From contig JAGYIP010000008.1 of NCBI GenBank assembly GCA_018402635.1, positions 372,001-436,000 of the forward strand: a DNA stretch of 64,000 nucleotides, written 5' to 3'. The position numbers and the translations under genes are program-made. The notes under the pieces were generated by a model. That model searched no databases and was not told the DNA's origin. It saw nothing but the letters and a program-made list of their open reading frames with translations. The first letter of the stretch is position 1; every line of letters begins with the position of its first letter. This DNA comes from Burkholderiaceae bacterium. Lineage in GTDB: Bacteria > Pseudomonadota > Gammaproteobacteria > Burkholderiales > Burkholderiaceae_A. Below, piece by piece: positions 1 through 64,000 of the stretch.

Positions 1-149
1 GGCACGCCCGCAGCAGCAAGAGCTGAGGCTTGCTGGGCAACCCCCGCCTTTACAATACGAACCTTGCCGTCGCCCTCGGTGATCTCAAGCTCGGCAATGT
101 TTGATTCGGCCACCAGGTCGATGAGCGTTTTAAGTTTGCGCAGATCCAT
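1..149 (-). CDS. accB: Biotin carboxyl carrier protein of acetyl-CoA carboxylase, N-terminal part
   Basis: Only the first 49 or so codons lie in the window; the gene runs off the left edge. The translation from ATG at 149 begins [18 protein letters not shown] and continues [15 protein letters not shown], the usual N-terminus of AccB before the Ala/Pro linker and the biotinyl domain. AccB carries the biotin that is carboxylated by AccC in the first step of fatty acid synthesis. An AAGGAG ribosome binding site sits just before the start. It lies 10 bases downstream of aroQ on the same strand, the common aroQ-accB order. The biotinylated lysine motif is outside the window. Confidence 0.9.
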
Positions 150-159
150 GGCGAACTCC

Positions 160-627
160 TTACCGGGACGGTGTCGTGGGCTTCAAAAGATGCTTGTGAA
201 AGAAGCGAATGGCCGATTCATAGCCCAGAGGCCCCATTCCGCAGACCACGGCTTCGGCCTTGTCTGAAAAATAGGAATGACTGCGGAAGGGCTCGCGTCT
301 GTGAATATTGCTAAGGTGCACTTCAACAAAGGGAAGGGCGACGGCGGCAAGTGCATCGCGCAGGGCCACACTGGTGTGAGTAAAGCCTGCCGGATTAATA
401 ACAAAGCCTTCTACATTCTGGTTGAGGGCCTGCTGGATGCGGTCCACCAGCTCGCCTTCATGGTTGGACTGAAAGCACTCCAGTCTTAGGCCGAGCGATT
501 GCGCCAGAAGAACTGACTGGGCGTTAATACTTTCAAGGGTCTGTGAGCCATAGACCTCGGGCTCACGCTGCCCGAGCATATTTAAATTGGGCCCATGAAG
601 CAGCCACAAAAGAGGACCTGTTGCCAT
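160..627 (-). CDS. aroQ: 3-dehydroquinate dehydratase, type II
   Basis: A 155-residue protein of normal length for the type II enzyme, which converts 3-dehydroquinate to 3-dehydroshikimate in the shikimate pathway and forms dodecamers in the cytoplasm. Family motifs are present in order: [17 protein letters not shown] near the N-terminus (active-site Asn and Tyr), [29 protein letters not shown], and [15 protein letters not shown] with the catalytic-loop histidine region, then [19 protein letters not shown]. It is followed at once by accB. No start ambiguity is evident. Confidence 0.96.
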
Positions 628-699
628 TGACCTGCCAAGGGAAAAAGAGGACTGAACCGAGTTTACCCCATTTGCCCAAGGGGACTTCCTAAAAAGTTC

Positions 700-1233
700 T
701 TAAATGTAGTCTTCTACCCATTTCGTGAGCTCTTCCTCGTAAATTCTGCCCATCTTCTGCTGGGTCACCTGACCATTGGGGGCAACCAATACGGTGTAGG
801 GAAAGGCATCGATTCGGCTGCCTAGCCGGCTCGCAAGCTCACTTCCGTTGGCCCCCGCGACAACCAAGGGGTAGGAAAACCGACGCTCCTCAAGAAACTC
901 CCTGACATTGGAGGGGGAGTCAACCGCAATTCCAAGAAGTTGCACCCCTTTTGGATGGTATTTGTCGTAAAAAGACGAAAGTTCAGGCATTTCTTCGATG
1001 CAGGGCGGGCACCAGGTTGCCCAGAAGTTGACCACCAAGGGCTTGCCCCGAAATTCGGCCAATGAGAGCAGTTCGCCCCGCGCCTGTCCCGCCTTTTGAA
1101 GCTGAAGGTCAAAGACCCATCCCGCAGGCTCGGCCAGGGTCTTGGGTGACTGGCGCCACAGGCCCAGCCCCATTCCAACGCCCAAACCCGTAAGGGCAAC
1201 TGCCCCTGCCAACATCCAATGCCGTCGATTCAA
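700..1233 (-). CDS. TlpA/ResA-like thiol-disulfide thioredoxin-fold protein
   Basis: A 177-residue protein with an N-terminal signal/anchor (a basic MNRRHW start followed by a hydrophobic run to about residue 28) and a periplasmic thioredoxin fold. The active site is WATWCPPCIEEMP (CPPC, around residue 75), preceded by GKPLVVNF, and a cis-proline region PYTVLVAPNG lies near the C-terminus. Such proteins reduce disulfides outside the cytoplasm, for example during cytochrome c assembly. The start overlaps the stop of the upstream conserved gene by 4 bases, so the two are probably cotranscribed. The exact substrate cannot be told from sequence. Confidence 0.88.
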   Translation of the reverse strand: MNRRHWMLAGAVALTGLGVGMGLGLWRQSPKTLAEPAGWVFDLQLQKAGQARGELLSLAEFRGKPLVVNFWATWCPPCIEEMPELSSFYDKYHPKGVQLLGIAVDSPSNVREFLEERRFSYPLVVAGANGSELASRLGSRIDAFPYTVLVAPNGQVTQQKMGRIYEEELTKWVEDYI

Positions 1234-1802
1234 GCCAGGCCTCCATTGTTAAGTTGCTGCGTGAGTTCGTGAGTGCTGAGGCTGGTAACGCGCCGTGGCA
1301 GGTTGCCTCGAGCAAGGGTGGTAATGACAACCGGATGACCCTGCCAGTCGAGCAATAGGCCTTCGACCATGCCCTGGCCCACGGGGTTGGCAAGCTCGGT
1401 TGCTTCAACCGCGATGCCGTCGTTTAGAAAATCAATGGCGAGCTCTTTGGCGGACTCCGCACGGCAGCCCAGGTGAATGACGCTAAAGGCGGTGGCCGTG
1501 CCGTTGGCAAGCGCGCCCATAAGCACCGGCTGGAACGCTGCGAGCCGTTGCATGAGCTGCAAGGCTGCCCTGCGCATGGCATCGCAATGGGCGCGTTGGT
1601 TATCGTCGGCAAAGAGCGCGAGATGATCACGGACCGCCTCTTCAATTTCTTGGTTGCTTGGCAGATCGCTTGCTGCAATTCGTCCACCCAGGCCGCCCGT
1701 CATTCGTTCATAGGCCTTGCGTTTGGCGTTCTGATAACTGAAGCCTTCCTCGGCAATAAGCTGGGCTGCTCCGCAGGCAATCTCGTGTCGAAGGCTTGAC
1801 AT
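1230..1802 (-). CDS. Conserved protein of unknown function encoded beside mpl
   Basis: About 190 residues from ATG at 1802 (MSSLRHEIACGAAQLIAEEG). I recognise it as a conserved betaproteobacterial family encoded next to mpl and the TlpA-like gene, sometimes loosely annotated as a nucleotidyltransferase or ligase. It has an N-terminal helical part rich in Ala/Glu/Arg and a central segment AFQPVLMGALANGTATAFSV in which LxGxxxNGTA recalls a nucleotidyltransferase-like core, then acidic/hydrophobic strands. No signal peptide or membrane segment is seen. The ORF track extends it to 2360 across mpl on the other strand; that extension is rejected because mpl is certain and a -10-like box sits just before 1802. 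Confidence 0.75.
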   Translation of the reverse strand: MSSLRHEIACGAAQLIAEEGFSYQNAKRKAYERMTGGLGGRIAASDLPSNQEIEEAVRDHLALFADDNQRAHCDAMRRAALQLMQRLAAFQPVLMGALANGTATAFSVIHLGCRAESAKELAIDFLNDGIAVEATELANPVGQGMVEGLLLDWQGHPVVITTLARGNLPRRVTSLSTHELTQQLNNGGLA

Positions 1803-1808
1803 AGCCCG

Positions 1809-1827
1809 ATTATGCCGGCCGTACAAT
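1809..1827. promoter_or_regulatory. Divergent -10-like elements for the mpl-adjacent gene and mpl
   Basis: The two genes are separated by only 30 bases. On the minus strand CATAAT (1814-1809) ends 6 bases before the ATG at 1802; on the plus strand TACAAT (1822-1827) ends 5 bases before the ATG at 1833. With usual initiation 6-8 bases after the -10 element both transcripts would begin at or near the start codon. No Shine-Dalgarno fits in the gap. This is an inference from spacing; no good -35 was identified. Confidence 0.5.
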
Positions 1828-1832
1828 GGCTC

Positions 1833-3260
1833 ATGCATATTCATATCCTTGGTATCTGTGGCACCTTTATGGGCGGGCTTGCACAGCTCGCGCGGGCTGC
1901 GGGTTTCCGGGTTACGGGCTGCGACACCCAGGTCTACCCACCCATGAGCGAGCAGCTTCGCCTTGCGGGCATTGAGCTTGTTGAAGGCTTTGAGGCCGAC
2001 CAGCTTGGCCTGCAGCCCGATCTTTTTGTTGTGGGCAATGTGGCGCGTCGAGGCCTGCCACTTGTTGAAGCCATTTTGAATAAGCGCCTTGCCATGACCT
2101 CGGGCCCCGCGTTTCTCTCCGAGCATCTGCTTGGCAGTCAGCCCGTCGTTGCAGTGGCCGGCACCCACGGCAAGACCACAACCACAGCCCTTATTGCCTA
2201 CCTGCTCGATGCCTGCGGACGCGAGCCCGGCTTTTTGGTGGGGGGCGTCCCGGAAAACTTTGGGGTCTCGGCGCGGCTTGCTGCGCCTGGGGCCCCCTTT
2301 GTTCTTGAGGCCGACGAATACGACACCGCCTTTTTTGACAAGCGCTCGAAGTTCTTGCACTACCGAGCGCAGGTTGCTGTCCTTAACAACCTAGAGTTTG
2401 ATCACGCCGACATCTTCGCCGACCTTGCAGCCATCGAGACCCAGTTTCATCACTGGGTCCGAACCCTGCCTTCCGAGGGGCGCCTCGTGGTGCATGCCCA
2501 GGAGCCCGCCATCGACCGTGTGCTTGCCAGGGGGTGTTACACGCCGGTCTGGCGGTTTGATGCGGAATCCGATTGGCCGGCGACTGGTCTTGATTTCATT
2601 GTGCGGCCCGTTCAGGCCGATGCCACCACCAACAATGCAGCCCAGGCCGACCTGCAAGAGCTTGAAGAACTTGAACTCTGGCGCGATGGCCACTGCCTTG
2701 GCCAGGCAAGCAGTCCCCTGTGGGGTCTGCATAACCGGCGCAACCTGGCGGCGGCTCTGACGGCCGTGAGCGCCCTGGGCCTTGATCCGGTTGAAGCCTT
2801 TGAGGCAGTCAAGGGGTTTAAGGGCATTAAGCGTCGCATGCAGCAACGGGGCGAGGCCGCAGGTGTTCGGGTCTTTGACGACTTTGCGCACCATCCCACG
2901 GCCATTGCCACAACCGTTCAAGCCCTTCGGGCGCATTTGCCCAAAGCAGCGAGGCTGCTGGCGGTGCTAGAACCCCGCTCCAACACCATGAAGATGGGGC
3001 TTATGCGCGGGCAGCTTGCCCAATCCCTTGCCCAGGCCGACCAGGTGTTTGGCTACAGCCGCGGCCTTGACTGGAGCCTTCAAGAGGCGCTGGCAGGCCT
3101 TCGTCCGCAGGCCTTTGTCAGCGATGACATCACCGGGCTTGTTGCCAGCATTGTTCAACAGGCGCGACCGGGTGATGCGGTTTTAGTGATGAGTAACGGG
3201 GGCTTTGAGGGCATTCACGAGCGACTTCTGCAGGGCCTTACCCAGGCAGCGGCCTGCTAG
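1833..3260 (+). CDS. mpl: UDP-N-acetylmuramate:L-alanyl-gamma-D-glutamyl-meso-diaminopimelate ligase
   Basis: A Mur-ligase family protein of about 475 residues that re-attaches recycled tripeptide to UDP-MurNAc in peptidoglycan recycling. It begins MHIHILGICGTFMGGLAQLA, typical of Mpl rather than MurC. The ATP loop is VAVAGTHGKTTTTALIAYLL (about residue 110), followed by LEADEYDTAFFDKRSKFLHY, LNNLEFDHADIF and a C-terminal FDDFAHHPTAI segment. The ATG at 1833 is preferred over the track start at 1812 because it matches the family N-terminus and sits just after a TACAAT box. anmK at 26 kb belongs to the same recycling theme. Confidence 0.95.
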   Translation: MHIHILGICGTFMGGLAQLARAAGFRVTGCDTQVYPPMSEQLRLAGIELVEGFEADQLGLQPDLFVVGNVARRGLPLVEAILNKRLAMTSGPAFLSEHLLGSQPVVAVAGTHGKTTTTALIAYLLDACGREPGFLVGGVPENFGVSARLAAPGAPFVLEADEYDTAFFDKRSKFLHYRAQVAVLNNLEFDHADIFADLAAIETQFHHWVRTLPSEGRLVVHAQEPAIDRVLARGCYTPVWRFDAESDWPATGLDFIVRPVQADATTNNAAQADLQELEELELWRDGHCLGQASSPLWGLHNRRNLAAALTAVSALGLDPVEAFEAVKGFKGIKRRMQQRGEAAGVRVFDDFAHHPTAIATTVQALRAHLPKAARLLAVLEPRSNTMKMGLMRGQLAQSLAQADQVFGYSRGLDWSLQEALAGLRPQAFVSDDITGLVASIVQQARPGDAVLVMSNGGFEGIHERLLQGLTQAAAC

Positions 3261-3262
3261 CC

Positions 3263-6129
3263 ATGAACTGGTTTTTTGAAGACTCGGGCCAGCTGAAGGT
3301 GGCGCGCCAAGTCTCCGAGGCGCCCGCGAGCCTGCAGCTTGAACTTGGTTCAGGTCGTCGGCTGAAGGTCAAGCGTACCCAGTGCCTTCTTGCCTTTTCA
3401 GAGCCCGACCTCGAGGGCTTTTTCAGCAGGCCCAGGACAAGGCCAACGCGCTTGAGGCCGATTTTCTATGGCAGTGCGCGCCGGCCGATGAGTTCGCTTT
3501 TCAAGACTTTGCAAAAGACGTCTTTGGCAGCGAAGGCGGCAGTGCACTTGATCAGGCAAGCCTTCTTCTTGCCCTGCATGCCGCACCCGTTTATTTTCAG
3601 CGCAAGGGCAAGGGGCTCTTTCGGGCCATGCCCGAGGAGTCTCTAAAGGCTGCGCTCGCAGGCATTGAGAGGCGACGGCTTGCTGCCGAGCGTCAGGCCC
3701 AGATGAAGCAGCAGCTCCTAGATGGGCAACTGCCCGAGGCGCTTGCAGCCCTTGGGCTCGATTTGCTTATTCGGCCCGATAAGCAATCGGTGGAATACAA
3801 GGCACTGGAGCAGGCGGCCTTTGAATGCCAGAGCAGTCTCGAGCAGCTTGCCCTGCAACGCGGTCTTCTGCCATCGGCCTACAGCCTTCACCGGGCTCGC
3901 TTCATGGCCCAGGGTCTGCACCATGCCGCAAACGACGCGCCAGCCAATTCCCAACAGGCCATCGCCGACTGCCTAAGTCGTCGAGACGACCTGCTGGCAA
4001 GCCTACCCTTGGCATCAAGCCCCGCCTATTCCCTTGATGATGCGGCAACCACCGAGGTCGATGACGCCCTTTCGTATGAAGCCTTGCCCAGCGGGGGCCT
4101 TCGGGTGGGGGTGCATATTGCTGCGCCGGGCCTTGCCATTGAGCCCGGCTCGCTGCTTGGCCAGTGGGCGCGCGAGCGGGCATCCACCGTCTACTTCCCC
4201 GGCGAGAAACTCACGATGCTTCCGGCCGATGTCATTGATGTCTATTCGCTCAATGAGGGCCGCGAAAACCCTTGCCTATCGCTCTACCTTGAGTTTGATG
4301 ATCAGGGCCAACGCACAGGCATCACCACGCGCATCGAGAAGGTCTTCATTGCCAAAAACCTTCGGCACGATCCTTGGCCTGACCTTCTGCAGCAATGGTC
4401 GGGGCTTGCGCCTTTGCTTGAGCAGGCTTGCCGTCTTCGTGCGCAGCGCGAACAGGCTCGCGGCCGACCCGAACCCACAGGCCGGGTGGACTTCTCGGTG
4501 CAGGTGCAATGGGATCAGATGCTTGACCCCGCCAAGGCTAAGCAGCTTGGCCAGGGTCGGCCCGAGATTCACCTACGGCCCCGCGACAATGAAATCGATC
4601 GCCTGGTCTCGGAATGGATGATCGCCACCAATGTCGCCTGGGGGGAGACGCTGGCGCTTGCGCATCTGCCGGGCATTTACCGCTGCCAGTCGATGGGTCG
4701 TGTGCGTATGCAGACAGGGCCTGGCCCTCACCAGGGCATGGGTGTCAGCCACTATGCCTGGTCCACGTCGCCCCTTCGACGTTTCAGTGACCTGATGAAC
4801 CAGTGGCAGGTCTTGGCCGCGCTTGGCCATCGTCGGCCAGCCTATAAGCCAAACGATACCGAGCTCTTTGCTGACCTCGCTCATTTTGAGGCCTGCTACG
4901 ACCGCTACGGCGAGTTTCAAAACCAGATGGAGCGCTATTGGAGCCTGCGCTGGCTGGGGATGGAGCAAGGCCTTGCCACCGAGTCTTGGCTTGCCGCCCA
5001 GCGGCCCATGGCCTCAGAGCCCTTGATCGAGCAGGGTCGTCTCGGGCGCGAGGGTCTGGTGCGCCTTGCACGACTGCCTTTAACTTCTCGCGTGCCGTCT
5101 TGGTCGCATCTGCCTGCGGGCACCGAGGTGACGCTTGAGGTCATTGGTGCCGATGCTCTGAGCTGTGAGCTTGAGGTGCGCGGCCTTCAGGCGCAAACCC
5201 AAGACACGCCGCTGCAGCTTGCGGTTCTGGGCAGCCCCATTTCGCACAGCCGCTCACCGGCTATCCATGCAGCCTTTGCCCAGGAGCTTGGCATTGCCGT
5301 CAGTTATACCGCCATCGACACCCCATCGGCAGAGCTTAGGGCCCGACTTCAGGCGCTCCACAGCCAAGGCTATGCGGGCTTAAACCTTACCGTGCCGCTT
5401 AAGGAGGAGGTCTATGCCCTTGCCTTAACCGAAGGCTGGCCGATGTCCGAACGTGCTCAGAAGGCCCAGGCTATTAACACGCTCATTCGAGAATCCTCGG
5501 GCTGGCGAGCAGATAACACCGATGGCCTTGGCCTTGTCCGCGATCTGCTTAGGCATCTGCAGGCAGAAAACCTTGCAGGCCATCGGCTGCTGCTGATTGG
5601 TGCCGGTGGCGCCGCGCGCGGCGTGGTTCTTCCTCTACTGCAGGCCGGCCTTGATGAACTGGTTATTGCCAACCGCAGCCCTGAAAAGGCCCATGCGCTT
5701 GTTGAGGCCTATACCAAGGCCTATCTGTTGGCAGGCAATGGCGAGGCCGCTCAGTTAAGCATTGCAGGCCGTGCCGTGGATGCCCCTGCGCCCCTTCTTC
5801 ATGCCCTTAGCCTTGAGGCACTTGCTCAGCCCCTGGCGCTCAATTCGCCGCCAACGCTTATTGTGAATGCCTCTGCCTCAAGTCTGCAGCAGGCCGTGCT
5901 GAACCTGCATCCCAGTCTTTTTGAGCAGACAACCCTTGCCCTTGACATGATGTATGGGCCTGCGGCCGAGCATTTTCTTGGCCTTGCCCAGAAGGCAGGC
6001 GTTGGCCTTGCCCTTGACGGCCTCGGCATGCTTGTGGAGCAGGCTGCCGTTGCCTTTGAGCTCTGGACGGGCCAGTCACCCTCCACCGACCCAGTGCTTG
6101 CCCTGCTCAAAAGCCAAGCCCCTCACTAA
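3263..6129 (+). CDS. RNB-family exoribonuclease fused to shikimate dehydrogenase (one apparent frameshift)
   Basis: The real start is ATG 3263 (MNWFFEDSGQLKVARQ, the N-terminus of the betaproteobacterial RNB proteins). This frame leads to position about 3420, then the reading frame moves to the 915-residue ORF; adding one T to the T5 run at 3419-3423 restores one protein of about 955 residues. Residues about 250-560 form the RNB domain with the acidic cluster DDAATTEVDDALS and later RFSDLMNQWQ. From about residue 652 a complete shikimate dehydrogenase follows without stop: SPISHSRSPAIHA, LNLTVPLKEEV, NTDGLGLV and the NADPH loop GAGGAARG. RNase II-type enzymes degrade RNA 3' to 5'; AroE reduces 3-dehydroshikimate. 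In relatives rnb and aroE are adjacent separate genes, so this is a fusion. A GTG near 5175 could give separate AroE. Confidence 0.88.
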
Positions 6130-6149
6130 CCAAGTCATGCCTTTTTGTT

Positions 6150-7667
6150 ATGAGCCCGACCTTGCCCCCTTCTGCTGCTGACCCCAAGGACGACCTCGAG
6201 TCCTCCAAGGTTATTGGCCCGCGCGAGCCCGAGGCCGCTCAGCATGCCCTTGAGGAGATTCAATTACTTTTTGCACGCTTTCGGCTTGAGACAGGGCTTG
6301 TACAAAAAGAGAAGTCGGGGGGCGAGTCCGACCGTCAGCAGCTTGTCGAGCAGCTTGTTGTTCGCCAGCAGCAGTCAGCCCTTCTTCCCAAGATTCGCCC
6401 ACTTCATGCAGCAGACCTTGCCTATGTGCTTGAGGCACTTCCGCGGGAGCAGCGCGAGAAGGTCTGGCATCTTGTTGCCGAGCAACGACGCGGTGAGGTG
6501 ATGGTGGAGCTCAACGAGGCGGTGCGTGCAAGCCTTATCGCCGAGACCAGTCGCGAAGCCCTTCTGCGAATTGCCCAGTCCTTAGAGCCCGATGACTTGG
6601 CCGCCTTGGCCGATGAGCTTCCCTTTGACATTGTCGAGCGGGTTCGACAGGGCCTGACCATTGAAGAGCGCGAGCAGCTTCGTCATGCCATGTCGTACTC
6701 GGAAGACAGCGTTGGCGCACGCATGGATTTTGAGATGGTGACCATTCGCGATGATGTAAGCCTTGAGGTTGTGCTGCGCTACCTTCGCCGGTTTGATGAA
6801 CTGCCCGACCATACCGATCAGGTCTTTGTTGTTGACCGCAAAGAGTTGCTTCTTGGCGCCCTGCCCATCGGCCAGCTTCTGGTCAATGAGCCCGAGTCCC
6901 TGGTGTCGGAGGTCATGCGCCGCGACATCTTGTCGCTCAATGCCCGTGACGATGCCTATGATGCCGCCCAGGCCTTTGAGCGCTACGACCTTGTCTCGGC
7001 GCCGGTGGTCAACGACCAAGGCAAGCTTATCGGGCGACTTACGGTGTCTGAGGCCGTTGATCTTATTCGCGAAGAGAGCGACTCCGAGGTGCTTGCCCAG
7101 GCGGGCCTGCGTGAGGAGGAAGATCTCTTTTCCTCGGTCTGGGCCTCGGCAAAAAACCGATGGCTCTGGCTTGGTCTGAACCTTTGCACGGCCTTTTTTG
7201 CCTCCAGGGTGATTGGCGCCTTCGAGGGCACCATTGAGCGCGTGGTGGCGCTTGCAGCCCTTATGCCCATTGTTGCGGGCATCGCAGGCAACACGGGCAA
7301 TCAGACCATGACACTTTTTATTCGGTCCCTTGCATTGGGGCAGGTCAATGCGGGCAATCTGACTCGGCTGCTGGCAAAAGAACTCTCGATTGCCGGGCTC
7401 AATGGCCTTGTCTGGGGCTCGGTGGCAGGCCTTTTCGCCTGGTGGCTCTACAGCGAGACCGACAACGGCCTGCTTCTTGGCATCACCATGATGCTTGCTA
7501 TTTTGCTCAACCTGTTGGTGGCTGCACTTATTGCTATTTTTGTTCCCATGTCTTTGCACCGAATGGGCCGCGACCCCGCCCTGGGCTCCTCGGTGTTGCT
7601 TACCTTTAGCACCGACTCCTTGGGCTTCTTCATCTTTTTGGGGCTTGCCAGTCTCTTCTTTGGCTAG
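6150..7667 (+). CDS. mgtE: MgtE-family magnesium transporter
   Basis: A 505-residue inner-membrane protein of usual MgtE length. The N-terminal cytoplasmic superhelical domain (about 30-160) includes LRPLHAADLAYVLEALP, a CBS pair follows (about 175-300, for example VSEVMRRDILSLNARDDAYD), and the C-terminal half (about 325-505) is strongly hydrophobic with five likely membrane helices. The pore signature appears as PIVAGIAGNTGNQTMTLFIR. MgtE channels pass Mg2+ into the cell and are gated by Mg2+ bound to the cytoplasmic domains. It starts 20 bases after the aroE stop and may be cotranscribed with the fusion gene. Confidence 0.95.
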   Translation: MSPTLPPSAADPKDDLESSKVIGPREPEAAQHALEEIQLLFARFRLETGLVQKEKSGGESDRQQLVEQLVVRQQQSALLPKIRPLHAADLAYVLEALPREQREKVWHLVAEQRRGEVMVELNEAVRASLIAETSREALLRIAQSLEPDDLAALADELPFDIVERVRQGLTIEEREQLRHAMSYSEDSVGARMDFEMVTIRDDVSLEVVLRYLRRFDELPDHTDQVFVVDRKELLLGALPIGQLLVNEPESLVSEVMRRDILSLNARDDAYDAAQAFERYDLVSAPVVNDQGKLIGRLTVSEAVDLIREESDSEVLAQAGLREEEDLFSSVWASAKNRWLWLGLNLCTAFFASRVIGAFEGTIERVVALAALMPIVAGIAGNTGNQTMTLFIRSLALGQVNAGNLTRLLAKELSIAGLNGLVWGSVAGLFAWWLYSETDNGLLLGITMMLAILLNLLVAALIAIFVPMSLHRMGRDPALGSSVLLTFSTDSLGFFIFLGLASLFFG

Positions 7668-7691
7668 GGCGCGCCTCTGGCCCCGGGGTTC

Positions 7692-7757
7692 GAGCCCTAT
7701 AACTCAGCCGAGCCTAATAACTTAGCCGAGCCCTATAACTCAGCCGAGCCTAATCAG
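7692..7757. repeat. 18-bp tandem repeat, about 3.6 copies
   Basis: Units read GAGCCCTATAACTCAGCC, GAGCCTAATAACTTAGCC, GAGCCCTATAACTCAGCC and a partial GAGCCTAATCAG, so copies 1 and 3 are identical and the array can also be seen as a 36-bp unit repeated twice. It fills the space between the convergent mgtE and moaC genes. It is not part of a coding sequence. The function is unknown. Confidence 0.85.
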
Positions 7758-7760
7758 CGT

Positions 7761-8243
7761 CTAGCGACCCCTTAGAAAGGGGCCCGACTTACCACCGGTT
7801 TTTTCCTCAAGCTGAACATCGGTTATCACCATGTCCTTCTGGGCGGCTTTGAGCATGTCGTAGATGGTAAGCAGCGCAAGCTGCACCCCGGTGAGCGCCT
7901 CCATCTCAACGCCCGTCTTTCCGGTGGTGGTCACCGACACCTGGCAGTACACGCCGCATGGGTTGTCCAGGCAGTCGAACTGCACGCTAATGTGTTCAAT
8001 GGGAAGAGGGTGACAGAGGGGAATAAGCTCGCTGGTTCGTTTGGCCCCCTGAATGGCCGCAATGCGAGCCACACCAAGAACGTCCCCCTTGGCTGCCTGA
8101 CCCTGGCGCACAAGCGCAAGCACATCCGGGCGCATCGAGATAAAGCCGCTGGCTCTTGCCAGGCGTGTCGTGTCGGCCTTAAGCGAAACGTCCACCATTT
8201 CGGCCTTGCCGTCTTGGTTGAAATGACTAAGTGGGGAGTTCAT
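7761..8243 (-). CDS. moaC: Cyclic pyranopterin monophosphate synthase
   Basis: About 160 residues from ATG at 8243 (MNSPLSHFNQDGKAEMVDVS). MoaC converts the MoaA product to cyclic pyranopterin monophosphate in molybdenum cofactor synthesis. Family motifs: MVDVSLKADTTRLARASG, KGDVLGVARIAAIQGAKRT, IPLCHPLPIEHI and GVEMEALTGVQLALLTIYDM, with the catalytic lysine in the C-terminal EEKTGGKSG. The length matches the family (about 160). The track start at 8276 is rejected because it overlaps the divergent protease promoter. No other moa genes are in the window. Confidence 0.96.
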   Translation of the reverse strand: MNSPLSHFNQDGKAEMVDVSLKADTTRLARASGFISMRPDVLALVRQGQAAKGDVLGVARIAAIQGAKRTSELIPLCHPLPIEHISVQFDCLDNPCGVYCQVSVTTTGKTGVEMEALTGVQLALLTIYDMLKAAQKDMVITDVQLEEKTGGKSGPFLRGR

Positions 8244-8249
8244 CGGCCC

Positions 8250-8256
8250 TATGATA
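8250..8256. promoter_or_regulatory. Shared bidirectional -10 element between moaC and the bepA-type gene
   Basis: The 18-base divergent gap contains TATGATA. Read rightward it gives TATGAT, ending 6 bases before the ATG at 8262; read leftward it gives TATCAT, ending 7 bases before the ATG at 8243. One palindrome-like 7-bp element can thus serve both directions and would give leaderless transcripts both ways. Spacing is seen directly; promoter function is inference. Confidence 0.55.
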
Positions 8257-8261
8257 AGGCT

Positions 8262-9866
8262 ATGACAGCGGTTCATTCTCGTAAAAGCGCCCCTTGCGCC
8301 ATGGCTGCAGTTATTGTGGCTGTGTCCTTAATTGGTCTTGCCTGGGGCGCCTTTGCCCAGACGCGGGTTGGCACCGAACAACTGCCTCAACTTGGCGAGG
8401 CCGATGCCGACGGCCTGAGTCTTGGGGCCGAGCGACGCCTGGGTCGTCAGGTCTTTCAAGAGTTTCTTCGTGCGGGGGTGGTGGCCGATGACCCGGAACT
8501 TGAAGATTATCTGGCTGCCCAGTCGGCCCGTCTTCTGCAGGCGGCGCTCCTTCAGGGGCATCTTCGGCCTGGCCAGTCAATTGAGCCCGACGAGTTTCGT
8601 TTCTTTGCGGTGCGCGACCCCGCCATTAATGCCTTTGCCCTGCCCGGGGGCTTTATTGGAATCCACACGGGCTTAATGGCCCAGTCCCAGTCCGAGTCCG
8701 AGCTGATGTCCGTGCTTGCCCATGAGATTGGTCATGTTAGCCAGCGGCATATCTCAAGACAGTTTGGCCAACGCCGTCAGTCCTCTGCGGTCATGATTGC
8801 CGCCGCCCTGCTTGCGGCCATGGCGGCATCAAGCAGCTCGGATGCCGCCATGGGGATCATGTCCTTGGGGCAGACGGTTGCGGTTCAAGATCAGCTGGCC
8901 TTTTCACGAGAGGCCGAGCGCGAGGCCGACCGTGTGGGGCTTGGCCTGATGCAAGAGGCGGGCTTTGACCCGCAGGCCATGGCAAGCCTTTTTCAGAAGC
9001 TTCTTCGTGCCGGTGAGTTTTATGAGTCGGCGGCACCGAACTGGGTACGCTCCCACCCGCTAACCAGTGAGCGCATTGCCGACGTGCAGACCCGGTTGTC
9101 TCAGCTTGTCCCCGAGAAGAGCCCGGATCTGGCTGGCTCAAGCCCAGGCCCCGGCGCGCAAGACACGCTGGAGTTTCGCTGGCTACGGGCACGTATAGGG
9201 GCGCTCTCGGACCGTTCGGTTGATGGCCTTGCCAAGAGCCAGCTGCGACTTCAAAAGGCCTTTGACCAGTCTGCCGGCAAGGCTCTCGAGCAGTCTGCCA
9301 TCGCCTATGCCATGGCCTGGGTTGCAGCCGGCCAGAGGCGCTACGAGACTGCCTTGGGCCAACTGAATCAGGCCGATGCCCTTGCGCGTGAGGCCGATGT
9401 CTACGCCTGGGCAAGCCCCTTACTCGCAACAACTCGACTGGAGGTTCTGCTTGCTGCTGGTCAGTTGCAACAGGCCCTTGCCAGCCTGCAGCCCGCCCTT
9501 GAGGCAACGGACAAGTCCATTAGCCGCAGGCAGCTCGCACGCCTGAGCATTCGAATTGTTGACGGCCTGGGCCGTCATGACCAGGCCCTCACTTTTGCAC
9601 AGTCCTACACCGGCCGGTGGCCTGAAGACCTTCAGGGCTGGGCGCTGCAGGCCCAGGTGGCCTCTTCGGCGGGCCAGCAGACCCTTGCCCACTGGGCGAC
9701 AGCGGAGCGCTATCGGCGGGCCGGCGCACTGAATGCGGCGCTTGAGCAGCTGGTGCTTGCCCGCAAGGCCAACGATGCAGACTTCACTGTGATGTCCATG
9801 ATTGATGCGCGGCTGGCGAGCCTGCGCAAGGACATTCAGTTCGAAAAGAGCCAGTCAAAGCTCTAG
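8262..9866 (+). CDS. bepA: Periplasmic M48 metalloprotease with TPR-like C-terminal region (BepA type)
   Basis: About 534 residues from ATG 8262. A signal peptide (VIVAVSLIGLAWGAFAQ) is followed by the M48 domain: ALPGGFIGIHTGL, the zinc-binding LAHEIGHVSQRH and the third ligand in REAEREADRVGLGL. The C-terminal half (about 280-534) is rich in Ala/Leu/Gln helices such as ALGQLNQADALAREADVYAW and fits tetratricopeptide repeats. BepA-type proteases act in the periplasm on outer-membrane protein assembly, including LptD quality control. The track's start at 7992 would run back through moaC and is rejected. Confidence 0.9.
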   Translation: MTAVHSRKSAPCAMAAVIVAVSLIGLAWGAFAQTRVGTEQLPQLGEADADGLSLGAERRLGRQVFQEFLRAGVVADDPELEDYLAAQSARLLQAALLQGHLRPGQSIEPDEFRFFAVRDPAINAFALPGGFIGIHTGLMAQSQSESELMSVLAHEIGHVSQRHISRQFGQRRQSSAVMIAAALLAAMAASSSSDAAMGIMSLGQTVAVQDQLAFSREAEREADRVGLGLMQEAGFDPQAMASLFQKLLRAGEFYESAAPNWVRSHPLTSERIADVQTRLSQLVPEKSPDLAGSSPGPGAQDTLEFRWLRARIGALSDRSVDGLAKSQLRLQKAFDQSAGKALEQSAIAYAMAWVAAGQRRYETALGQLNQADALAREADVYAWASPLLATTRLEVLLAAGQLQQALASLQPALEATDKSISRRQLARLSIRIVDGLGRHDQALTFAQSYTGRWPEDLQGWALQAQVASSAGQQTLAHWATAERYRRAGALNAALEQLVLARKANDADFTVMSMIDARLASLRKDIQFEKSQSKL

Positions 9867-9869
9867 CAT

Positions 9870-9881
9870 CTCTTGCAAGAG
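9870..9881. terminator. 12-bp perfect palindrome between convergent genes, possible weak terminator
   Basis: CTCTTGCAAGAG lies in the 20-base gap between the bepA-type gene and the convergent zinc-finger gene. It could form a short hairpin in both transcripts, but no clear U-run follows, so termination is only a suggestion. Confidence 0.3.
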
Positions 9882-9886
9882 GGGCT

Positions 9887-10138
9887 TTAGTCTGTGGCCT
9901 CTTGCAGCGAATACCGAGTGCCGCAGTAAGGGCACTTGGCAACGCCTTGGTCGTTGAGCTCAAGAAACACCTTGGGATGGCTGCTCCAGAGCGGCATGCG
10001 CGGGTTCGGACAAAAAACAGGCAGCTCGCTCTGCGACACACGAAGGCTGGGGGGCTGGTTTGAAGAAGCCTGCGATGCAGGGTTTTCCGTGCCTGAGGCA
10101 GCAGGTTCTAGGCCGGAAGGTTTGTCGAGTTCTTGCAT
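9887..10138 (-). CDS. Small zinc-finger domain protein
   Basis: About 83 residues from ATG 10138 (MQELDKPSG). The C-terminal 45 residues carry the family pattern: ELPVFCPNPRMPLWSSHPKV, then CPYCGTRYSLQ, i.e. a Cys, a His and a CxxC that can bind zinc. It resembles the short zinc-finger proteins (YcgN/NUDF-like, zf-CHCC) encoded near ilvE in betaproteobacteria and related to a mitochondrial complex I zinc subunit. It lies 25 bases downstream of ilvE on the same strand. The first 40 residues are low-complexity Ser/Pro/Ala. The track's longer start reads back into ilvE. Confidence 0.8.
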   Translation of the reverse strand: MQELDKPSGLEPAASGTENPASQASSNQPPSLRVSQSELPVFCPNPRMPLWSSHPKVFLELNDQGVAKCPYCGTRYSLQEATD

Positions 10139-10163
10139 TCTTAGTCGCTTTAGGGCCTTGGCA

Positions 10164-11084
10164 CTAAATGGGCGAGAGCCAGCTTTGGTATTTCGGTGCC
10201 CGGCCTGAAACGGCCTCGAAAAAGCAGGCCTGAATCTTCTCGGTGATGGGCCCACGCTGACCTTCGCCGATGCTACGGTCATCGAGCTCGCGAATTGGGG
10301 TTACCTCGGCTGCCGTACCTGTAAAGAAGGCCTCATCCGCACAATAAATTTCATCGCGCGTAATTCGTTTTTCAACAATCTCAATGCCAAAGTCTTTCGC
10401 GATGGTTATGACGGAATCACGTGTGATGCCATCAAGGCAGGAGGCGAGGTCGGGCGTGAAGAGCCTGCCCGATTTCACAATAAATAGGTTCTCTCCGGCG
10501 CCTTCAGAGACATAGCCCTCGGTATCCAAGAGCAGGGCCTCGTCATAGCCCATGCCACAGACCTCTTGGTGGGCAAGAATGGAGTTGATGTAGTAGCCAC
10601 TGGCCTTGGCTCGAACCATCGACACATTGACATGATGCCGGGTGAAGGAGCTGGTCTTTACCCGAATGCCTTTGGCAAGGCCTTCTTCACCCAGGTAGGC
10701 GCCCCAAGGCCATGCTGCGATGGCCATGTGAATTTTGTTGTTGTTTGTGGCGATGCCTAAGCGCTCGGAACCGACCCAGACAATGGGGCGAATGTAACAA
10801 GACTTCAGCTTGTTGCGCCGGACCGTCTCAAGCTGCGCCTGCATGAGCTCTTCTTTGGAATAGCCAATGTTCATCTGGAAGATCTTGGCGGAGTTCAGCA
10901 GGCGCTGGGTATGGTCTTTGAGTCGGAAAATGGCACTGCCCGAGCCGGTCTCGTAGCAGCGCACGCCCTCAAAGATGCCCATGCCATAGTGCAGCGTATG
11001 GGTCAACACATGGATGTTGGCCTTGCGCCAGTCCACAAATTGGCCATCCATCCAGATCTCACCATCGCGATCAGCCATTGACAT
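10164..11084 (-). CDS. ilvE: Branched-chain amino acid aminotransferase
   Basis: A 306-residue fold type IV PLP aminotransferase, normal length. It catalyses the last step of Val, Leu and Ile synthesis. Motifs: LTHTLHYGMGIFEGVRCY near the N-terminus, YIRPIVWVGSERLG, SGYYINSILAHQEV with the PLP-region lysine AKASGYY, EALLLDTEGYVSEGAGENLF, and FFTGTAAEVTPI near the C-terminus. An AAGGAG ribosome binding site precedes the ATG at 11084. A pair of inverted repeats lies in the 5' region. Confidence 0.96.
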   Translation of the reverse strand: MSMADRDGEIWMDGQFVDWRKANIHVLTHTLHYGMGIFEGVRCYETGSGSAIFRLKDHTQRLLNSAKIFQMNIGYSKEELMQAQLETVRRNKLKSCYIRPIVWVGSERLGIATNNNKIHMAIAAWPWGAYLGEEGLAKGIRVKTSSFTRHHVNVSMVRAKASGYYINSILAHQEVCGMGYDEALLLDTEGYVSEGAGENLFIVKSGRLFTPDLASCLDGITRDSVITIAKDFGIEIVEKRITRDEIYCADEAFFTGTAAEVTPIRELDDRSIGEGQRGPITEKIQACFFEAVSGRAPKYQSWLSPI

Positions 11085-11117
11085 AAAAAGACTCTCCTTG
11101 GGTGGGTAAGCTCAGAC

Positions 11118-11149
11118 CCAATGACGCATTGGCCTGCAAGATGCAGGCC
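11118..11149. repeat. Two adjacent inverted repeats upstream of ilvE
   Basis: CCAATG-ACG-CATTGG (11118-11132) is immediately followed by, and shares two bases with, GGCCTGC-AAGAT-GCAGGCC (11131-11149). Both lie in the glnE-ilvE gap, so they would be in the ilvE 5' leader or the glnE 3' end. No U-run follows on the minus strand, so an ordinary intrinsic terminator is unlikely. Confidence 0.6.
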
Positions 11150-11185
11150 CTAGGCGGTAAGGGCAAGGCAAATTCATGCGACATT

Positions 11186-13970
11186 CTAGCTCGGCTTACC
11201 GCGAATCTCTGAAAGGCTTCGAATAACGTTCGGCGCCTTGTCAAAGACCTCTTGCCAGAGGTCTTTGACGGCCTGGCGGTCGGCCTCAAAGGCATCGGGT
11301 GCCACCCTTGCCGAGCTTGCGCCTGCCAGTCGAAGCCTGTGCTGGGACCTGCGAAATCGCCGGTAGGCCTCGGCAACTTTTTGCGCCTTTTCTGCTTCAA
11401 CGAGCCCAAGCCCGGCCGCAATGGTGAGAAGGGCAATATTTCCCAGGTTGCCCGTAAGCTCGGCATGGGCATGGCTGTGTTCAAGCACCAGCGCCTGCAC
11501 CATAAACTCAATATCCACCATGCCGGCTCGGTCGTGTTTAAGGTCGAACTGGCCGCTTGGGTTGGGATGGCCATCGTGCATGCGCCTGCGCATGGCAAGA
11601 ATTTCTTCCTGCAGGGCCTGGGGCTGGCGGGGCTGCCGAAGAATCTGAATGCGAGCCTGCTCAAAGGCCTGCCCAATGGCGGCGTCACCCGCGCAGAACC
11701 GGGCGCGGGTTAGGGCCTGATGCTCCCAGACCCAGGCACGCTTTTCCTGGTAGTCGATAAAGCCGGGCAGGTCGGTCACAAGCAGACCCGCATTGCCATT
11801 GGGCCGCAGACGCAGGTCAATCTCAAAGAGGCTGCCGGCCGCCGTATTGGTGGACAGCCAGACATTGATGCGTTTGGCCAGTCGTGCATAGACCTCCTGG
11901 GCCATGTCATCGGTGTCGTTGTGAAGAAAAATCAGGTCGAGGTCGGAGGCGTAACCCAGTTCTTTTCCGCCAAGCTTGCCGTAGGCAATAACGGCGAACT
12001 GCGGGTCCTGCCGGTGACGCCGGGGCGTGGCCTTCCAGGCCGAGCGCAGCGTGGCATCAATCATGACATCGGCAAGACCGGAGAGTCGATCGGAGAGATG
12101 CTCCACCGAAAGCAGACCATCAAGGTCCTGAACCAATAAGCGAAAAAGCTGGCCATGGTGCGTCTCGCGCAAAATATCCATCTGCCGCTCAACATCAGGC
12201 TCGCCATTGAGCTGGGCATCCTCAAGGCTGGCATGAAGCTGGACTGCCAGCCGGTCGAGGTCGCCCGCCTCGTCAAGACCACGGCGGTCAAGCAGCTCAT
12301 CGAGAACAATAGGATGGCGTTGCATGTACGAGGCAGCCCAGGACGATGTCGCCATGACCTTGGCCACACGCTCGAGTGTCTCGGGGTACTCATCGAAAAG
12401 GGCGAGGTAAGAACTGCGTCTGCGCAGACTGTCGAGAAGTTCGTTAAGCCCGCGCTCAAGCCTCTGTGCGTCGGCATGTTCTCTGACAATTGCCTTGATG
12501 CGTAGGCGCAGTCGTTCTAGCCGGCTGTCTGCGTCATTTGCCCGTGGCGTGGGAGGCTCCGACCCTGGCGCAGTCTCGCCGAAGTTGTCGGCGTCTTTTG
12601 TTTCGGAGGCTATTTTGTCGAGCCCCGGGGCCTCCTTACGAAAAAGCTTTTCAAAAATGGGAATGACATGCGAGCGGTGTGCTTCTATTTTCAAGCAAAG
12701 CGCCTCGGCGGATTCAAGCCCCATGGCTTGCGCCATTTTTGAGTAGGCCTTTGCAGAGCCCGACAGCACATGCGTCTGGGCATCCTCTTCGTACTGCAGT
12801 CGATGTTCAAGCCGTCGCCAGAACTCGTAGGCCGCGCAGAGATCAAGGTATTCCTTCTCGCTGATACGAGCCTGGTCACGAAGAAGCTTTAAAACCTCAA
12901 GGCAGACCCGAGACTGCAGCGCAGGGTCGCGTCCCCCTCGAATAAGCTGAAAGAGCTGGCCGATGAACTCAATTTCGCGAATCCCGCCTGGCCCTAGCTT
13001 GACGTCCACCATCTCGTAGTCGCCTGCCATACGGGCCTCCCGACGCTGACTGCGTCGCTGGGCCTCTTCACGAATCTGGCCATGCAGGTCGCGCAGGGCG
13101 GCAAGGGCGTTGAAGTCAAGGTAGCGACGAAAGACAAAAGGCCGACGAATGGTCTCAAGCAGCCGGGCATCTTTTTCAAACTGGTCCTGCTCGCTTAGCA
13201 CGGCCTTGTTGACGAGCCGCGCCTTAATCCATGCGTAGCGTTCCCACTCCCTGCCGTAACGAATCAGGTAGTTCTCGAGCATCTCGAGACTGCAGACCAC
13301 AGGGCCCTGAGTCGCCATGCGGTCGCAGTCTTAAATCCACGCGAAAGACAAGGCCGTCGGCAGTGGATTCACCAAGCAGGCCCGCCAGTCGGCGGCCAAG
13401 CCTTGTGAAGTAGGTCTGAAGATCAAGTGCCCCGCCTGGCCCGTCGGGATGATCTTTGGGGCGGCCATCGGACTGCCCTTCGTCTGCAAGCAGGTAAATG
13501 AGGTCGATGTCCGAGGAGGCATTAAGCTCGTACCCGCCAAGCTTTCCCATACCCACAATCAAAAGGTCAACGGCTTCGCCCGTTGTCCGACGGGCAACAC
13601 CGTGACGGCTAACCATGGCCTGGCAGCAATGCTGGTAGCCCAGGTTGAGGCAGATCTCGGCAAGGTCTGAGATGCTTTGTAGATTCTCATGCAGGTCCGA
13701 GAGTCCGCCCAAGTCTCGGGCCATAATAGCCAGCATGACCGCATTTCGATACTGACGAAGGGCCTGTGCAAACCCATTGTCTGCAGTGTCCGACAGCCCA
13801 GCAGCCAAGGCCTCAGGCCAGTGCCGATGCCAATGGTCTTGAAGAACCGGCCGCGTTAGAGGGCTTTCAATGGAAAGCAGCTGATCGCGAGCCATGATCT
13901 GGGGCAGGGTTCGCCTAGCAAAGGCCGAGTGGTCAATGGCCTTTTGGTAGGCGGGCGCAAGGCAGGAAAT
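11186..13970 (-). CDS. glnE: Glutamine synthetase adenylyltransferase/adenylyl-removing enzyme (one apparent frameshift)
   Basis: Two overlapping ORFs (13224-13895 and 11186-13318) together make one GlnE of about 927 residues. The first carries LIVGMGKLGGYELNASSDID and LRLRPHGDSGP; the second continues VVCSLEMLENYLIRYGREWE and the second nucleotidyltransferase domain AVIAYGKLGGKELGYASDLD. Removing one C from the CCC at about 13304-13306 joins them. GlnE adenylylates and deadenylylates glutamine synthetase under PII control. The in-frame sequence upstream of ATG 13895 has family character (HSAFARRTLPQIM) back to an ATT codon at 13970, 7 bases after AAGGAG, so an ATT start is possible. The gene is divergent from yhdP. 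Confidence 0.88.
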
Positions 13971-14008
13971 CGCAGGACTCCTTCAAAAGCTATGCAAGAC
14001 TTTCCATA

Positions 14009-17000
14009 ATGCCAAATTCAAACCATCCTGATGCCCAAGCACTGCCCTCCGCGGGCCTTGGTCGCAGATCGTGGGCATGGAATTTGTTTGCCGGGCTCAT
14101 GGCCGTCGTTGTTGTGGCCATGCTTGCAACGGCCCTGGGCATTCGTTATTGGCTGTGGCCAGAGCTCGCCCAGACCCTCAATGACCCTCAACGCCTTGCC
14201 CAGTCGGTGGGGCCTGCGCTTGACCCCCTTGACCTTGAACTGCGGGCTCGTGATGCGCGGGCGGAATGGGCCGACTGGCTTTCACCACGCCTGGTTGTTG
14301 GGGCGGCCGAGCTTGTTCAACGGTCAACAGGCGAGGTCGTCGCCTCGGTTGAGGGCCTTTCGGCAGACTTCGGCCTGCGGACGTTTTATTCGCTTACCGC
14401 GGGCATCCCCATTTTTTCCCAGCTCGGCATCGAGAGGTTAAAGCTTCGGCTGCAGCGCAAGACCGACGGAACGCTTGTGCTTGCAGGTGTTGCGCTTAGC
14501 CCCGATTCCGATAAGTCATCAGGCCCCATGCTTGAGGCCATTCAGTGGCAAGGGCCTCTTTCGGTGATTGATGCTCGGCTGATCTGGCAGGACGATCTGC
14601 CTACCGACCCGACCCCCAGACCCAAGGCCGTGCAGGCTCGGCCGCCGCAGATTAAGTCTGCAGACCCGTCTGTTGCCCAGCAGACCGGGCAGGGTGAGAT
14701 GCGACTCAAGGGTCTCTACCTCAAGCTTCGTGCAGGCCAGACACAGCTTCGCGCGCAGGGCTTTGAGGCGGCTGAACTCGTCTCGCTTCTGTCGATGATT
14801 CAGCCCATGCCCGCCATGCAGGGTGCCCTAGGACCCGTTCGTCTGGACTGGACGGGCGACCTCGCAAGCCTGGGCTCTCAGGGGCTTGGGCAGTGGCTCG
14901 ATGACCTGTCTGCGGACATTAGTTTTCGTGAACTCGCCCACCCCGCGATCTCAGGCCTATCCGGTCGGGTTTTGTTGGGCCCGAAGGCGGGCAGCCTGGT
15001 GGTCTCTGGGCAGGGCACGCAGCTTAACCTTCCCCAGGTTTTTCCATCGTCGCCTTTGCGTATCGAGAGGCTGGGCCTTGAGGGCGAATGGTCAGCCTCG
15101 GGTCTTCTGGCAAGCCTTGCCGAGCAGGCAAGTCTTCCCTCGGACTTCAGCTTCAGACTCGCATCGGGCAGCCTACAACTGCCGCAGGCACGCATTAAGC
15201 TCTCGGGGTCTTACAACTATGCAGGCCAGGGTCTTGGTGAGGCCGCCTTGGAGGGCAGCCTGACAGACCTTCTACCCGAGCGGGTTCATCAGCTGCTGCC
15301 CGCTCAGATAGGCCCCCAGACCCGGGACTGGATCGAGCGAGGCATTCGCAAGGGCAGCCCGGTGTCGGGTCGCTTTGAACTTAAAGGCGCGCTTGAAGAC
15401 TTTCCTTTTCGCGATGGGCGTGAGGGACTTTTCAAGGCACAACTTCAGCTTGAGGACCAGGGCATTGTTTTTGCGCGTGGCTGGCCGGACATTGAGTCAG
15501 CCGATATCGACCTTCGCTTTGACGGACCAAGCCTGCGGTTTGTTGGGCGTCAGGCGGTTCTTGGGAAGGCCCCCGTTGTTGAGGTCCGCGGCGAGATTAT
15601 CGACATGCTCTCCGAAGATCCGATTCTCGCCCTGTCGGGACAGATCGCGGGCGAGCTTGGAGGCATGGTGCAGACGGCCAACCAGTCGCCCGTAAGGCGC
15701 TGGCTTGGCCAGGCGCTTGACGATGCCGAGGCCTCCGGGCAAGGCAACCTGGCGCTCGAGCTTCGTGTCCCCTTGAACCGGGCCTCGGAGACCACTGTAG
15801 AAGGTGAGCTTGCTTTAAATGGTTCAGGCCTGAAGCTTGGAAGCAGTCTTCCCGCCCTTACCCAGCTCGAGGGCAGGCTGCTTTTTTCTGACCAAGGGTT
15901 TCATTTCATGCGCCTGCAGGCCCGCTCGCTTGGGGGCAGCACACGGCTAGCGATGGGCGAAGAACCCGCGCCGGGTGTGCAGGCGCCCGCGGTCTCGCGC
16001 CTTGTTGCCAGAGGAAACTTTCAGTCGGTTGAGCTCATGGGTTGGCTTCGTGAGTCCATGGGCCTTCCGCTCTCTAAGGCGGTTGTCAGTGGGACCTCGA
16101 GTTACCAAATTGAGGCCGACATCAAGCGCTCAGAGCTTCAGATGCAGATTCGTTCCAGCCTTGTAGGCATGGGGATTGCCCTGCCAGCGCCACTGGGTAA
16201 GGCAGCCAACGAGGACTGGGGCCTGTCCGTGCGCATGAGCCAGAGCTCTTTCGCAACCGGGCAGCGGCAACAGTCTTGGCAGTTGACCACGGTGGCCAAT
16301 AGGCTCTCAGGTCTGGTGGATTCCCAGCGCCTGCGACCTGGTCAGCCCCAGCAGCTGCGCGCAGGCCTTAGCTGGGGGGAACAGGCAAAGCTTCCTGCAG
16401 GTCAAGGTCTGGTCTTGCGGGTGGAGGCCGAAAGCCTTGAGCTTAACGACTGGCTCAACGCGCTTAACCAGTACCTCGAGGACCCGCCCCCGCGCCCTGA
16501 GACCTTAAGGTCGGCGCAGGCCTCCGGCCAAGAGGATCTGCAGGCCATTTTTATTCGCGCGCAGCAGGTACGGTTTGCCGACCAGCTCTTCTCAGGGGTC
16601 AGGGCGGAGGTAACCCCCGAGAAGGGTCGATGGCGGGTTGATCTTGATTCAGCCCAGGTCGCGGGCCGACTGGTCTGGGACCCAAGCCCATCGGAGACGC
16701 AGGCCGCTGGTGAGTCCTCGGGCAGCCTTGTTGCACGCCTAAGTCGGCTCTGGCTGCCGCCTGGCCAGCAAGAAAAGCCTGAGGCCACCGCCACGAACCC
16801 CTCTGCCTTACTGCCCAGTCCGCCCGCCGAATCAAACCCTGCGGTCAGCCCTGCTCTTTCGCCGCCCGCCGCGCTCACCTCGCTGGCCCAGGCAAGTCGT
16901 TGGCCCCGCATTGACCTGCAGGCTGACGATTTCCGTCGCGGACAAAAAGACTTTGGTCGGCTTATGCTTGAGGCATCACCTTCGCGCCTGCAGCCACAGT

Positions 17001-17809
17001 GGGATATTTCCAGCCTGGTCATTGAAAATCCACAGGCCCGGTTCGAAGGCTCAGGCCAATGGGCTGCCGTGAGCCTTGCAGATCCTCTTGGCCTCTCGCA
17101 GACGCGACTTAATTTTGTGCTGTCGGTGGTCAATGGGGGACGCCTGCTTGATCGTCTGGGCTACCCCGGCCTCTTGCGAGCAACGCCCGGAAGCCTTCGA
17201 GGTAATGTGGGCTGGCCAGGCGCACCCATTGATTTTCAGCTCGGGGCCTTTAACGGCCAGCTTGACCTCGACCTGCAGTCGGGCCAGTTCTTAAAGGCCG
17301 ACCCGGGCATTGGAAAGCTTGTAAGCGTCATCAACCTTCAGTCGCTTCCCAAGCGCATTGCGCTTGACTTTCGCGATATTTTTTCTGAGGGCTTCAATTT
17401 CGAGCGGGTGCGAGGCAATGTAAGTTTTGAGTCGGGCCTGGCCAAGACCACCAATCTTCGGCTTGTGGGTGTGCAGGCCTCGGTCTTTCTCGAGGGCTCG
17501 GCCAACATTCTGAACGAGACACAGGCTCTTCGTGTTCTGGTTCTTCCCGAGCTCAATACGGGCCTAGCCTCCCTTGGCTATGCCTTGGTTAATCCTGCCG
17601 TTGGCCTGGGGAGTATCCTTGCCCAGTATGTGTTGCGTGACCCTCTTCGACAGACCCTTGCCTACGAGTTTGAGGTGACGGGGAAATGGGATGACCCTTC
17701 GGTGAAGTCTTTGCCGCGTCGGCCTGCCGCCGACTCCAACCCGTCCTCCGATGCGGCCGCGCCTTCAACGCCGGCCCCGGCAGGCGCATCCTCCTCGCCA
17801 AGGCCCTAA
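14009..17809 (+). CDS. yhdP: YhdP-family AsmA-like inner-membrane protein
   Basis: A 1266-residue protein with one N-terminal membrane helix (about 25-50) and a very long periplasmic part made of beta-rich AsmA/DUF3971-type repeats, ending in a Pro/Ala/Ser-rich tail. The C-terminal region GRLLDRLGYPGLLRATPGSL and the segment GKLVSVINLQSLPKRIALDF match the YhdP end, where AsmA-like domains sit. YhdP-type proteins are bridge-like and are implicated in phospholipid transport to the outer membrane. A Pro-rich linker at about 925-970 is low complexity. The order glnE / yhdP / nitrilase / tldD is common in betaproteobacteria. Confidence 0.9.
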   Translation: MPNSNHPDAQALPSAGLGRRSWAWNLFAGLMAVVVVAMLATALGIRYWLWPELAQTLNDPQRLAQSVGPALDPLDLELRARDARAEWADWLSPRLVVGAAELVQRSTGEVVASVEGLSADFGLRTFYSLTAGIPIFSQLGIERLKLRLQRKTDGTLVLAGVALSPDSDKSSGPMLEAIQWQGPLSVIDARLIWQDDLPTDPTPRPKAVQARPPQIKSADPSVAQQTGQGEMRLKGLYLKLRAGQTQLRAQGFEAAELVSLLSMIQPMPAMQGALGPVRLDWTGDLASLGSQGLGQWLDDLSADISFRELAHPAISGLSGRVLLGPKAGSLVVSGQGTQLNLPQVFPSSPLRIERLGLEGEWSASGLLASLAEQASLPSDFSFRLASGSLQLPQARIKLSGSYNYAGQGLGEAALEGSLTDLLPERVHQLLPAQIGPQTRDWIERGIRKGSPVSGRFELKGALEDFPFRDGREGLFKAQLQLEDQGIVFARGWPDIESADIDLRFDGPSLRFVGRQAVLGKAPVVEVRGEIIDMLSEDPILALSGQIAGELGGMVQTANQSPVRRWLGQALDDAEASGQGNLALELRVPLNRASETTVEGELALNGSGLKLGSSLPALTQLEGRLLFSDQGFHFMRLQARSLGGSTRLAMGEEPAPGVQAPAVSRLVARGNFQSVELMGWLRESMGLPLSKAVVSGTSSYQIEADIKRSELQMQIRSSLVGMGIALPAPLGKAANEDWGLSVRMSQSSFATGQRQQSWQLTTVANRLSGLVDSQRLRPGQPQQLRAGLSWGEQAKLPAGQGLVLRVEAESLELNDWLNALNQYLEDPPPRPETLRSAQASGQEDLQAIFIRAQQVRFADQLFSGVRAEVTPEKGRWRVDLDSAQVAGRLVWDPSPSETQAAGESSGSLVARLSRLWLPPGQQEKPEATATNPSALLPSPPAESNPAVSPALSPPAALTSLAQASRWPRIDLQADDFRRGQKDFGRLMLEASPSRLQPQWDISSLVIENPQARFEGSGQWAAVSLADPLGLSQTRLNFVLSVVNGGRLLDRLGYPGLLRATPGSLRGNVGWPGAPIDFQLGAFNGQLDLDLQSGQFLKADPGIGKLVSVINLQSLPKRIALDFRDIFSEGFNFERVRGNVSFESGLAKTTNLRLVGVQASVFLEGSANILNETQALRVLVLPELNTGLASLGYALVNPAVGLGSILAQYVLRDPLRQTLAYEFEVTGKWDDPSVKSLPRRPAADSNPSSDAAAPSTPAPAGASSSPRP

Positions 17810-17818
17810 GCAAAGGCC

Positions 17819-18690
17819 ATGACGCCAAGGCCCTGCACTGTTGCAGCCGTCCAGATGGTCTCTGGCGCGCAGGTTGAGGCAAATCTTGCAACCGCAGAGC
17901 GGCTGACCCGAGAGGCAGCAAGGCTTGGTGCCGACATGGTTGTTCTACCGGAGTTCTTTGCTATTTTCGGCCATCACGATCGCGACAAATGCAAGGTTGC
18001 CGAGCCCCATGGCCTGGGCCCTGAAAGCCCCATGCAGAACCGCCTCTCAGGCCTTGCCGCTGAGCTTGGCATCACGTTAATTGCCGGGACGCTTCCAATT
18101 CAATCCTCCGACCCCGATCGCGTCTTCAACACGGTTCTGGTCTACGACCCTCAAGGGCTTGAGCTTGCCCGCTACGACAAGCTTCATCTGTTTGCCTTCG
18201 ATAACGGCAAAGAGCGCTATGACGAGGCACGCAGCCTTGTTCCTGGCGAGCGGCCCGTGGCTTGCACAACTGCTGGCGGGTCGAACGGGGCTTTCGGTCT
18301 GCTACGACCTGCGGTTCCCAGAGTTTTTCCGAAGCCTTAGCAGCCCAAGCCCACTCGATCTTATTGTCTTGCCTGCCGCCTTCACCTACACAACCGGTCA
18401 GGCCCACTGGGACATTCTCTTGCGAGCCCGTGCCATTGAGAATCAGTGCTGGCTGGTTGCCAGCGCTCAGGGCGGTCAGCATTCCAATGGTCGAGCCACC
18501 TGGGGTCACAGCATGGTCATTGACCCATGGGGTCACGATTGTTGCCTGTTGCGATCAGGGTGAAGGGCTTGCACTTGCCAAGGTTGATCCTGGCCTGACC
18601 CAGCAGGTTCGCCTAAACTTACCTGCCTTGCGCCACCGTCAGTCGGCGCTTCAACCATCCCATTTAACCAAAGGAGAGCCTTGCTCATGA
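17819..18690 (+). CDS. Carbon-nitrogen hydrolase (nitrilase superfamily), two apparent frameshifts
   Basis: Three partial ORFs join to a protein of about 289 residues. Frame 2 gives [16 protein letters not shown] with the catalytic Glu in [10 protein letters not shown] and Lys in ARYDKLHLF; frame 3 gives the nucleophile Cys in [12 protein letters not shown] and QCWLVASAQ; frame 1 gives the end [16 protein letters not shown]. Dropping one base near 18261-18263 and one near 18529-18534 restores it. The intact form resembles Nit1/NIT2-like omega-amidase or deaminated-glutathione amidase enzymes often found before tldD. The final stop overlaps the tldD start (ATGA). It may be sequence error or true decay; with two indels this is the best pseudogene candidate here. 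Confidence 0.82.
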
Positions 18691-20186
18691 CCCCGACGGA
18701 TGCCGCCATTGCCGCCTTGTCCACCGCTCAGCGGCTGCTTCTTGAGCCTCATGGGCTTACCGAGGCCATGCTTCTTGATGCCATTGCCGAGATGCATGCC
18801 CACCGCATCGATGACAGCGACCTTTACTTTCAGTACAGCCAGGCCGAGTCCTGGGGCATGGAAGAGGGCATTGTTAAATCGGGAAGCTACTCCATCGACC
18901 AGGGCGTTGGCGTTCGTGCAATCTCGGGCGAGAAGACCGCCTTTGCCTACAGCGACATCCTAAGCCCCAAGGCCCTGTTTGAGGCCGCGCGCACCACGCG
19001 CTCCATTGCGCGGGCAGGCTCTGGCTCGGCGGCGGTTCGTGTTGCGGGTCAGCAAAAGCGCCTGGGCAAGGGCCGCCATCTGCTTGAGACCTCACGGCCA
19101 CCTCTCTACTCGGCCGACAACCCGCTTGCCGCCTTGTCTGCGGCGCAAAAGGTTGAACTGCTCCAGGCCATCGATAAGGCGGCCCGAGCCATGGACCCAC
19201 GGGTCATTCAAGTGATGGCCTCGCTGGCGGGCGAGTACGAGGTGGTGCTTGTGGTTCGAAGCGATGGGCGTATTGCCGCCGATGTTCGCCCCTTGGTTCG
19301 GCTTTCGGTCTCGGTGATTGCCGAGCAGAACGGCCGTCGCGAGCAGGGTTCAAGTGGAGGCGGTGGTCGTTCCTCGTTTTCGTATTTCAGCCAAGACCGT
19401 GCCCTCGATCATGCACGCGAGGCGGTTCGCCAGGCGCTGCTGAACCTCGAGTCGCGCCCCGCACCTGCCGGAACCATGCCTGTGGTTCTGGGCCCAGGCT
19501 GGCCGGGCGTGCTTCTGCACGAGGCTATTGGCCACGGCCTTGAGGGCGACTTTAACCGCAAAGGCTCCTCGGCCTTCGCGGGCCGCATTGGTCAACAGGT
19601 GGCAGCCAAAGGGGTCACGGTGGTGGACGACGGAAGCCTGCCCAATCGCCGCGGCTCCCTGAATATCGATGACGAGGCAAACCCTACCCAGCGCAATGTT
19701 CTTATCGAAGACGGCATTCTGCGCGGCTACCTGCAAGACAGCCTGAACGCCCGACTTATGAAGGTGCCTGTTACCGGTAACGGGCGACGTGAGTCGTATG
19801 CCCATCTGCCCATGCCGCGCATGACCAACACCTTCATGCTCGCTGGCAAAGAGTCCCCGCAAGAAATCGTTGGCTCGCTCGACCGCGGCCTTTACGCGGT
19901 GAACTTCGGGGGCGGGCAGGTCGATATCACCAGCGGGAAGTTTGTCTTCACCGCGTCGGAGGCCTACTGGGTTGAGAAGGGCAAGATTCAGTTCCCGGTC
20001 AAGGGCGCAACCATTATTGGCAATGGCCCCGATGCACTGACGCGGGTGACCCGAATAGGCGACGACCTGGCGCTTGATCCCGGCATTGGAACCTGCGGCA
20101 AAGAGGGCCAGAGCGTGCCGGTGGGCGTGGGCCAGCCCACCCTTCGAATTGAAGGACTAACTGTCGGAGGAACGGCGCAGGCCTGA
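18687..20186 (+). CDS. tldD: Metalloprotease TldD
   Basis: About 499 residues from ATG 18687, which follows an AAGGAG site; the track's 18681 start is a TTG. TldD pairs with TldE (PmbA) as a cytoplasmic metalloprotease that unfolds and degrades peptides and matures modified peptides. Motifs: [18 protein letters not shown], the zinc site [20 protein letters not shown] (HExxxH) around residue 280, and C-terminal [18 protein letters not shown] and [16 protein letters not shown]. The 3' end overlaps the convergent adenosyltransferase gene by 30 bases. tldE is not in the window. Confidence 0.96.
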
Positions 20187-20810
20187 GTTTTTCGAGGGGC
20201 GCGGCCGGGTTCGCCAGTAGACATCGGTCACCCCTTGAAGCTTGTTGAGCTGCCTTGAGAGCACAAACAAAAGGTCCGAAAGCCGGTTTAAGTAATGCTG
20301 CAGGCTTGCCCGGCAGGGGGCCTGGCCGGCATGGGCAAGCGCTCGGTTTAGCGAAACCAGTCGACGCTCGGCCCGCCGAGTGACGGTGCGCGCCAGGTGA
20401 CATACCCCCGCGGCCCGACTTCCTCCAGGAAGAATAAATTCTCGCAGGCTGGGCAGCGCCGTGTTGATCTCTGCAATGGCCTCATCGAGGCTTAGTAGCC
20501 GTTCGCTTTGAAGCACCTCGTGACCGGGCATGGCAAGCTCGCCTCCAAGGTCGAAAAGATCGTGTTGAATGGACTCCAGCAGGCTATCAACCTCTGCCAG
20601 GCCCCTTGCCTCTTGCCCTTCTGGTGTTGCCGCCTGTGCAGACTGAACCTCGGCCCGAAGCATGCCGAGCACGCTGTTGAGTTCGTCCACGTCGCCCATG
20701 GCCTCGAATCGCTCGTGGTCTTTGGCAAGCCTGCTTCCATCGGCAAGCCCCGAGTAACCGTCATCCCCGGAGCGAGTAACAATGCGTGTTAGGCGGTCTT
20801 TTGCTGTCAT
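20157..20810 (-). CDS. Cob(I)alamin adenosyltransferase, PduO type
   Basis: A 217-residue PduO/MMAB-type enzyme that transfers adenosine from ATP to cob(I)alamin to make adenosylcobalamin. Motifs: [20 protein letters not shown] near the N-terminus (ATP site), [14 protein letters not shown], and the C-terminal [17 protein letters not shown] followed by [14 protein letters not shown]. The length is slightly above the usual 185-195 because of a Gln/Ala-rich insert (about 57-75) and a basic tail. Divergent from glcD with a TACACT box 7 bases before its start. Confidence 0.94.
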
Positions 20811-20817
20811 TGTTCGA

Positions 20818-20843
20818 AGTGTAGCCGCTTCTAGGCCTACAAT
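20818..20843. promoter_or_regulatory. Divergent -10-like elements for the adenosyltransferase and glcD
   Basis: In the 39-base gap, the minus strand has TACACT (20823-20818) ending 7 bases before the ATG at 20810, and the plus strand has TACAAT (20838-20843) ending 6 bases before the ATG at 20850. Neither gene has a Shine-Dalgarno. The arrangement suggests leaderless transcripts; no convincing -35 was found. Confidence 0.5.
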
Positions 20844-20849
20844 TCAGGC

Positions 20850-22415
20850 ATGAATGCGCCCGCCCATCCGCCATTGGCCGCGCTTGGCCCGTCCTCAGAG
20901 GCCTTGCAGTGGCAGCCCGGCGAACTGAAGTTCGCCCGACTCGATCAGGCGCTCGAACCCGCTGCTCGCGAGGCTCTTATTCAGAATCTTCTTCAGGTCC
21001 TGCCCGCGGAATCCGTCATTCGTCACGTGGAGGGGCTTAAGCCTTACGAGTGCGATGGCCTGTCGGGCTACCGGCATCTACCGGCCGTTGTGGTTCTTCC
21101 GCATACCGAGCAGCAGGCCAGCCAGGTGCTCGCCATCTGCCATGCACGCAATGTTCCTGTTGTGGCGCGCGGCGCTGGAACGGGCCTTTCGGGAGGGGCG
21201 ACCCCGCACAGCGGAGGCCTTGTCCTTTCCACTGCCCGCCTGAATCGCATTGTTAGCCTTGACCCCGTAGCGCGCACCGCCAGGGTTCAGCCCGGTGTGC
21301 GCAACCTTGCCATTAGCGAGGCGGCCGCACCTCATGGGCTTTACTACGCCCCCGACCCATCCTCCCAAATTGCCTGCACCATCGGTGGCAACGTGGCCGA
21401 AAACTCTGGGGGTGTGCACTGCCTCAAATACGGCCTCACCGTCCACAACGTGCTTCGTGTAAGAGGCCTGACCATTGAAGGCGAGCCGGTCGAGTTTGGC
21501 TCCGAGGCCTTTGACAGCCCGGGCTTTGATCTTCTTGCGCTTGTTATTGGCTCAGAGGGCATGCTTGCCGTCACCACCGAGGTGACGGTGCGCCTTATTC
21601 CGAAGCCGCAGCTGGCACGGGTCATCATGGCCTCCTTCGATGAGGTGGAGAAGGCGGGCCAGGCGGTGGCCGACCTCATTGGGGCGGGTATTATTCCAGC
21701 CGGCCTTGAAATGATGGACAAGGGCATGACCGCCGCGGTTGAAGAATTTGTTCATGCCGGCTATGACCTTAACGCTCAGGTCATCTTGCTCTGTGAGTCC
21801 GACGGCACCCTTGCAGAGGTGGAAGAAGAAATAGGCCGTATGAAGGCAGTGCTCTCAAGCAGCGGCGCCACCGACCTGCGAGTCTCCGAGACCGAGGCCG
21901 AACGCCTGCGGTTCTGGTCGGGCCGAAAAAATGCCTTTCCCGCCTCAGGCCGGATATCGCCCGACTACTACTGCATTGACGGCACCATTCCGCGCCGACG
22001 TCTTGGTCAGATGCTTACGCGCATTGCAGAGCTTGAAAAGAAATACGGCCTGCGTTGCCTCAATGTCTTTCATGCGGGCGATGGCAACCTGCACCCGCTT
22101 ATCTTGTTTGATGCAGCCAAGCCGGGCGACTTTGAGACCACTGAAAGGTTCGGTGCTGAAATTCTTGAACTCTGCGTCGACTACGGGGGCACCATCACCG
22201 GTGAGCATGGCGTGGGCATTGAAAAAATTGACACCATGTGTGTGCAGTTCTCGGTGGCCGAGCGGCTTAGTTTTTTCGCCGTCAAGCATGCCTTCGATTC
22301 CAAGGGCCTGTTGAATCCGGGCAAGGCCATTCCAACCCTTTCGCGTTGTGCGGAATACGGCCGTATGCATGTGCATCGTGGTGAGCTGCGTTTTCCGCAG
22401 CTTGAGCGTTTTTAG
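20850..22415 (+). CDS. glcD: Glycolate oxidase, FAD-linked subunit
   Basis: A 521-residue FAD-binding oxidase (PCMH type) that, with GlcE and GlcF, oxidises glycolate to glyoxylate at the membrane. FAD-binding motifs: VVLPHTEQQASQVLAIC, VPVVARGAGTGLSGGATPHS, YAPDPSSQIACTIGGNVAENS and the C-terminal FHAGDGNLHPLILFD and TGEHGVGIEKIDTM with family histidines. Length is close to E. coli GlcD (499). First of three consecutive glc genes. D-lactate dehydrogenase is a possible alternative for GlcD alone, but the glcE and glcF neighbours favour glycolate oxidase. Confidence 0.94.
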   Translation: MNAPAHPPLAALGPSSEALQWQPGELKFARLDQALEPAAREALIQNLLQVLPAESVIRHVEGLKPYECDGLSGYRHLPAVVVLPHTEQQASQVLAICHARNVPVVARGAGTGLSGGATPHSGGLVLSTARLNRIVSLDPVARTARVQPGVRNLAISEAAAPHGLYYAPDPSSQIACTIGGNVAENSGGVHCLKYGLTVHNVLRVRGLTIEGEPVEFGSEAFDSPGFDLLALVIGSEGMLAVTTEVTVRLIPKPQLARVIMASFDEVEKAGQAVADLIGAGIIPAGLEMMDKGMTAAVEEFVHAGYDLNAQVILLCESDGTLAEVEEEIGRMKAVLSSSGATDLRVSETEAERLRFWSGRKNAFPASGRISPDYYCIDGTIPRRRLGQMLTRIAELEKKYGLRCLNVFHAGDGNLHPLILFDAAKPGDFETTERFGAEILELCVDYGGTITGEHGVGIEKIDTMCVQFSVAERLSFFAVKHAFDSKGLLNPGKAIPTLSRCAEYGRMHVHRGELRFPQLERF

Positions 22416-22448
22416 TTCCTTTACCTCCCCAATGCCCCGCTCTTTCGC

Positions 22449-23672
22449 GTGAGTCAGCTCAGCCAAGCCAGCCAAGTCAGTCTTGCACGCAAAGCCAGTC
22501 AGACGCCGGCTGCGGGGCTTTCGGAGTCGCAGGCGGCCCAATGGGTTGCAGCAATGGCCAGCCAGCTGGCCCAGGCCCAAGGCAAATCGTTTGCCATTGA
22601 AGGCCATAACAGCAAGGCCTTCTACGGCGAGCCTGTAGGGGGCGAGCAGGCCCGGTTACTAACAACCGACTACGCAGGCGTCGTTAGCTACGACCCCACC
22701 GAACTGGTGGTGGTTGCACGGTCGGGCACTGCCATTGCTGAGCTTGAGAGCCTTCTTGCGCAAAAAGGTCAACGCCTTGCCTTCGAACCCCCCCGTTTCG
22801 GCGGTAAGGGCACTGTGGGCGGAATGGTAGCGACCGGCCTGTCAGGGCCTGGAAGGCTTTCGGCAGGCGCCTGTCGAGACTTCGTTTTGGGTATGACCAT
22901 CATGAATGCCCAGGGCGAGTTATTGCGTTTCGGCGGCACCGTCATGAAGAATGTGGCGGGCTACGATCTCTCTCGTCTGCATACGGGAGCGCTCGGAACC
23001 TTGGGCCTTATTCTTGATGTGGCCCTGAAAGTTTTGCCCGAGCCCGCGGCCACGGCAACGGTCTGTATCGACTGCTCGCAGGCAAAGGCCATTGAAGACA
23101 GCAACCTCTGGATGGCTGAGCCGCTGCCGCTCTCGGCCACTGCCTTTGAGCAGACAGAGCCTGAGGCTGCTCTGGGTCGTCTGAGTCTGCGGTTCTCGGG
23201 AGCCAAGGCGGCCGTCAGCGCAGCCCTTGAATTATTTATCTCAAGGCGCGGTGCTCAGGTCCTGCCCGAGCCCGCGGCCCAGGCCTTCTGGCTAAGCCTG
23301 CGCGACCAGACCCACCGCTTTTTTCAGCCCGAGGCCTCCTCTTCAAAGCTCTCGCTCTGGAGGCTTTCCTTGCCGGCAAGCACCCCAGCCCTCGCCAGTA
23401 TGCAAGACGAGCCGCGAGGCTGTGTGTTGGAATGGGCCGCCGGCCTGCGATGGGTCTGGTCAGCAAAGCCTGCGGCTCAGATGCAGCAGCTTGCCCAAGA
23501 CCATGGTGGCCATGCCACCCTTTACCGTCCTGCCGAATCGGTCACTGACCCAAGGCTCGCCCCCCGGTTTACGCCCTTAGGCCCCGTGCTTCACAGGCTT
23601 CATGTTCGGCTGAAGAACGAACTCGACCCGCAGCGCGTTTTCAACCCTGGTCGTCTCTACCCAAGCCTATAA
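22449..23672 (+). CDS. glcE: Glycolate oxidase subunit GlcE
   Basis: A 407-residue FAD-binding subunit, slightly longer than E. coli GlcE (350). It begins with GTG at 22449. Motifs: ELVVVARSGTAIAELESLLA, LAFEPPRFGGKGTVGGMVAT, GPGRLSAGACRDFVLGM, FGGTVMKNVAGYDLSRLHTG and GTLGLILDVALKVLPEPAAT; it ends LKNELDPQRVFNPGRLYPSL. The first 45 residues are Ser/Gln/Ala-rich and poorly conserved in type. It lies 33 bases after glcD and 12 before glcF. Confidence 0.94.
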   Translation: MSQLSQASQVSLARKASQTPAAGLSESQAAQWVAAMASQLAQAQGKSFAIEGHNSKAFYGEPVGGEQARLLTTDYAGVVSYDPTELVVVARSGTAIAELESLLAQKGQRLAFEPPRFGGKGTVGGMVATGLSGPGRLSAGACRDFVLGMTIMNAQGELLRFGGTVMKNVAGYDLSRLHTGALGTLGLILDVALKVLPEPAATATVCIDCSQAKAIEDSNLWMAEPLPLSATAFEQTEPEAALGRLSLRFSGAKAAVSAALELFISRRGAQVLPEPAAQAFWLSLRDQTHRFFQPEASSSKLSLWRLSLPASTPALASMQDEPRGCVLEWAAGLRWVWSAKPAAQMQQLAQDHGGHATLYRPAESVTDPRLAPRFTPLGPVLHRLHVRLKNELDPQRVFNPGRLYPSL

Positions 23673-23684
23673 AGGGCGCTCCTT

Positions 23685-24945
23685 ATGGAAATCGAGCTCA
23701 GCCCAGACCTAAAGTCGGACCGAAAGGCCAACGAGGCTGCCGATATTGTTCGGCGCTGCGTGCACTGCGGTTTTTGCACAGCAACCTGCCCAACCTACCA
23801 GCTGCTTGGCGATGAGCGTGACGGCCCCCGGGGTCGTATTTATTTAATTAAACAGATGCTCGAGGGCGAGTCCGTTACGCTCGAGACCCAGCAGCACCTC
23901 GATCGTTGCCTAACCTGCCGAAACTGCGAGACCACCTGTCCCTCGGGCGTGGAGTATGGGCGGCTGGTTGATATTGGGCGCGAGTTCATTGAGAAAAAGG
24001 TTCGGCGGCCGATGGGTCAGCGTCTGGCGCGCGGGCTGCTTCGAGAGGGGCTCACCTCGCCGCTTTTTGGGCCGGCCGTGCGGCTGGGCAGCCGTCTTAA
24101 GTCGTTTCTTCCCGATCTCCTGGCAAGCAAGCTGCCCATGGGCGAAAGGCCCCGTCGAGCATGGCCGTCCAATAGCCATGCGCGTAAAGTGATTCTCCTA
24201 AACGGCTGTGTTCAGCCCAGCCTTTTGCCGAACATTGACCTTGCAACAGCCTGGGTGCTTAATGCCCTTGAGGTTCAGGCCGTTGTGGTGCAGACCTCGG
24301 GCTGCTGCGGGGCGGTTCGTCATCACCTTGCCGACCCCGACGGTGCCCTGAACCAAGCCCGTCGCAACATCGATGCCTGGTGGCCCTTGCTGCAGTCGGG
24401 TGGCTTTGAGGCCGTGCTTGTGAATGCTTCGGGCTGCGCAGTAATGGTGAAAGACTATGGCCATTTATTGGCAGACGATCCTGCCTATTGCGAGAAGGCT
24501 GCCTATGTTGCCGAGCGCGCCCTTGATCCGGTTGTTTTTCTTCAACCCATGCTGCCCCGGCTTCAAGACATCTTAGGTCAGAACCCAGCCAGGCCTGCGG
24601 CCCCCAACGTAAGCTACCACGCGCCCTGCACCCAACAGCACGGCATGAAGTGCCGAGGCGAAGTCGAGGCGTTTTTAACCCAACTTAATGTGAAGGTCTT
24701 GCCTGTGGCCGACAGCCATTTGTGTTGCGGTTCGGCAGGCACCTATTCGGTCTTGCAGCCGGCCTTGGCCAAAACCCTTCGGGACAATAAAATTCAGGCC
24801 CTGTTCTGCCGCGGGCCCCGATCGTATTCTGTCTGCCAATGTGGGCTGCATTGGGCATCTTCAGTCGGGCAGCCATCTTACCGTTCAGCACTGGCTTGAA
24901 TGGCTTGATGAGGCCTTGCACGGCAGCCCAGCTGAGACCTCTTAA
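23685..24945 (+). CDS. glcF: Glycolate oxidase iron-sulfur subunit (apparent frameshift near the 3' end)
   Basis: GlcF carries two 4Fe-4S clusters (CVHCGFCTATCPTY at about 27; CLTCRNCETTCPSGVEYG at about 77) and two C-terminal CCG domains (CCGAVRHHLAD; LCCGSAGTYSVLQP). The track ORF ends at 24899 with a non-family tail; skipping one base near 24804-24808 gives GPDRILSANVGCIGHLQSGS and HWLEWLDEAL before a TAA at 24945, the expected GlcF end. The restored protein is about 419 residues. It takes electrons from GlcDE to the quinone pool. Confidence 0.88.
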
Positions 24946-24968
24946 CGGTTTGCTGGGTCGGCCTGGGC

Positions 24969-24974
24969 TACACT
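24969..24974 (+). promoter_or_regulatory. -10-like TACACT just before aroG
   Basis: TACACT ends 7 bases before the aroG ATG at 24982, and there is no Shine-Dalgarno. The layout matches the other leaderless-type starts in this window. No -35 is evident. Confidence 0.4.
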
Positions 24975-24981
24975 TAAGTCT

Positions 24982-26059
24982 ATGACTATCACATCTAATG
25001 TTCGTATTCGAGAAATCAAAGAGCTGATCACCCCCGATCAGCTTATGTCCGAAGTTCCTCTTAGTGCCTCGGCGGCACAGACCGTTCTTGGTTCACGCCA
25101 GGCCATTCACCGCATCCTCCACGAGATGGATGACCGGCTGCTTGTCATTATTGGGCCTTGCTCCATTCACGATCCAAAGGCGGCCATGGAATACGCCAAC
25201 CGCCTTCTTGAGCAGCGTGAGCGTTTCTCGGCCGACCTTGAAGTTGTCATGCGTGTTTATTTCGAGAAGCCGCGAACCACGGTGGGCTGGAAGGGGCTTA
25301 TTAACGACCCGCATCTCGAATAACAGTTTTGATATCAACACGGGCCTGCGTCATGGCCGACAGTTGTTGGCCCAAATTAATGAAATTGGAATGCCCGCCG
25401 GCGTTGAGTTTCTTGATGTCATCTCGCCTCAGTACATTGCCGATCTCGTTTCTTGGGGCGCCATTGGTGCGCGCACCACCGAGTCTCAGGTGCACCGAGA
25501 GCTTGCATCGGGGCTGTCTTGTCCCGTGGGCTTTAAGAACGGCACCGATGGAAACCTGAAGATTGCCTTTGATGCCATTAAATCGGCCTCGCACCCCCAT
25601 CACTTTCTATCGGTCACCTCTGAAGGGCGCACAGCCATTGTGGCCACAACCGGCAACGAAGACTGCCATGTCATTCTTCGTGGAGGCAAGACGCCCAACT
25701 ACGACAAGGCCAGCGTTGAAGCCGCCGCCCAAGAATCTGCAGCAGGCAATATGGCCTGCCGCCTCATGATCGACCTTAGCCACGGCAATTCCAGTAAGAA
25801 GGCTGAAAACCAACTGCCCGTCTCGCAGGCGGTGGCCGATCAGCTCGCAGAAGGCGATGGCCGTATTTTTGGTGTGATGGTTGAAAGCCACCTGGTTTTT
25901 GGTCGTCAAGACCTGCGTGTGGGCCAGACCCTTGCCGACCTAACCTATGGGCAAAGCATTACCGATGCCTGCATCGGCTGGGACGACAGTCCGTTAATTC
26001 TCGAGCGGCTTGCCGAAGGCGTTCGCTCGCGCAGGGTTCTTGCAGCCCGGGCCGCCTAG
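24982..26059 (+). CDS. aroG: 3-deoxy-7-phosphoheptulonate synthase, class I (apparent frameshift)
   Basis: DAHP synthase condenses PEP and erythrose 4-phosphate, the first shikimate step. The first ORF ends FEKPRTTVGWKGLINDPHLE* at 25323; the second frame continues NSFDINTGLRHGRQLL. Deleting one A at 25318-25321 (GAAT to GAT) gives PHLDNSFDINTGL, the family sequence, and a protein of about 358 residues. Motifs: LLVIIGPCSIHDPKAAMEYA, GARTTESQVHRELASGLSCP, GFKNGTDGN, CHVILRGGKTPNYD, MIDLSHGNSSKK and IFGVMVESHLVFGRQ. The 3' end overlaps convergent anmK by 4 bases. Which of AroF, G or H it corresponds to in feedback cannot be told. Confidence 0.9.
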
Positions 26060-27264
26060 CCCTGGCTTGGCGTCTTCCAAGGCTGGGCGGGTCCGGTAAT
26101 ACTGCCAAGGCATCGCGGCCCAAGCGCACCTGTCACCTCGGGGCAGTTGCCCGGCCGATCGTTCATGCGTAAATAGGCAAGCCAGGCAAAGGCCGCTGCC
26201 TCAACCTCCTCCACAGCCCAGCCCAGTTTGTCCGTGGTCTGAACCTCGCAGGGGTCTCTGCGACCATCCTGCCCGAGGGCATGTTGCAGCCCTTGAACAA
26301 AGCTGGGGTTCTTTGCACCCCCACCACAAAGAAAAAGCTTTTGGGTGCCACTAGGAATAGCCTTTGCGATGGACTGACAGCTAAAGGCCAAAAGACTTGC
26401 CTGAACGTCGGCCACAGAAAGAGGCGCCTGAAACGCCTGGAGCTGCTGCCCAAGCCATCTGGCATTGAAGTCATCGCGCCCCGTGCTCTTGGGCGGGGCC
26501 TTGGCGAAAAACGGATGCTGCATCAGTAGGTCTACAAACCCCTGGTTGGCCTTGCCCGCACGGGCAAGTTCCCCATCTTTATCGAAGCGGCCTCGCCCAT
26601 TTTCTTTGGCCCAAAGGTCCATCAGCATGTTGGCAGGGCCCGTGTCAAAGCCACGAATTCGGGTCCCTGCATGAGCGCCGCGCTCGCGGGTGAGAAGGGT
26701 GAGGTTGGCAATGCCCCCAAGGTTTAGAACCGCCAGCTCGCCCGACTCCTCGCCTTGGGCAATGGCCTGGTGAAAGAGTGGCACAAGCGGTGCCCCCTGG
26801 CCCTGGGCAGCAAGATCGGCAGTGCGAAAATCGCAGACCACCACCAGACCTGTCTGCTCGGCAATAACCGCAGGCGCATTAAGCTGCAGACTAATGCCAA
26901 GCTCGGGTCGATGAAGGATGGTCTGACCATGAACCCCTACGGCTTGAATAGGACCAAGGCTCTTGGTGTCTTTTTTGACAACATGCACAAGCTGGCTGAC
27001 CTCGCCTGCAAACGCCAAGCCGGCCTGTTGGGCTTTAAGCAGTGCGGCTTCGCAAAGCGGGTCGTGCAACTGCAGGAAGGTCTCGCGAAGCCTCTCGGGC
27101 ATGGGCCGGCTCCAGAACCCAAGCCGACTGGGGCCAGCCTTTTCAACCCGTATCAATACAGCATCAAGAGCGTCCAGACTGGTCCCGGACATGATGCCAA
27201 GAAAAAGCTGGCTGCCCCGGTCTGGCGTTGTAGGCGACGCCCCCGCCAGGTTATTGCCTTGCAA
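26056..27264 (-). CDS. anmK: Anhydro-N-acetylmuramic acid kinase
   Basis: A sugar kinase of the ASKHA fold that converts 1,6-anhydroMurNAc to MurNAc-6-phosphate in peptidoglycan recycling. Motifs: FLGIMSGTSLDALDAVLIRV, VGVHGQTILHRPE, VVCDFRTADLAAQGQGAPLV, NLGGIANLTLL, GFDTGPANMLMD and LFLCGGGAKNPSFVQGL. The start is uncertain: the track starts at a TTG at 27339, while a TTG at 27264 gives a length of about 402 residues, nearer the family's (about 370). Either start overlaps the upstream M23 peptidase gene. Mpl acts in the same recycling pathway. Confidence 0.92.
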   Translation of the reverse strand: MQGNNLAGASPTTPDRGSQLFLGIMSGTSLDALDAVLIRVEKAGPSRLGFWSRPMPERLRETFLQLHDPLCEAALLKAQQAGLAFAGEVSQLVHVVKKDTKSLGPIQAVGVHGQTILHRPELGISLQLNAPAVIAEQTGLVVVCDFRTADLAAQGQGAPLVPLFHQAIAQGEESGELAVLNLGGIANLTLLTRERGAHAGTRIRGFDTGPANMLMDLWAKENGRGRFDKDGELARAGKANQGFVDLLMQHPFFAKAPPKSTGRDDFNARWLGQQLQAFQAPLSVADVQASLLAFSCQSIAKAIPSGTQKLFLCGGGAKNPSFVQGLQHALGQDGRRDPCEVQTTDKLGWAVEEVEAAAFAWLAYLRMNDRPGNCPEVTGALGPRCLGSITGPAQPWKTPSQG

Positions 27265-28609
27265 GCCTTGGGCTGGGATTGGAGTTTCGACCCGCGGTAG
27301 CGGGAATGCCTCCTGCCTCGGCTGTATTGACGCTATCAAGAAGGCTTAGGCGTTTGCGCAGATCGGCAGAAACCACGAGAAAGCGTTGCAGGTCTTGGCC
27401 TGCAAGGCTTGGCACCTGCGGGTTTTCGCGGGCAATTCGAATGGGGTCAATCGACCGACCTTGCACCCGAAACTCATAGTGAAGGTGCGGGCCTGTGGCC
27501 CAACCGGTGCTGCCAACAAAGCCAATGACTTCGCCCATTCGTACCTCTCGGCCCACCACCATGCCTGGCGCATAGCGCGAGAGGTGGGCGTAGTAGGTGG
27601 AGTAGCGGGCGTTGTGCTGGATTTCAACGGCATTGCCATAGCCGCCGTTCCAGCCCCTGGCAACAATCGTACCTTCTGCCACCGAACGCACAGGCGTTCC
27701 AATGGGAGCGGCATAGTCAACGCCCCGGTGGGCACGTGGATCACCAAACAAGGGATGAAGACGGAAACGTGAAAAGCTTGAGCTAATTCGGGTGTAACGC
27801 AAGGGTGCAGCAAGAAAGCCTCGCTTCACCGATTTACCTTCGGCATCGTAATAATTGCCCTTGCCGCCATTGCTGGAACTGAAAAACAAGGCCTCGTAAG
27901 AGGCCCCCGTGGCCTCAAACCGAACAGCAACGAGGCTGTAGTCGCCAATCTCGCGGCCTGCCACCTTCTTGTTTTCGTAAATAACCCGAACCTTGTCACC
28001 GGGCTGCACCTGGCGACGAAAATCGAGGTCCGACTCAAAAAGGCTGACAACGTCTTCTGTAATAGGGCTTGGAACGCCAGCCTGGTCCATGGCGTTAAAG
28101 AAGGACTTACCCACCATGACCGAGCGATGTTCAGTCACCGTTTCAACTCCCGCCTGGCCGATACGGGTTGCAAACCGACCTTCCCCGGTTCGCTCCACCA
28201 CCCAGGCATCTTGGCCGTTCACAAGCTGAAGCCTTAGAAGGCTGCCGTTAATGTCGGTATGAACCAGGGCTGTCTTGCCCACATTGGTCTTGAGGACTGA
28301 GGCATTGGTCTTGTCTGCCGCAAGGTAGATAAGCGCCTCGGGGTCCTCGACACCCAGCCTCTCAAAGAGGCTGGCAATGGTGTCACTGGCAAGCACCTCG
28401 TCCTCGCGGGCGAGTTCCAGGCCGTGGGTCTCAAGCGCCTTAAGTTGCGATTCTAACGAGGGCGTCTCGAGCAGCTTGACCACAGGCTGGGCCAGCATTT
28501 TTGATTCGGCCTCGCTAATGGTGGAGATGCCAAGACTGGTGATGCTCGCCATTAAAATGCCAAAGGCTGCCGTGCCGTAGATCCAAAAGCGGAGCGTGCT
28601 TGTCTTCAT
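27251..28609 (-). CDS. M23-family peptidoglycan endopeptidase, membrane-anchored
   Basis: About 452 residues from ATG 28609 (MKTSTLRFWIYGTAAFGILM). An N-terminal membrane anchor is followed by a periplasmic region with an OapA/SH3-like part (about 75-250; YENKKVAGREIGDYSLVAVR) and a C-terminal M23 domain: HRGVDYAAPIGTPVRSVAEG (HxxxD) and ATGPHLHYEFRVQGRSIDP (HxH), the lysostaphin-type zinc ligands. It resembles MepM/YebA. The track start at 28648 is rejected because the presumed -10 box lies inside that extension. Divergent from tyrS. Confidence 0.93.
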   Translation of the reverse strand: MKTSTLRFWIYGTAAFGILMASITSLGISTISEAESKMLAQPVVKLLETPSLESQLKALETHGLELAREDEVLASDTIASLFERLGVEDPEALIYLAADKTNASVLKTNVGKTALVHTDINGSLLRLQLVNGQDAWVVERTGEGRFATRIGQAGVETVTEHRSVMVGKSFFNAMDQAGVPSPITEDVVSLFESDLDFRRQVQPGDKVRVIYENKKVAGREIGDYSLVAVRFEATGASYEALFFSSSNGGKGNYYDAEGKSVKRGFLAAPLRYTRISSSFSRFRLHPLFGDPRAHRGVDYAAPIGTPVRSVAEGTIVARGWNGGYGNAVEIQHNARYSTYYAHLSRYAPGMVVGREVRMGEVIGFVGSTGWATGPHLHYEFRVQGRSIDPIRIARENPQVPSLAGQDLQRFLVVSADLRKRLSLLDSVNTAEAGGIPATAGRNSNPSPRLARQ

Positions 28610-28614
28610 AACCG

Positions 28615-28624
28615 TAGAATTGTA
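28615..28624. promoter_or_regulatory. Overlapping divergent -10-like elements for the M23 gene and tyrS
   Basis: Rightward TAGAAT (28615-28620) and leftward TACAAT (28624-28619) overlap. The leftward one ends 9 bases before the M23 ATG at 28609; the rightward one lies 26 bases before the tyrS ATG at 28647. Function is inferred from position and match only. Confidence 0.4.
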
Positions 28625-28646
28625 GTTCCTAAAGCCATTGTCAGCC

Positions 28647-29956
28647 ATGCCCCCTTCCTTATCTCACCCCTCAAACCCGTCTCAGGGCCCAACCACTGCC
28701 GGCACGCAGGCCTGGCCGGATGCCCAGGCTCCAGACAGCCTGCCGGCCGAGGTCGAGCAGGCTATGGCAGTTATTGGCCGAGGCAGTGACGAAATTCTTG
28801 TTGAAAGCGAGCTTCGTGCCAAGCTTTTGCGCGCCCATAGCTCAAAGACCCCCTTCGAGTCAAGCTTGGGCTCGACCCAACAGCCCCCGACCTGCATCTG
28901 GGCCATACCGTTGTGCTCACCAAGCTTCGCCAGCTTCAAGACCTGGGCCACCAGGTGATTTTTCTTGTGGGTGATTTCACGGCGCTCATTGGAGACCCCA
29001 CGGGTCGCAATGCCACACGCCCGCCTCTAACGGCGGAAGAAGTCGCAGTCAACGCCCAGACCTATTTTCATCAGGCAAGCCTTGTCCTTGACCCCAACAA
29101 GACCGAGGTACGCAAGAACTCGCAATGGTGCGAGGCCCTCGGTGCCCAGGGCATGATTCGGCTGGCCGCCCAGGCCACGGTGGCCCGCATGCTCGAGCGC
29201 GACGACTTCACCAAGCGCTACAAGGCCGGTGTCTCCATTGGTGTTCACGAGTTTCTCTATCCCCTTCTGCAGGGCTACGACTCGGTGGTTCTAAAGGCCG
29301 ACCTTGAGCTTGGGGGTACCGATCAGAAGTTCAACCTATTAATGGGTCGCGAGCTTCAAAAAGATGCCGGCCAGAGTCCCCAGTGCATTCTCACCATGCC
29401 CTTGCTCGAAGGGCTCGATGGCGTTGAGAAGATGAGCAAGAGCAAAGGCAACTACGTGGGTATTGCAGAGCCCGCCTCGGAGATGTTTGGCAAGCTTATG
29501 TCGATCTCAGACGATCTCATGTGGCGCTACTTTATTTTGCTTTCGTCTCGCAGCATGGTGCAGATTGAGGCGTTGAAGGCTGAAGCCTTGGCGGGCCGAA
29601 ACCCTCGGGACATTAAGGTTGACCTTGCCATGGAGCTTGTCGAGCGGTTTCACTCCAGGGCGGCTTCCGAAAAGGCCCTCACAGATTTTGAGGCGCGTTT
29701 TAAAAAGGGTGAATCTCCCACCGATCTGCCTTTAATTCTGCTGGGCCATGCTCCCCTTTCCGTAAGTCAGGCTTTAAAGCAGGCAGGTCTTGTAAGCTCG
29801 GGGTCCGAGGCGGTGCGCTCCATTGAGCAGGGTGGGGTTCGACTTAACGGTGAGCGCGTTGCCGATCGCATGCTTGAGCTTTCCGCCGGTCAGTATGTCT
29901 TGCAGGTGGGTAAGCGCAGGTTTGCTCGTATCGATCTTAAGGAGCCTTTGTCATGA
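28647..29956 (+). CDS. tyrS: Tyrosyl-tRNA synthetase (apparent frameshift)
   Basis: Class I synthetase of about 436 residues once one C is added to the C5 run at 28849-28853. Before the break: [20 protein letters not shown]; after repair the frame reads [20 protein letters not shown] with the HIGH-type HLGH, then [28 protein letters not shown], and a C-terminal S4 RNA-binding domain ([19 protein letters not shown]). Start may be ATG 28647 or TTG 28638. Because TyrRS is essential the frameshift is more likely a sequence error than a true mutation. The 3' end overlaps the heme A synthase start by 4 bases. Confidence 0.92.
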
Positions 29957-31071
29957 GTAACCTTTCCATGCCATCTGCTGACGGTTCGGCCGTCGAACTG
30001 CCAGCCAGGTCTGGAGTCAAGCCTCATGAGCGGCGTCGTTTTATTTGGATGGTTCTCATCACTATTACGGCCGTCTACTTTCTTATTCTGGTGGGCGGAA
30101 CGGTAAGGGCCACCGGCGCAGGCATGGGCTGCCCCGACTGGCCTTTGTGCTTTGGCCAGTTCGTGCCGCCCACCCAAGAAAGCCAACTGCCGCCCGACTG
30201 GCGGGTGCGCTATGCCGACCGTGGCTACGACACGGCCGATTTCGACCCGGTTAAAACCTGGACGGAATACCTAAACCGGCTTGTCGGCGCAACCATCGGC
30301 CTGCTGGCAATCCTTACCGTGCTGGCTGCCAGGCCATTTCGCCGCGAGCAGCCTGTGGTCTTTTGGTCAAGCCTGGGGGGGCTTTTGTTTATTGCCTTTA
30401 ACGGCTGGCTTGGCTCCATGGTGGTGGCCTCCAACCTTCGCCCCGTCATGATTTCTGCCCACATGGTGGGCGCCTTTCTGGTTCAAATGTGTTTTATTTA
30501 TGCTGTGGTGCGGGCCGCAGGACCTCAGGCCCTGCTCGCGCAGCGCATAACCTCGCCTCAGGCGGGGCAGACAACACAACAATCCCCAACACTTCGTGAG
30601 CTTCCAAGCTGGTTTCGGTCGCTTGTGCTTGCAACGCTTGCCGCCCTTACCCTGCAGATTTTTCTGGGCATTCAAATTCGAGAAAGCGTTGACCTCATCT
30701 CGCGAATTGCCACCGACCTCACACGCGACCAATGGATTGAGGCCATTCCATGGATTTTTGAGGTCCACCGGTCGTTTTCCTGGGTCCTTCTTGGGCTGTG
30801 CCTCTACCTTATGTTTCGCGTCTATCAAAGCCCTTTTAGGCGAACCCGCGCCGGACTTATGGCCGCACTTCTTGTTGGCTTTACGGCCTTTGAAATGGCC
30901 CTGGGTGGAGCTCTTAACCACCTAGGCTTCCCACTTATTGCGCAGCCCGTGCATCTTCTAACGGCCCACCTAATGTTCGGGCTGTTATGGTTTCTCTATG
31001 CCGTCGTCAGCCCTTCCTTTTCGAAGGCGCAATCCAAAAATTCAAAAACCATGGACCTTCAGCATGTTTAA
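29953..31071 (+). CDS. Heme A synthase (COX15/CtaA family)
   Basis: A 372-residue polytopic membrane protein with eight likely helices. It hydroxylates the heme O methyl group to make heme A for cytochrome aa3 oxidases. Family motifs: [20 protein letters not shown] (extracytoplasmic Cys pair region CPDWPLC), [13 protein letters not shown] with the heme-ligand histidine region, and later [12 protein letters not shown] and [16 protein letters not shown]. An AAGGAG site 8 bases before the ATG lies inside the tyrS 3' end. The 3' end overlaps glyA by 8 bases. Other cytochrome oxidase genes are not here. Confidence 0.92.
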
Positions 31072-32308
31072 TCGCAGTCAGACCTTTGTACAAACCGACC
31101 CCGAAGTCGCCCAGGCCGTTGCGGCCGAAAACACCCGGCAGGAAGATCACATCGAGCTCATTGCCTCCGAGAACTATGCAAGCCCGGCGGTTCTTGCCGC
31201 CCAGGGTTCTCAGCTTACAAACAAGTACGCCGAGGGCTACCCCGGTCGTCGCTACTATGGCGGCTGCGAGCATGTGGATGTGGTTGAACAACTGGCCATC
31301 GACCGCTTAAAGAAGCTCTACGGGGCCGAGGCCGCAAACGTTCAGCCTCACTCTGGCGCGCAGGCCAACACCGCGGTCTTTCTTGCCTTCTTAAAGCCGG
31401 GCGACACCATCATGGGCCTGTCGCTTGCCGAAGGCGGACACCTTACCCATGGCATGCCTCTGAACCTCTCGGGCAAGTGGTTTCATGTTGTGCCCTACGG
31501 CCTCAATGCCAAAGAGGAAATCGACTACGACCGCATGGAAGCCTTGGCCCGTGAGCACAGGCCGAAGCTTCTTATTGCAGGCGCCTCGGCCTATTCTTTA
31601 AAGACCGACTGGGAGCGGTTTGCCAGAGTAGCCAAAGACATTGGCGCGCTTTTTCTGGTGGACATGGCCCACTACTCGGGCCTTATTGCTGCGGGGCTCT
31701 ACCCCAACCCCGTGCCCCATGCCGATGTTATTACCTCCACCACCCACAAGAGCCTTCGTGGCCCTCGCGGTGGAATTATTCTTATGAAGTCCGAGCACGA
31801 AAAGGCCATTAACAGTGCGGTCTTCCCGGGCATTCAGGGCGGCCCCCTGATGCATGTCATTGCCGCAAAGGCCGTTGCCTTTCAAGAAGCCCTGCAGCCA
31901 AGCTTTAAGGTCTACGCCCAGGGCATTCTCGATAACGCCCAGGCGCTTGCCAAGGGTCTTGTCGAGCGTGGCCTGCGTATTGTCTCGGGCCGAACAGAAA
32001 GCCATGTCATGCTCGTTGACCTAAGGGCGAAAAACATCACGGGCAAGGCGGCCGAGGCTGCCCTTGGCCGAGCCCACATCACGGTGAATAAAAATGCCAT
32101 ACCGAACGATCCCGAAAAGCCAATGGTTACAAGCGGCATTCGACTCGGAACCCCTGCCTGCACGACCCGTGGTTTTGGCCCCCAAGAAATGACTCGGGTC
32201 GCCAACCTTATTGCTGACACCCTCGAGGCGCCCGAAGACGAGTCTGTGGCCGCTCGGGTTCGCAACGAGGTGCATCAACTCACTCAACAGTTTCCCGTCT
32301 ATCGCTAA
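31064..32308 (+). CDS. glyA: Serine hydroxymethyltransferase
   Basis: A 414-residue PLP enzyme interconverting serine and glycine with tetrahydrofolate. It starts at ATG 31064 ([19 protein letters not shown]). Motifs: [77 protein letters not shown] and the PLP lysine in [14 protein letters not shown]. It overlaps the heme A synthase gene by 8 bases and is followed 3 bases later by nrdR, a common glyA-nrdR-rib order in proteobacteria. Confidence 0.97.
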
Positions 32309-32311
32309 GCC

Positions 32312-32887
32312 ATGCGCTGTCCCGCCTGCGGCTCGCCTGACACCCAGGTCACCGACACCCGTTTGTTTGACGATGGGCTTGAGATTCGCAGGCGACGGCG
32401 CTGCCTGGCCTGTGAGCGTCGGTTCAAGACGCTTGAGAAAATCGAGCTCTCGCTGCCTTCGGTTGTCAAGAAGGACGGCTCGCGTTGCGATTTCGATTCC
32501 GCAAAGCTGCGCGCAAGCATGGCCCTTGCCCTGCGCAAAAGGCCTGTGGCCTACGACATTGTTGAGCAGGCGGTGCGTTTAATTGAGGAGCAGCTTGCGG
32601 CCAGTGGCGAGCGCGAGGTAACAAGCCAGTTTCTTGGTGAGCTTGTCATGAAGGCTCTTAGGCGGCTCGACAAGGTGGCCTACGTCAGGTTTGCCTCGGT
32701 CTACCGAAGCTTCGAGGACGTCTCTGAGTTCCAGGCCATTCTTGCCGAGGTTGGCCCGCGCGTGCGGCGGCCGGCCGGCAGCCTGCGCACCAAGGCCTCT
32801 TCTGCGCCAAGCCCAAGCTCTGCCCCTGCGGGCAAGGCAAAGGCAGCCCAGGCAACCCCATCGAAGCGAATTCGCCGTGTTCAGTGA
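32312..32887 (+). CDS. nrdR: Transcriptional repressor NrdR
   Basis: A 191-residue regulator of ribonucleotide reductase genes. The N-terminal zinc ribbon is [17 protein letters not shown] with the second pair in [14 protein letters not shown], followed by an ATP-cone ([20 protein letters not shown] to [20 protein letters not shown]). About 35 residues of Ala/Ser/Pro/Lys-rich tail follow the ATP-cone, which the usual 150-residue protein lacks. The 3' end overlaps ribD by 11 bases if ribD starts at GTG 32877. Confidence 0.96.
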
Positions 32888-34007
32888 GACCGACGTCGAC
32901 TTCATGCAAAAGGCCATCAGCCTTGCCGAGCATGGGCTCTTTACAACCACCCCCAACCCCCGCGTGGGCTGCCTTATGGTTCGTGATGGCAAGGTGGTGG
33001 GGCAGGGCTGGCATGAACGCGCGGGTGAGGCCCATGCCGAGGTGGTTGCTCTACGACAGGCTGGCAGCCGGGCGCGTGGGGCGACCGCCTTCATCACTCT
33101 TGAGCCCTGCAACCATATTGGAAAAACGGGCCCCTGCGCAGAGGCTCTTATTCAGGCAGGCGTGCGTGCCGTGGTTGCGGCCATGGAAGATCCCAACCCC
33201 ATCGTTGCAGGCAAGGGCCTTGCCCGACTCCGAGAGGCGGGCCTTGATGTTCGTTGTGGCCTTTTGGCCGAGAAGGCGGCTGCCTTAAACCCCGGCTTTA
33301 TTCTTCGCATGACAAAAGGCAGGCCCTGGGTGCGGGCAAAAATGGCCTGTTCCATGGATGGTCGTGTTGCCCTTGCCAACGGGGTAAGCCAGTGGATTAC
33401 CTCCCCCGAGGCGCGGGCGGACGGGCATGCCTTTCGCGCCCGCTCCTGCCTTGTTGTCACTGGCGTGGGCACGGTTCTGCAGGACGATCCCCTTTTGAAT
33501 GTGCGTTACGTGGACACCCCTCGGCAGCCTCATCGACTGGTGGTCGACCCAAGGCTCATGGCCGACCCCGATGCCCGATTCTTTCGTGAGCCCAAGGCCA
33601 TGGTGGCGACCACCGCCGATCTTGATAATCCCATCCACCGAGAAGGCATCGATCGGCTTGCGGCAAGAGGCGTTGAACTTATTTCAGTGGCCTCGCAGTC
33701 CGGCAGACCCGGTGAACGCCTTGCCCTGCACGATTTGTTAAGGCAGCTTGCCGACCGTGGCATGAACGAGATTCATCTTGAGGCGGGTCCTGCCCTGGTG
33801 GGTGGCTTTTGGTCTGAAGGGGTCATCGACGAATGGCTGGTCTACATGGCCCCGGTTTTTCTGGGGCAGGGCATGCCACCTGTGAGCGGGATGCCCGAGC
33901 TTGGCTCAGTGGAGGCTGCGCCTCGATGGCGCCTTATTGGCCAAGACCTAGTGGGCGACGGGCTGCGTATTCGGCTTGTTAAGCCCCATCCGGTGGCGCC
34001 CCAATAA
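32877..34007 (+). CDS. ribD: Riboflavin biosynthesis deaminase/reductase RibD
   Basis: A bifunctional enzyme of about 376 residues acting on the second and third steps of riboflavin synthesis. The deaminase domain has [30 protein letters not shown] (HAE) and [19 protein letters not shown] (PCxxxGxxxxC); the reductase domain has [31 protein letters not shown] and a C-terminal [15 protein letters not shown]. The start may be GTG 32877 or ATG 32904; the track's start at 32691 reads back into nrdR. First gene of the rib run. Confidence 0.95.
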
Positions 34008-34012
34008 CTCAT

Positions 34013-34018
34013 TACACT
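34013..34018 (+). promoter_or_regulatory. -10-like TACACT just before ribE
   Basis: TACACT in the 19-base ribD-ribE gap ends 8 bases before the ATG at 34027, without Shine-Dalgarno. It could be an internal promoter giving a nearly leaderless ribE transcript. No FMN riboswitch was recognised in this region. Confidence 0.35.
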
Positions 34019-34026
34019 CTAGGGCT

Positions 34027-34758
34027 ATGTTTACTGGGATTGTTCAGGCCATTGGGCGCATTGAAGGGGTTATGTCTCAGTCCCGGGTCTTGTCGCAGCA
34101 GGCCAGTCCATACTCCGATGCGCAGGGCCTTCGTGTTCATCTTCTCTGGGGCGATCTTGATTCAAGCGACATTGCCGAAGGCGATTCCATTTCGGTCAAC
34201 GGTGCCTGCATGACGGTTCTATCACCCACCGACCAGGGCTGCTTTTTTGACATCTCACGGGAGAGCCTTAACCGCACCGTGGGTCTTGATCAGCCCGGCC
34301 CCGTGCATCTTGAGAAGGCGCTCCGTGCCAACGACCGCCTCGGTGGGCACATTGTCTCAGGCCATGTCGATGGCACAGCGCGTGTCACTGGACTGCGTTC
34401 GCGCGACGAATCAAACGAGCTGCTGCTTGAGGTTCCCCCAAGCCTTGCCATGTTTATTACTGAAAAAGGCTCAGTCTCGGTCCATGGTGTGAGCCTTACG
34501 GTTAACGCGGTGACAGACCGCGATGGGCAGACCGAAATGAGCATCAACCTTATTCCGCATACATGGAAGAAGACCCTGTTTTCTCAGCTTGGGGTTGGCG
34601 ATCGGCTTAACCTTGAGGTGGACCCCATCGCACGGCAGGTGGCTCGTGTGCTTGAGTCCATGGTTGCCGGTGGGCGTTGGCCGATGGCGCTCGGCCAAGC
34701 CGCGGGCCCTGCCGCAGCCCTTGGTTCCGACATGTCTGCACAAGGCCCTCGAGCATGA
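34027..34758 (+). CDS. ribE: Riboflavin synthase alpha subunit
   Basis: About 243 residues with two tandem lumazine-binding barrels. It dismutates 6,7-dimethyl-8-ribityllumazine to riboflavin. Motifs: MFTGIVQAIGRIEG at the N-terminus, EGDSISVNGACMTVLSP in barrel 1, RLGGHIVSGHVDGTARVTGL joining the barrels, and KGSVSVHGVSLTVNAV in barrel 2. The C-terminal 35 residues are Ala/Gly-rich and longer than the 200-220 typical. The stop overlaps the ribBA start (ATGA). Confidence 0.95.
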   Translation: MFTGIVQAIGRIEGVMSQSRVLSQQASPYSDAQGLRVHLLWGDLDSSDIAEGDSISVNGACMTVLSPTDQGCFFDISRESLNRTVGLDQPGPVHLEKALRANDRLGGHIVSGHVDGTARVTGLRSRDESNELLLEVPPSLAMFITEKGSVSVHGVSLTVNAVTDRDGQTEMSINLIPHTWKKTLFSQLGVGDRLNLEVDPIARQVARVLESMVAGGRWPMALGQAAGPAAALGSDMSAQGPRA

Positions 34759-35888
34759 CCGAGCACGATCTTCTAGAAATGGCCTCTTCCGAGCAGCTTA
34801 TTGAGGCCATTGGTCAGGGCAAGATGGTTGTTCTTGTTGATGACGAAGACCGCGAGAACGAGGGCGACCTGGTGATGGCCGCCGATGCCGTGACACCGCA
34901 GGCCATCAACTTTATGGCGCGCTACGGCCGAGGGTTGATTTGCCTTACCCTCACCCAAGACCGTTGCCGTCAGCTGAATCTGCCGCTGATGGTGAACCAG
35001 AACAGGTCCTCGCACGGCACAGCCTTTACGCTTTCCATTGAGGCAGCCATAGGCGTGACCACGGGCATTAGTGCGGCCGACCGAGCGCGCACCATCCAGG
35101 CGGCCGTTGCCCCCGATGCCCGACCCGACGATCTGGTTCAGCCAGGCCATATTTTCCCCCTTATGGCCCAGGCCGGGGGCGTGCTGACTCGCGCTGGCCA
35201 TACCGAGGCGGGCTGCGACCTGGCGGCACTGGCGGGCCGCAGTCCGTCGGCCGTCATCTGTGAAATTCTGAACGACGACGGCTCCATGGCACGACTGCCC
35301 GACCTGGTTCAGTTTGCAAAAACCCATCAGCTCATGCTGGGCTCCATTGCCAACCTCATTGAGCACCGCAGTTCCCACGAGAGCCTTGTGGAAGAAATTG
35401 CCGACCGTGCCATTACGCTTCAGGGCAAGCCCTGGCGACTGGTGGCCTTTACCGATAAGGCCAGTGGTCAGCCCCATATGGCCCTTATTTTTGGAAAGCC
35501 CGAACCAAACCACGAGACCCTGGCGCGGGTCCATGAACCGGCCAGTCTGCTTGACTGGATTGATAGCAAAAACCCAAATCACAGCTGGCCCATTCCTGCA
35601 GCGCTTGCGGCCATTGAGTCGGCAGGCTGCGGCGTTCTTGTTCTGCTGAACACGGCACCTTCGGTCCAGACCGTTCTTGCCCAGATGCATGGCCAGTCCA
35701 TCTCGGCGGTGCCACCCTCGCCGGTCTCAAGTCAGTCCCTTCGAAGCTACGGCCTTGGTGCGGCCATACTTCGTCATGTTGGGGTTGGAAAAATGCGCCT
35801 GCTTGCCCGACCCCGTAAGATGCCAAGCATGGCAGGCTTCGGCCTCGAGGTAACGGGCTACCAGCCCGAGGCGGGCCTCAACGACTAA
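34755..35888 (+). CDS. ribB: 3,4-dihydroxy-2-butanone 4-phosphate synthase with degenerate RibA-like domain
   Basis: About 377 residues. The N-terminal 205 residues are a complete Rib[21 protein letters not shown] (acidic loop), [17 protein letters not shown] and [13 protein letters not shown]. The C-terminal half has the RibA fold context ([39 protein letters not shown]) but lacks the CxxxxxxxxxxCxC zinc ligands expected in GTP cyclohydrolase II, so that half is probably inactive, as in the RibBX type of some proteobacteria. It would need a separate RibA elsewhere. Translationally coupled to ribE. Confidence 0.93.
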
Positions 35889-35934
35889 TCGCGCATGCCT
35901 TTTCTCACTCTGCTTAACTTGAAAGACCTGCACT

Positions 35935-36429
35935 ATGACAAGCGCCTATCGTATTGATCCCGAGCTCAATGGCGAAGGGCTGCGCATCGGGCTTGTCGTG
36001 GCTCGGTTCAATCCCTCCATTACCAAGACGCTCGAGACATCGTGCCTTCGCGGGCTTAACGAGGCGGGTGTTGCAGGCACTGACATCACCGTGGTCTCGG
36101 TTCCGGGAGCCCTTGAGATTCCCTTGGCCTTGGCTCAGCTTGCCGAGACGGGGCAGTTCGACGGGCTGGTTGCACTCGGTGCTGTCATTCGCGGAGAGAC
36201 CTACCACTTTGAGCTTGTGAGTGATCAGTCGGCAGCCGGTATTCAAAGGGTCTCGCTCGACTTTCGTATTCCCATTGCCAATGGGGTTCTTACCACCAAC
36301 ACCGACGAGCAGGCCGAGGAACGCGCTGACATCAAAGGCCACGAGGCAGGCCTTGTTGCCGTTGAAATGGCCAACCTCATGCTTGCCATCGATGACGAGG
36401 TTGCTGCGGACGACGACGATGCGGCCTGA
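35935..36429 (+). CDS. ribH: 6,7-dimethyl-8-ribityllumazine synthase
   Basis: A 164-residue lumazine synthase that makes the RibE substrate from the RibB product. Motifs: [55 protein letters not shown] (with the catalytic His region) and [16 protein letters not shown]. The end is acidic ([10 protein letters not shown]). It lies 46 bases after the ribB gene and overlaps nusB by 11 bases. Confidence 0.97.
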
Positions 36430-36853
36430 CTCACGCAGTCGAAGTGCCCGCCGTCTCTCAAGGCTTTTATCGGTTCAGGCGCTCTACCAGTGGCTCCTAG
36501 CCCAGCAGCCGCTTGACGAAATTGAGGCCTTCGTTGTCACCGAGTCTGAAGAAGGCAAGGGGGCGGACATGGAGTACTTCAAGGACTGCTTTTTTGGTGC
36601 GGTAAGCCATGTTGAGTCCTTGCGCGAGTCCATAACAAAGGTCATGGACCGACCGCTTGTCGAGCTGTCGCCCGTTGAGCATGCCATTTTGCTGCTTAGC
36701 GTCTACGAGCTCTGCCATCACCCTGAGGTGCCCTACCGGGTTGTTATTAACGAGGCCATTGAGCTTGCCAAATCGCTTGGGGGCAATGAAGGCCATCGCT
36801 ACATCAACGGCGTTCTCGATCGACTCGCACCCGAGCTTAGGCCTCATGGATGA
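36419..36853 (+). CDS. nusB: Transcription antitermination factor NusB
   Basis: A 144-residue all-helical RNA-binding protein that joins NusE/S10 at boxA in rRNA antitermination. Motifs: [20 protein letters not shown], then [20 protein letters not shown] and the C-terminal [19 protein letters not shown] and [16 protein letters not shown]. The ATG at 36419 fits the family; the track's start at 36221 reads through ribH in another frame. ribH-nusB-thiL is a common order. Confidence 0.96.
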
Positions 36854-37916
36854 ATTCGGTCTTATACAAGTCTATTTCGCAGGCGCGCCTGCGGCCCAGC
36901 AGGGCTGTGGCCTAGACCATAGGCAGGCGCTTGGTATTGGGGATGATGCCGCGGTGCTTGCCCCAATACCGCAGGGCCAGCAGCTTGTCGTGACCACCGA
37001 CTCCTTGGTTGAGAACCGGCACTACCTCGCTGATGTCGATCCAACGGCCCTTGGCCATAAGGCTTTAGCTGTCAGTCTTTCCGACCTTGCCGCTATGGGC
37101 GCAAAGCCCTGGGCCTTCACACTTAATCTCCACCTGCGCGGCATTCGCAAGCCTTGGCTTGAGGCCTTTTCCAAAGGCCTCAATGCACTTGCCCTTGAGC
37201 ATGGCATGAGCCTTGTGGGGGGTGACACGGTGAGTGTTCAGGCCGAAGAGGCCGTGGTGGTAACTGCCATGGGCCTTGTGCCCCTGGGGCAGGCGCTTTT
37301 GCGCGATGGTCTGCAGCCCGGTGATGAACTCTGGGTATCGGGAAGCCTTGGGGATGGGGTGTATGCCCTCAAGCACAAGCCCCGCGCGAAGAAGCTTCTC
37401 TGGCCGCAGCCCAGACTGGCTCTGGGCCAAGCGCTTCGTGAACAGCAGCTTGCCCATGCGGCTATTGATATTTCCGATGGGCTTGCAAGCGAGCTTGGGC
37501 ATCTGCTTGAGCGCTCTCAGGCTCGGGCCCGGGGCACCGGGCTGACAGCCCATGTCCATCTTCAATCCCTTAGCCAGTGCCTAGGCCCAGAACTGCAGGC
37601 GGCCGTCAACCGAAACGAGCTCGACCTTCAGCAGGCCTGCCTTTTGGCGGCGCGCAGCGGTGATGAATACGAACTTCTTTTTGCCGCGCCCCTTGCCGCA
37701 AGGCCCGCCATTGAGGCTCTTGCCTTGCAACTCGATCTTAGGCTCACCCCAATTGGCAGAGTGGACCTTACGAACGCCTGCCCGACGGGTCAGCCCGCGT
37801 CCAACGACATGGCCCAGAGTCGATGGTATGGGCTCGATGGCCACCCCCTTTCTTTGAGCCAGGATGCGCTTGCGGGGTTTAATCACTTTCAACCGCCAGC
37901 TGGCCAAGAGACCTAA
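36846..37916 (+). CDS. thiL: Thiamine-monophosphate kinase
   Basis: About 356 residues from ATG 36846 ([14 protein letters not shown]). It phosphorylates TMP to thiamine diphosphate and belongs to the PurM/ThiL fold. Motifs: ALGIGDDAAVLAPIPQGQQL, VVTTDSLVENRHYLADVDP, GHKALAVSLSDLAAMGAKPW, SLVGGDTVSV, AIDISDGLASELGHLLERS and SGDEYELLFAAP. It overlaps nusB by 8 bases and pgpA by 1 (TAATG). The C-terminal end is a little longer than the usual 320-330. Confidence 0.96.
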   Translation: MDEFGLIQVYFAGAPAAQQGCGLDHRQALGIGDDAAVLAPIPQGQQLVVTTDSLVENRHYLADVDPTALGHKALAVSLSDLAAMGAKPWAFTLNLHLRGIRKPWLEAFSKGLNALALEHGMSLVGGDTVSVQAEEAVVVTAMGLVPLGQALLRDGLQPGDELWVSGSLGDGVYALKHKPRAKKLLWPQPRLALGQALREQQLAHAAIDISDGLASELGHLLERSQARARGTGLTAHVHLQSLSQCLGPELQAAVNRNELDLQQACLLAARSGDEYELLFAAPLAARPAIEALALQLDLRLTPIGRVDLTNACPTGQPASNDMAQSRWYGLDGHPLSLSQDALAGFNHFQPPAGQET

Positions 37917-38491
37917 TGCAATTGGATCAACCAGAGACCGGGTCGTCATCGCCCCCCATGCCGCAGGCCATCTTCCTGCGGCATCCCGCCCACTTTCTTG
38001 CGCTTGGGGCAGGCTCTGGGCTCTCGCCCGTGGGCCCGGGAACCGCGGGCACCCTCTGGGCCTGGGGCAGTTTTTTGGTGCTCGAGCAGCTCTTTTCCAC
38101 CACGGCGCTCTGGCTTTTGTTGCTCATCACCTTCCCGATTGCGGTCTGGGCCTGCACGCGCACAACCCAGGCGCTGGGAGCTGAGGACCATTCGAGTATC
38201 GTCATTGACGAGATCTGGGCCTTTTGGCTCGTTCTGCTTGTGCTTCCCCGCGACCTCGCAACGGACAGTGTCCTTGGCCCTTCAGGCCTTGCTGTTCCTC
38301 CCAACGATTGGGTTTTAACGGCGCTTGCCTTTTTTCTGTTCCGATTCTTTGACATTCTGAAGCCTCCTCCGGTGGGCTGGCTCGATCGCAGGCTAAAGGG
38401 CGGCTTGGGGGTCATGGCCGATGACCTTGCGGCCGCGGGTCTCACCCTGCTTGTGATTGCCATCCTGGTGCGCATCGGGGTTCTTGTGTGA
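37916..38491 (+). CDS. pgpA: Phosphatidylglycerophosphatase A
   Basis: A 191-residue inner-membrane protein that dephosphorylates phosphatidylglycerophosphate to phosphatidylglycerol. Motifs: FLALGAGSGLSPVGPGTAGT at the N-terminus, DHSSIVIDEIWAFWLVLLVL in the middle and FFLFRFFDILKPPPVGWLDR, LKGGLGVMADDLAAAG at the end, with several hydrophobic segments. The start codon shares its A with the thiL stop. Confidence 0.95.
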   Translation: MQLDQPETGSSSPPMPQAIFLRHPAHFLALGAGSGLSPVGPGTAGTLWAWGSFLVLEQLFSTTALWLLLLITFPIAVWACTRTTQALGAEDHSSIVIDEIWAFWLVLLVLPRDLATDSVLGPSGLAVPPNDWVLTALAFFLFRFFDILKPPPVGWLDRRLKGGLGVMADDLAAAGLTLLVIAILVRIGVLV

Positions 38492-38567
38492 CTCAGCCCA
38501 TGCCGCCCGTGCCGCCCATGCAGCCGATGCCCCCAGGCCTGCGCCATGGGCCTTTCACGAGGGCGCA

Positions 38568-39128
38568 GTGAATCTGCTTGGCCTGTCCTTGGGATGGGCG
38601 GCCCAGCGCTCAGGGGCTCGAATTGCCCTTGCGGAATCCTGCACCGGTGGGCTTGCATCAAGCTGGCTTACCCGCATTGCGGGCTCAAGCCAATGGTTTG
38701 AAGGTGGCGTGGTGAGCTATTCCAACGCCGTGAAGATGCATCAACTGCGGGTGCCTGCCGCGTTTCTACAGGCCCATGGGGCGGTGAGCGAGCCCGTGGC
38801 CCGCGCCATGGCCGAAGGCCTAGGCCAGCTGGCGGGCCCTTTGGCCAACGGGCTGTCTTTAAATGCCCCTTTTTCCTCGGGGCCCTTGCTAACCGCCGCA
38901 ATTACCGGGGTTGCAGGGCCAACGGGGGGGTCCAAGGAAAAGCCTGTGGGCCTGGTCTGGTTTGCCTGGGCCGAGTTCGATAGGCAGCAGCCCCAAGGCC
39001 TGCCCAGGCAGACCTGGTCGAGCTGCCAGCGGTTTGCCGGTGGCCGAGAGGCCATTCAACAACAGGCCGCCTGGTATGCCCTGGCGGGCCTCCTCGGCCA
39101 TTTTCTCGCAAGACCGGCGACGCCCTAA
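38568..39128 (+). CDS. pncC: Nicotinamide-nucleotide amidohydrolase (PncC/CinA C-terminal domain)
   Basis: About 186 residues from GTG 38568 (NLLGLSLGWAAQRSG). The CinA C-terminal family hydrolyses NMN to nicotinate mononucleotide and ammonia. Motifs: RIALAESCTGGLASSWLTRI (active-site Ser), SQWFEGGVVSYSNAVKM, and AITGVAGPTGGSKEKPVGLV. The ORF is open upstream to a TTG at 38484, but that extension is a low-complexity run of His/Ala/Pro; start choice is uncertain. It ends just before the recA promoter, as cinA often precedes recA. Confidence 0.92.
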   Translation: MNLLGLSLGWAAQRSGARIALAESCTGGLASSWLTRIAGSSQWFEGGVVSYSNAVKMHQLRVPAAFLQAHGAVSEPVARAMAEGLGQLAGPLANGLSLNAPFSSGPLLTAAITGVAGPTGGSKEKPVGLVWFAWAEFDRQQPQGLPRQTWSSCQRFAGGREAIQQQAAWYALAGLLGHFLARPATP

Positions 39129-39149
39129 AAAATTACCATCAAAACCCAC

Positions 39150-39178
39150 TTGAATACTGACTTTTTATACAGTATTGT
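39150..39178 (+). promoter_or_regulatory. recA promoter with LexA (SOS) box in the spacer
   Basis: A -35 TTGAAT (39150-39155) and -10 TATTGT (39173-39178) are 17 bases apart. The spacer holds TACTGACTTTTTATACAGTA (39155-39174), a CTG-N10-CAG palindrome matching the proteobacterial LexA operator. Bound LexA would block the promoter, giving SOS control of recA. A ribosome binding site AAAGGA precedes the ATG at 39214. Confidence 0.88.
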
Positions 39179-39213
39179 ACGTCTCAACCTGACTCGCTTT
39201 CTGAAAGGACACC

Positions 39214-40359
39214 ATGGACGATCTTCAAACCAAAAACCGCGCTGAAAAAGCCAAGGCACTTGCTGCCGCCATTGCCCAAATTGAAAAACAGTTCGGCAAA
39301 GGCTCCATTATGAAAATGGGCGAAAACGAGGTCGCGCCCGACATTCAAACCGTCTCTACAGGCTCACTTGGTCTCGACATCGCCCTGGGCGTTGGGGGCC
39401 TGCCGCGCGGCCGTGTGGTTGAAATCTATGGGCCCGAGTCCTCCGGTAAAACCACGCTCACCCTTCAGGTCATTGCCGAAATGCAAAAGCTTGGCGGGGT
39501 CTGCGCCTTTGTCGATGCCGAGCATGCGCTCGACAGCCAGTACGCGCAAAAGCTGGGTGTCAACCTTACCGAGCTCCTCATTTCTCAGCCCGACACCGGC
39601 GAGCAGGCGCTCGAAATTGTAGATGCCTTGGTGCGTTCGGGTTCGGTCGAACTCGTGGTCATCGACTCGGTGGCAGCCCTTACCCCACGCGCCGAAATTG
39701 AGGGCGACATGGGCGACTCTCTGCCGGGCCTTCAGGCGCGTCTCATGTCTCAGGCGCTTCGCAAGCTCACGGGCACTATTAATCGCACCAACACCCTCGT
39801 TATTTTCATTAATCAAATTCGCATGAAAATCGGGGTCATGTTTGGCAGCCCCGAGACCACCACAGGGGGTAATGCCCTTAAGTTTTATTCCTCGGTTCGG
39901 CTCGATATCCGCCGGGTGGGTTCGCTGAAAAAAGGCGATGAAGTCATTGGCTCTGAAACACGCGTTAAGGTGGTTAAGAACAAGGTGGCGCCGCCCTTTA
40001 GGCAGGCCGAGTTCGATATTCTTTATGGCGAAGGCATCTCGCGCGAGGGTGAAATTGTCGATCTTGGCGTGGAGTGCAACCTGGTTGAAAAGTCGGGCGC
40101 TTGGTACAGCTACAACGGCGAAAAAATTGGCCAAGGAAAAGACAACTCGCGTGAGTTCCTTCGACAGAATCCGGCGATCGCCGTTGAAATCGAAAACAAG
40201 GTTCGCGCGCACTATGGGGTTGCAGAGCTTGCACCGCCAACGCTAAAAGTGGTCAGCGCAGCCACCGACGACCCCGCTGACATCACCCCGGCCACTGAAA
40301 AGCCGGCTCGTCGTGGCCGTGACACCTCCAAAGACGGCTCACGTGCCGAGGCCGCCTAG
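39214..40359 (+). CDS. recA: Recombinase RecA
   Basis: A 381-residue RecA, of usual length plus a C-terminal extension rich in Pro/Lys/Asp. It forms ATP-bound filaments on single-stranded DNA for recombination and SOS induction. Motifs: [19 protein letters not shown], Walker [30 protein letters not shown], Walker [13 protein letters not shown], loop 2 [16 protein letters not shown] and the C-terminal [15 protein letters not shown]. It is the first gene after a LexA-controlled promoter and overlaps recX by 17 bases. Confidence 0.98.
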
Positions 40360-40824
40360 GTCTGCAGCACCCGTTTCTCTTAAGGCTAGGGCCATAGCGG
40401 CCCTAGCTCGTAGAGACTACAGCCGCAAAGAGCTTCACAAAAAACTTGTCGGCTTTGCGCAGTCCGAGCAGGCCCTTGAAGACGTTCTAAACCTGCTCGA
40501 GGCCAAAAACCTACTTTCCAATGCTCGCTTTGCCGATGCCTTCGTTCATCAGCGCCAGGCAAGGTTTGGGCATGCACGCCTTCTTTACGAGCTCGAGCAG
40601 CACGGCCTCGACCCCGAACTCATTCAAACGCAGAAGAAGCACCTGCATGAGACCGAGAATGAACGCGCCTTTGCAGTCTGGGCAAAGAAGTTTGGCACAG
40701 CCCCCATCAACACCTACGAGAAGGCCAAACAAATTCGGTTTCTTGTTGCCCGCGGCTTCTCCCCGAGGTCTATCGCTGGCTTGAGGCTCGGCATTTCGCG
40801 CCCGCTGACAGTCCGTCATCCTAA
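40343..40824 (+). CDS. recX: RecA regulator RecX (apparent frameshift near the 3' end)
   Basis: A GTG at 40343 inside the recA 3' end opens the RecX frame: [38 protein letters not shown] and [20 protein letters not shown]. The track ORF drifts off after [15 protein letters not shown]. Adding one C to the C4 run at 40761-40764 gives the expected [13 protein letters not shown] and a TAA at 40824, for about 160 residues. RecX limits RecA filament growth; it is commonly cotranscribed with recA. Confidence 0.88.
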
Positions 40825-40926
40825 GCTCAGAGCCACTTCCCACATCACAGTTGGCCTACCCTGCGGGCAAAGCGGGTCGTTGAAGCCCGCGTGCTACCAT
40901 TTTTAGGCTCGAGGGGAGTCAAACCA

Positions 40927-42087
40927 ATGAAAATTCACGAATACCAGGGTAAAGATATCCTGCGCCGCTACGGTGTTGCAGTGCCGCGAGGCATAGCCTG
41001 TTTTAGTATTGACGAGGCCGTTGACGCCGCAAAAACCCTGGGGGGCCCTGTATGGGTCGTCAAGGCACAAATCCACGCGGGTGGTCGTGGCAAGGGGGGT
41101 GGGGTCAAGCTTGCCAGGTCTCTTGATGAAGTGCGTAGCCATGCCAGCCAAATTCTAGGCATGCAGCTTGTCACCCACCAGACGGGCCCTGAAGGTCAAA
41201 AGGTAAGGCGCCTGCTCATTGAAGAGGGGGCCGATATTCAAAAAGAGCTCTACCTTGCTGTGGTCACCGATCGCGTGACCCAGAAGGTCTGCATCATGGG
41301 GTCTTCTGAGGGCGGCATGGATATTGAGCATGTTGCCGAGACGCAGCCCGAGAAAATCCACAAGACCTTTGTTGACCCCTTAAAGGGCTGCACAGACGCC
41401 CAGGTTGACGAGCTCTCTGCGGCCATTGGCATTCCACCCGCATCCATTGCCCAGGCACGCCAGGCCATTCAAGGCCTCTACAAGGCCTTCTGGGAGACCG
41501 ATGCCTCACTTGCAGAAATCAACCCACTCATTCTCACCGGCGATGGCAAGGTCATTGCGCTTGATGCGAAATGGAACTTTGATTCCAACGCCCTGTTTCG
41601 TCACCCGGACATTGTTGAACTTCGCGACCTCGATGAAGAGGACCCGGCAGAAATTGAAGCCAGCAAGTTTGACCTTGCCTACATTCAGCTTGACGGCAAC
41701 ATTGGCTGCCTTGTTAATGGCGCCGGCCTTGCCATGGCCACCATGGACACCATTAAGCTTTTTGGTGGCGAGCCAGCGAACTTTCTTGATGTTGGCGGTG
41801 GCGCCACCACCGAGAAGGTCACCGAGGCCTTCAAAATTATGCTTGGCAATCCCAAGGTCGAGGCCATTCTGGTGAACATCTTTGGCGGCATTATGCGTTG
41901 CGACGTCATCGCCGAGGGCGTGGTGTCGGCCTCCAAAGCCGTGGGTCTCAAGGTGCCTCTGGTGGTTCGCATGAAGGGCACCAACGAAGATCAGGGCAAG
42001 AAAATTCTGGCCGACTCAGGCCTACCCATTATTTCGGCCAACACCATGGGTGAGGCCGCCGAAAAAGTCGTGGCCGCGGCGCGCTGA
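40927..42087 (+). CDS. sucC: Succinyl-CoA ligase beta subunit
   Basis: A 386-residue ATP-grasp subunit of the TCA enzyme that makes ATP or GTP from succinyl-CoA. The ATG at 40927 follows GGGGAG. Motifs: [60 protein letters not shown] (nucleotide site), [39 protein letters not shown] and [19 protein letters not shown]. The track start at 40891 is unneeded. Confidence 0.97.
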
Positions 42088-42104
42088 AAAGGGACGAAAC
42101 AACT

Positions 42105-42982
42105 ATGTCAATTCTTATTAATAAAGACACCAAAGTCATTACCCAGGGCATTACTGGCAAGACAGGTCAGTTCCATACGCGCATGTGCCGCGACTATGCC
42201 AATGGCAAAAACTGTTTCGTCGCGGGTGTGAACCCCAAGCGTGCAGGCGAAGACTTCGAGGGCATCCCCATTTACGCCTCGGTGAAAGAGGCCAAGGCCC
42301 AGACAGGTGCAACCGTCTCGGTCATCTACGTACCGCCTGCCGGTGCGGCCGAGGCCATCTGGGAGGCCGTGCAGGCCGAGCTTGATCTGGTTATTTGCAT
42401 TACCGAAGGCATTCCCGTTCGCGACATGATGCTGGTTCGCAATCAGATGAGGGCCGCCAACAGCAAAACCTTGTTGCTTGGGCCAAATTGTCCTGGCCTC
42501 ATCACGCCAGAGGAAATTAAAATTGGGATCATGCCCGGCCACATTCACCGTAAGGGGCGCATTGGCATTGTCTCAAGGTCGGGCACCCTAACCTACGAGG
42601 CAGTTGGCCAGGTCACTGAACTTGGTCTTGGCCAGTCGTCTGCCGTGGGCATTGGCGGGGACCCTGTCAATGGCATTAAACATATTGATGTCTTAAAGAT
42701 GTTTAACGACGACCCCGATACCGACGCCGTAATTATGATTGGCGAAATTGGCGGGCCTGACGAGGTGAACGCGGCTCAGTGGGCCAAAGACAACATGAAA
42801 AAGCCCATTGTTGGCTTCATTGCAGGCGTCACCGCGCCCCCCGGAAAGCGCATGGGTCATGCCGGCGCGCTTATCTCAGGGGGTGCCGATACGGCCCAGG
42901 CCAAGCTTGAAATCATGCAGGCCTGTGGAATTAAAACCACCAAAGACCCATCCGAGATGGGCAAACTTTTAAAGGGCGTTCT

Positions 42983-42986
<4 letters not shown>
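42105..42986 (+). CDS. sucD: Succinyl-CoA ligase alpha subunit
   Basis: A 293-residue CoA-binding subunit. Motifs: [29 protein letters not shown]-type CoA loop (seen as [16 protein letters not shown]), [53 protein letters not shown] and [14 protein letters not shown] with the phospho-accepting histidine. It lies 17 bases after sucC and its stop overlaps the start of a 31-residue ORF. Confidence 0.97.
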
Positions 42987-43962
<976 letters not shown>

Positions 43963-44613
43963 CTAGACATTCAAATTGAAATAGGTGCGACGCCCGCGCA
44001 GCTGAACAATCTGCTGCACCAGGGCCTCAAAGTCGTCCTCGCGGTCGATGGGGTTGAGTGCGGCTGTGTTCACGATAAGCAAGGGGGCATCCTCGTAGCG
44101 ATGAAAGAAGTCGGTATAGGCCTCGGACAACGCCCGCAGATAGTCATGGGACATGCCCTGCTCCATGGCGATACCCCGCTGCGAAATGCGGGTCACCAAC
44201 TGCTCGGCAGAGGCCTGCAGAACAATCACGAGATCGGGGGTGGGGGCCTGAGGCCTAAGCGACTCATAGATGGTCTGGTACAGGGCGAGCTCGTCGTCTG
44301 ACAAAGTAAGGCGCGCAAAGAGAGGGTCCTTCTCAAGCATAAAGTCAGACACCATGAACTCATTGAAGAGGTCACGCTGCGAGACTTCGCGCAGCTGATC
44401 AATACGTTGGAATAAAAAAAACAACTGCGTCGGAAAGGCAAAGCGGGCGCTGTCTCGGTAAAACCGCGACAAAAAAGGGTTGGCCTCGGGGGCCTCAAGC
44501 AAGGCACGATAGCCAAACCGCTCTGCAAACTTCAGTGCCAGGCTGCTCTTGCCCACCCCAATGGGCCCTTCAAAGACAATCGAGCGAAAGCGTTGGCACC
44601 AGTCGGGTCTCAT
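43963..44613 (-). CDS. Deoxynucleoside kinase family protein
   Basis: A 216-residue P-loop kinase of the dNK/deoxyguanosine-deoxyadenosine kinase type, which phosphorylates salvage deoxynucleosides. Walker A is FEGPIGVGKSSLALKFAERF; further family elements are PEANPFLSRFYRDSARFAFP, LFNEFMVSDFMLEKDPLFAR and LVIVLQASAEQLVTRISQRG. In betaproteobacteria this gene regularly lies between folK and the pan genes. Which deoxynucleoside it prefers is not readable. It overlaps folK by 4 bases. Confidence 0.9.
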   Translation of the reverse strand: MRPDWCQRFRSIVFEGPIGVGKSSLALKFAERFGYRALLEAPEANPFLSRFYRDSARFAFPTQLFFLFQRIDQLREVSQRDLFNEFMVSDFMLEKDPLFARLTLSDDELALYQTIYESLRPQAPTPDLVIVLQASAEQLVTRISQRGIAMEQGMSHDYLRALSEAYTDFFHRYEDAPLLIVNTAALNPIDREDDFEALVQQIVQLRGRRTYFNLNV

Positions 44614-45179
44614 GCCGCCTTCTCCACGGAGTCGATGGGCTCAGCAATGGGCTGGCTATCGGCCCGCGCTGCCTCAGGCAGTTGCAGCCAGAGATCTTCA
44701 AGACAACAGGGCTCGCCCGTGAGGGGGTGGGGCAGTGTCAAACGCCCGCCAAGCCAGGGGTCAAGATCAAGAAGCGGCCCCAGCACGAAGCCGCGGCTGC
44801 AGGCACGGGGATGCGGCAGGCATAGCCTTGGGCTGTTCACAGCCGTACCCTCCATCCAAATTAGGTCGAGGTCAAGCGTACGCGCAGCGGCTCGCGTGTT
44901 GCTGGGCTTAGGCCCACGAACACGGCCCCACTTGTTCTCCAGGGCAAGAAGGCTCTCAAGCAGGTGCAGCGGTTCAAGATTGGTTTGAACCAGACTGCAG
45001 GCATTAAAGAACATTGGCCCCTCGGCCATGACCGGTGCCGAACGCCAAAGCCGTGAATGGGCAAGAACCCGGCTGCTCTCAAGCCCTTGAAGTTCCTTCA
45101 TGACAAGTTGAAGAGTGGTCTGCGCCGGACGGTCTGCAAAAGGAAGGTTGGCCCCAAGGGCAAGAACAGCAAGCCTCAT
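44610..45179 (-). CDS. folK: 2-amino-4-hydroxy-6-hydroxymethyldihydropteridine pyrophosphokinase
   Basis: A 189-residue HPPK that transfers pyrophosphate from ATP to the pterin in folate synthesis. It begins MRLAVLALGANLPFADRPAQ and has APVMAEGPMFFNACSLVQTN, and the HPPK signature RAAARTLDLDLIWMEG, followed by PHPRACSRGFVLGPLLDLDP. The C-terminal 40 residues extend past the usual 160. Overlaps pcnB by 4 bases. Confidence 0.95.
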   Translation of the reverse strand: MRLAVLALGANLPFADRPAQTTLQLVMKELQGLESSRVLAHSRLWRSAPVMAEGPMFFNACSLVQTNLEPLHLLESLLALENKWGRVRGPKPSNTRAAARTLDLDLIWMEGTAVNSPRLCLPHPRACSRGFVLGPLLDLDPWLGGRLTLPHPLTGEPCCLEDLWLQLPEAARADSQPIAEPIDSVEKAA

Positions 45180-46693
45180 GACTGCGTGCCTCCGCCGCCT
45201 CCGTCTCCACCACCGCCGCCCTCAGCCCCGGCCTGCCCCTGGCCTGCAGGCTTTGATCGGCGTCGGCGCCGAGGACGTGCAGGCCTTGCCTGTTCCTCTG
45301 CAGTGGTAAGGCCGTTAAGCGCATCCGTCTGCTCGGGTGCGCCGGGCTCAGACCGAGACGCCCGCGTGCTCACACGGCGTGCACTGGTTTTGTGGACAAG
45401 CTCGGCACGGTGCTCTTCCCCTTCAGCCTCAAGAAACTCGGTCCACCATGCACCAAGGCCTTCGGGTGCCTGGCCCACGGCCTCGCGAAGCAGAAGGAAG
45501 TCGTAGCCCGCCCGAAAGCGAAGATGACTAAGTAGCCGAAAGGGCGCCTGGCCATTGCGTTTCTCGAACCGGGGCTGAAGCATCCAGATCTCTCGCAGGT
45601 CGGCAACCACTCGTTTTTGAATGGAGAGCCGATCAAGCTGTTGATCGATGACCTGGTCAATGGCCTCATGCAGGGCAGGAACGGCCTTCATGCCCTGGGC
45701 CTCAAGCTGCTTCCAGTGTCGGTAGACGGGGCACCAGAGAAGGCTTGCAAACAAAAAGCCCACCGAGATGGGCTTACCCTGCTGAACCCGTTGGTCGGTG
45801 CGCTCAAGGGCAAGCCTTACAAAAGAAAGGGCCTGATGCTTTTCCTTCTCACTGCCCTCGGGCTCAAGGACCATGTCCACAAGCGGCAGGCAGCCATGAT
45901 GCAGGCCATAGCGGCGCAGCTGTTGCAGCCCTAAGAAGGCCTGACCCGACTGCAAGAGCTTAATCATTTCGTCAAAGAGCCTTGCCTGGGGGACATTCAC
46001 AATAAGGTCGGCCAGGTCGGCAATGGGCTCGGTGGTCTTTGACTCGAGGTCAAACTGCAGCTTGGCAGCAAACCGCACGACACGAAGCATACGCACGGGG
46101 TCTTCCCTGTAGCGACGCTCGGGCTGACCAATAATTCGGATGCGACGCGCCTGCAGGTCTTCCACCCCATGGTGGTAGTCCAGAACCGTGTCGCTTAATG
46201 GGTCGTAGTAAAGGGCATTAATACTGAGGTCGCGACGGGCTGCATCCTCGTGCTGCTCGCCAAAGGTGTTGTCACGCAACACCCGGCCGTGGGCATCGGT
46301 CTCGTGGTCCTCGCCTGCAGCCGCCCGAAAGGTTGAGACCTCAATGGTCTCGGGCCCGAACAGAACATGCACCAGACGAAAACGTTTTCCAATCATTCGT
46401 GCACGGCGAAAAATATGCTGGACGTCTTCGGGTGTTGCATCGGTGGCCACGTCAAAGTCCTTCGGCCGAAGGCCAAGCATGAGGTCGCGCACAGCACCCC
46501 CCACAACAAAGGCCTTGTAGCCTGCCTGCTGCAGGCCCTCCACGGTGCGAATCGCCCCTGACGAGACCAGCCTGCGGTCAATGCCAACATGCGAGGCCTT
46601 ATGAACTTTAGGATCGTGGCCGCCTGCATGGCCCCGACCGTGGGCATGCCCGGGGGCAAACCTTGCAAGGGAGCGGAGGAGTTTACGAATCAC
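45176..46693 (-). CDS. pcnB: Poly(A) polymerase I
   Basis: About 505 residues if started at GTG 46693, where the frame reads VIRKLLRSLARF, like the family N-terminus; an ATT follows directly (E. coli pcnB uses ATT). It adds poly(A) to RNA 3' ends. Motifs: YKAFVVGGAVRDLMLGLRPK, DFDVATDATPEDVQHIF, RVLRDNTFGEQHEDAARRDL, SINALYYDP and REDPVRMLRVVRFAAKL. A His/Gly-rich segment (GHAHGRGHAGGHD) lies near the N-terminus, and the C-terminus ends with a basic run RPRRRRRSK and a Gly-rich tail. The track start at 46795 overlaps the HAD gene. Confidence 0.93.
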   Translation of the reverse strand: MIRKLLRSLARFAPGHAHGRGHAGGHDPKVHKASHVGIDRRLVSSGAIRTVEGLQQAGYKAFVVGGAVRDLMLGLRPKDFDVATDATPEDVQHIFRRARMIGKRFRLVHVLFGPETIEVSTFRAAAGEDHETDAHGRVLRDNTFGEQHEDAARRDLSINALYYDPLSDTVLDYHHGVEDLQARRIRIIGQPERRYREDPVRMLRVVRFAAKLQFDLESKTTEPIADLADLIVNVPQARLFDEMIKLLQSGQAFLGLQQLRRYGLHHGCLPLVDMVLEPEGSEKEKHQALSFVRLALERTDQRVQQGKPISVGFLFASLLWCPVYRHWKQLEAQGMKAVPALHEAIDQVIDQQLDRLSIQKRVVADLREIWMLQPRFEKRNGQAPFRLLSHLRFRAGYDFLLLREAVGQAPEGLGAWWTEFLEAEGEEHRAELVHKTSARRVSTRASRSEPGAPEQTDALNGLTTAEEQARPARPRRRRRSKPAGQGQAGAEGGGGGDGGGGGTQS

Positions 46694-46706
46694 GAGGCTA
46701 AGAGTA

Positions 46707-47414
46707 TCAAGCCTCTGGGGATTTGAAGAGATCAAGAATGGGCCAGCCCTGGGCCCTGGCATGGGCTCGAAGTCGGTCATCGGGGTTGGTTGCAACCGGA
46801 TGGCTTACCCGGGCAAGTAAGGGCAGGTCGTTCATGGAGTCGCTGTAAAACCAGGAGACCTCAAAGTCCTCCAGCCCAAGGCCTTTCAACGCAAGCCACT
46901 GGGCCACTCGGGTCACCTTGCCCTCTCGAAAGCTTGGCAGGCCCTTGTGCCTGCCGGTGAACTCACCCTTGGCATCGGTCTCCACCTCTGTGGCAATGAG
47001 CTGATCAATACCAAAGGCCTGGGCGATGGGCCGGGTAATAAAGTCGTTGGTGGCCGTGACCACCGCGCAGAGGCTGCCCTCGTCCTGATGCCTGCGCACC
47101 AGTGCCCGCGCCGTATCAAGCACCTGGGGGAATATGACGCGTTGAAGGAAATCGTCGCGCCAGGCCTCAAGCTGATGCCGAGGATGCTCGCCAAATGGCC
47201 CAAGCTGAAAGGCTAAAAAGGCATCAATATCAAGAACACCCGCCTTGTACTGCTCATAGAACTCGTCGTTACGGCGCCTATGCCATTGCGGGTCAACCAG
47301 CCCTAGCCTGGCAAGCTCGTTGGCCCAGCTGACATCGCTGTCAATGGGCAAGAGCGTGTGATCAAGGTCGAAAAGGGCAAGCTGCAAAGGTGGCGATGAA
47401 TCAGGCGGAGGCAT
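46707..47414 (-). CDS. HAD-superfamily hydrolase, subfamily IB (phosphoserine phosphatase-like)
   Basis: About 235 residues from ATG 47414 ([20 protein letters not shown]). The HAD motif I is LALFDLDHTLLPIDSDVSW; motif II lies in LCAVVTATNDFITRPIAQAF; motif III/IV is KVTRVAQWLAL ... VSWFYSDSMNDLPLL. It matches the IB group of SerB-like phosphatases that regularly lies between hda and pcnB in betaproteobacteria. The substrate is unknown. It overlaps hda by 14 bases. Confidence 0.92.
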   Translation of the reverse strand: MPPPDSSPPLQLALFDLDHTLLPIDSDVSWANELARLGLVDPQWHRRRNDEFYEQYKAGVLDIDAFLAFQLGPFGEHPRHQLEAWRDDFLQRVIFPQVLDTARALVRRHQDEGSLCAVVTATNDFITRPIAQAFGIDQLIATEVETDAKGEFTGRHKGLPSFREGKVTRVAQWLALKGLGLEDFEVSWFYSDSMNDLPLLARVSHPVATNPDDRLRAHARAQGWPILDLFKSPEA

Positions 47415-48192
47415 TTTTAATGGGCCCTTCCATAAGGCTTCGAATAAGGTTAAGCCCAATTGGTTTTTTTAAAGCCAGGGCTCGGGAGTCGGCTGCATCC
47501 ATTAAGGCTGTGAGGCGGTCAAGCCCTCGGGGAAGGCGCTCGAGCATGAATCGGAAAAGGCTGTCGTAGTCGGGCCGGCTGGGCTGGTTCATCCAGCCCA
47601 GCTCAAAGGCACGGTTGCGCAAGGCCTGTAGCTTTTCAGAGTCTGAGAGCTCTTGGAGTTCAAAAATAAGACCCTGGCCAAGCCGTGTTCGCAGGTCTTC
47701 ACGCCTTAGAAGGCTCTGCAAGGGCGGACGGTCTGCGGTCACTACAAGCCTTTCATGGGTCTCTGCACTGCGAACAAAAAGCTTAAAGAGGGTCGCCTCG
47801 AGCCTTTCGCTCTCAACGGCCTTGTGCAGGTTATCAAGCAGCCAGGTCTTTGCCCGTGCCTGGTCAAAGAGCTGTATGAAGGCAAGCGCCTCGTCGCTGT
47901 CTTGAAGATCCACGTAATGGCAGGCCGCAGACGCTTGCGCCCAGGCCTGTGTCCAAAAGCTTTTCCCCGAACCCGGCGGCCCCCAGAGGTAAAGGCTTGC
48001 GGCCTCAAGACCCCCGCCCTGCCCAGGGCCCCCCTGCCGGGTCTTTGCAAAGGCCATGGGCTGCTCGGGCCGACAAAACCGTTCGAGCCAGAGCAAAGCC
48101 TCTGTGTTGGCTCCGATGACCCCGCGGTTAAGCGAGGGCCGTGGAGCCGTCATGAGCGCAAGGGGCTGCTGGGATAGAAGGTCGTCTGCCAT
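47401..48192 (-). CDS. hda: DnaA-related regulatory protein Hda
   Basis: A 263-residue AAA+ protein that, with the beta clamp, stimulates ATP hydrolysis by DnaA and prevents over-initiation. It begins [13 protein letters not shown], including a QxxL clamp-binding-like sequence (QQPLAL) near the N-terminus. The P-loop is [19 protein letters not shown], Walker B-like [20 protein letters not shown] and the arginine-finger/sensor region [19 protein letters not shown]. The purM / hda divergence and the following HAD-pcnB-folK genes are the usual order. Confidence 0.93.
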
Positions 48193-48219
48193 AGAATGAT
48201 CATTTTCGGGTGCATTGCT

Positions 48220-49305
48220 ATGAACGCCAAATCAGCAGGTCTGAGCTACAAACAAGCCGGTGTCGACATCGAGGCGGGGGACGCCCTGGTTGACCGTATC
48301 AAGCCCTTGGCCAAGGCCACGCTACGGCCCGAGGTGCTTGCTGGCATTGGCGGCTTTGGCGCGCTTTTTGAAATGCCCAAGGGCTACAAGCAGCCTGTGC
48401 TTGTCTCGGGCACCGACGGGGTGGGCACCAAGCTTAAGCTTGCCTTTGCGCTGAATCGGCACGACACCATCGGCATTGACCTTGTGGGCATGAGCGTCAA
48501 TGACATCTTGGTGCAGGGCGCTGAGCCACTTTTCTTTCTTGATTACTTTGCAACAGGCCGGCTCTCGGTCGAGACGGCGGCCTCGGTGGTGGCAGGGATT
48601 GCCAAGGGCTGCGAGATGGCGGGCTGCGCGCTTATTGGAGGCGAGACCGCCGAGATGCCCGGCATGTATGCCGAGGGCGAGTACGACCTTGCGGGCTTTG
48701 CAGTGGGCGTGGTTGAGAAGTCTCAGATGCTTACTGGCAAGCAGGTTCAGTCGGGCGACCGCGTGCTTGGCCTTGCCTCCAATGGCTTTCACAGCAATGG
48801 TTATTCCTTGGTTCGGGCAGTCTTGGAAAAGGCGCTTGGAGAGATTTCAGAAAAAAGCCTGGCGGCTGTTCAACTGCCTTGCGGCTGGTCGCTCGATGAA
48901 GCTCGGCCTCTTGCCGAGCTGCTCTTGGCGCCCACGCGTATCTATGTCAAGCCCGTGCTTGAAGCGCTGCGTACGCACCAGTCAGCCATTCACGCCATGG
49001 CCCACATCACGGGTGGCGGCCTGGTTGGTAATGTTCCGCGGGTTCTGCCCGAGGGCCTGAAGGCCGAGCTAAAGGCCGGATCGTGGCCGATGCCTTCGGT
49101 CATGCACTGGGTGCAAGACCAGGGCGGCATTGAGACCGATGAAATTCACAGGGTCTTTAATGCAGGCATTGGCATGGTGCTGGTGGTGGCAGCAGAGCAG
49201 GCTGAGGACATTGCGGCAACCCTTACCGCGGCCGGCGAGCGGGTCTATGCCATGGGTGAAATAACGCCGCAGTTGGCCGGCGAGCCTGCAACCATTATTC
49301 GTTAA
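48220..49305 (+). CDS. purM: Phosphoribosylformylglycinamidine cyclo-ligase
   Basis: About 361 residues from ATG 48220 ([20 protein letters not shown]). AIR synthetase, fifth step of purine synthesis. Motifs: [112 protein letters not shown] and [12 protein letters not shown]. The track start at 48196 adds eight atypical residues. Confidence 0.97.
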
Positions 49306-49319
49306 TTCGCGAGCTTGTA

Positions 49320-50249
49320 TTAGCCTCGCGGATGATGCTGGGCATGCAAAACCTTCAGCCTTGCCTGAGCAACATGGGTGTAAATCTGCGTGGTTGAGAT
49401 GTCGGCGTGGCCCAAGAGCATCTGCACCACCCGCAGGTCAGCACCATGGTTAAGCAGATGGCTTGCAAAGGCATGGCGCAGGGCATGGGGTGATAAGGCA
49501 ATGCTAAGGCCTGCCTGCCGGGTGTAGCGTTTTATTAGCATCCAGAAATACTGGCGGCTCATGGCCTCGCCCCGCTCGGTCACAAACACCATCTCAGACA
49601 TCCTGCCCTTTAGAATCAGGGCGCGCGGCCCCTTAAGATAGGTCGACAGCCAATGCCCTGCCTCATCCCCAAAGGGCACAAGCCGGTCTTTGTTTCCTTT
49701 CCCTGTGACTCGAAGGATGCCTTCGGTCAGGCTCAGCCGTGAAAGGCTCAGACCAATAAGCTCCGAGACACGCAGTCCGGTGGCATAAAGAAGTTCAAGC
49801 ATGGCCTTATCACGAAGGGCCAGCACGGCCTCAGGATTCTTCTGAAGGGGCGCTGCTAAGAGCGCCTCGACCTGGTCTTCTGCGGCAGTCAGTGGCAGTC
49901 TGCGGGCCTGACGGGCGGCCTTTAGGCATGCCGTGGGGTCATCGGCACGTCGCCCTTCGCGAACCAGCCAGCCGTAAAACCGTCGAAAGCATGACAGTCT
50001 GCGATTGCTGGTGGCCGGCCGCACCTTACGAAAGCTTGCAGCAAGAAAGCTCTGCAGTGCGGCCTCGCTTAAGGCCTCAATGGCACGGCAGTCGTCTGCA
50101 AGGTCATGGGTCGAGTCGGCAGCCCATGCAGCAAGCTGATGAAGATCGCGCCGATAGGCCTGAAGGCTATTGGCCGAGAGCCCCTCTTCAAGCAAAAGGG
50201 CATGGCAGAAGGCCTCGATGGGCTCGATGGGCTCGATGGACGGCGTCAT
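49320..50249 (-). CDS. xerD: Tyrosine recombinase XerD
   Basis: About 309 residues from ATG 50249 (MTPSIEPIEPIEAFCHALLL). Site-specific recombinase resolving chromosome dimers at dif with XerC. Catalytic residues are visible: Arg in LLYATGLRVSELIGLSL, Lys in VTGKGNKDRLVPFGD, HxxR in SPHALRHAFASHLLNHGADL, His in MLLGHADISTTQIYTHV with the Tyr. The N-terminal core-binding domain is LSANSLQAYRRDLHQLAAWA. The upstream extension in the track (from 50342) is made of tandem repeats and is probably not coding. Confidence 0.94.
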   Translation of the reverse strand: MTPSIEPIEPIEAFCHALLLEEGLSANSLQAYRRDLHQLAAWAADSTHDLADDCRAIEALSEAALQSFLAASFRKVRPATSNRRLSCFRRFYGWLVREGRRADDPTACLKAARQARRLPLTAAEDQVEALLAAPLQKNPEAVLALRDKAMLELLYATGLRVSELIGLSLSRLSLTEGILRVTGKGNKDRLVPFGDEAGHWLSTYLKGPRALILKGRMSEMVFVTERGEAMSRQYFWMLIKRYTRQAGLSIALSPHALRHAFASHLLNHGADLRVVQMLLGHADISTTQIYTHVAQARLKVLHAQHHPRG

Positions 50250-50316
50250 GAGCAAGCCCTCAATGAGCAAGCCCTCAAGCAACCTGGTGCGCAACCTGGT
50301 GCGCAACCTCGTGCGT
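50214..50316. repeat. Three adjacent micro-repeat tracts at the xerD 5' end
   Basis: A 9-bp CTCGATGGG tract, about 3 copies (50214-50239), codes for the IEPIEPIE stretch of xerD. A perfect 15-bp pair ATGAGCAAGCCCTCA (50248-50277) spans the proposed xerD start, and a 12-bp unit AACCTGGTGCGC, 3 copies with the third imperfect (50281-50316), lies just upstream. Such tracts can change length by slippage and alter the start region. Confidence 0.85.
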
Positions 50317-50331
50317 AATTTCATGCCTAAG

Positions 50332-51537
50332 CTATTGCGCATGGGGCCTTAGCGGGCTTGGGTTGCCACCTTGCCCTGCCTTCTGGTCCTGGGCAAGGGC
50401 CCATTCAATATGGCGGTTCACCATGTCAGTGCAATGGCCACGGCGTGCTTGAAGGGCTTGAAGGATGGCCCTGCGATCGAGGTTTGAAAGCGGCTGACGC
50501 AGGGCGTTGCCCAGGCCAACGGCCAGGTTACGAAGCCATCGGGCATGACCGATGCGCCGAATGGCGCTGCCCTGATGCCGATCGTTGAATTCGTCTTCGG
50601 TCCAGCCAAAGAGGTCGGCAAGGTTTGCCGCATCAAGGCCATGGCGTGCCGCAAAGTCGGGCAGGGTTGCCTTCTGGGCGAATCGGTTCCAGGGGCAGAC
50701 CCGCTGGCAGTCATCGCATCCGTACACCCGATTGCCCATCAGCGGTCGCAGCGACTCCTCAATGTCGCCCTCATGTTCAATGGTGAGGTAGGAAATGCAG
50801 CGCCTTGCATCGAGCTGGTAGGGACCAACAAAGGCCTGGGTGGGGCAGGCCGTTAGGCAGTCGGTGCAGCTTCCGCAGTGGCCAGCAGGGCTTTGCTCTG
50901 CATGAACGGGCTCCTTGCTTCGGCCCCCACGAAGCTGCTCGCCCGAGAGCCGGGTAAGAAGAACACCAAGAAAAATCATCGAGCCCTGCGCGCGCGTAAG
51001 CAGCAAGGTGTTCTTGCCCTGCCAGCCTCTTTGGGCCTTCGCGGCAAGCGCCACCTCCATAAGGGGCGCGGAGTCGACACAGGCACGAAAGTCAGTGACA
51101 GGCCGCTGCCAGGCCTTCGCCATGAATTCGGCAAGCCGCCCTAGGCGCGCTCGCAAGACCTTGTGATAGTCGCGGCCTCGGGCATAGACCGAGACCACAG
51201 CACGCCGGGGGTCTTCCAGGGCATGCTCTTCATCGGCACGCCACTGCGGACCGGCTTGAGGCAAATAAGGCAGGCCCACCACAAGGGCTGTCTGGGCGCC
51301 GTGCAGCAGGTGATTGGGGTCTGCGCGTTGATCGGGGGAGCGGGCCATGTAGCGCATGTCACCCTGCTTTTCTTGCCCAAGCCATTGGTAGAGCCTTTCT
51401 AATTCCGCATCCAAAAGACCCTCCTTAAGTGAAACAAGTCCGAGGTCGAGCAGTCCAAGCGCATGGAGCTGGTTCTGAACTTGCACCAGGCTCGGGTTAG
51501 CATGAGGGGTTGAAATGGACGATTTAACGTGGGACAT
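50332..51537 (-). CDS. queG: Epoxyqueuosine reductase
   Basis: About 401 residues from ATG 51537 (MSHVKSSIST); a GTG at 51486 is an alternative. It makes queuosine from epoxyqueuosine in tRNA, using cobalamin and two 4Fe-4S clusters. Motifs: ARGRDYHKVLRARLGRLAEF, DSAPLMEVALAAKAQRGWQG and the clusters CGSCTDCLTACPTQAFVGPY and YGCDDCQRVCPWNRFAQ; the end carries HEAT-like repeats. The start lies across the divergent tsaE-amiC start. Confidence 0.93.
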   Translation of the reverse strand: MSHVKSSISTPHANPSLVQVQNQLHALGLLDLGLVSLKEGLLDAELERLYQWLGQEKQGDMRYMARSPDQRADPNHLLHGAQTALVVGLPYLPQAGPQWRADEEHALEDPRRAVVSVYARGRDYHKVLRARLGRLAEFMAKAWQRPVTDFRACVDSAPLMEVALAAKAQRGWQGKNTLLLTRAQGSMIFLGVLLTRLSGEQLRGGRSKEPVHAEQSPAGHCGSCTDCLTACPTQAFVGPYQLDARRCISYLTIEHEGDIEESLRPLMGNRVYGCDDCQRVCPWNRFAQKATLPDFAARHGLDAANLADLFGWTEDEFNDRHQGSAIRRIGHARWLRNLAVGLGNALRQPLSNLDRRAILQALQARRGHCTDMVNRHIEWALAQDQKAGQGGNPSPLRPHAQ

Positions 51538-53577
51538 GATGTGATTGTTGACCGGCCGGCCAGGGAGTTCAATGCCGTGGATGCACAAGGGCTGACCTTA
51601 CTGGGTCAGGCCCTTGCACGTATGGTGCACCAAGGCGGCCTGCAGCGGGTCTACCTGCGTGGGGGGCTTGGTGTGGGCAAGACAAGCCTGGCGCGCGCTG
51701 TCCTTCAATCCCTTGGAGTAACCGGGCGTATTAAGAGCCCAAGCTTTTCAGTGGCCGAAACCTACGAGCTGAGCCCCAGCAGCTCGGCCGCGCACCTTGA
51801 TTTTTACCGTCTTGACGATCCTACAGCCTGGCGCAGTGCGGGGCTGCGTGACTGCCTTGCGGAGGCCACGATCTGTCTTGTGGAGTGGCCAGAAAAGGCG
51901 CATGGGCTGCCTCTGGCCGACCTTGACATCGCAATGGACTGGGAGTCCATTGACGCGCCGCAGGGCCCGCGCCGTCTTCGGTTTCGTTTTGCGCAGGCCG
52001 ATCACCAGCAACGGTTTGAGGCGGTCTTGCAGGGCCTTCAGCACGATCAAGACCTTCATCAAGACCAAGACCCTCAGCAAGACCGAGACCTCCAGAACGA
52101 CACGGCGAGCCTTCGCTTGCTTCAGACACGGCGCAGGCTGCTGGCCCTGCCAGCGGCCTGCCTGCTTCCCCAGGTCGTCGTCACGGGCTCTTCGGCACTC
52201 GGCCCCACAGGGCTTTCTGCTGCAGCGCTTTTCCTGGGGCTCTCGGCATGGCCAGAGTCTGCCCGCGCGCTGGAGCTGGTTGCCGTGCGCATCTGGCCTG
52301 CCGAGGACTACACACGGGTGGCCATCGAGCACGACACCTCCAAGATTCGTTACGAGACCTTCAAGCTCACCCAACCCGATCGCCTGGTGGTGGACATTCA
52401 GGACATGGTGCTCGACCCACGGCTACGCGAGTTGCTGGCTGCTGTTCAGCCCAACGACCCTTACATTGAAGCGGTGCGCGTAGGCCAGTTCAGTAAGAGG
52501 GTCGTGCGCCTTGTCTTTGATCTCAAACAAGGCGGCATTCGCCCCAAGGTCTTTAGCCTTCCGCCTATTGCCCAGTACCGGCATCGCCTGGTCATCGATC
52601 TCTATCCCTTGGTTGAGCCGGACCCGCTTCTTGCCTTTTTAAAACAGTACGAGCAGATCGAGCAGGCCTCGCAGGTCGCGCAGTCGCCAAGAGATTCCGG
52701 GCCCCCCGGGACTCCTGGCCCGGCAGCCTCAACAGGCCCTTTGGCAATGCCCACCCCCGGGCCTGCAATGAAGGCCTTGCCTGCAGATCAGGCGGGCGCC
52801 ATTGCCAGTGCCCCTGGCATCTCAGATCCCAAGGCCCCTGCTCAGGCACGTCGCCCCTCTTCACCCAGGGTCGTGACCATTGCCCTCGATGCTGGGCATG
52901 GCGGCGAGGATCCTGGTGCGGTGGGTCGTCGAGGCACTAAAGAAAAAGACGTGGTCTTGCGTATTGCCCGTGAGCTTAAACGCCGCGTTGATGCCACCCC
53001 CAATATGCGCGCCTTCTTAACGCGCGATGGCGATTACTTTGTTCCCCTGGCCCGACGTGTGCGTCGCGCCCGTCAGGTTCAGGCCGATCTATTCGTCTCG
53101 ATTCATGCCGACGCCTGGGTCTCGCCAACAGCCAAAGGCGCTTCTGTTTTTGCCTTATCCGAACGCGGGGCCTCAAGCGCCGCCGCCCGTTACATGGCCA
53201 ACAAAGAAAACGAGGCCGACCTTATTGGCGGAGTCGAGGTGGGCAATGCAGATGACCTTGTTGCACAGACCTTATTGAACATGTCAACGGCTGCGCAAAT
53301 TAAAGACTCGCGTAAATTGGGTGAGGCGGTGCTCTCTCAGATAGGTCGCGTAAATCAGCTTCATAAGCCTCGGGTGGAGCAGGCCAACTTCGCCGTTCTT
53401 CGTGCGCCTGATATTCCCTCAATCCTCGTTGAAACAGCCTTCATAAGTAACCCCGAGGAAGAGAAGAAACTGCGTGATCCTCGTTACCAGCGCGATGTGG
53501 CTGAGGCGGTTTTCAAAGGCATTCAGGCCTACTTGGCACAGAACCCGCCCCTTGCTAAGCGTGGGCTGGCAAGCTAA
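51529..53577 (+). CDS. TsaE-AmiC fused ORF: tRNA t6A ATPase plus N-acetylmuramoyl-L-alanine amidase
   Basis: 682 residues without a stop from GTG 51529. Residues 1-170 are TsaE (t6A synthesis): Walker A LRGGLGVGKTSLARAVLQSL, IKSPSFSVAETYEL, LDFYRLDDPTAWRSAGLRDC and CLVEWPEKA. A Gln/Asp-rich linker (HDQDLHQDQDPQQDRDLQND, about 172-191) is followed by a Tat-like signal (TRRRLLALPAACLL, about 200-248), an AMIN domain (about 249-370; VAVRIWPAEDYTRVAIEHDT), a Pro/Ala linker and a zinc amidase domain (ALDAGHGGEDPGAVGRRGTK; DLFVSIHADAWVS; RAPDIPSILVETAF). Relatives have two genes. A TTG near 52117 could start AmiC separately, which would let the amidase reach the periplasm. Confidence 0.87.
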   Translation: MGHDVIVDRPAREFNAVDAQGLTLLGQALARMVHQGGLQRVYLRGGLGVGKTSLARAVLQSLGVTGRIKSPSFSVAETYELSPSSSAAHLDFYRLDDPTAWRSAGLRDCLAEATICLVEWPEKAHGLPLADLDIAMDWESIDAPQGPRRLRFRFAQADHQQRFEAVLQGLQHDQDLHQDQDPQQDRDLQNDTASLRLLQTRRRLLALPAACLLPQVVVTGSSALGPTGLSAAALFLGLSAWPESARALELVAVRIWPAEDYTRVAIEHDTSKIRYETFKLTQPDRLVVDIQDMVLDPRLRELLAAVQPNDPYIEAVRVGQFSKRVVRLVFDLKQGGIRPKVFSLPPIAQYRHRLVIDLYPLVEPDPLLAFLKQYEQIEQASQVAQSPRDSGPPGTPGPAASTGPLAMPTPGPAMKALPADQAGAIASAPGISDPKAPAQARRPSSPRVVTIALDAGHGGEDPGAVGRRGTKEKDVVLRIARELKRRVDATPNMRAFLTRDGDYFVPLARRVRRARQVQADLFVSIHADAWVSPTAKGASVFALSERGASSAAARYMANKENEADLIGGVEVGNADDLVAQTLLNMSTAAQIKDSRKLGEAVLSQIGRVNQLHKPRVEQANFAVLRAPDIPSILVETAFISNPEEEKKLRDPRYQRDVAEAVFKGIQAYLAQNPPLAKRGLAS

Positions 53578-53607
53578 GCCTAAGCCCAGCTCACCCACTC
53601 CAACCTT

Positions 53608-55413
53608 ATGGCACGCATCGCGCTTCTTCCCGAGAACCTTGTAAGCCAAATTGCTGCAGGCGAAGTTGTTGAGCGGCCTGCCTCTGTGGTGAAAGAGCTT
53701 CTTGAAAATGCCCTCGATGCAAAGGCAAGCCAAATTGAGCTAAGCCTTGAAGATGGCGGTATTCGTGCAATACGTCTTCGTGACAATGGGCATGGCATTA
53801 ATTGCGATGACCTTTTACTTGCCGTGCAGCAGCACGCCACAAGCAAAATTCGTAGCCTTGACGATCTTCTTGCCGTGCGCAGCCATGGCTTTCGTGGTGA
53901 AGCCTTGGCCTCGGTGGGTTCGGTTGCCGAGCTCACCATCACCAGCCGCACGCCAGAGGCCGAGCATGCCAGCAGCATCTCGAATCGAACGGGCCAATGG
54001 CAGTTGGCGCCGGCTGCCGGAGGCCAGGGGACCATGGTGGAGGTGCTTGGTCTTTTTCACACCATTCCAGCCCGCCGGCGTTTTTTGAAAACCCCCGCCA
54101 CGGAACTCAACCACTGCCGTGAGGCCTTTCAACGCGCGGCCCTTGCCCATCCGCAGGTTCGCTGGCAGTTTCGCCATAACGACAAGCTCTTGCTCAGTCT
54201 TCCTGCGCAAGACCATGTCGAGCGGGTCGCTCGCCTGTTCGACATCGATCCTGCAACCATGGCCGTCTGCCGTCAGGCGCATGGGCCGATGACCATTCAT
54301 GCCTTCTTGCAAAGGCCCACCGAGGCCTCCCATGCAGCCGACCGCCAGTATTTTTATGTGAACGGGCGACCCATTCGCGATCGGATGCTTGCCCATGCCA
54401 TGCGATCGGTCTATGCCGATCTGCTGCATAGCGACCGGCAGCCAAGGTTTGCCCTGTTCATCGACATCGAAAGCGATCGGGTGGATGTCAATGTGCATCC
54501 GGCCAAGGCCGAGGTTCGCTTTCGCGAGTCGCAGGCGGTCTATCAGGCTGTTGTTCAGGCCTGCCGCCAAAGCCTTGCACTGGGGCAGGCGGGGGCTGTA
54601 AGCCCATCTGGCTATGCCACTGGCACAGCCACGGCGGTTAGCTCTATTGGCCCAGGCCAGCCCGTTGTAACGCCGGCCAATCTCACGCGGCCATACCCAA
54701 GCCAGTCGGCCCTTGGTCTTGTCTCATCGGGCCCTGGCTCTGCCGCATCCTTCTCCTCGTCGGTCTGGCGGGTGAATTCGCCCGCAGCTGCCTTCAGCAT
54801 CGATGCCTCGATGCAGGGCGGTGTTGCTGCCGATGCCGATCATCCCTTGGGCTTTGCCCTTGCCCAGCTGCATGGCATTTTCATTCTTGCGCAGAACGCC
54901 AAGGGGCTTGTTCTGGTTGATATGCATGCCGCCCATGAGCGCATTGTTTACGAGCGTCTTAAGGCTATGCCATCGGGGTCCATGCAGCAGCTGCTTGAGC
55001 CGCTGGCCCTTCAGGCCTCTGCCCTTGAGCTTGAAACCTTGCAGGCTCAGCAAGGCCTCCTGCACGACCTTGGCTTTTCCTTGTCGGTCCTCTCCGAGCA
55101 GAGCATGGCGGTTCGGGGCCTGCCAGTGCTGCTTGCCCAGGCCCAGGTGGAACCCTTGGTACGTCAGACCCTGGCTGAGCTCGCCCAGCATGGTCTCTCA
55201 AGCCTTATGGAAGAAAAGCGCAATGCCCTGCTTGCCACCATGGCATGCCATGGTGCGGTTCGTGCGAATCGAAGGCTTGCCATTCCCGAGATGAATGCCC
55301 TCTTGCGCGATATGGAGCGAACCGAGCGTGCCGATCAGTGCAACCATGGCCGACCCACCTGGGTGCAGCTCGACCTGCAGACGCTTGATCGTTTCTTTCT
55401 GCGAGGGCAGTAG
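53608..55413 (+). CDS. mutL: DNA mismatch repair protein MutL
   Basis: 601 residues. The GHKL ATPase is complete: IAAGEVVERPASVVKELLEN, LRDNGHGINCDDLLLAVQQH, TSKIRSLDDLLAVRSHGFRG, and NVHPAKAEVRF. A Ser/Pro/Gly-rich linker (about 320-395) leads to the dimerisation domain with DMHAAHERIVYERL, which fits the DxHA(x)2E(x)4E endonuclease motif with Met in place of Gln, plus ATMACHGAVRANRRL and DQCNHGRPTWVQL. So this MutL is likely a latent nickase, as in bacteria without MutH. It starts 30 bases after amiC. Confidence 0.95.
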   Translation: MARIALLPENLVSQIAAGEVVERPASVVKELLENALDAKASQIELSLEDGGIRAIRLRDNGHGINCDDLLLAVQQHATSKIRSLDDLLAVRSHGFRGEALASVGSVAELTITSRTPEAEHASSISNRTGQWQLAPAAGGQGTMVEVLGLFHTIPARRRFLKTPATELNHCREAFQRAALAHPQVRWQFRHNDKLLLSLPAQDHVERVARLFDIDPATMAVCRQAHGPMTIHAFLQRPTEASHAADRQYFYVNGRPIRDRMLAHAMRSVYADLLHSDRQPRFALFIDIESDRVDVNVHPAKAEVRFRESQAVYQAVVQACRQSLALGQAGAVSPSGYATGTATAVSSIGPGQPVVTPANLTRPYPSQSALGLVSSGPGSAASFSSSVWRVNSPAAAFSIDASMQGGVAADADHPLGFALAQLHGIFILAQNAKGLVLVDMHAAHERIVYERLKAMPSGSMQQLLEPLALQASALELETLQAQQGLLHDLGFSLSVLSEQSMAVRGLPVLLAQAQVEPLVRQTLAELAQHGLSSLMEEKRNALLATMACHGAVRANRRLAIPEMNALLRDMERTERADQCNHGRPTWVQLDLQTLDRFFLRGQ

Positions 55414-55434
55414 GCCAGTGGGTCAGCGCGCACC

Positions 55435-56430
55435 ATGGTGAAGCCCGCCCTGGTGGACTGCCTTATTGGCCCGACCGCAAGCGGCAAGTCGGGTCTTGCC
55501 CTCTGGCTTGCACAGGCCGCAGGCCCAAGGGCTGGAGGCCAGGCCGTTGAGATCGTAAGCATGGATTCCGCGCTTATCTACAAGGCCATGGACATCGGTA
55601 CTGCCAAGCCAACGTCTGCCGAGCGGGCCCAGACGCCACACCACCTCATTGACATTCTTGAGCCCGAGCAGGTCTTTTCTGTTGCCCAGTTTTTGGAGCA
55701 GGCCAAAGGCGCCATTCAGGCCATTCGTAGCCGTGGCAACCGCCCTTTGGTTGTGGGCGGCACCATGCTTTATTTCAAGGCGCTCTTAAAAGGGCTTGAC
55801 GATCTTCCTTCCACTCCCGTTTCTCTGCGCCAGGCCATTGCCGCAAAGGCTAAAGCCCTGGGCTGGCCCGCCATGCATGCCGAGCTTCAAGGTCACGACC
55901 CATTAACAGCGCAGCGCCTGAACCCCAACGACGCGCAGCGTATTTCAAGGGCACTGGAAGTCTTCTTGCATACGGGCGTCAGCCTGAGCCACTGGATTGC
56001 CAAGAGCCAGTTGAAGGCTCAGTCTGGCGGGCAACACGCCGCCATGGCCGCCACTGACCTGCGTGTTCTGGCGCTGCAGCCCGAGGACCGGGCCTGGCTG
56101 CACCGCCGGATCGAGCAAAGGTTTATGGCCATGCTTGACCAGGGCTTTCTTATGGAGGTGAGCCAACTTCGTAAACGGCCCGGGCTTTCCGCCCTGCATC
56201 CGAGCATGCGCGCGGTGGGCTATCGACAGGCCTGGTCGCATCTGGCCGGGGAGCAAAGCGAACCGGCCTTCATTGAGGCAGGCATTGCGGCAAGCCGTCA
56301 GCTTGCAAAGCGTCAGATCACCTGGCTGCGCAGCTTTCATGGTCTTGATTGTCTTGACCCTTCGACCCTAAGCTCTGCCGCGCTTGAACAAAAGGCCTTG
56401 CAGTGGTGGCAGTCTGCAGACCAAGGGTAA
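55435..56430 (+). CDS. miaA: tRNA dimethylallyltransferase
   Basis: 331 residues. It adds the dimethylallyl group to A37 of tRNAs reading UNN codons. The P-loop is CLIGPTASGKSGLALWLAQA, followed by VSMDSALIYKAMDIGTAKPT, HHLIDILEPEQVFSVAQF, VVGGTMLYFKALLKGLDDLP, and SMRAVGYRQAWSHLAGE with AKRQITWLRSF near the C-terminus. It lies 21 bases after mutL in the conserved mutL-miaA pair. Confidence 0.97.
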   Translation: MVKPALVDCLIGPTASGKSGLALWLAQAAGPRAGGQAVEIVSMDSALIYKAMDIGTAKPTSAERAQTPHHLIDILEPEQVFSVAQFLEQAKGAIQAIRSRGNRPLVVGGTMLYFKALLKGLDDLPSTPVSLRQAIAAKAKALGWPAMHAELQGHDPLTAQRLNPNDAQRISRALEVFLHTGVSLSHWIAKSQLKAQSGGQHAAMAATDLRVLALQPEDRAWLHRRIEQRFMAMLDQGFLMEVSQLRKRPGLSALHPSMRAVGYRQAWSHLAGEQSEPAFIEAGIAASRQLAKRQITWLRSFHGLDCLDPSTLSSAALEQKALQWWQSADQG

Positions 56431-56467
56431 TGCTCTGGCGTGACACAGACCCGCTTTAAGCTGGCGC

Positions 56468-56476
56468 TACTATTAC
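56468..56476 (+). promoter_or_regulatory. -10-like sequence just before plsY
   Basis: TACTATTAC contains two overlapping -10-like hexamers; TATTAC (56471-56476) ends 7 bases before the plsY ATG at 56484. There is no Shine-Dalgarno. It fits the leaderless layout seen elsewhere in the window. Confidence 0.4.
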
Positions 56477-56483
56477 AGAACTC

Positions 56484-57164
56484 ATGACCGGTCTTTCTGC
56501 AACCTTTCTCATTTCTTACCTCTTGGGCTCGGTCTCCTTTGCCATTTTGGTAAGTCGGCTTCGTGGCCTTGGCGACCCTCGAAGCTATGGCTCGGGCAAC
56601 CCTGGGGCAACCAATATGTTGCGAACGGGGGACAAGCGCGCCGCCGCCCTAACCCTTATTGGTGATGCGGCCAAGGGCTGGTTGGCCATTTTGGTCTTTC
56701 ATGCCCTTTTGCTGCCTGGTGCGGCCTCGGCGCAAGAGGCGAACCAATGGCTGGCCGTTGCCGCCATTGCAGTCTTTCTTGGCCACCTCTTTCCTGTTTT
56801 CTTTCAGTTCAAAGGCGGCAAGGGCGTGGCAACTGCCCTAGGCGTTTTGCTTGGCTTATCGCCTTTGCTTGGGCTTGCAAGCCTTGCCGTCTGGCTGGTG
56901 GTCTTTGGGGTAAGCAGAATCTCCTCGCTTTCGGCCCTCTCTGCCGCCTTGGCCGCACCCCTTCTGCCCTTGCTTGGTCTTGGCTATGGCTCGCTTAATC
57001 AGAACCCCGCCGATCAACCCGACCCGGCGCTTGTCGTTTTAGATCCGCTCTGGTGGGCCATTGTTGCCATGAGCCTGCTTCTTCTTGCTCGCCATCGACG
57101 CAACTTTCAAGACCTCTTTCAGGGCAAAGAAAAACCTGTTCTATTCGACAAAGACTCGAGCTAG
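56484..57164 (+). CDS. plsY: Acyl-phosphate glycerol-3-phosphate acyltransferase
   Basis: A 226-residue polytopic membrane enzyme that acylates glycerol-3-phosphate from acyl-phosphate. Motifs: SYLLGSVSFAILVSRLRGLG, DPRSYGSGNPGATNMLRTGD, GHLFPVFFQFKGGKGVATAL, the three PlsY loops. Several hydrophobic segments fit 5-7 helices. A hydrophilic insert (LNQNPADQPDPAL) before the last helix lengthens it beyond the usual 200. Convergent with tsaD. Confidence 0.96.
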   Translation: MTGLSATFLISYLLGSVSFAILVSRLRGLGDPRSYGSGNPGATNMLRTGDKRAAALTLIGDAAKGWLAILVFHALLLPGAASAQEANQWLAVAAIAVFLGHLFPVFFQFKGGKGVATALGVLLGLSPLLGLASLAVWLVVFGVSRISSLSALSAALAAPLLPLLGLGYGSLNQNPADQPDPALVVLDPLWWAIVAMSLLLLARHRRNFQDLFQGKEKPVLFDKDSS

Positions 57165-57174
57165 GGCTTTTCGA

Positions 57175-58365
57175 TCAAAGGTCTTCCAAGGGCCAGCGAG
57201 GCCGCACTTGCATGCCGACTAGACCGCGGGCGTTGTCATGGCCCCGTGCTTGGGCAGGCATCTCGGTCTGCGAATGATGCAGGCCAGAAAGAATACGTAG
57301 CCCTGCCGCCCAGGCAATCATGACGCCATTGTCGGTGCAGAGCGCAGGCGGTGGGAAGAAGACGCGCGCAGCGCGTTTTTCTGCTGCCTGAAAAAGCCTT
57401 TTGCGCATTTCTTTGTTTGCACTTACACCTCCCGACACCACCAACTGGGCATGCCCCGTCTGGTCAAGGGCGGCCATGGACTTCTCGCAAAGCAACTCAA
57501 CAATGGCAGCCTGCACTTCGGCGGCCAGGTCGGCCCGTGTCTGGCGCGTCTGGGCATCGGTCTTCAGAAGGGCCTGGGTGCCTCCAAGCTTTTGAACCTG
57601 AGTAAGCACAGCAGTTTTCAGGCCAGCAAAACTCAGGTCAAGCCCCTGCCTTTTCAAAAGCGGCCGCGGCAGACGGAACCGTCCGGCAACGCCGCCCTCT
57701 GCAAGCCTGGCAATGGCGGGGCCTCCCGGGTAGCCAAGCCCAAGCAGCTGAGCTGATTTATCAAAGGCCTCACCGGCTGCGTCATCAATGGTTTCACCAA
57801 GAAGTTTGTACTTACCAATTCCCGTAACTTCAAGAAACTGAGAGTGGCCGCCAGAGACCAAAAGGGCAACAAAGGGGAAGGTGGGTGCTGCCTGCTCAGC
57901 CTGGGTTGGTCGCTGAGACTGCTCCCACTGCCCCGACTGCGACAACCCCTCGTCTTCGACCAAATGAAGCAGGGGCGATAACAAATGCCCCTCCAGATGA
58001 TGGACGGGGTGAACGGGCTTACCTATTGCCAGGCCGAGCCCGTAAGCGAAGCTAGTGCCAACCCACAGGGCGCCGGCCAGGCCAGGGCCCTGGGTCACCC
58101 CAATGCAATCAATGTCGCCCAGATCAAACTGGGCCTGACGCAGACATTCCTCGAGCAGGGGAAGAATACGCACCATATGGTCGCGCGAGGCAAGTTCAGG
58201 CACCACCCCGCCGTAGCGCTCGTGCATCTCGGTCTGAGAGTGCAGGGTCTGGCCTAAGAGCCTGGCCTTACAACCTTGTCCAGGCGCCTTCGCCGGCCCG
58301 GCAATAAGCTCAAGCAGTGCAAGGCCCGTCTCATCGCAGGAGGTTTCTATGCCTAAAACGTGCAT
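57175..58365 (-). CDS. tsaD: tRNA N6-adenosine threonylcarbamoyltransferase
   Basis: About 396 residues from ATG 58365 ([20 protein letters not shown]). With TsaB and TsaE it transfers threonylcarbamoyl to A37 of tRNA. Motifs: [20 protein letters not shown] (metal-binding His region), [77 protein letters not shown] and [17 protein letters not shown] Gln/Ser-rich insert sits near 158-178. The catalytic partner TsaE is the fusion protein at 51.5 kb. The track's 58386 start has a non-family prefix. Confidence 0.95.
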
Positions 58366-58371
58366 CTTTGC

Positions 58372-58400
58372 TTGCTTTGCTTCCAAGGCTTCGACATAAT
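58372..58400 (+). promoter_or_regulatory. Putative rpsU promoter
   Basis: TTGCTT (58372-58377) and CATAAT (58395-58400) are 17 bases apart, giving a sigma70-type promoter with initiation near 58407 and a leader of about 25 bases before the rpsU ATG at 58432. It reads across the divergent tsaD start. Confidence 0.6.
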
Positions 58401-58431
58401 TGCCGATTCTACTTTTTTAACCGCTAACTTT

Positions 58432-58644
58432 ATGCCAGTCGTCCGAGTCAAAGAAAACGAGCCCTTTGAGGCTGCCATGCGGCGCTTTAAGCGCACCATC
58501 GAAAAAATCGGCCTTCTTACCGATCTTCGTGCACGTGAGTTTTACGAAAAGCCAACGGCTGAGCGCAAGCGAAAAAAGGCTGCTGCCGTAAAACGCCACT
58601 ACAAGCGCGTTCGCAGTCAAATGCTTCCTGCCCGCAAATACTAG
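58432..58644 (+). CDS. rpsU: Small ribosomal subunit protein bS21
   Basis: A 70-residue, very basic protein of standard length: [40 protein letters not shown] and the end [16 protein letters not shown]. bS21 helps initiation at mRNA Shine-Dalgarno sites. The start ATG 58432 (MPVVRV) has no clear Shine-Dalgarno. It heads the classic rpsU-dnaG-rpoD order. Confidence 0.98.
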
Positions 58645-58751
58645 CCTTTCAAGGGGGTCTGGGCCAAGGTTTGCCCAAGGGGCAAGCCAGACAGACCAGT
58701 CCAGCCCCCAGTTCATGGCTGGGCATGCCGCAGATTTAACCATCGGCATCG

Positions 58752-58757
58752 CATAAT
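58752..58757 (+). promoter_or_regulatory. -10-like CATAAT just before dnaG
   Basis: CATAAT ends 6 bases before the dnaG ATG at 58764 and no Shine-Dalgarno is present. It could drive a leaderless dnaG transcript in addition to readthrough from rpsU. No -35 match was found at the usual distance. Confidence 0.45.
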
Positions 58758-58763
58758 TTAGTC

Positions 58764-60614
58764 ATGATTCCCTCGTCGTTTATTGACGACCTGCTTCAAA
58801 AGGTTGACGTGGCCGATGTCGTTGGTCAGTACGTTAGCCTTAAAAAGGCGGGTGCCAACTTCAGCGGGCTTTGCCCCTTTCATACCGAAAAATCGCCCTC
58901 TTTCACGGTAAGCCCAACCAAGCAGTTCTATCACTGCTTTGGCTGTGGAGCCCATGGCACAGCCCTGGGCTTTCTTATGGAGCATCTTGGCCTTGGATTT
59001 CCGCAGGCGGTTGAAGAGCTTGCCAGCCGTGTTGGGCTCGAGGTTCCTCAGGAAGTAAACACTGCCAACGCCCAGGCGGGCAGCACCGCCCGTCAGGCCC
59101 AGTCTGACCTGAAGTCTCGACTTCACTCGCATCTGCTCGAGGCCGCCCGTTACTACCAGCGACGTCTCAAAGACAGCCCCCAGGCCATCGATTACCTAAA
59201 GGGCCGCGGCATCTCCGGAGAAACGGCCAAACGCTTTCATATTGGCTACGCACCGCCCGGCTGGCAGGGGTTACAGGCTGTATTTGCCGACTACGGCAGC
59301 CCCGAGCTTGAACAGGCTGGGCTGGTCATTGCCGGGCAGGGCGAGCCCGCCGAGGGCCCCACGGCAGAGGCCAAGCGCTACGATCGATTTCGAAATCGAA
59401 TTATGTTTCCCATCCTAAGCACCCGCGGCGAGGTCATTGGCTTTGGTGCGCGGGCAATGGGCGAGGACTTACCCAAGTATCTCAACTCCCCTGAAACCCC
59501 AGTCTTTTCAAAAGGCAGTGGCCTTTACGGGCTCTTTGAGGCGCGGGCTGCCATACGCGATGCGGGCGAGGTGTGGGTTGTTGAGGGCTATATGGATGTG
59601 GTCATGCTTGCGCAGTTCGGCCTTGGCCAGGCGGTGGCCACCCTAGGCACCGCAACCACCGAGGAGCACCTTCGGCTTTTGTCGCGCCAGTCCGGCAGGC
59701 TTGTCTTCATGTTCGACGGGGATGCAGCGGGCCGCAAGGCTGCTGCACGGGCCCTTGAGACAGGCCTTGCCTTTGCTAGTGAGACCTTTCAAATTCGCTT
59801 TGCATTCTTACCGCAGGGGCATGATCCCGACAGCCTTGTTCGGCAGAGGGGCAAAGAGGCTGTGGAGGAGACCGCCCGTTCTGCCCTTGCACTTTCGGAG
59901 TTCTTGCTGCAACACGCCGCAGAAAACCAAGACCTAAGGCTTGCGGAGGGCCGGGCTGCAGCCGCCGCGCAGGCCCGCCGCCTGCTAGCCATCATGCCGG
60001 CCTCCGAGCTAAAGCGGCAGATTCTATTGCAGGCCTCCCAGCGCTTTCAGGTGGACCCCTCAAGCCTTGGGGTTTCCGTGGCGCGGACAAATTCACCGAC
60101 TCAGCGCTCAAAGCCTCGGCAAGGACGGCAGCCCTTTGGGGCATCGGCTGGAAAATCTCGGGGTTCGGCGACACTGGGCCTTGGAGATAGGCTTCTGCAG
60201 GTTCTTATCCGCTGCCCTGACTGGCTTGATGAGGTTCGTCAGCATCCCGACGCCCGTCGCATCCTCAGCTCTTTGGGCGAGGCGCAGCAGGCACTTTTCG
60301 GATTTATTGAAGACAATCGTTCAGGCGCAGGCTTTGCTGGTCTTTTTGAAGCGGCCACCCGTCAAATCGACTCGCCGGCGATGCGTCTTTTCAAAGTCCT
60401 TTCACGACCCGACCCCGGCATTGATGAGCTTTTCGACAATGCCGAACTGGTAGAGGCTCGCAACGAAGTCGAGCGACTGCAGAGCCGACTTTTACTTGCT
60501 GCCTTGCAACGGGAGTCCGATGAACTTACGGCAGTGGCAAGCCCCGACGCCCTGCAGAAACTTCGTCAACTTCACCAGCGAATGGTCGATTTAAAGCAAG
60601 GCTTGATTCAGTAG
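58764..60614 (+). CDS. dnaG: DNA primase
   Basis: 616 residues. The N-terminal zinc domain is [20 protein letters not shown] continuing CFGCGAHG; the catalytic core includes [54 protein letters not shown] and the TOPRIM motifs [20 protein letters not shown] and [20 protein letters not shown]. The C-terminal 150 residues form the helicase-binding region. It synthesises RNA primers at the fork with DnaB. It lies 119 bases after rpsU and 52 before the rpoD start. Confidence 0.97.
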
Positions 60615-60666
60615 GCTAAAAAGCTTAAACTTGAAGGTTACGTCTGCGCAAGGAGTGATGGAAGCT

Positions 60667-63477
60667 ATGTCGGGCAAATCAGGTAAATCCTCCGCACCTA
60701 AAATGGGTTCTAAATCTGCAAATTCAAAGGCATCGGCCTCAAAGTCTGCGGCGTCAAAGCCTGCAGCTTCAAAAGGTACGCTGAAGGCGTCTGCCGCAAA
60801 GACGCCTACTGGAAAGGTGTCTGCTGTGAAGACAAAGCCAGCCGACATAGCCAAAGCGACAGGCAAGGCGGGGGCATCGTCAAAGACGGCCAAACCAGTT
60901 AAAGCGGTTCAATCGGTTAAACCAGCCAAGCCAGCGACCAAGGCCAGCAGTTCAGCCCCGAAGCCGGCATCAAAGCCTGCAACAAAGCCTGCGTCCAAAC
61001 AAGCCGCATCGAAGGCTCAGGCGAAGGCGCCTGCAAAACCAACGGCCACCAAAGCCGCGGCCCCAAAGACACCCCCCCAAAAAGCAACCACCGCAAAGGC
61101 TGCGACTCCAAAGGCAGCCGCAGCCAAGGCGGGCAGTCCCAGCTCCAAAGCAAAGCCTGCTGCCAAAGCAGCAGGCAAGTCTGGCTCCAAACCTCAGGCC
61201 TCCGAGCAAGCCCCTGGAGACAAAGCCCTTCAATCGGCCATTGCCAAGCTAAGGGCTGGTGCCAAACCGCCGGCCGCCGCGCCTTCAAGTACTGCGCCTG
61301 CCACAGTCAAGGCTGCAAAAGCCAAGGCCAGCTCAACGGCCGCCACCCAGACCGCATCCAAAGCAAGCCCAACAGGCCCCAAACAGGCCGAAAAGCCTGT
61401 TAAGGAAGCAAAGGCACCCAAGGCGCCCAAGGGCGCTGCCACTGCGGCGGGCAAAAAACCCGGAAGGCCTGCCAAGGCAGATGGCTCATCGAAGATCGAC
61501 GAGGCCATTCCTGAGCCAGACGATGACGCCGAGGACACTGATGCTGTCGTTGAGGTTGAGGTGCCTGTGCCACGTAAGGGTGGCCGCCGCGCTCGCGATA
61601 AAAAATTATTAGAGTTCATGCCCTCAGGCCCCTTGTCAGCCGAAGAAATTGAGGCACGTAAGGCAAGGCTGAAGGCCCTTATATTGCTTGGTAAAGATCG
61701 CGGCTACCTGACCCACGCCGAAATCACCGACCACCTGCCCGACATTCAGCTCGACTCCGACCAAATGGAGTCCATCGTCTCCACCTTCCTCGAGTGGAAT
61801 ATCGCGGTCTACGAGACCACTCCCGACACCGAGACCCTCCTGCTTTCAAGCAACACCCCAGCGGGCGACAGCGATGATGCAGAAGAAGAGGCGGAGGCCG
61901 CCCTCTCAACGGTGGTCGATTCCGAGTTTGGACGCACCACCGACCCCGTTCGCATGTACATGCGTGAAATGGGCACGGTCGAGCTTCTCACCCGAGAGGG
62001 TGAAATTGTCATTGCCAAGCGTATTGAGGCAGGTCTTCGTGAAATGGTCCTGGCTATTGCCTCGTGCCCAACCACCATCAATGAAATCCTCGAGAACGCC
62101 GATCGCATCCGTGACACCACCCGGCGCATTGACGAGGTCGTCGATGGGCTGGTTGACCCCAATGCACCCGAAGAAGACCTTTTGTCGGCCTCCGATGCTG
62201 AAATTGCCATTGAAGAAGACGAGGGCGATAGCGAAGAGCAGGCCAACACCGCCCGTCTTGAAGAGCGCAAAACAGCCGCGCTCGAGAAGTTCGACACCAT
62301 TCGTAAACAATTTGAGAAAATGCGCCGCGCCTTTGAAACCGACGGTTATAAATCGGTGCCCTACAACAAGGCGCAAGAGGCCATCATTAACGAGCTCATG
62401 GGCATACGCTTTACAGCCAAAATGGTTGAAAAGCTGGCAGACACCCTAAGGGCTCAGGTCGATGAAATCCGCCAGACCGAGCGTGCCATTCGTAACATTG
62501 CAGTCGATCGCGTTGGGCTTAGCCCCGACTGGTTTCTGAAGCACTTCCGTAGCAACGAGACCAACCTCGAGTTTTTCTCAAAGAAGGGTCTAGCCATTGC
62601 TGGCACCTCCTCCGACATTCTCGAGCGCAACCTTCCTGCCTTAAATGAGCTTCAGCAAAAGCTTATCGATATTCAAACCAAGGTGGTGCTACCGCTTTCC
62701 GATCTGCGCGACATTAACTCGCAAATGATTGCAGGCGAGAAGCGCGCCCGTGAGGCCAAGCGCGAAATGACCGAGGCCAACCTTCGACTGGTTATCTCCA
62801 TTGCCAAGAAATACACCAACCGTGGCCTGCAGTTTCTCGACCTTATTCAAGAGGGCAATATTGGCCTTATGAAAGCGGTCGACAAGTTTGAATACCGTCG
62901 TGGCTACAAGTTTTCAACCTATGCAACCTGGTGGATTCGTCAGGCCATTACGCGTTCCATTGCCGATCAGGCCCGCACCATCCGTATCCCGGTTCACATG
63001 ATTGAAACCATCAATAAGATGAACCGCATCTCTCGCCAGCTTCTTCAAGAAACCGGCCGTGAGCCAGACCCATCCGAGCTTGCCGTGAAAATGGAAATGC
63101 CGGAAGACAAGATTCGTAAGATTCTGAAAATTGCCAAAGAGCCCATCTCAATGGAGACGCCCATTGGTGATGACGACGATTCCCATCTTGGCGACTTCAT
63201 TGAAGACTTAAATACCCTGCAGCCTCACGAGGCAGCCCTTCAAGACTCCATGCGTGATGTGGTGAAAGAGGTGCTTGACTCGCTGACACCCCGCGAGGCG
63301 AAGGTGCTGCGGATGCGCTTCGGTGTTGAAATGGCCACCGACCACACCCTTGAAGAGGTTGGCAAACAGTTTGACGTGACCCGAGAGCGTATTCGTCAAA
63401 TTGAGGCCAAGGCCCTGCGTAAACTGCGGCACCCCAGCCGAAGCGACAAGCTGAAAAGTTTCCTCGATACGCTCTAG
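60667..63477 (+). CDS. rpoD: RNA polymerase sigma-70 factor with very long Lys/Ala/Pro-rich N-terminal tail
   Basis: About 936 residues from ATG 60667 (MSGKSGKSS); ATG 60658 and a TTG at 60631 are alternatives. E. coli RpoD has 613. Residues 1-285 are almost only Lys, Ala, Ser, Pro, Thr in short near-repeats such as [11 protein letters not shown]; an AT-hook-like KKPGRPAK lies near 266, followed by an acidic patch ([11 protein letters not shown]). Region 1.1 follows from about 330 ([18 protein letters not shown]), then region 1.2 [19 protein letters not shown], region 2 [20 protein letters not shown] and [20 protein letters not shown], region 3 and region 4 ([37 protein letters not shown]). 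It is the housekeeping sigma factor. Confidence 0.96.
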
Positions 63478-63492
63478 TTCAGTCTCGGCTTA

Positions 63493-63540
63493 AGGGGCCT
63501 GAAGCCCGGGCCTCCTTGCAGCCGGCAAGACGAAGCCCCT
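63493..63540. terminator. Nested inverted repeats in the convergent gap after rpoD, possible terminator
   Basis: An outer stem AGGGGC (63493-63498) pairs with GCCCCT (63535-63540), and an inner stem CTTGC-AGCCG-GCAAG lies at 63515-63529. The structure fills the gap between the rpoD stop and the convergent kinase stop. There is no clear U-run, so an intrinsic terminator is only possible. Confidence 0.35.
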
Positions 63541-64000
63541 CAGGGCAAAAGAGTCCTTTCGGCTTCTTTTTTCTCGGCCCCAAGTTCCTTTAATTCAAGT
63601 GGCAGCCAGACCGAAAAACCTAGCGTTGGCCGGTCATGTCGAGGTGGGGTGTAGCGCACCCACCCACCAAGCCGTTCGCTGAGTTCTCTTATTAGAAAAA
63701 GCCCAAGCCCCGAGCCTGTGTCGCGTTGGGACGAGGCATGTCGATAGTATTTGTTAAACACCCGATCGGCGTCGGGAACTGCGCCCGGATTCGGTAGATT
63801 GCTTACCTCCAAGGCCACGCCGTCAAGGTCCTGCTGCACCTTCGGTTCAATTCTTAGCGTAATAGGGCTGCCTGCAGGCGAATAACGGTTGGCGTTATCA
63901 AGCAGGTTTGAAAGAATGACCTTAACGAGTGTTCGGTCGAGCCTGGTTGTTATTGGATGGGCGATTTCAAGTCTTACCCGCGAGGCCATTTCGCGCTCCT
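63540..64000 (-). CDS. Sensor histidine kinase, C-terminal part
   Basis: The frame is open to the right window edge, so this is the 3' end of a longer gene; the ATG at 63989 is probably internal. It is a HATPase_c domain: N box in VILSNLLDNANRYSPAGSP, G1-like VALEVSNLPNPGAVPDADRV, F box VFNKYYRHASSQ and G2 RDTGSGLGLFLIRELSERLG. The dimerisation domain and sensor part are outside the window. Its response regulator is unknown. Confidence 0.88.
   Translation of the reverse strand, partial: EREMASRVRLEIAHPITTRLDRTLVKVILSNLLDNANRYSPAGSPITLRIEPKVQQDLDGVALEVSNLPNPGAVPDADRVFNKYYRHASSQRDTGSGLGLFLIRELSERLGGWVRYTPPRHDRPTLGFSVWLPLELKELGAEKKEAERTLLP

Follow-up and report, generated by a model that had tools for sequence, protein, structure and literature searches.

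An in-frame fusion of RNB-domain and shikimate dehydrogenase (aroE) genes in two genera of a Burkholderiales family

Shikimate dehydrogenase (AroE; NF001310/PRK00258; PDB 4omu, 3pgj, and 1nyt) can occur as a free enzyme or within a longer multidomain protein, the latter in AroD-AroE (3-dehydroquinate dehydratase/shikimate dehydrogenase; NF006802, 2gpt), in the AROM polypeptide, and in a chorismate mutase-shikimate dehydrogenase (3fbt). Bacterial genes merged in frame are known generally, and the words shikimate, aroE, and ribonuclease are absent from the main text of the work that describes them (Henry et al., 2016; PMC4921024). A literature search found no paper on an RNase-AroE pair. The gene analyzed here lies in a window of 64,000 nucleotides, the whole stretch of DNA under study, which spans positions 372001–436000 of contig 6 in its assembly. 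It likewise encodes AroE as part of a longer protein; it differs from free AroE in that the enzyme is attached to the C-terminus of a predicted exoribonuclease, an RNB-AroE fusion that is apparently unreported. It belongs to a family of uncultured Burkholderiales with small genomes, within which the window's genus is here termed g1, a second genus g2, and a third g3.

The rnb-aroE fusion gene (3263–6129, forward strand, as are all features below) starts at ATG 3263, contains one frame break at 3419–3423, and continues from 3382 to 6129 as one stop-free frame of 915 codons with no stop between the RNB and AroE domains, as originally predicted and as seen in 17 other genomes. Profile searches of the 915-aa frame gave the domain order RNB, Shikimate_dh_N, Shikimate_DH, and SDH_C, with RNB (PF00773) matched at aa 210–437 and in a second stretch (139.4 bits, cut-off 29.3), and the three AroE profiles at aa 615–701, 727–780, and 880–909, respectively. 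The RNB catalytic domain, delimited by the PF00773 match and by residue invariance, occupies 4009–4824 and is followed by a beta barrel at the RNase C-terminus (aa 549–605; 5026–5196), drawn from predicted strands in an AlphaFold2 model and probably S1-like, by an inter-domain linker of about five residues (aa 606–610; 5197–5211) placed by alignment and model, and by an AroE domain (5212–6117) that is complete according to profiles, fold match, and invariant residues. Upstream lies mpl (UDP-N-acetylmuramate:L-alanyl-gamma-D-glutamyl-meso-DAP ligase; 1812–3260; TIGR01081, 561 bits), the stop of which is 2 nt before ATG 3263, and downstream the conserved magnesium transporter gene mgtE (6150–7667), identified by profile match and synteny. 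The AlphaFold2 model (pLDDT 83.5, pTM 0.58, with no inter-domain error estimate) places the last strand of the RNase barrel at residues 596–605, then five residues, and then the first AroE strand at 611–617, which suggests that two entire enzymes are linked in tandem; model confidence is low at aa 435–463 of the RNase part. A Foldseek search with the model retrieved RNase II/R structures as well as AroE structures, the latter with TMt values reaching 0.90.

The RNase part shares with the RNase II/RNB family (PF00773) the RNB domain, the D-x5-E-x-DD cluster, and the SPLRR motif, and differs from it in lacking PF00773 profile positions 229–278, which are likewise missing from the other rnb genes in this Burkholderiales family. 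The nearest solved structure is the Deinococcus radiodurans RNase II family protein 2r7d (Foldseek TMt 0.75), followed by E. coli RNase II (2id0/2ix0), and in the alignment to 2id0/2r7d the acidic metal-binding cluster and the SP-x-R arginine are present, with one Asp replaced by Glu. Residues D219, E225, D227, D228, H450, R466, and R467 (915-aa numbering) are invariant in 17 aligned proteins. The RNase part scores far below the NCBIfam equivalog thresholds of both E. coli-type RNase II and RNase R (NF003455, 88.6 against 542; TIGR02062, 80.1 against 641.9; TIGR02063, 70.7 against 597.85). The N-terminal half is accordingly best described as a predicted RNase II-type 3'-5' exoribonuclease.

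In the AroE part, PF08501, PF01488, and PF18317 all score over cut-off and NF001310 reaches 273.5 bits (cut-off 221); motifs and fold are those of free AroE (TMt 0.85–0.90), with Pseudomonas putida AroE (4omu) as the nearest solved structure. Residues S623, S625, N668, K674, N699, D714, and Q887 as well as the GAGGA motif are invariant in the 17 proteins, and we take their roles (catalytic Lys/Asp, shikimate-binding S-x-S/Asn, and C-terminal Gln) to be those of E. coli AroE. An extra loop of about 20–25 residues between the Rossmann and C-terminal parts (AroE aa ~776–816; window 5707–5830), partly of low model confidence, occurs in the window and in its closest relative, G006, and is missing from most other relatives. 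The dN/dS ratios are 0.06–0.13 for the RNB part and 0.05–0.20 for the AroE part, synonymous change being close to saturated for pairs at greater distance, and both parts are thus under purifying selection (dN/dS about 0.05–0.20). A second AroE was not found in any fused genome, a result that for the incomplete metagenome-assembled genomes (MAGs) rests on their more complete relatives; of the 18 fused genomes, 16 have aroC and 17 have aroB. Since the fused copy is the sole AroE and aroB and aroC are nearly always present, a working pathway would require the fused AroE to be active, and it is probably functional as a shikimate dehydrogenase.

Searches covered 40 relatives and then all 26 genomes of the family, including G000. 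A protein search detected the one-frame fusion, free of internal stops, in all genomes of g1 (11/11) and g2 (7/7), between which protein identity is about 50%; one of these (G011) is a single contig of 2.05 Mb, and in another (G010) the gene is split by contig ends, with both pieces crossing the junction in frame. The search for full-length RNB-AroE proteins that had been proposed with the original prediction was therefore positive in 18/18 genomes of two genera, and none of these close relatives carries rnb and aroE as separate genes in place of the fusion. The fusion was not found in any of the eight g3 genomes. Across a sample of the order (300 genomes, 134 genera), junction-crossing matches were confined to g1 and g2, and the best other match ended at the RNase end; samples of the class (369 genomes) and phylum (399 genomes) gave no further junction-crossing match at E <= 1e-45, a strict limit that a very diverged fusion could escape. 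A search of a plasmid collection also yielded no RNB-AroE fusion. Judged from these sequences, the RNB-AroE fusion is genuine, fixed, and clade-specific.

The family locus has the order mpl-rnb-aroE-mgtE, with mpl as the upstream neighbor in all three genera. Two g3 genomes (G024 and G041) hold rnb and aroE as separate neighbors between mpl and mgtE, and their rnb-aroE spacer is normal, containing stop codons and an ATG from which aroE itself starts, whereas in five other g3 loci (L143, L144, L147, L148, and L149) rnb is gone, which leaves aroE immediately after mpl. By RNB-domain count, six of the eight g3 genomes hold only an RNase R-like gene without rnb, and fused genomes generally hold an RNase R-like gene in addition to the fusion; in G000 and G006, both incomplete, the fusion is the only RNB gene found. 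The expectation that rnb and aroE are normally separate and adjacent in Burkholderiales was borne out as to their separateness and not as to their adjacency, as most sampled loci have about 850–900 nt between them, occupied in the three loci checked by a gene for a TonB-C-terminal protein. A record titled Pantoea sp. 18069 (L092) has an rnb-(gap)-aroE locus like that of Burkholderiales, which suggests a mislabelled or contaminated genome. In a Betaproteobacteria MAG (L025; VGHR01000025, 7926–7953), rnb and aroE lie next to each other in one frame, with one TAG and a few bases between them and the usual TonB-like gene missing. This locus is a near-fusion of independent origin; it was rejected as a precursor of the present fusion because in trees both its AroE and its RNB sequence fall among those of other Burkholderiales.

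The survival of unfused, adjacent rnb and aroE in G024 and G041 supports a merger of neighbors and agrees with the earlier proposal that the fusion arose by loss of a stop between them. Under the preferred account, the stop codon and spacer that separated the operon neighbors rnb and aroE would have disappeared in the common ancestor of g1 and g2, and the merged gene would encode one polypeptide of about 950 residues with an N-terminal exoribonuclease and the sole shikimate dehydrogenase at its C-terminus. The two halves would fold and work separately, and the merger would have been near-neutral and not selected for coupling. As a whole, this account, in which one merger of neighbors yields a bifunctional protein of that length and both enzymes work, is considered likely; we infer from sequence that cells produce the whole protein, that each half is active, and that merging was near-neutral.

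One frame may nevertheless give rise to two proteins, with AroE made also or mainly from an internal start, so that free AroE would be the working enzyme and the fusion product a minor one, and this reading keeps a real if lesser probability. A GTG near 5175 had been proposed as a separate aroE start, a suggestion that did not hold for the window: the in-frame GTG (5176–5178) lies within the last strand of the RNase, its Shine-Dalgarno energy ranks 11/43 among in-frame starts (relatives 29/43, 31/49, and 23/37), and the Shine-Dalgarno sequence is not conserved. The case for free AroE comes from g2, where six of the seven genomes have an in-frame ATG 6–7 codons before the AVLG motif, the place at which separate aroE genes begin, and the seventh (G019) has a TTG 10 codons before it. 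The span between conserved anchors in the alignment is about 11 codons in g1 and about 20 in g2, the g2 linker thus being about 9 codons longer and carrying a GAGGAG-like stretch before its in-frame start, and the Shine-Dalgarno rank of this start among in-frame starts is 1/65, 2/74, 1/67, 1/77, 1/79, 1/56, and 2/64. However, the Glu codons of this stretch suffice to account for the strength of the pairing (synonymous-codon null with the protein kept, P 0.30–0.78), so that Shine-Dalgarno strength is no longer significant evidence for internal initiation of aroE, and Shine-Dalgarno sites are weak at nearby codons that are probably genuine starts in the g2 genomes themselves. Moreover, g1 is without the start-bearing segment and most g1 genes are without a plausible start; for example, the g1 genome G003 has no ATG, GTG, or TTG in the linker before the AroE domain. 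Another g1 genome, G007, does have a GTG preceded by a strong site, which may be a chance occurrence. It is plausible that the g2 internal ATG is a remnant aroE start, and part or the whole of the AroE supply could still come from separate translation, most of all in g2.

The timing of the merger was considered with gene trees. In the AroE tree, all fused genes fall on one side of one branch (support 67/69), which requires one change; the mpl tree places g3 outside g1 and g2 (support 92/89); and in the RNB tree the unfused g3 rnb genes (L145 and L146) sit on a very long branch of 3.5 changes per site, in keeping with relaxed constraint before loss. A single fusion on the stem of g1 and g2 would be the simplest reading, the AroE-tree support for a single origin being moderate. 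Alternatively, the fusion may have arisen in the ancestor of the whole family, after which g3 would have split it again and most g3 species would have lost rnb. The trees cannot separate the g1 and g2 stem from the family stem, as basal relationships are poorly resolved, and yet the earlier date demands an extra fission, and the G024 and G041 genes have a normal spacer, stop codons, and their own aroE start, which makes this order of events improbable.

A functional reason for keeping the two enzymes together, in which the tether couples RNA decay to aromatic biosynthesis, appears very unlikely, and the same low probability applies to the specific forms that it could take, such as NADP(H) or shikimate binding at AroE altering RNase activity, or AroE aiding RNase dimerization. 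Retention of the fusion in 18/18 genomes of two diverged genera, set beside the absence of an unfused RNase from six of the eight g3 genomes, speaks for coupling; the retention is also explained by attachment of the RNase to an essential AroE, and the sequence and length of the linker vary freely. We know of no pathway link between RNA decay and aromatic biosynthesis. A scheme in which NADP(H) or shikimate status sensed by AroE would set the rate of RNA decay, while the tie shields an otherwise dispensable RNase from loss of the g3 type, is speculative and hardly probable. A regulatory link between the RNase and AroE halves is given as a possible one, with the caution that the joining of two genes is not in itself proof that their products are functionally connected.

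The fusion had at first been set against a sequence artefact, and an apparent missing T had been noted in the T5 run at 3419–3423. The same stop-free junction in 17 other genomes together with constraint on both sides identifies a true fusion, and the artefact explanation was retained for the 5' frame break, where alignment confirmed that the window is one T short (T6 in G006 and G005, T7 in G010), the true start therefore being ATG 3263. When the first 23 kb were compared with syntenic relatives, other single-base frame breaks were noted near 13307, 18273, and 18536, all against G005 and the first also against G010. Four single-base breaks in genes that are intact in relatives point to assembly error, and the break at 3419–3423 is a probable instance of it in a source assembly of 1.96 Mb, 12 contigs, and 83% completeness. 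As the gene is broken by one base in the window, the assembly taken exactly does not code for the full-length protein. A sequencing or assembly artefact that joined two separate genes, although the contig does have single-base frame errors, is ruled out to near certainty by the identical junction in 17 other assemblies and remains only as the source of the 3419–3423 break.

The fusion probably brings no new mechanism; it is clean and unusual, with its before-states preserved. The family offers a series of separate neighbors, loss of rnb, fusion with a possible aroE start (g2), and fusion without one (g1), and can thereby serve as a compact natural test of neutral operon fusion and of an essential gene shielding a dispensable one. 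Annotation may label the fusion protein after only one of its halves. In AroD-AroE, AROM, and the chorismate mutase-shikimate dehydrogenase 3fbt, the partners of AroE are enzymes of the same pathway, and the AroE fusions met in the searches link steps of one pathway, whereas here an essential biosynthetic enzyme is joined to a predicted enzyme of RNA decay.
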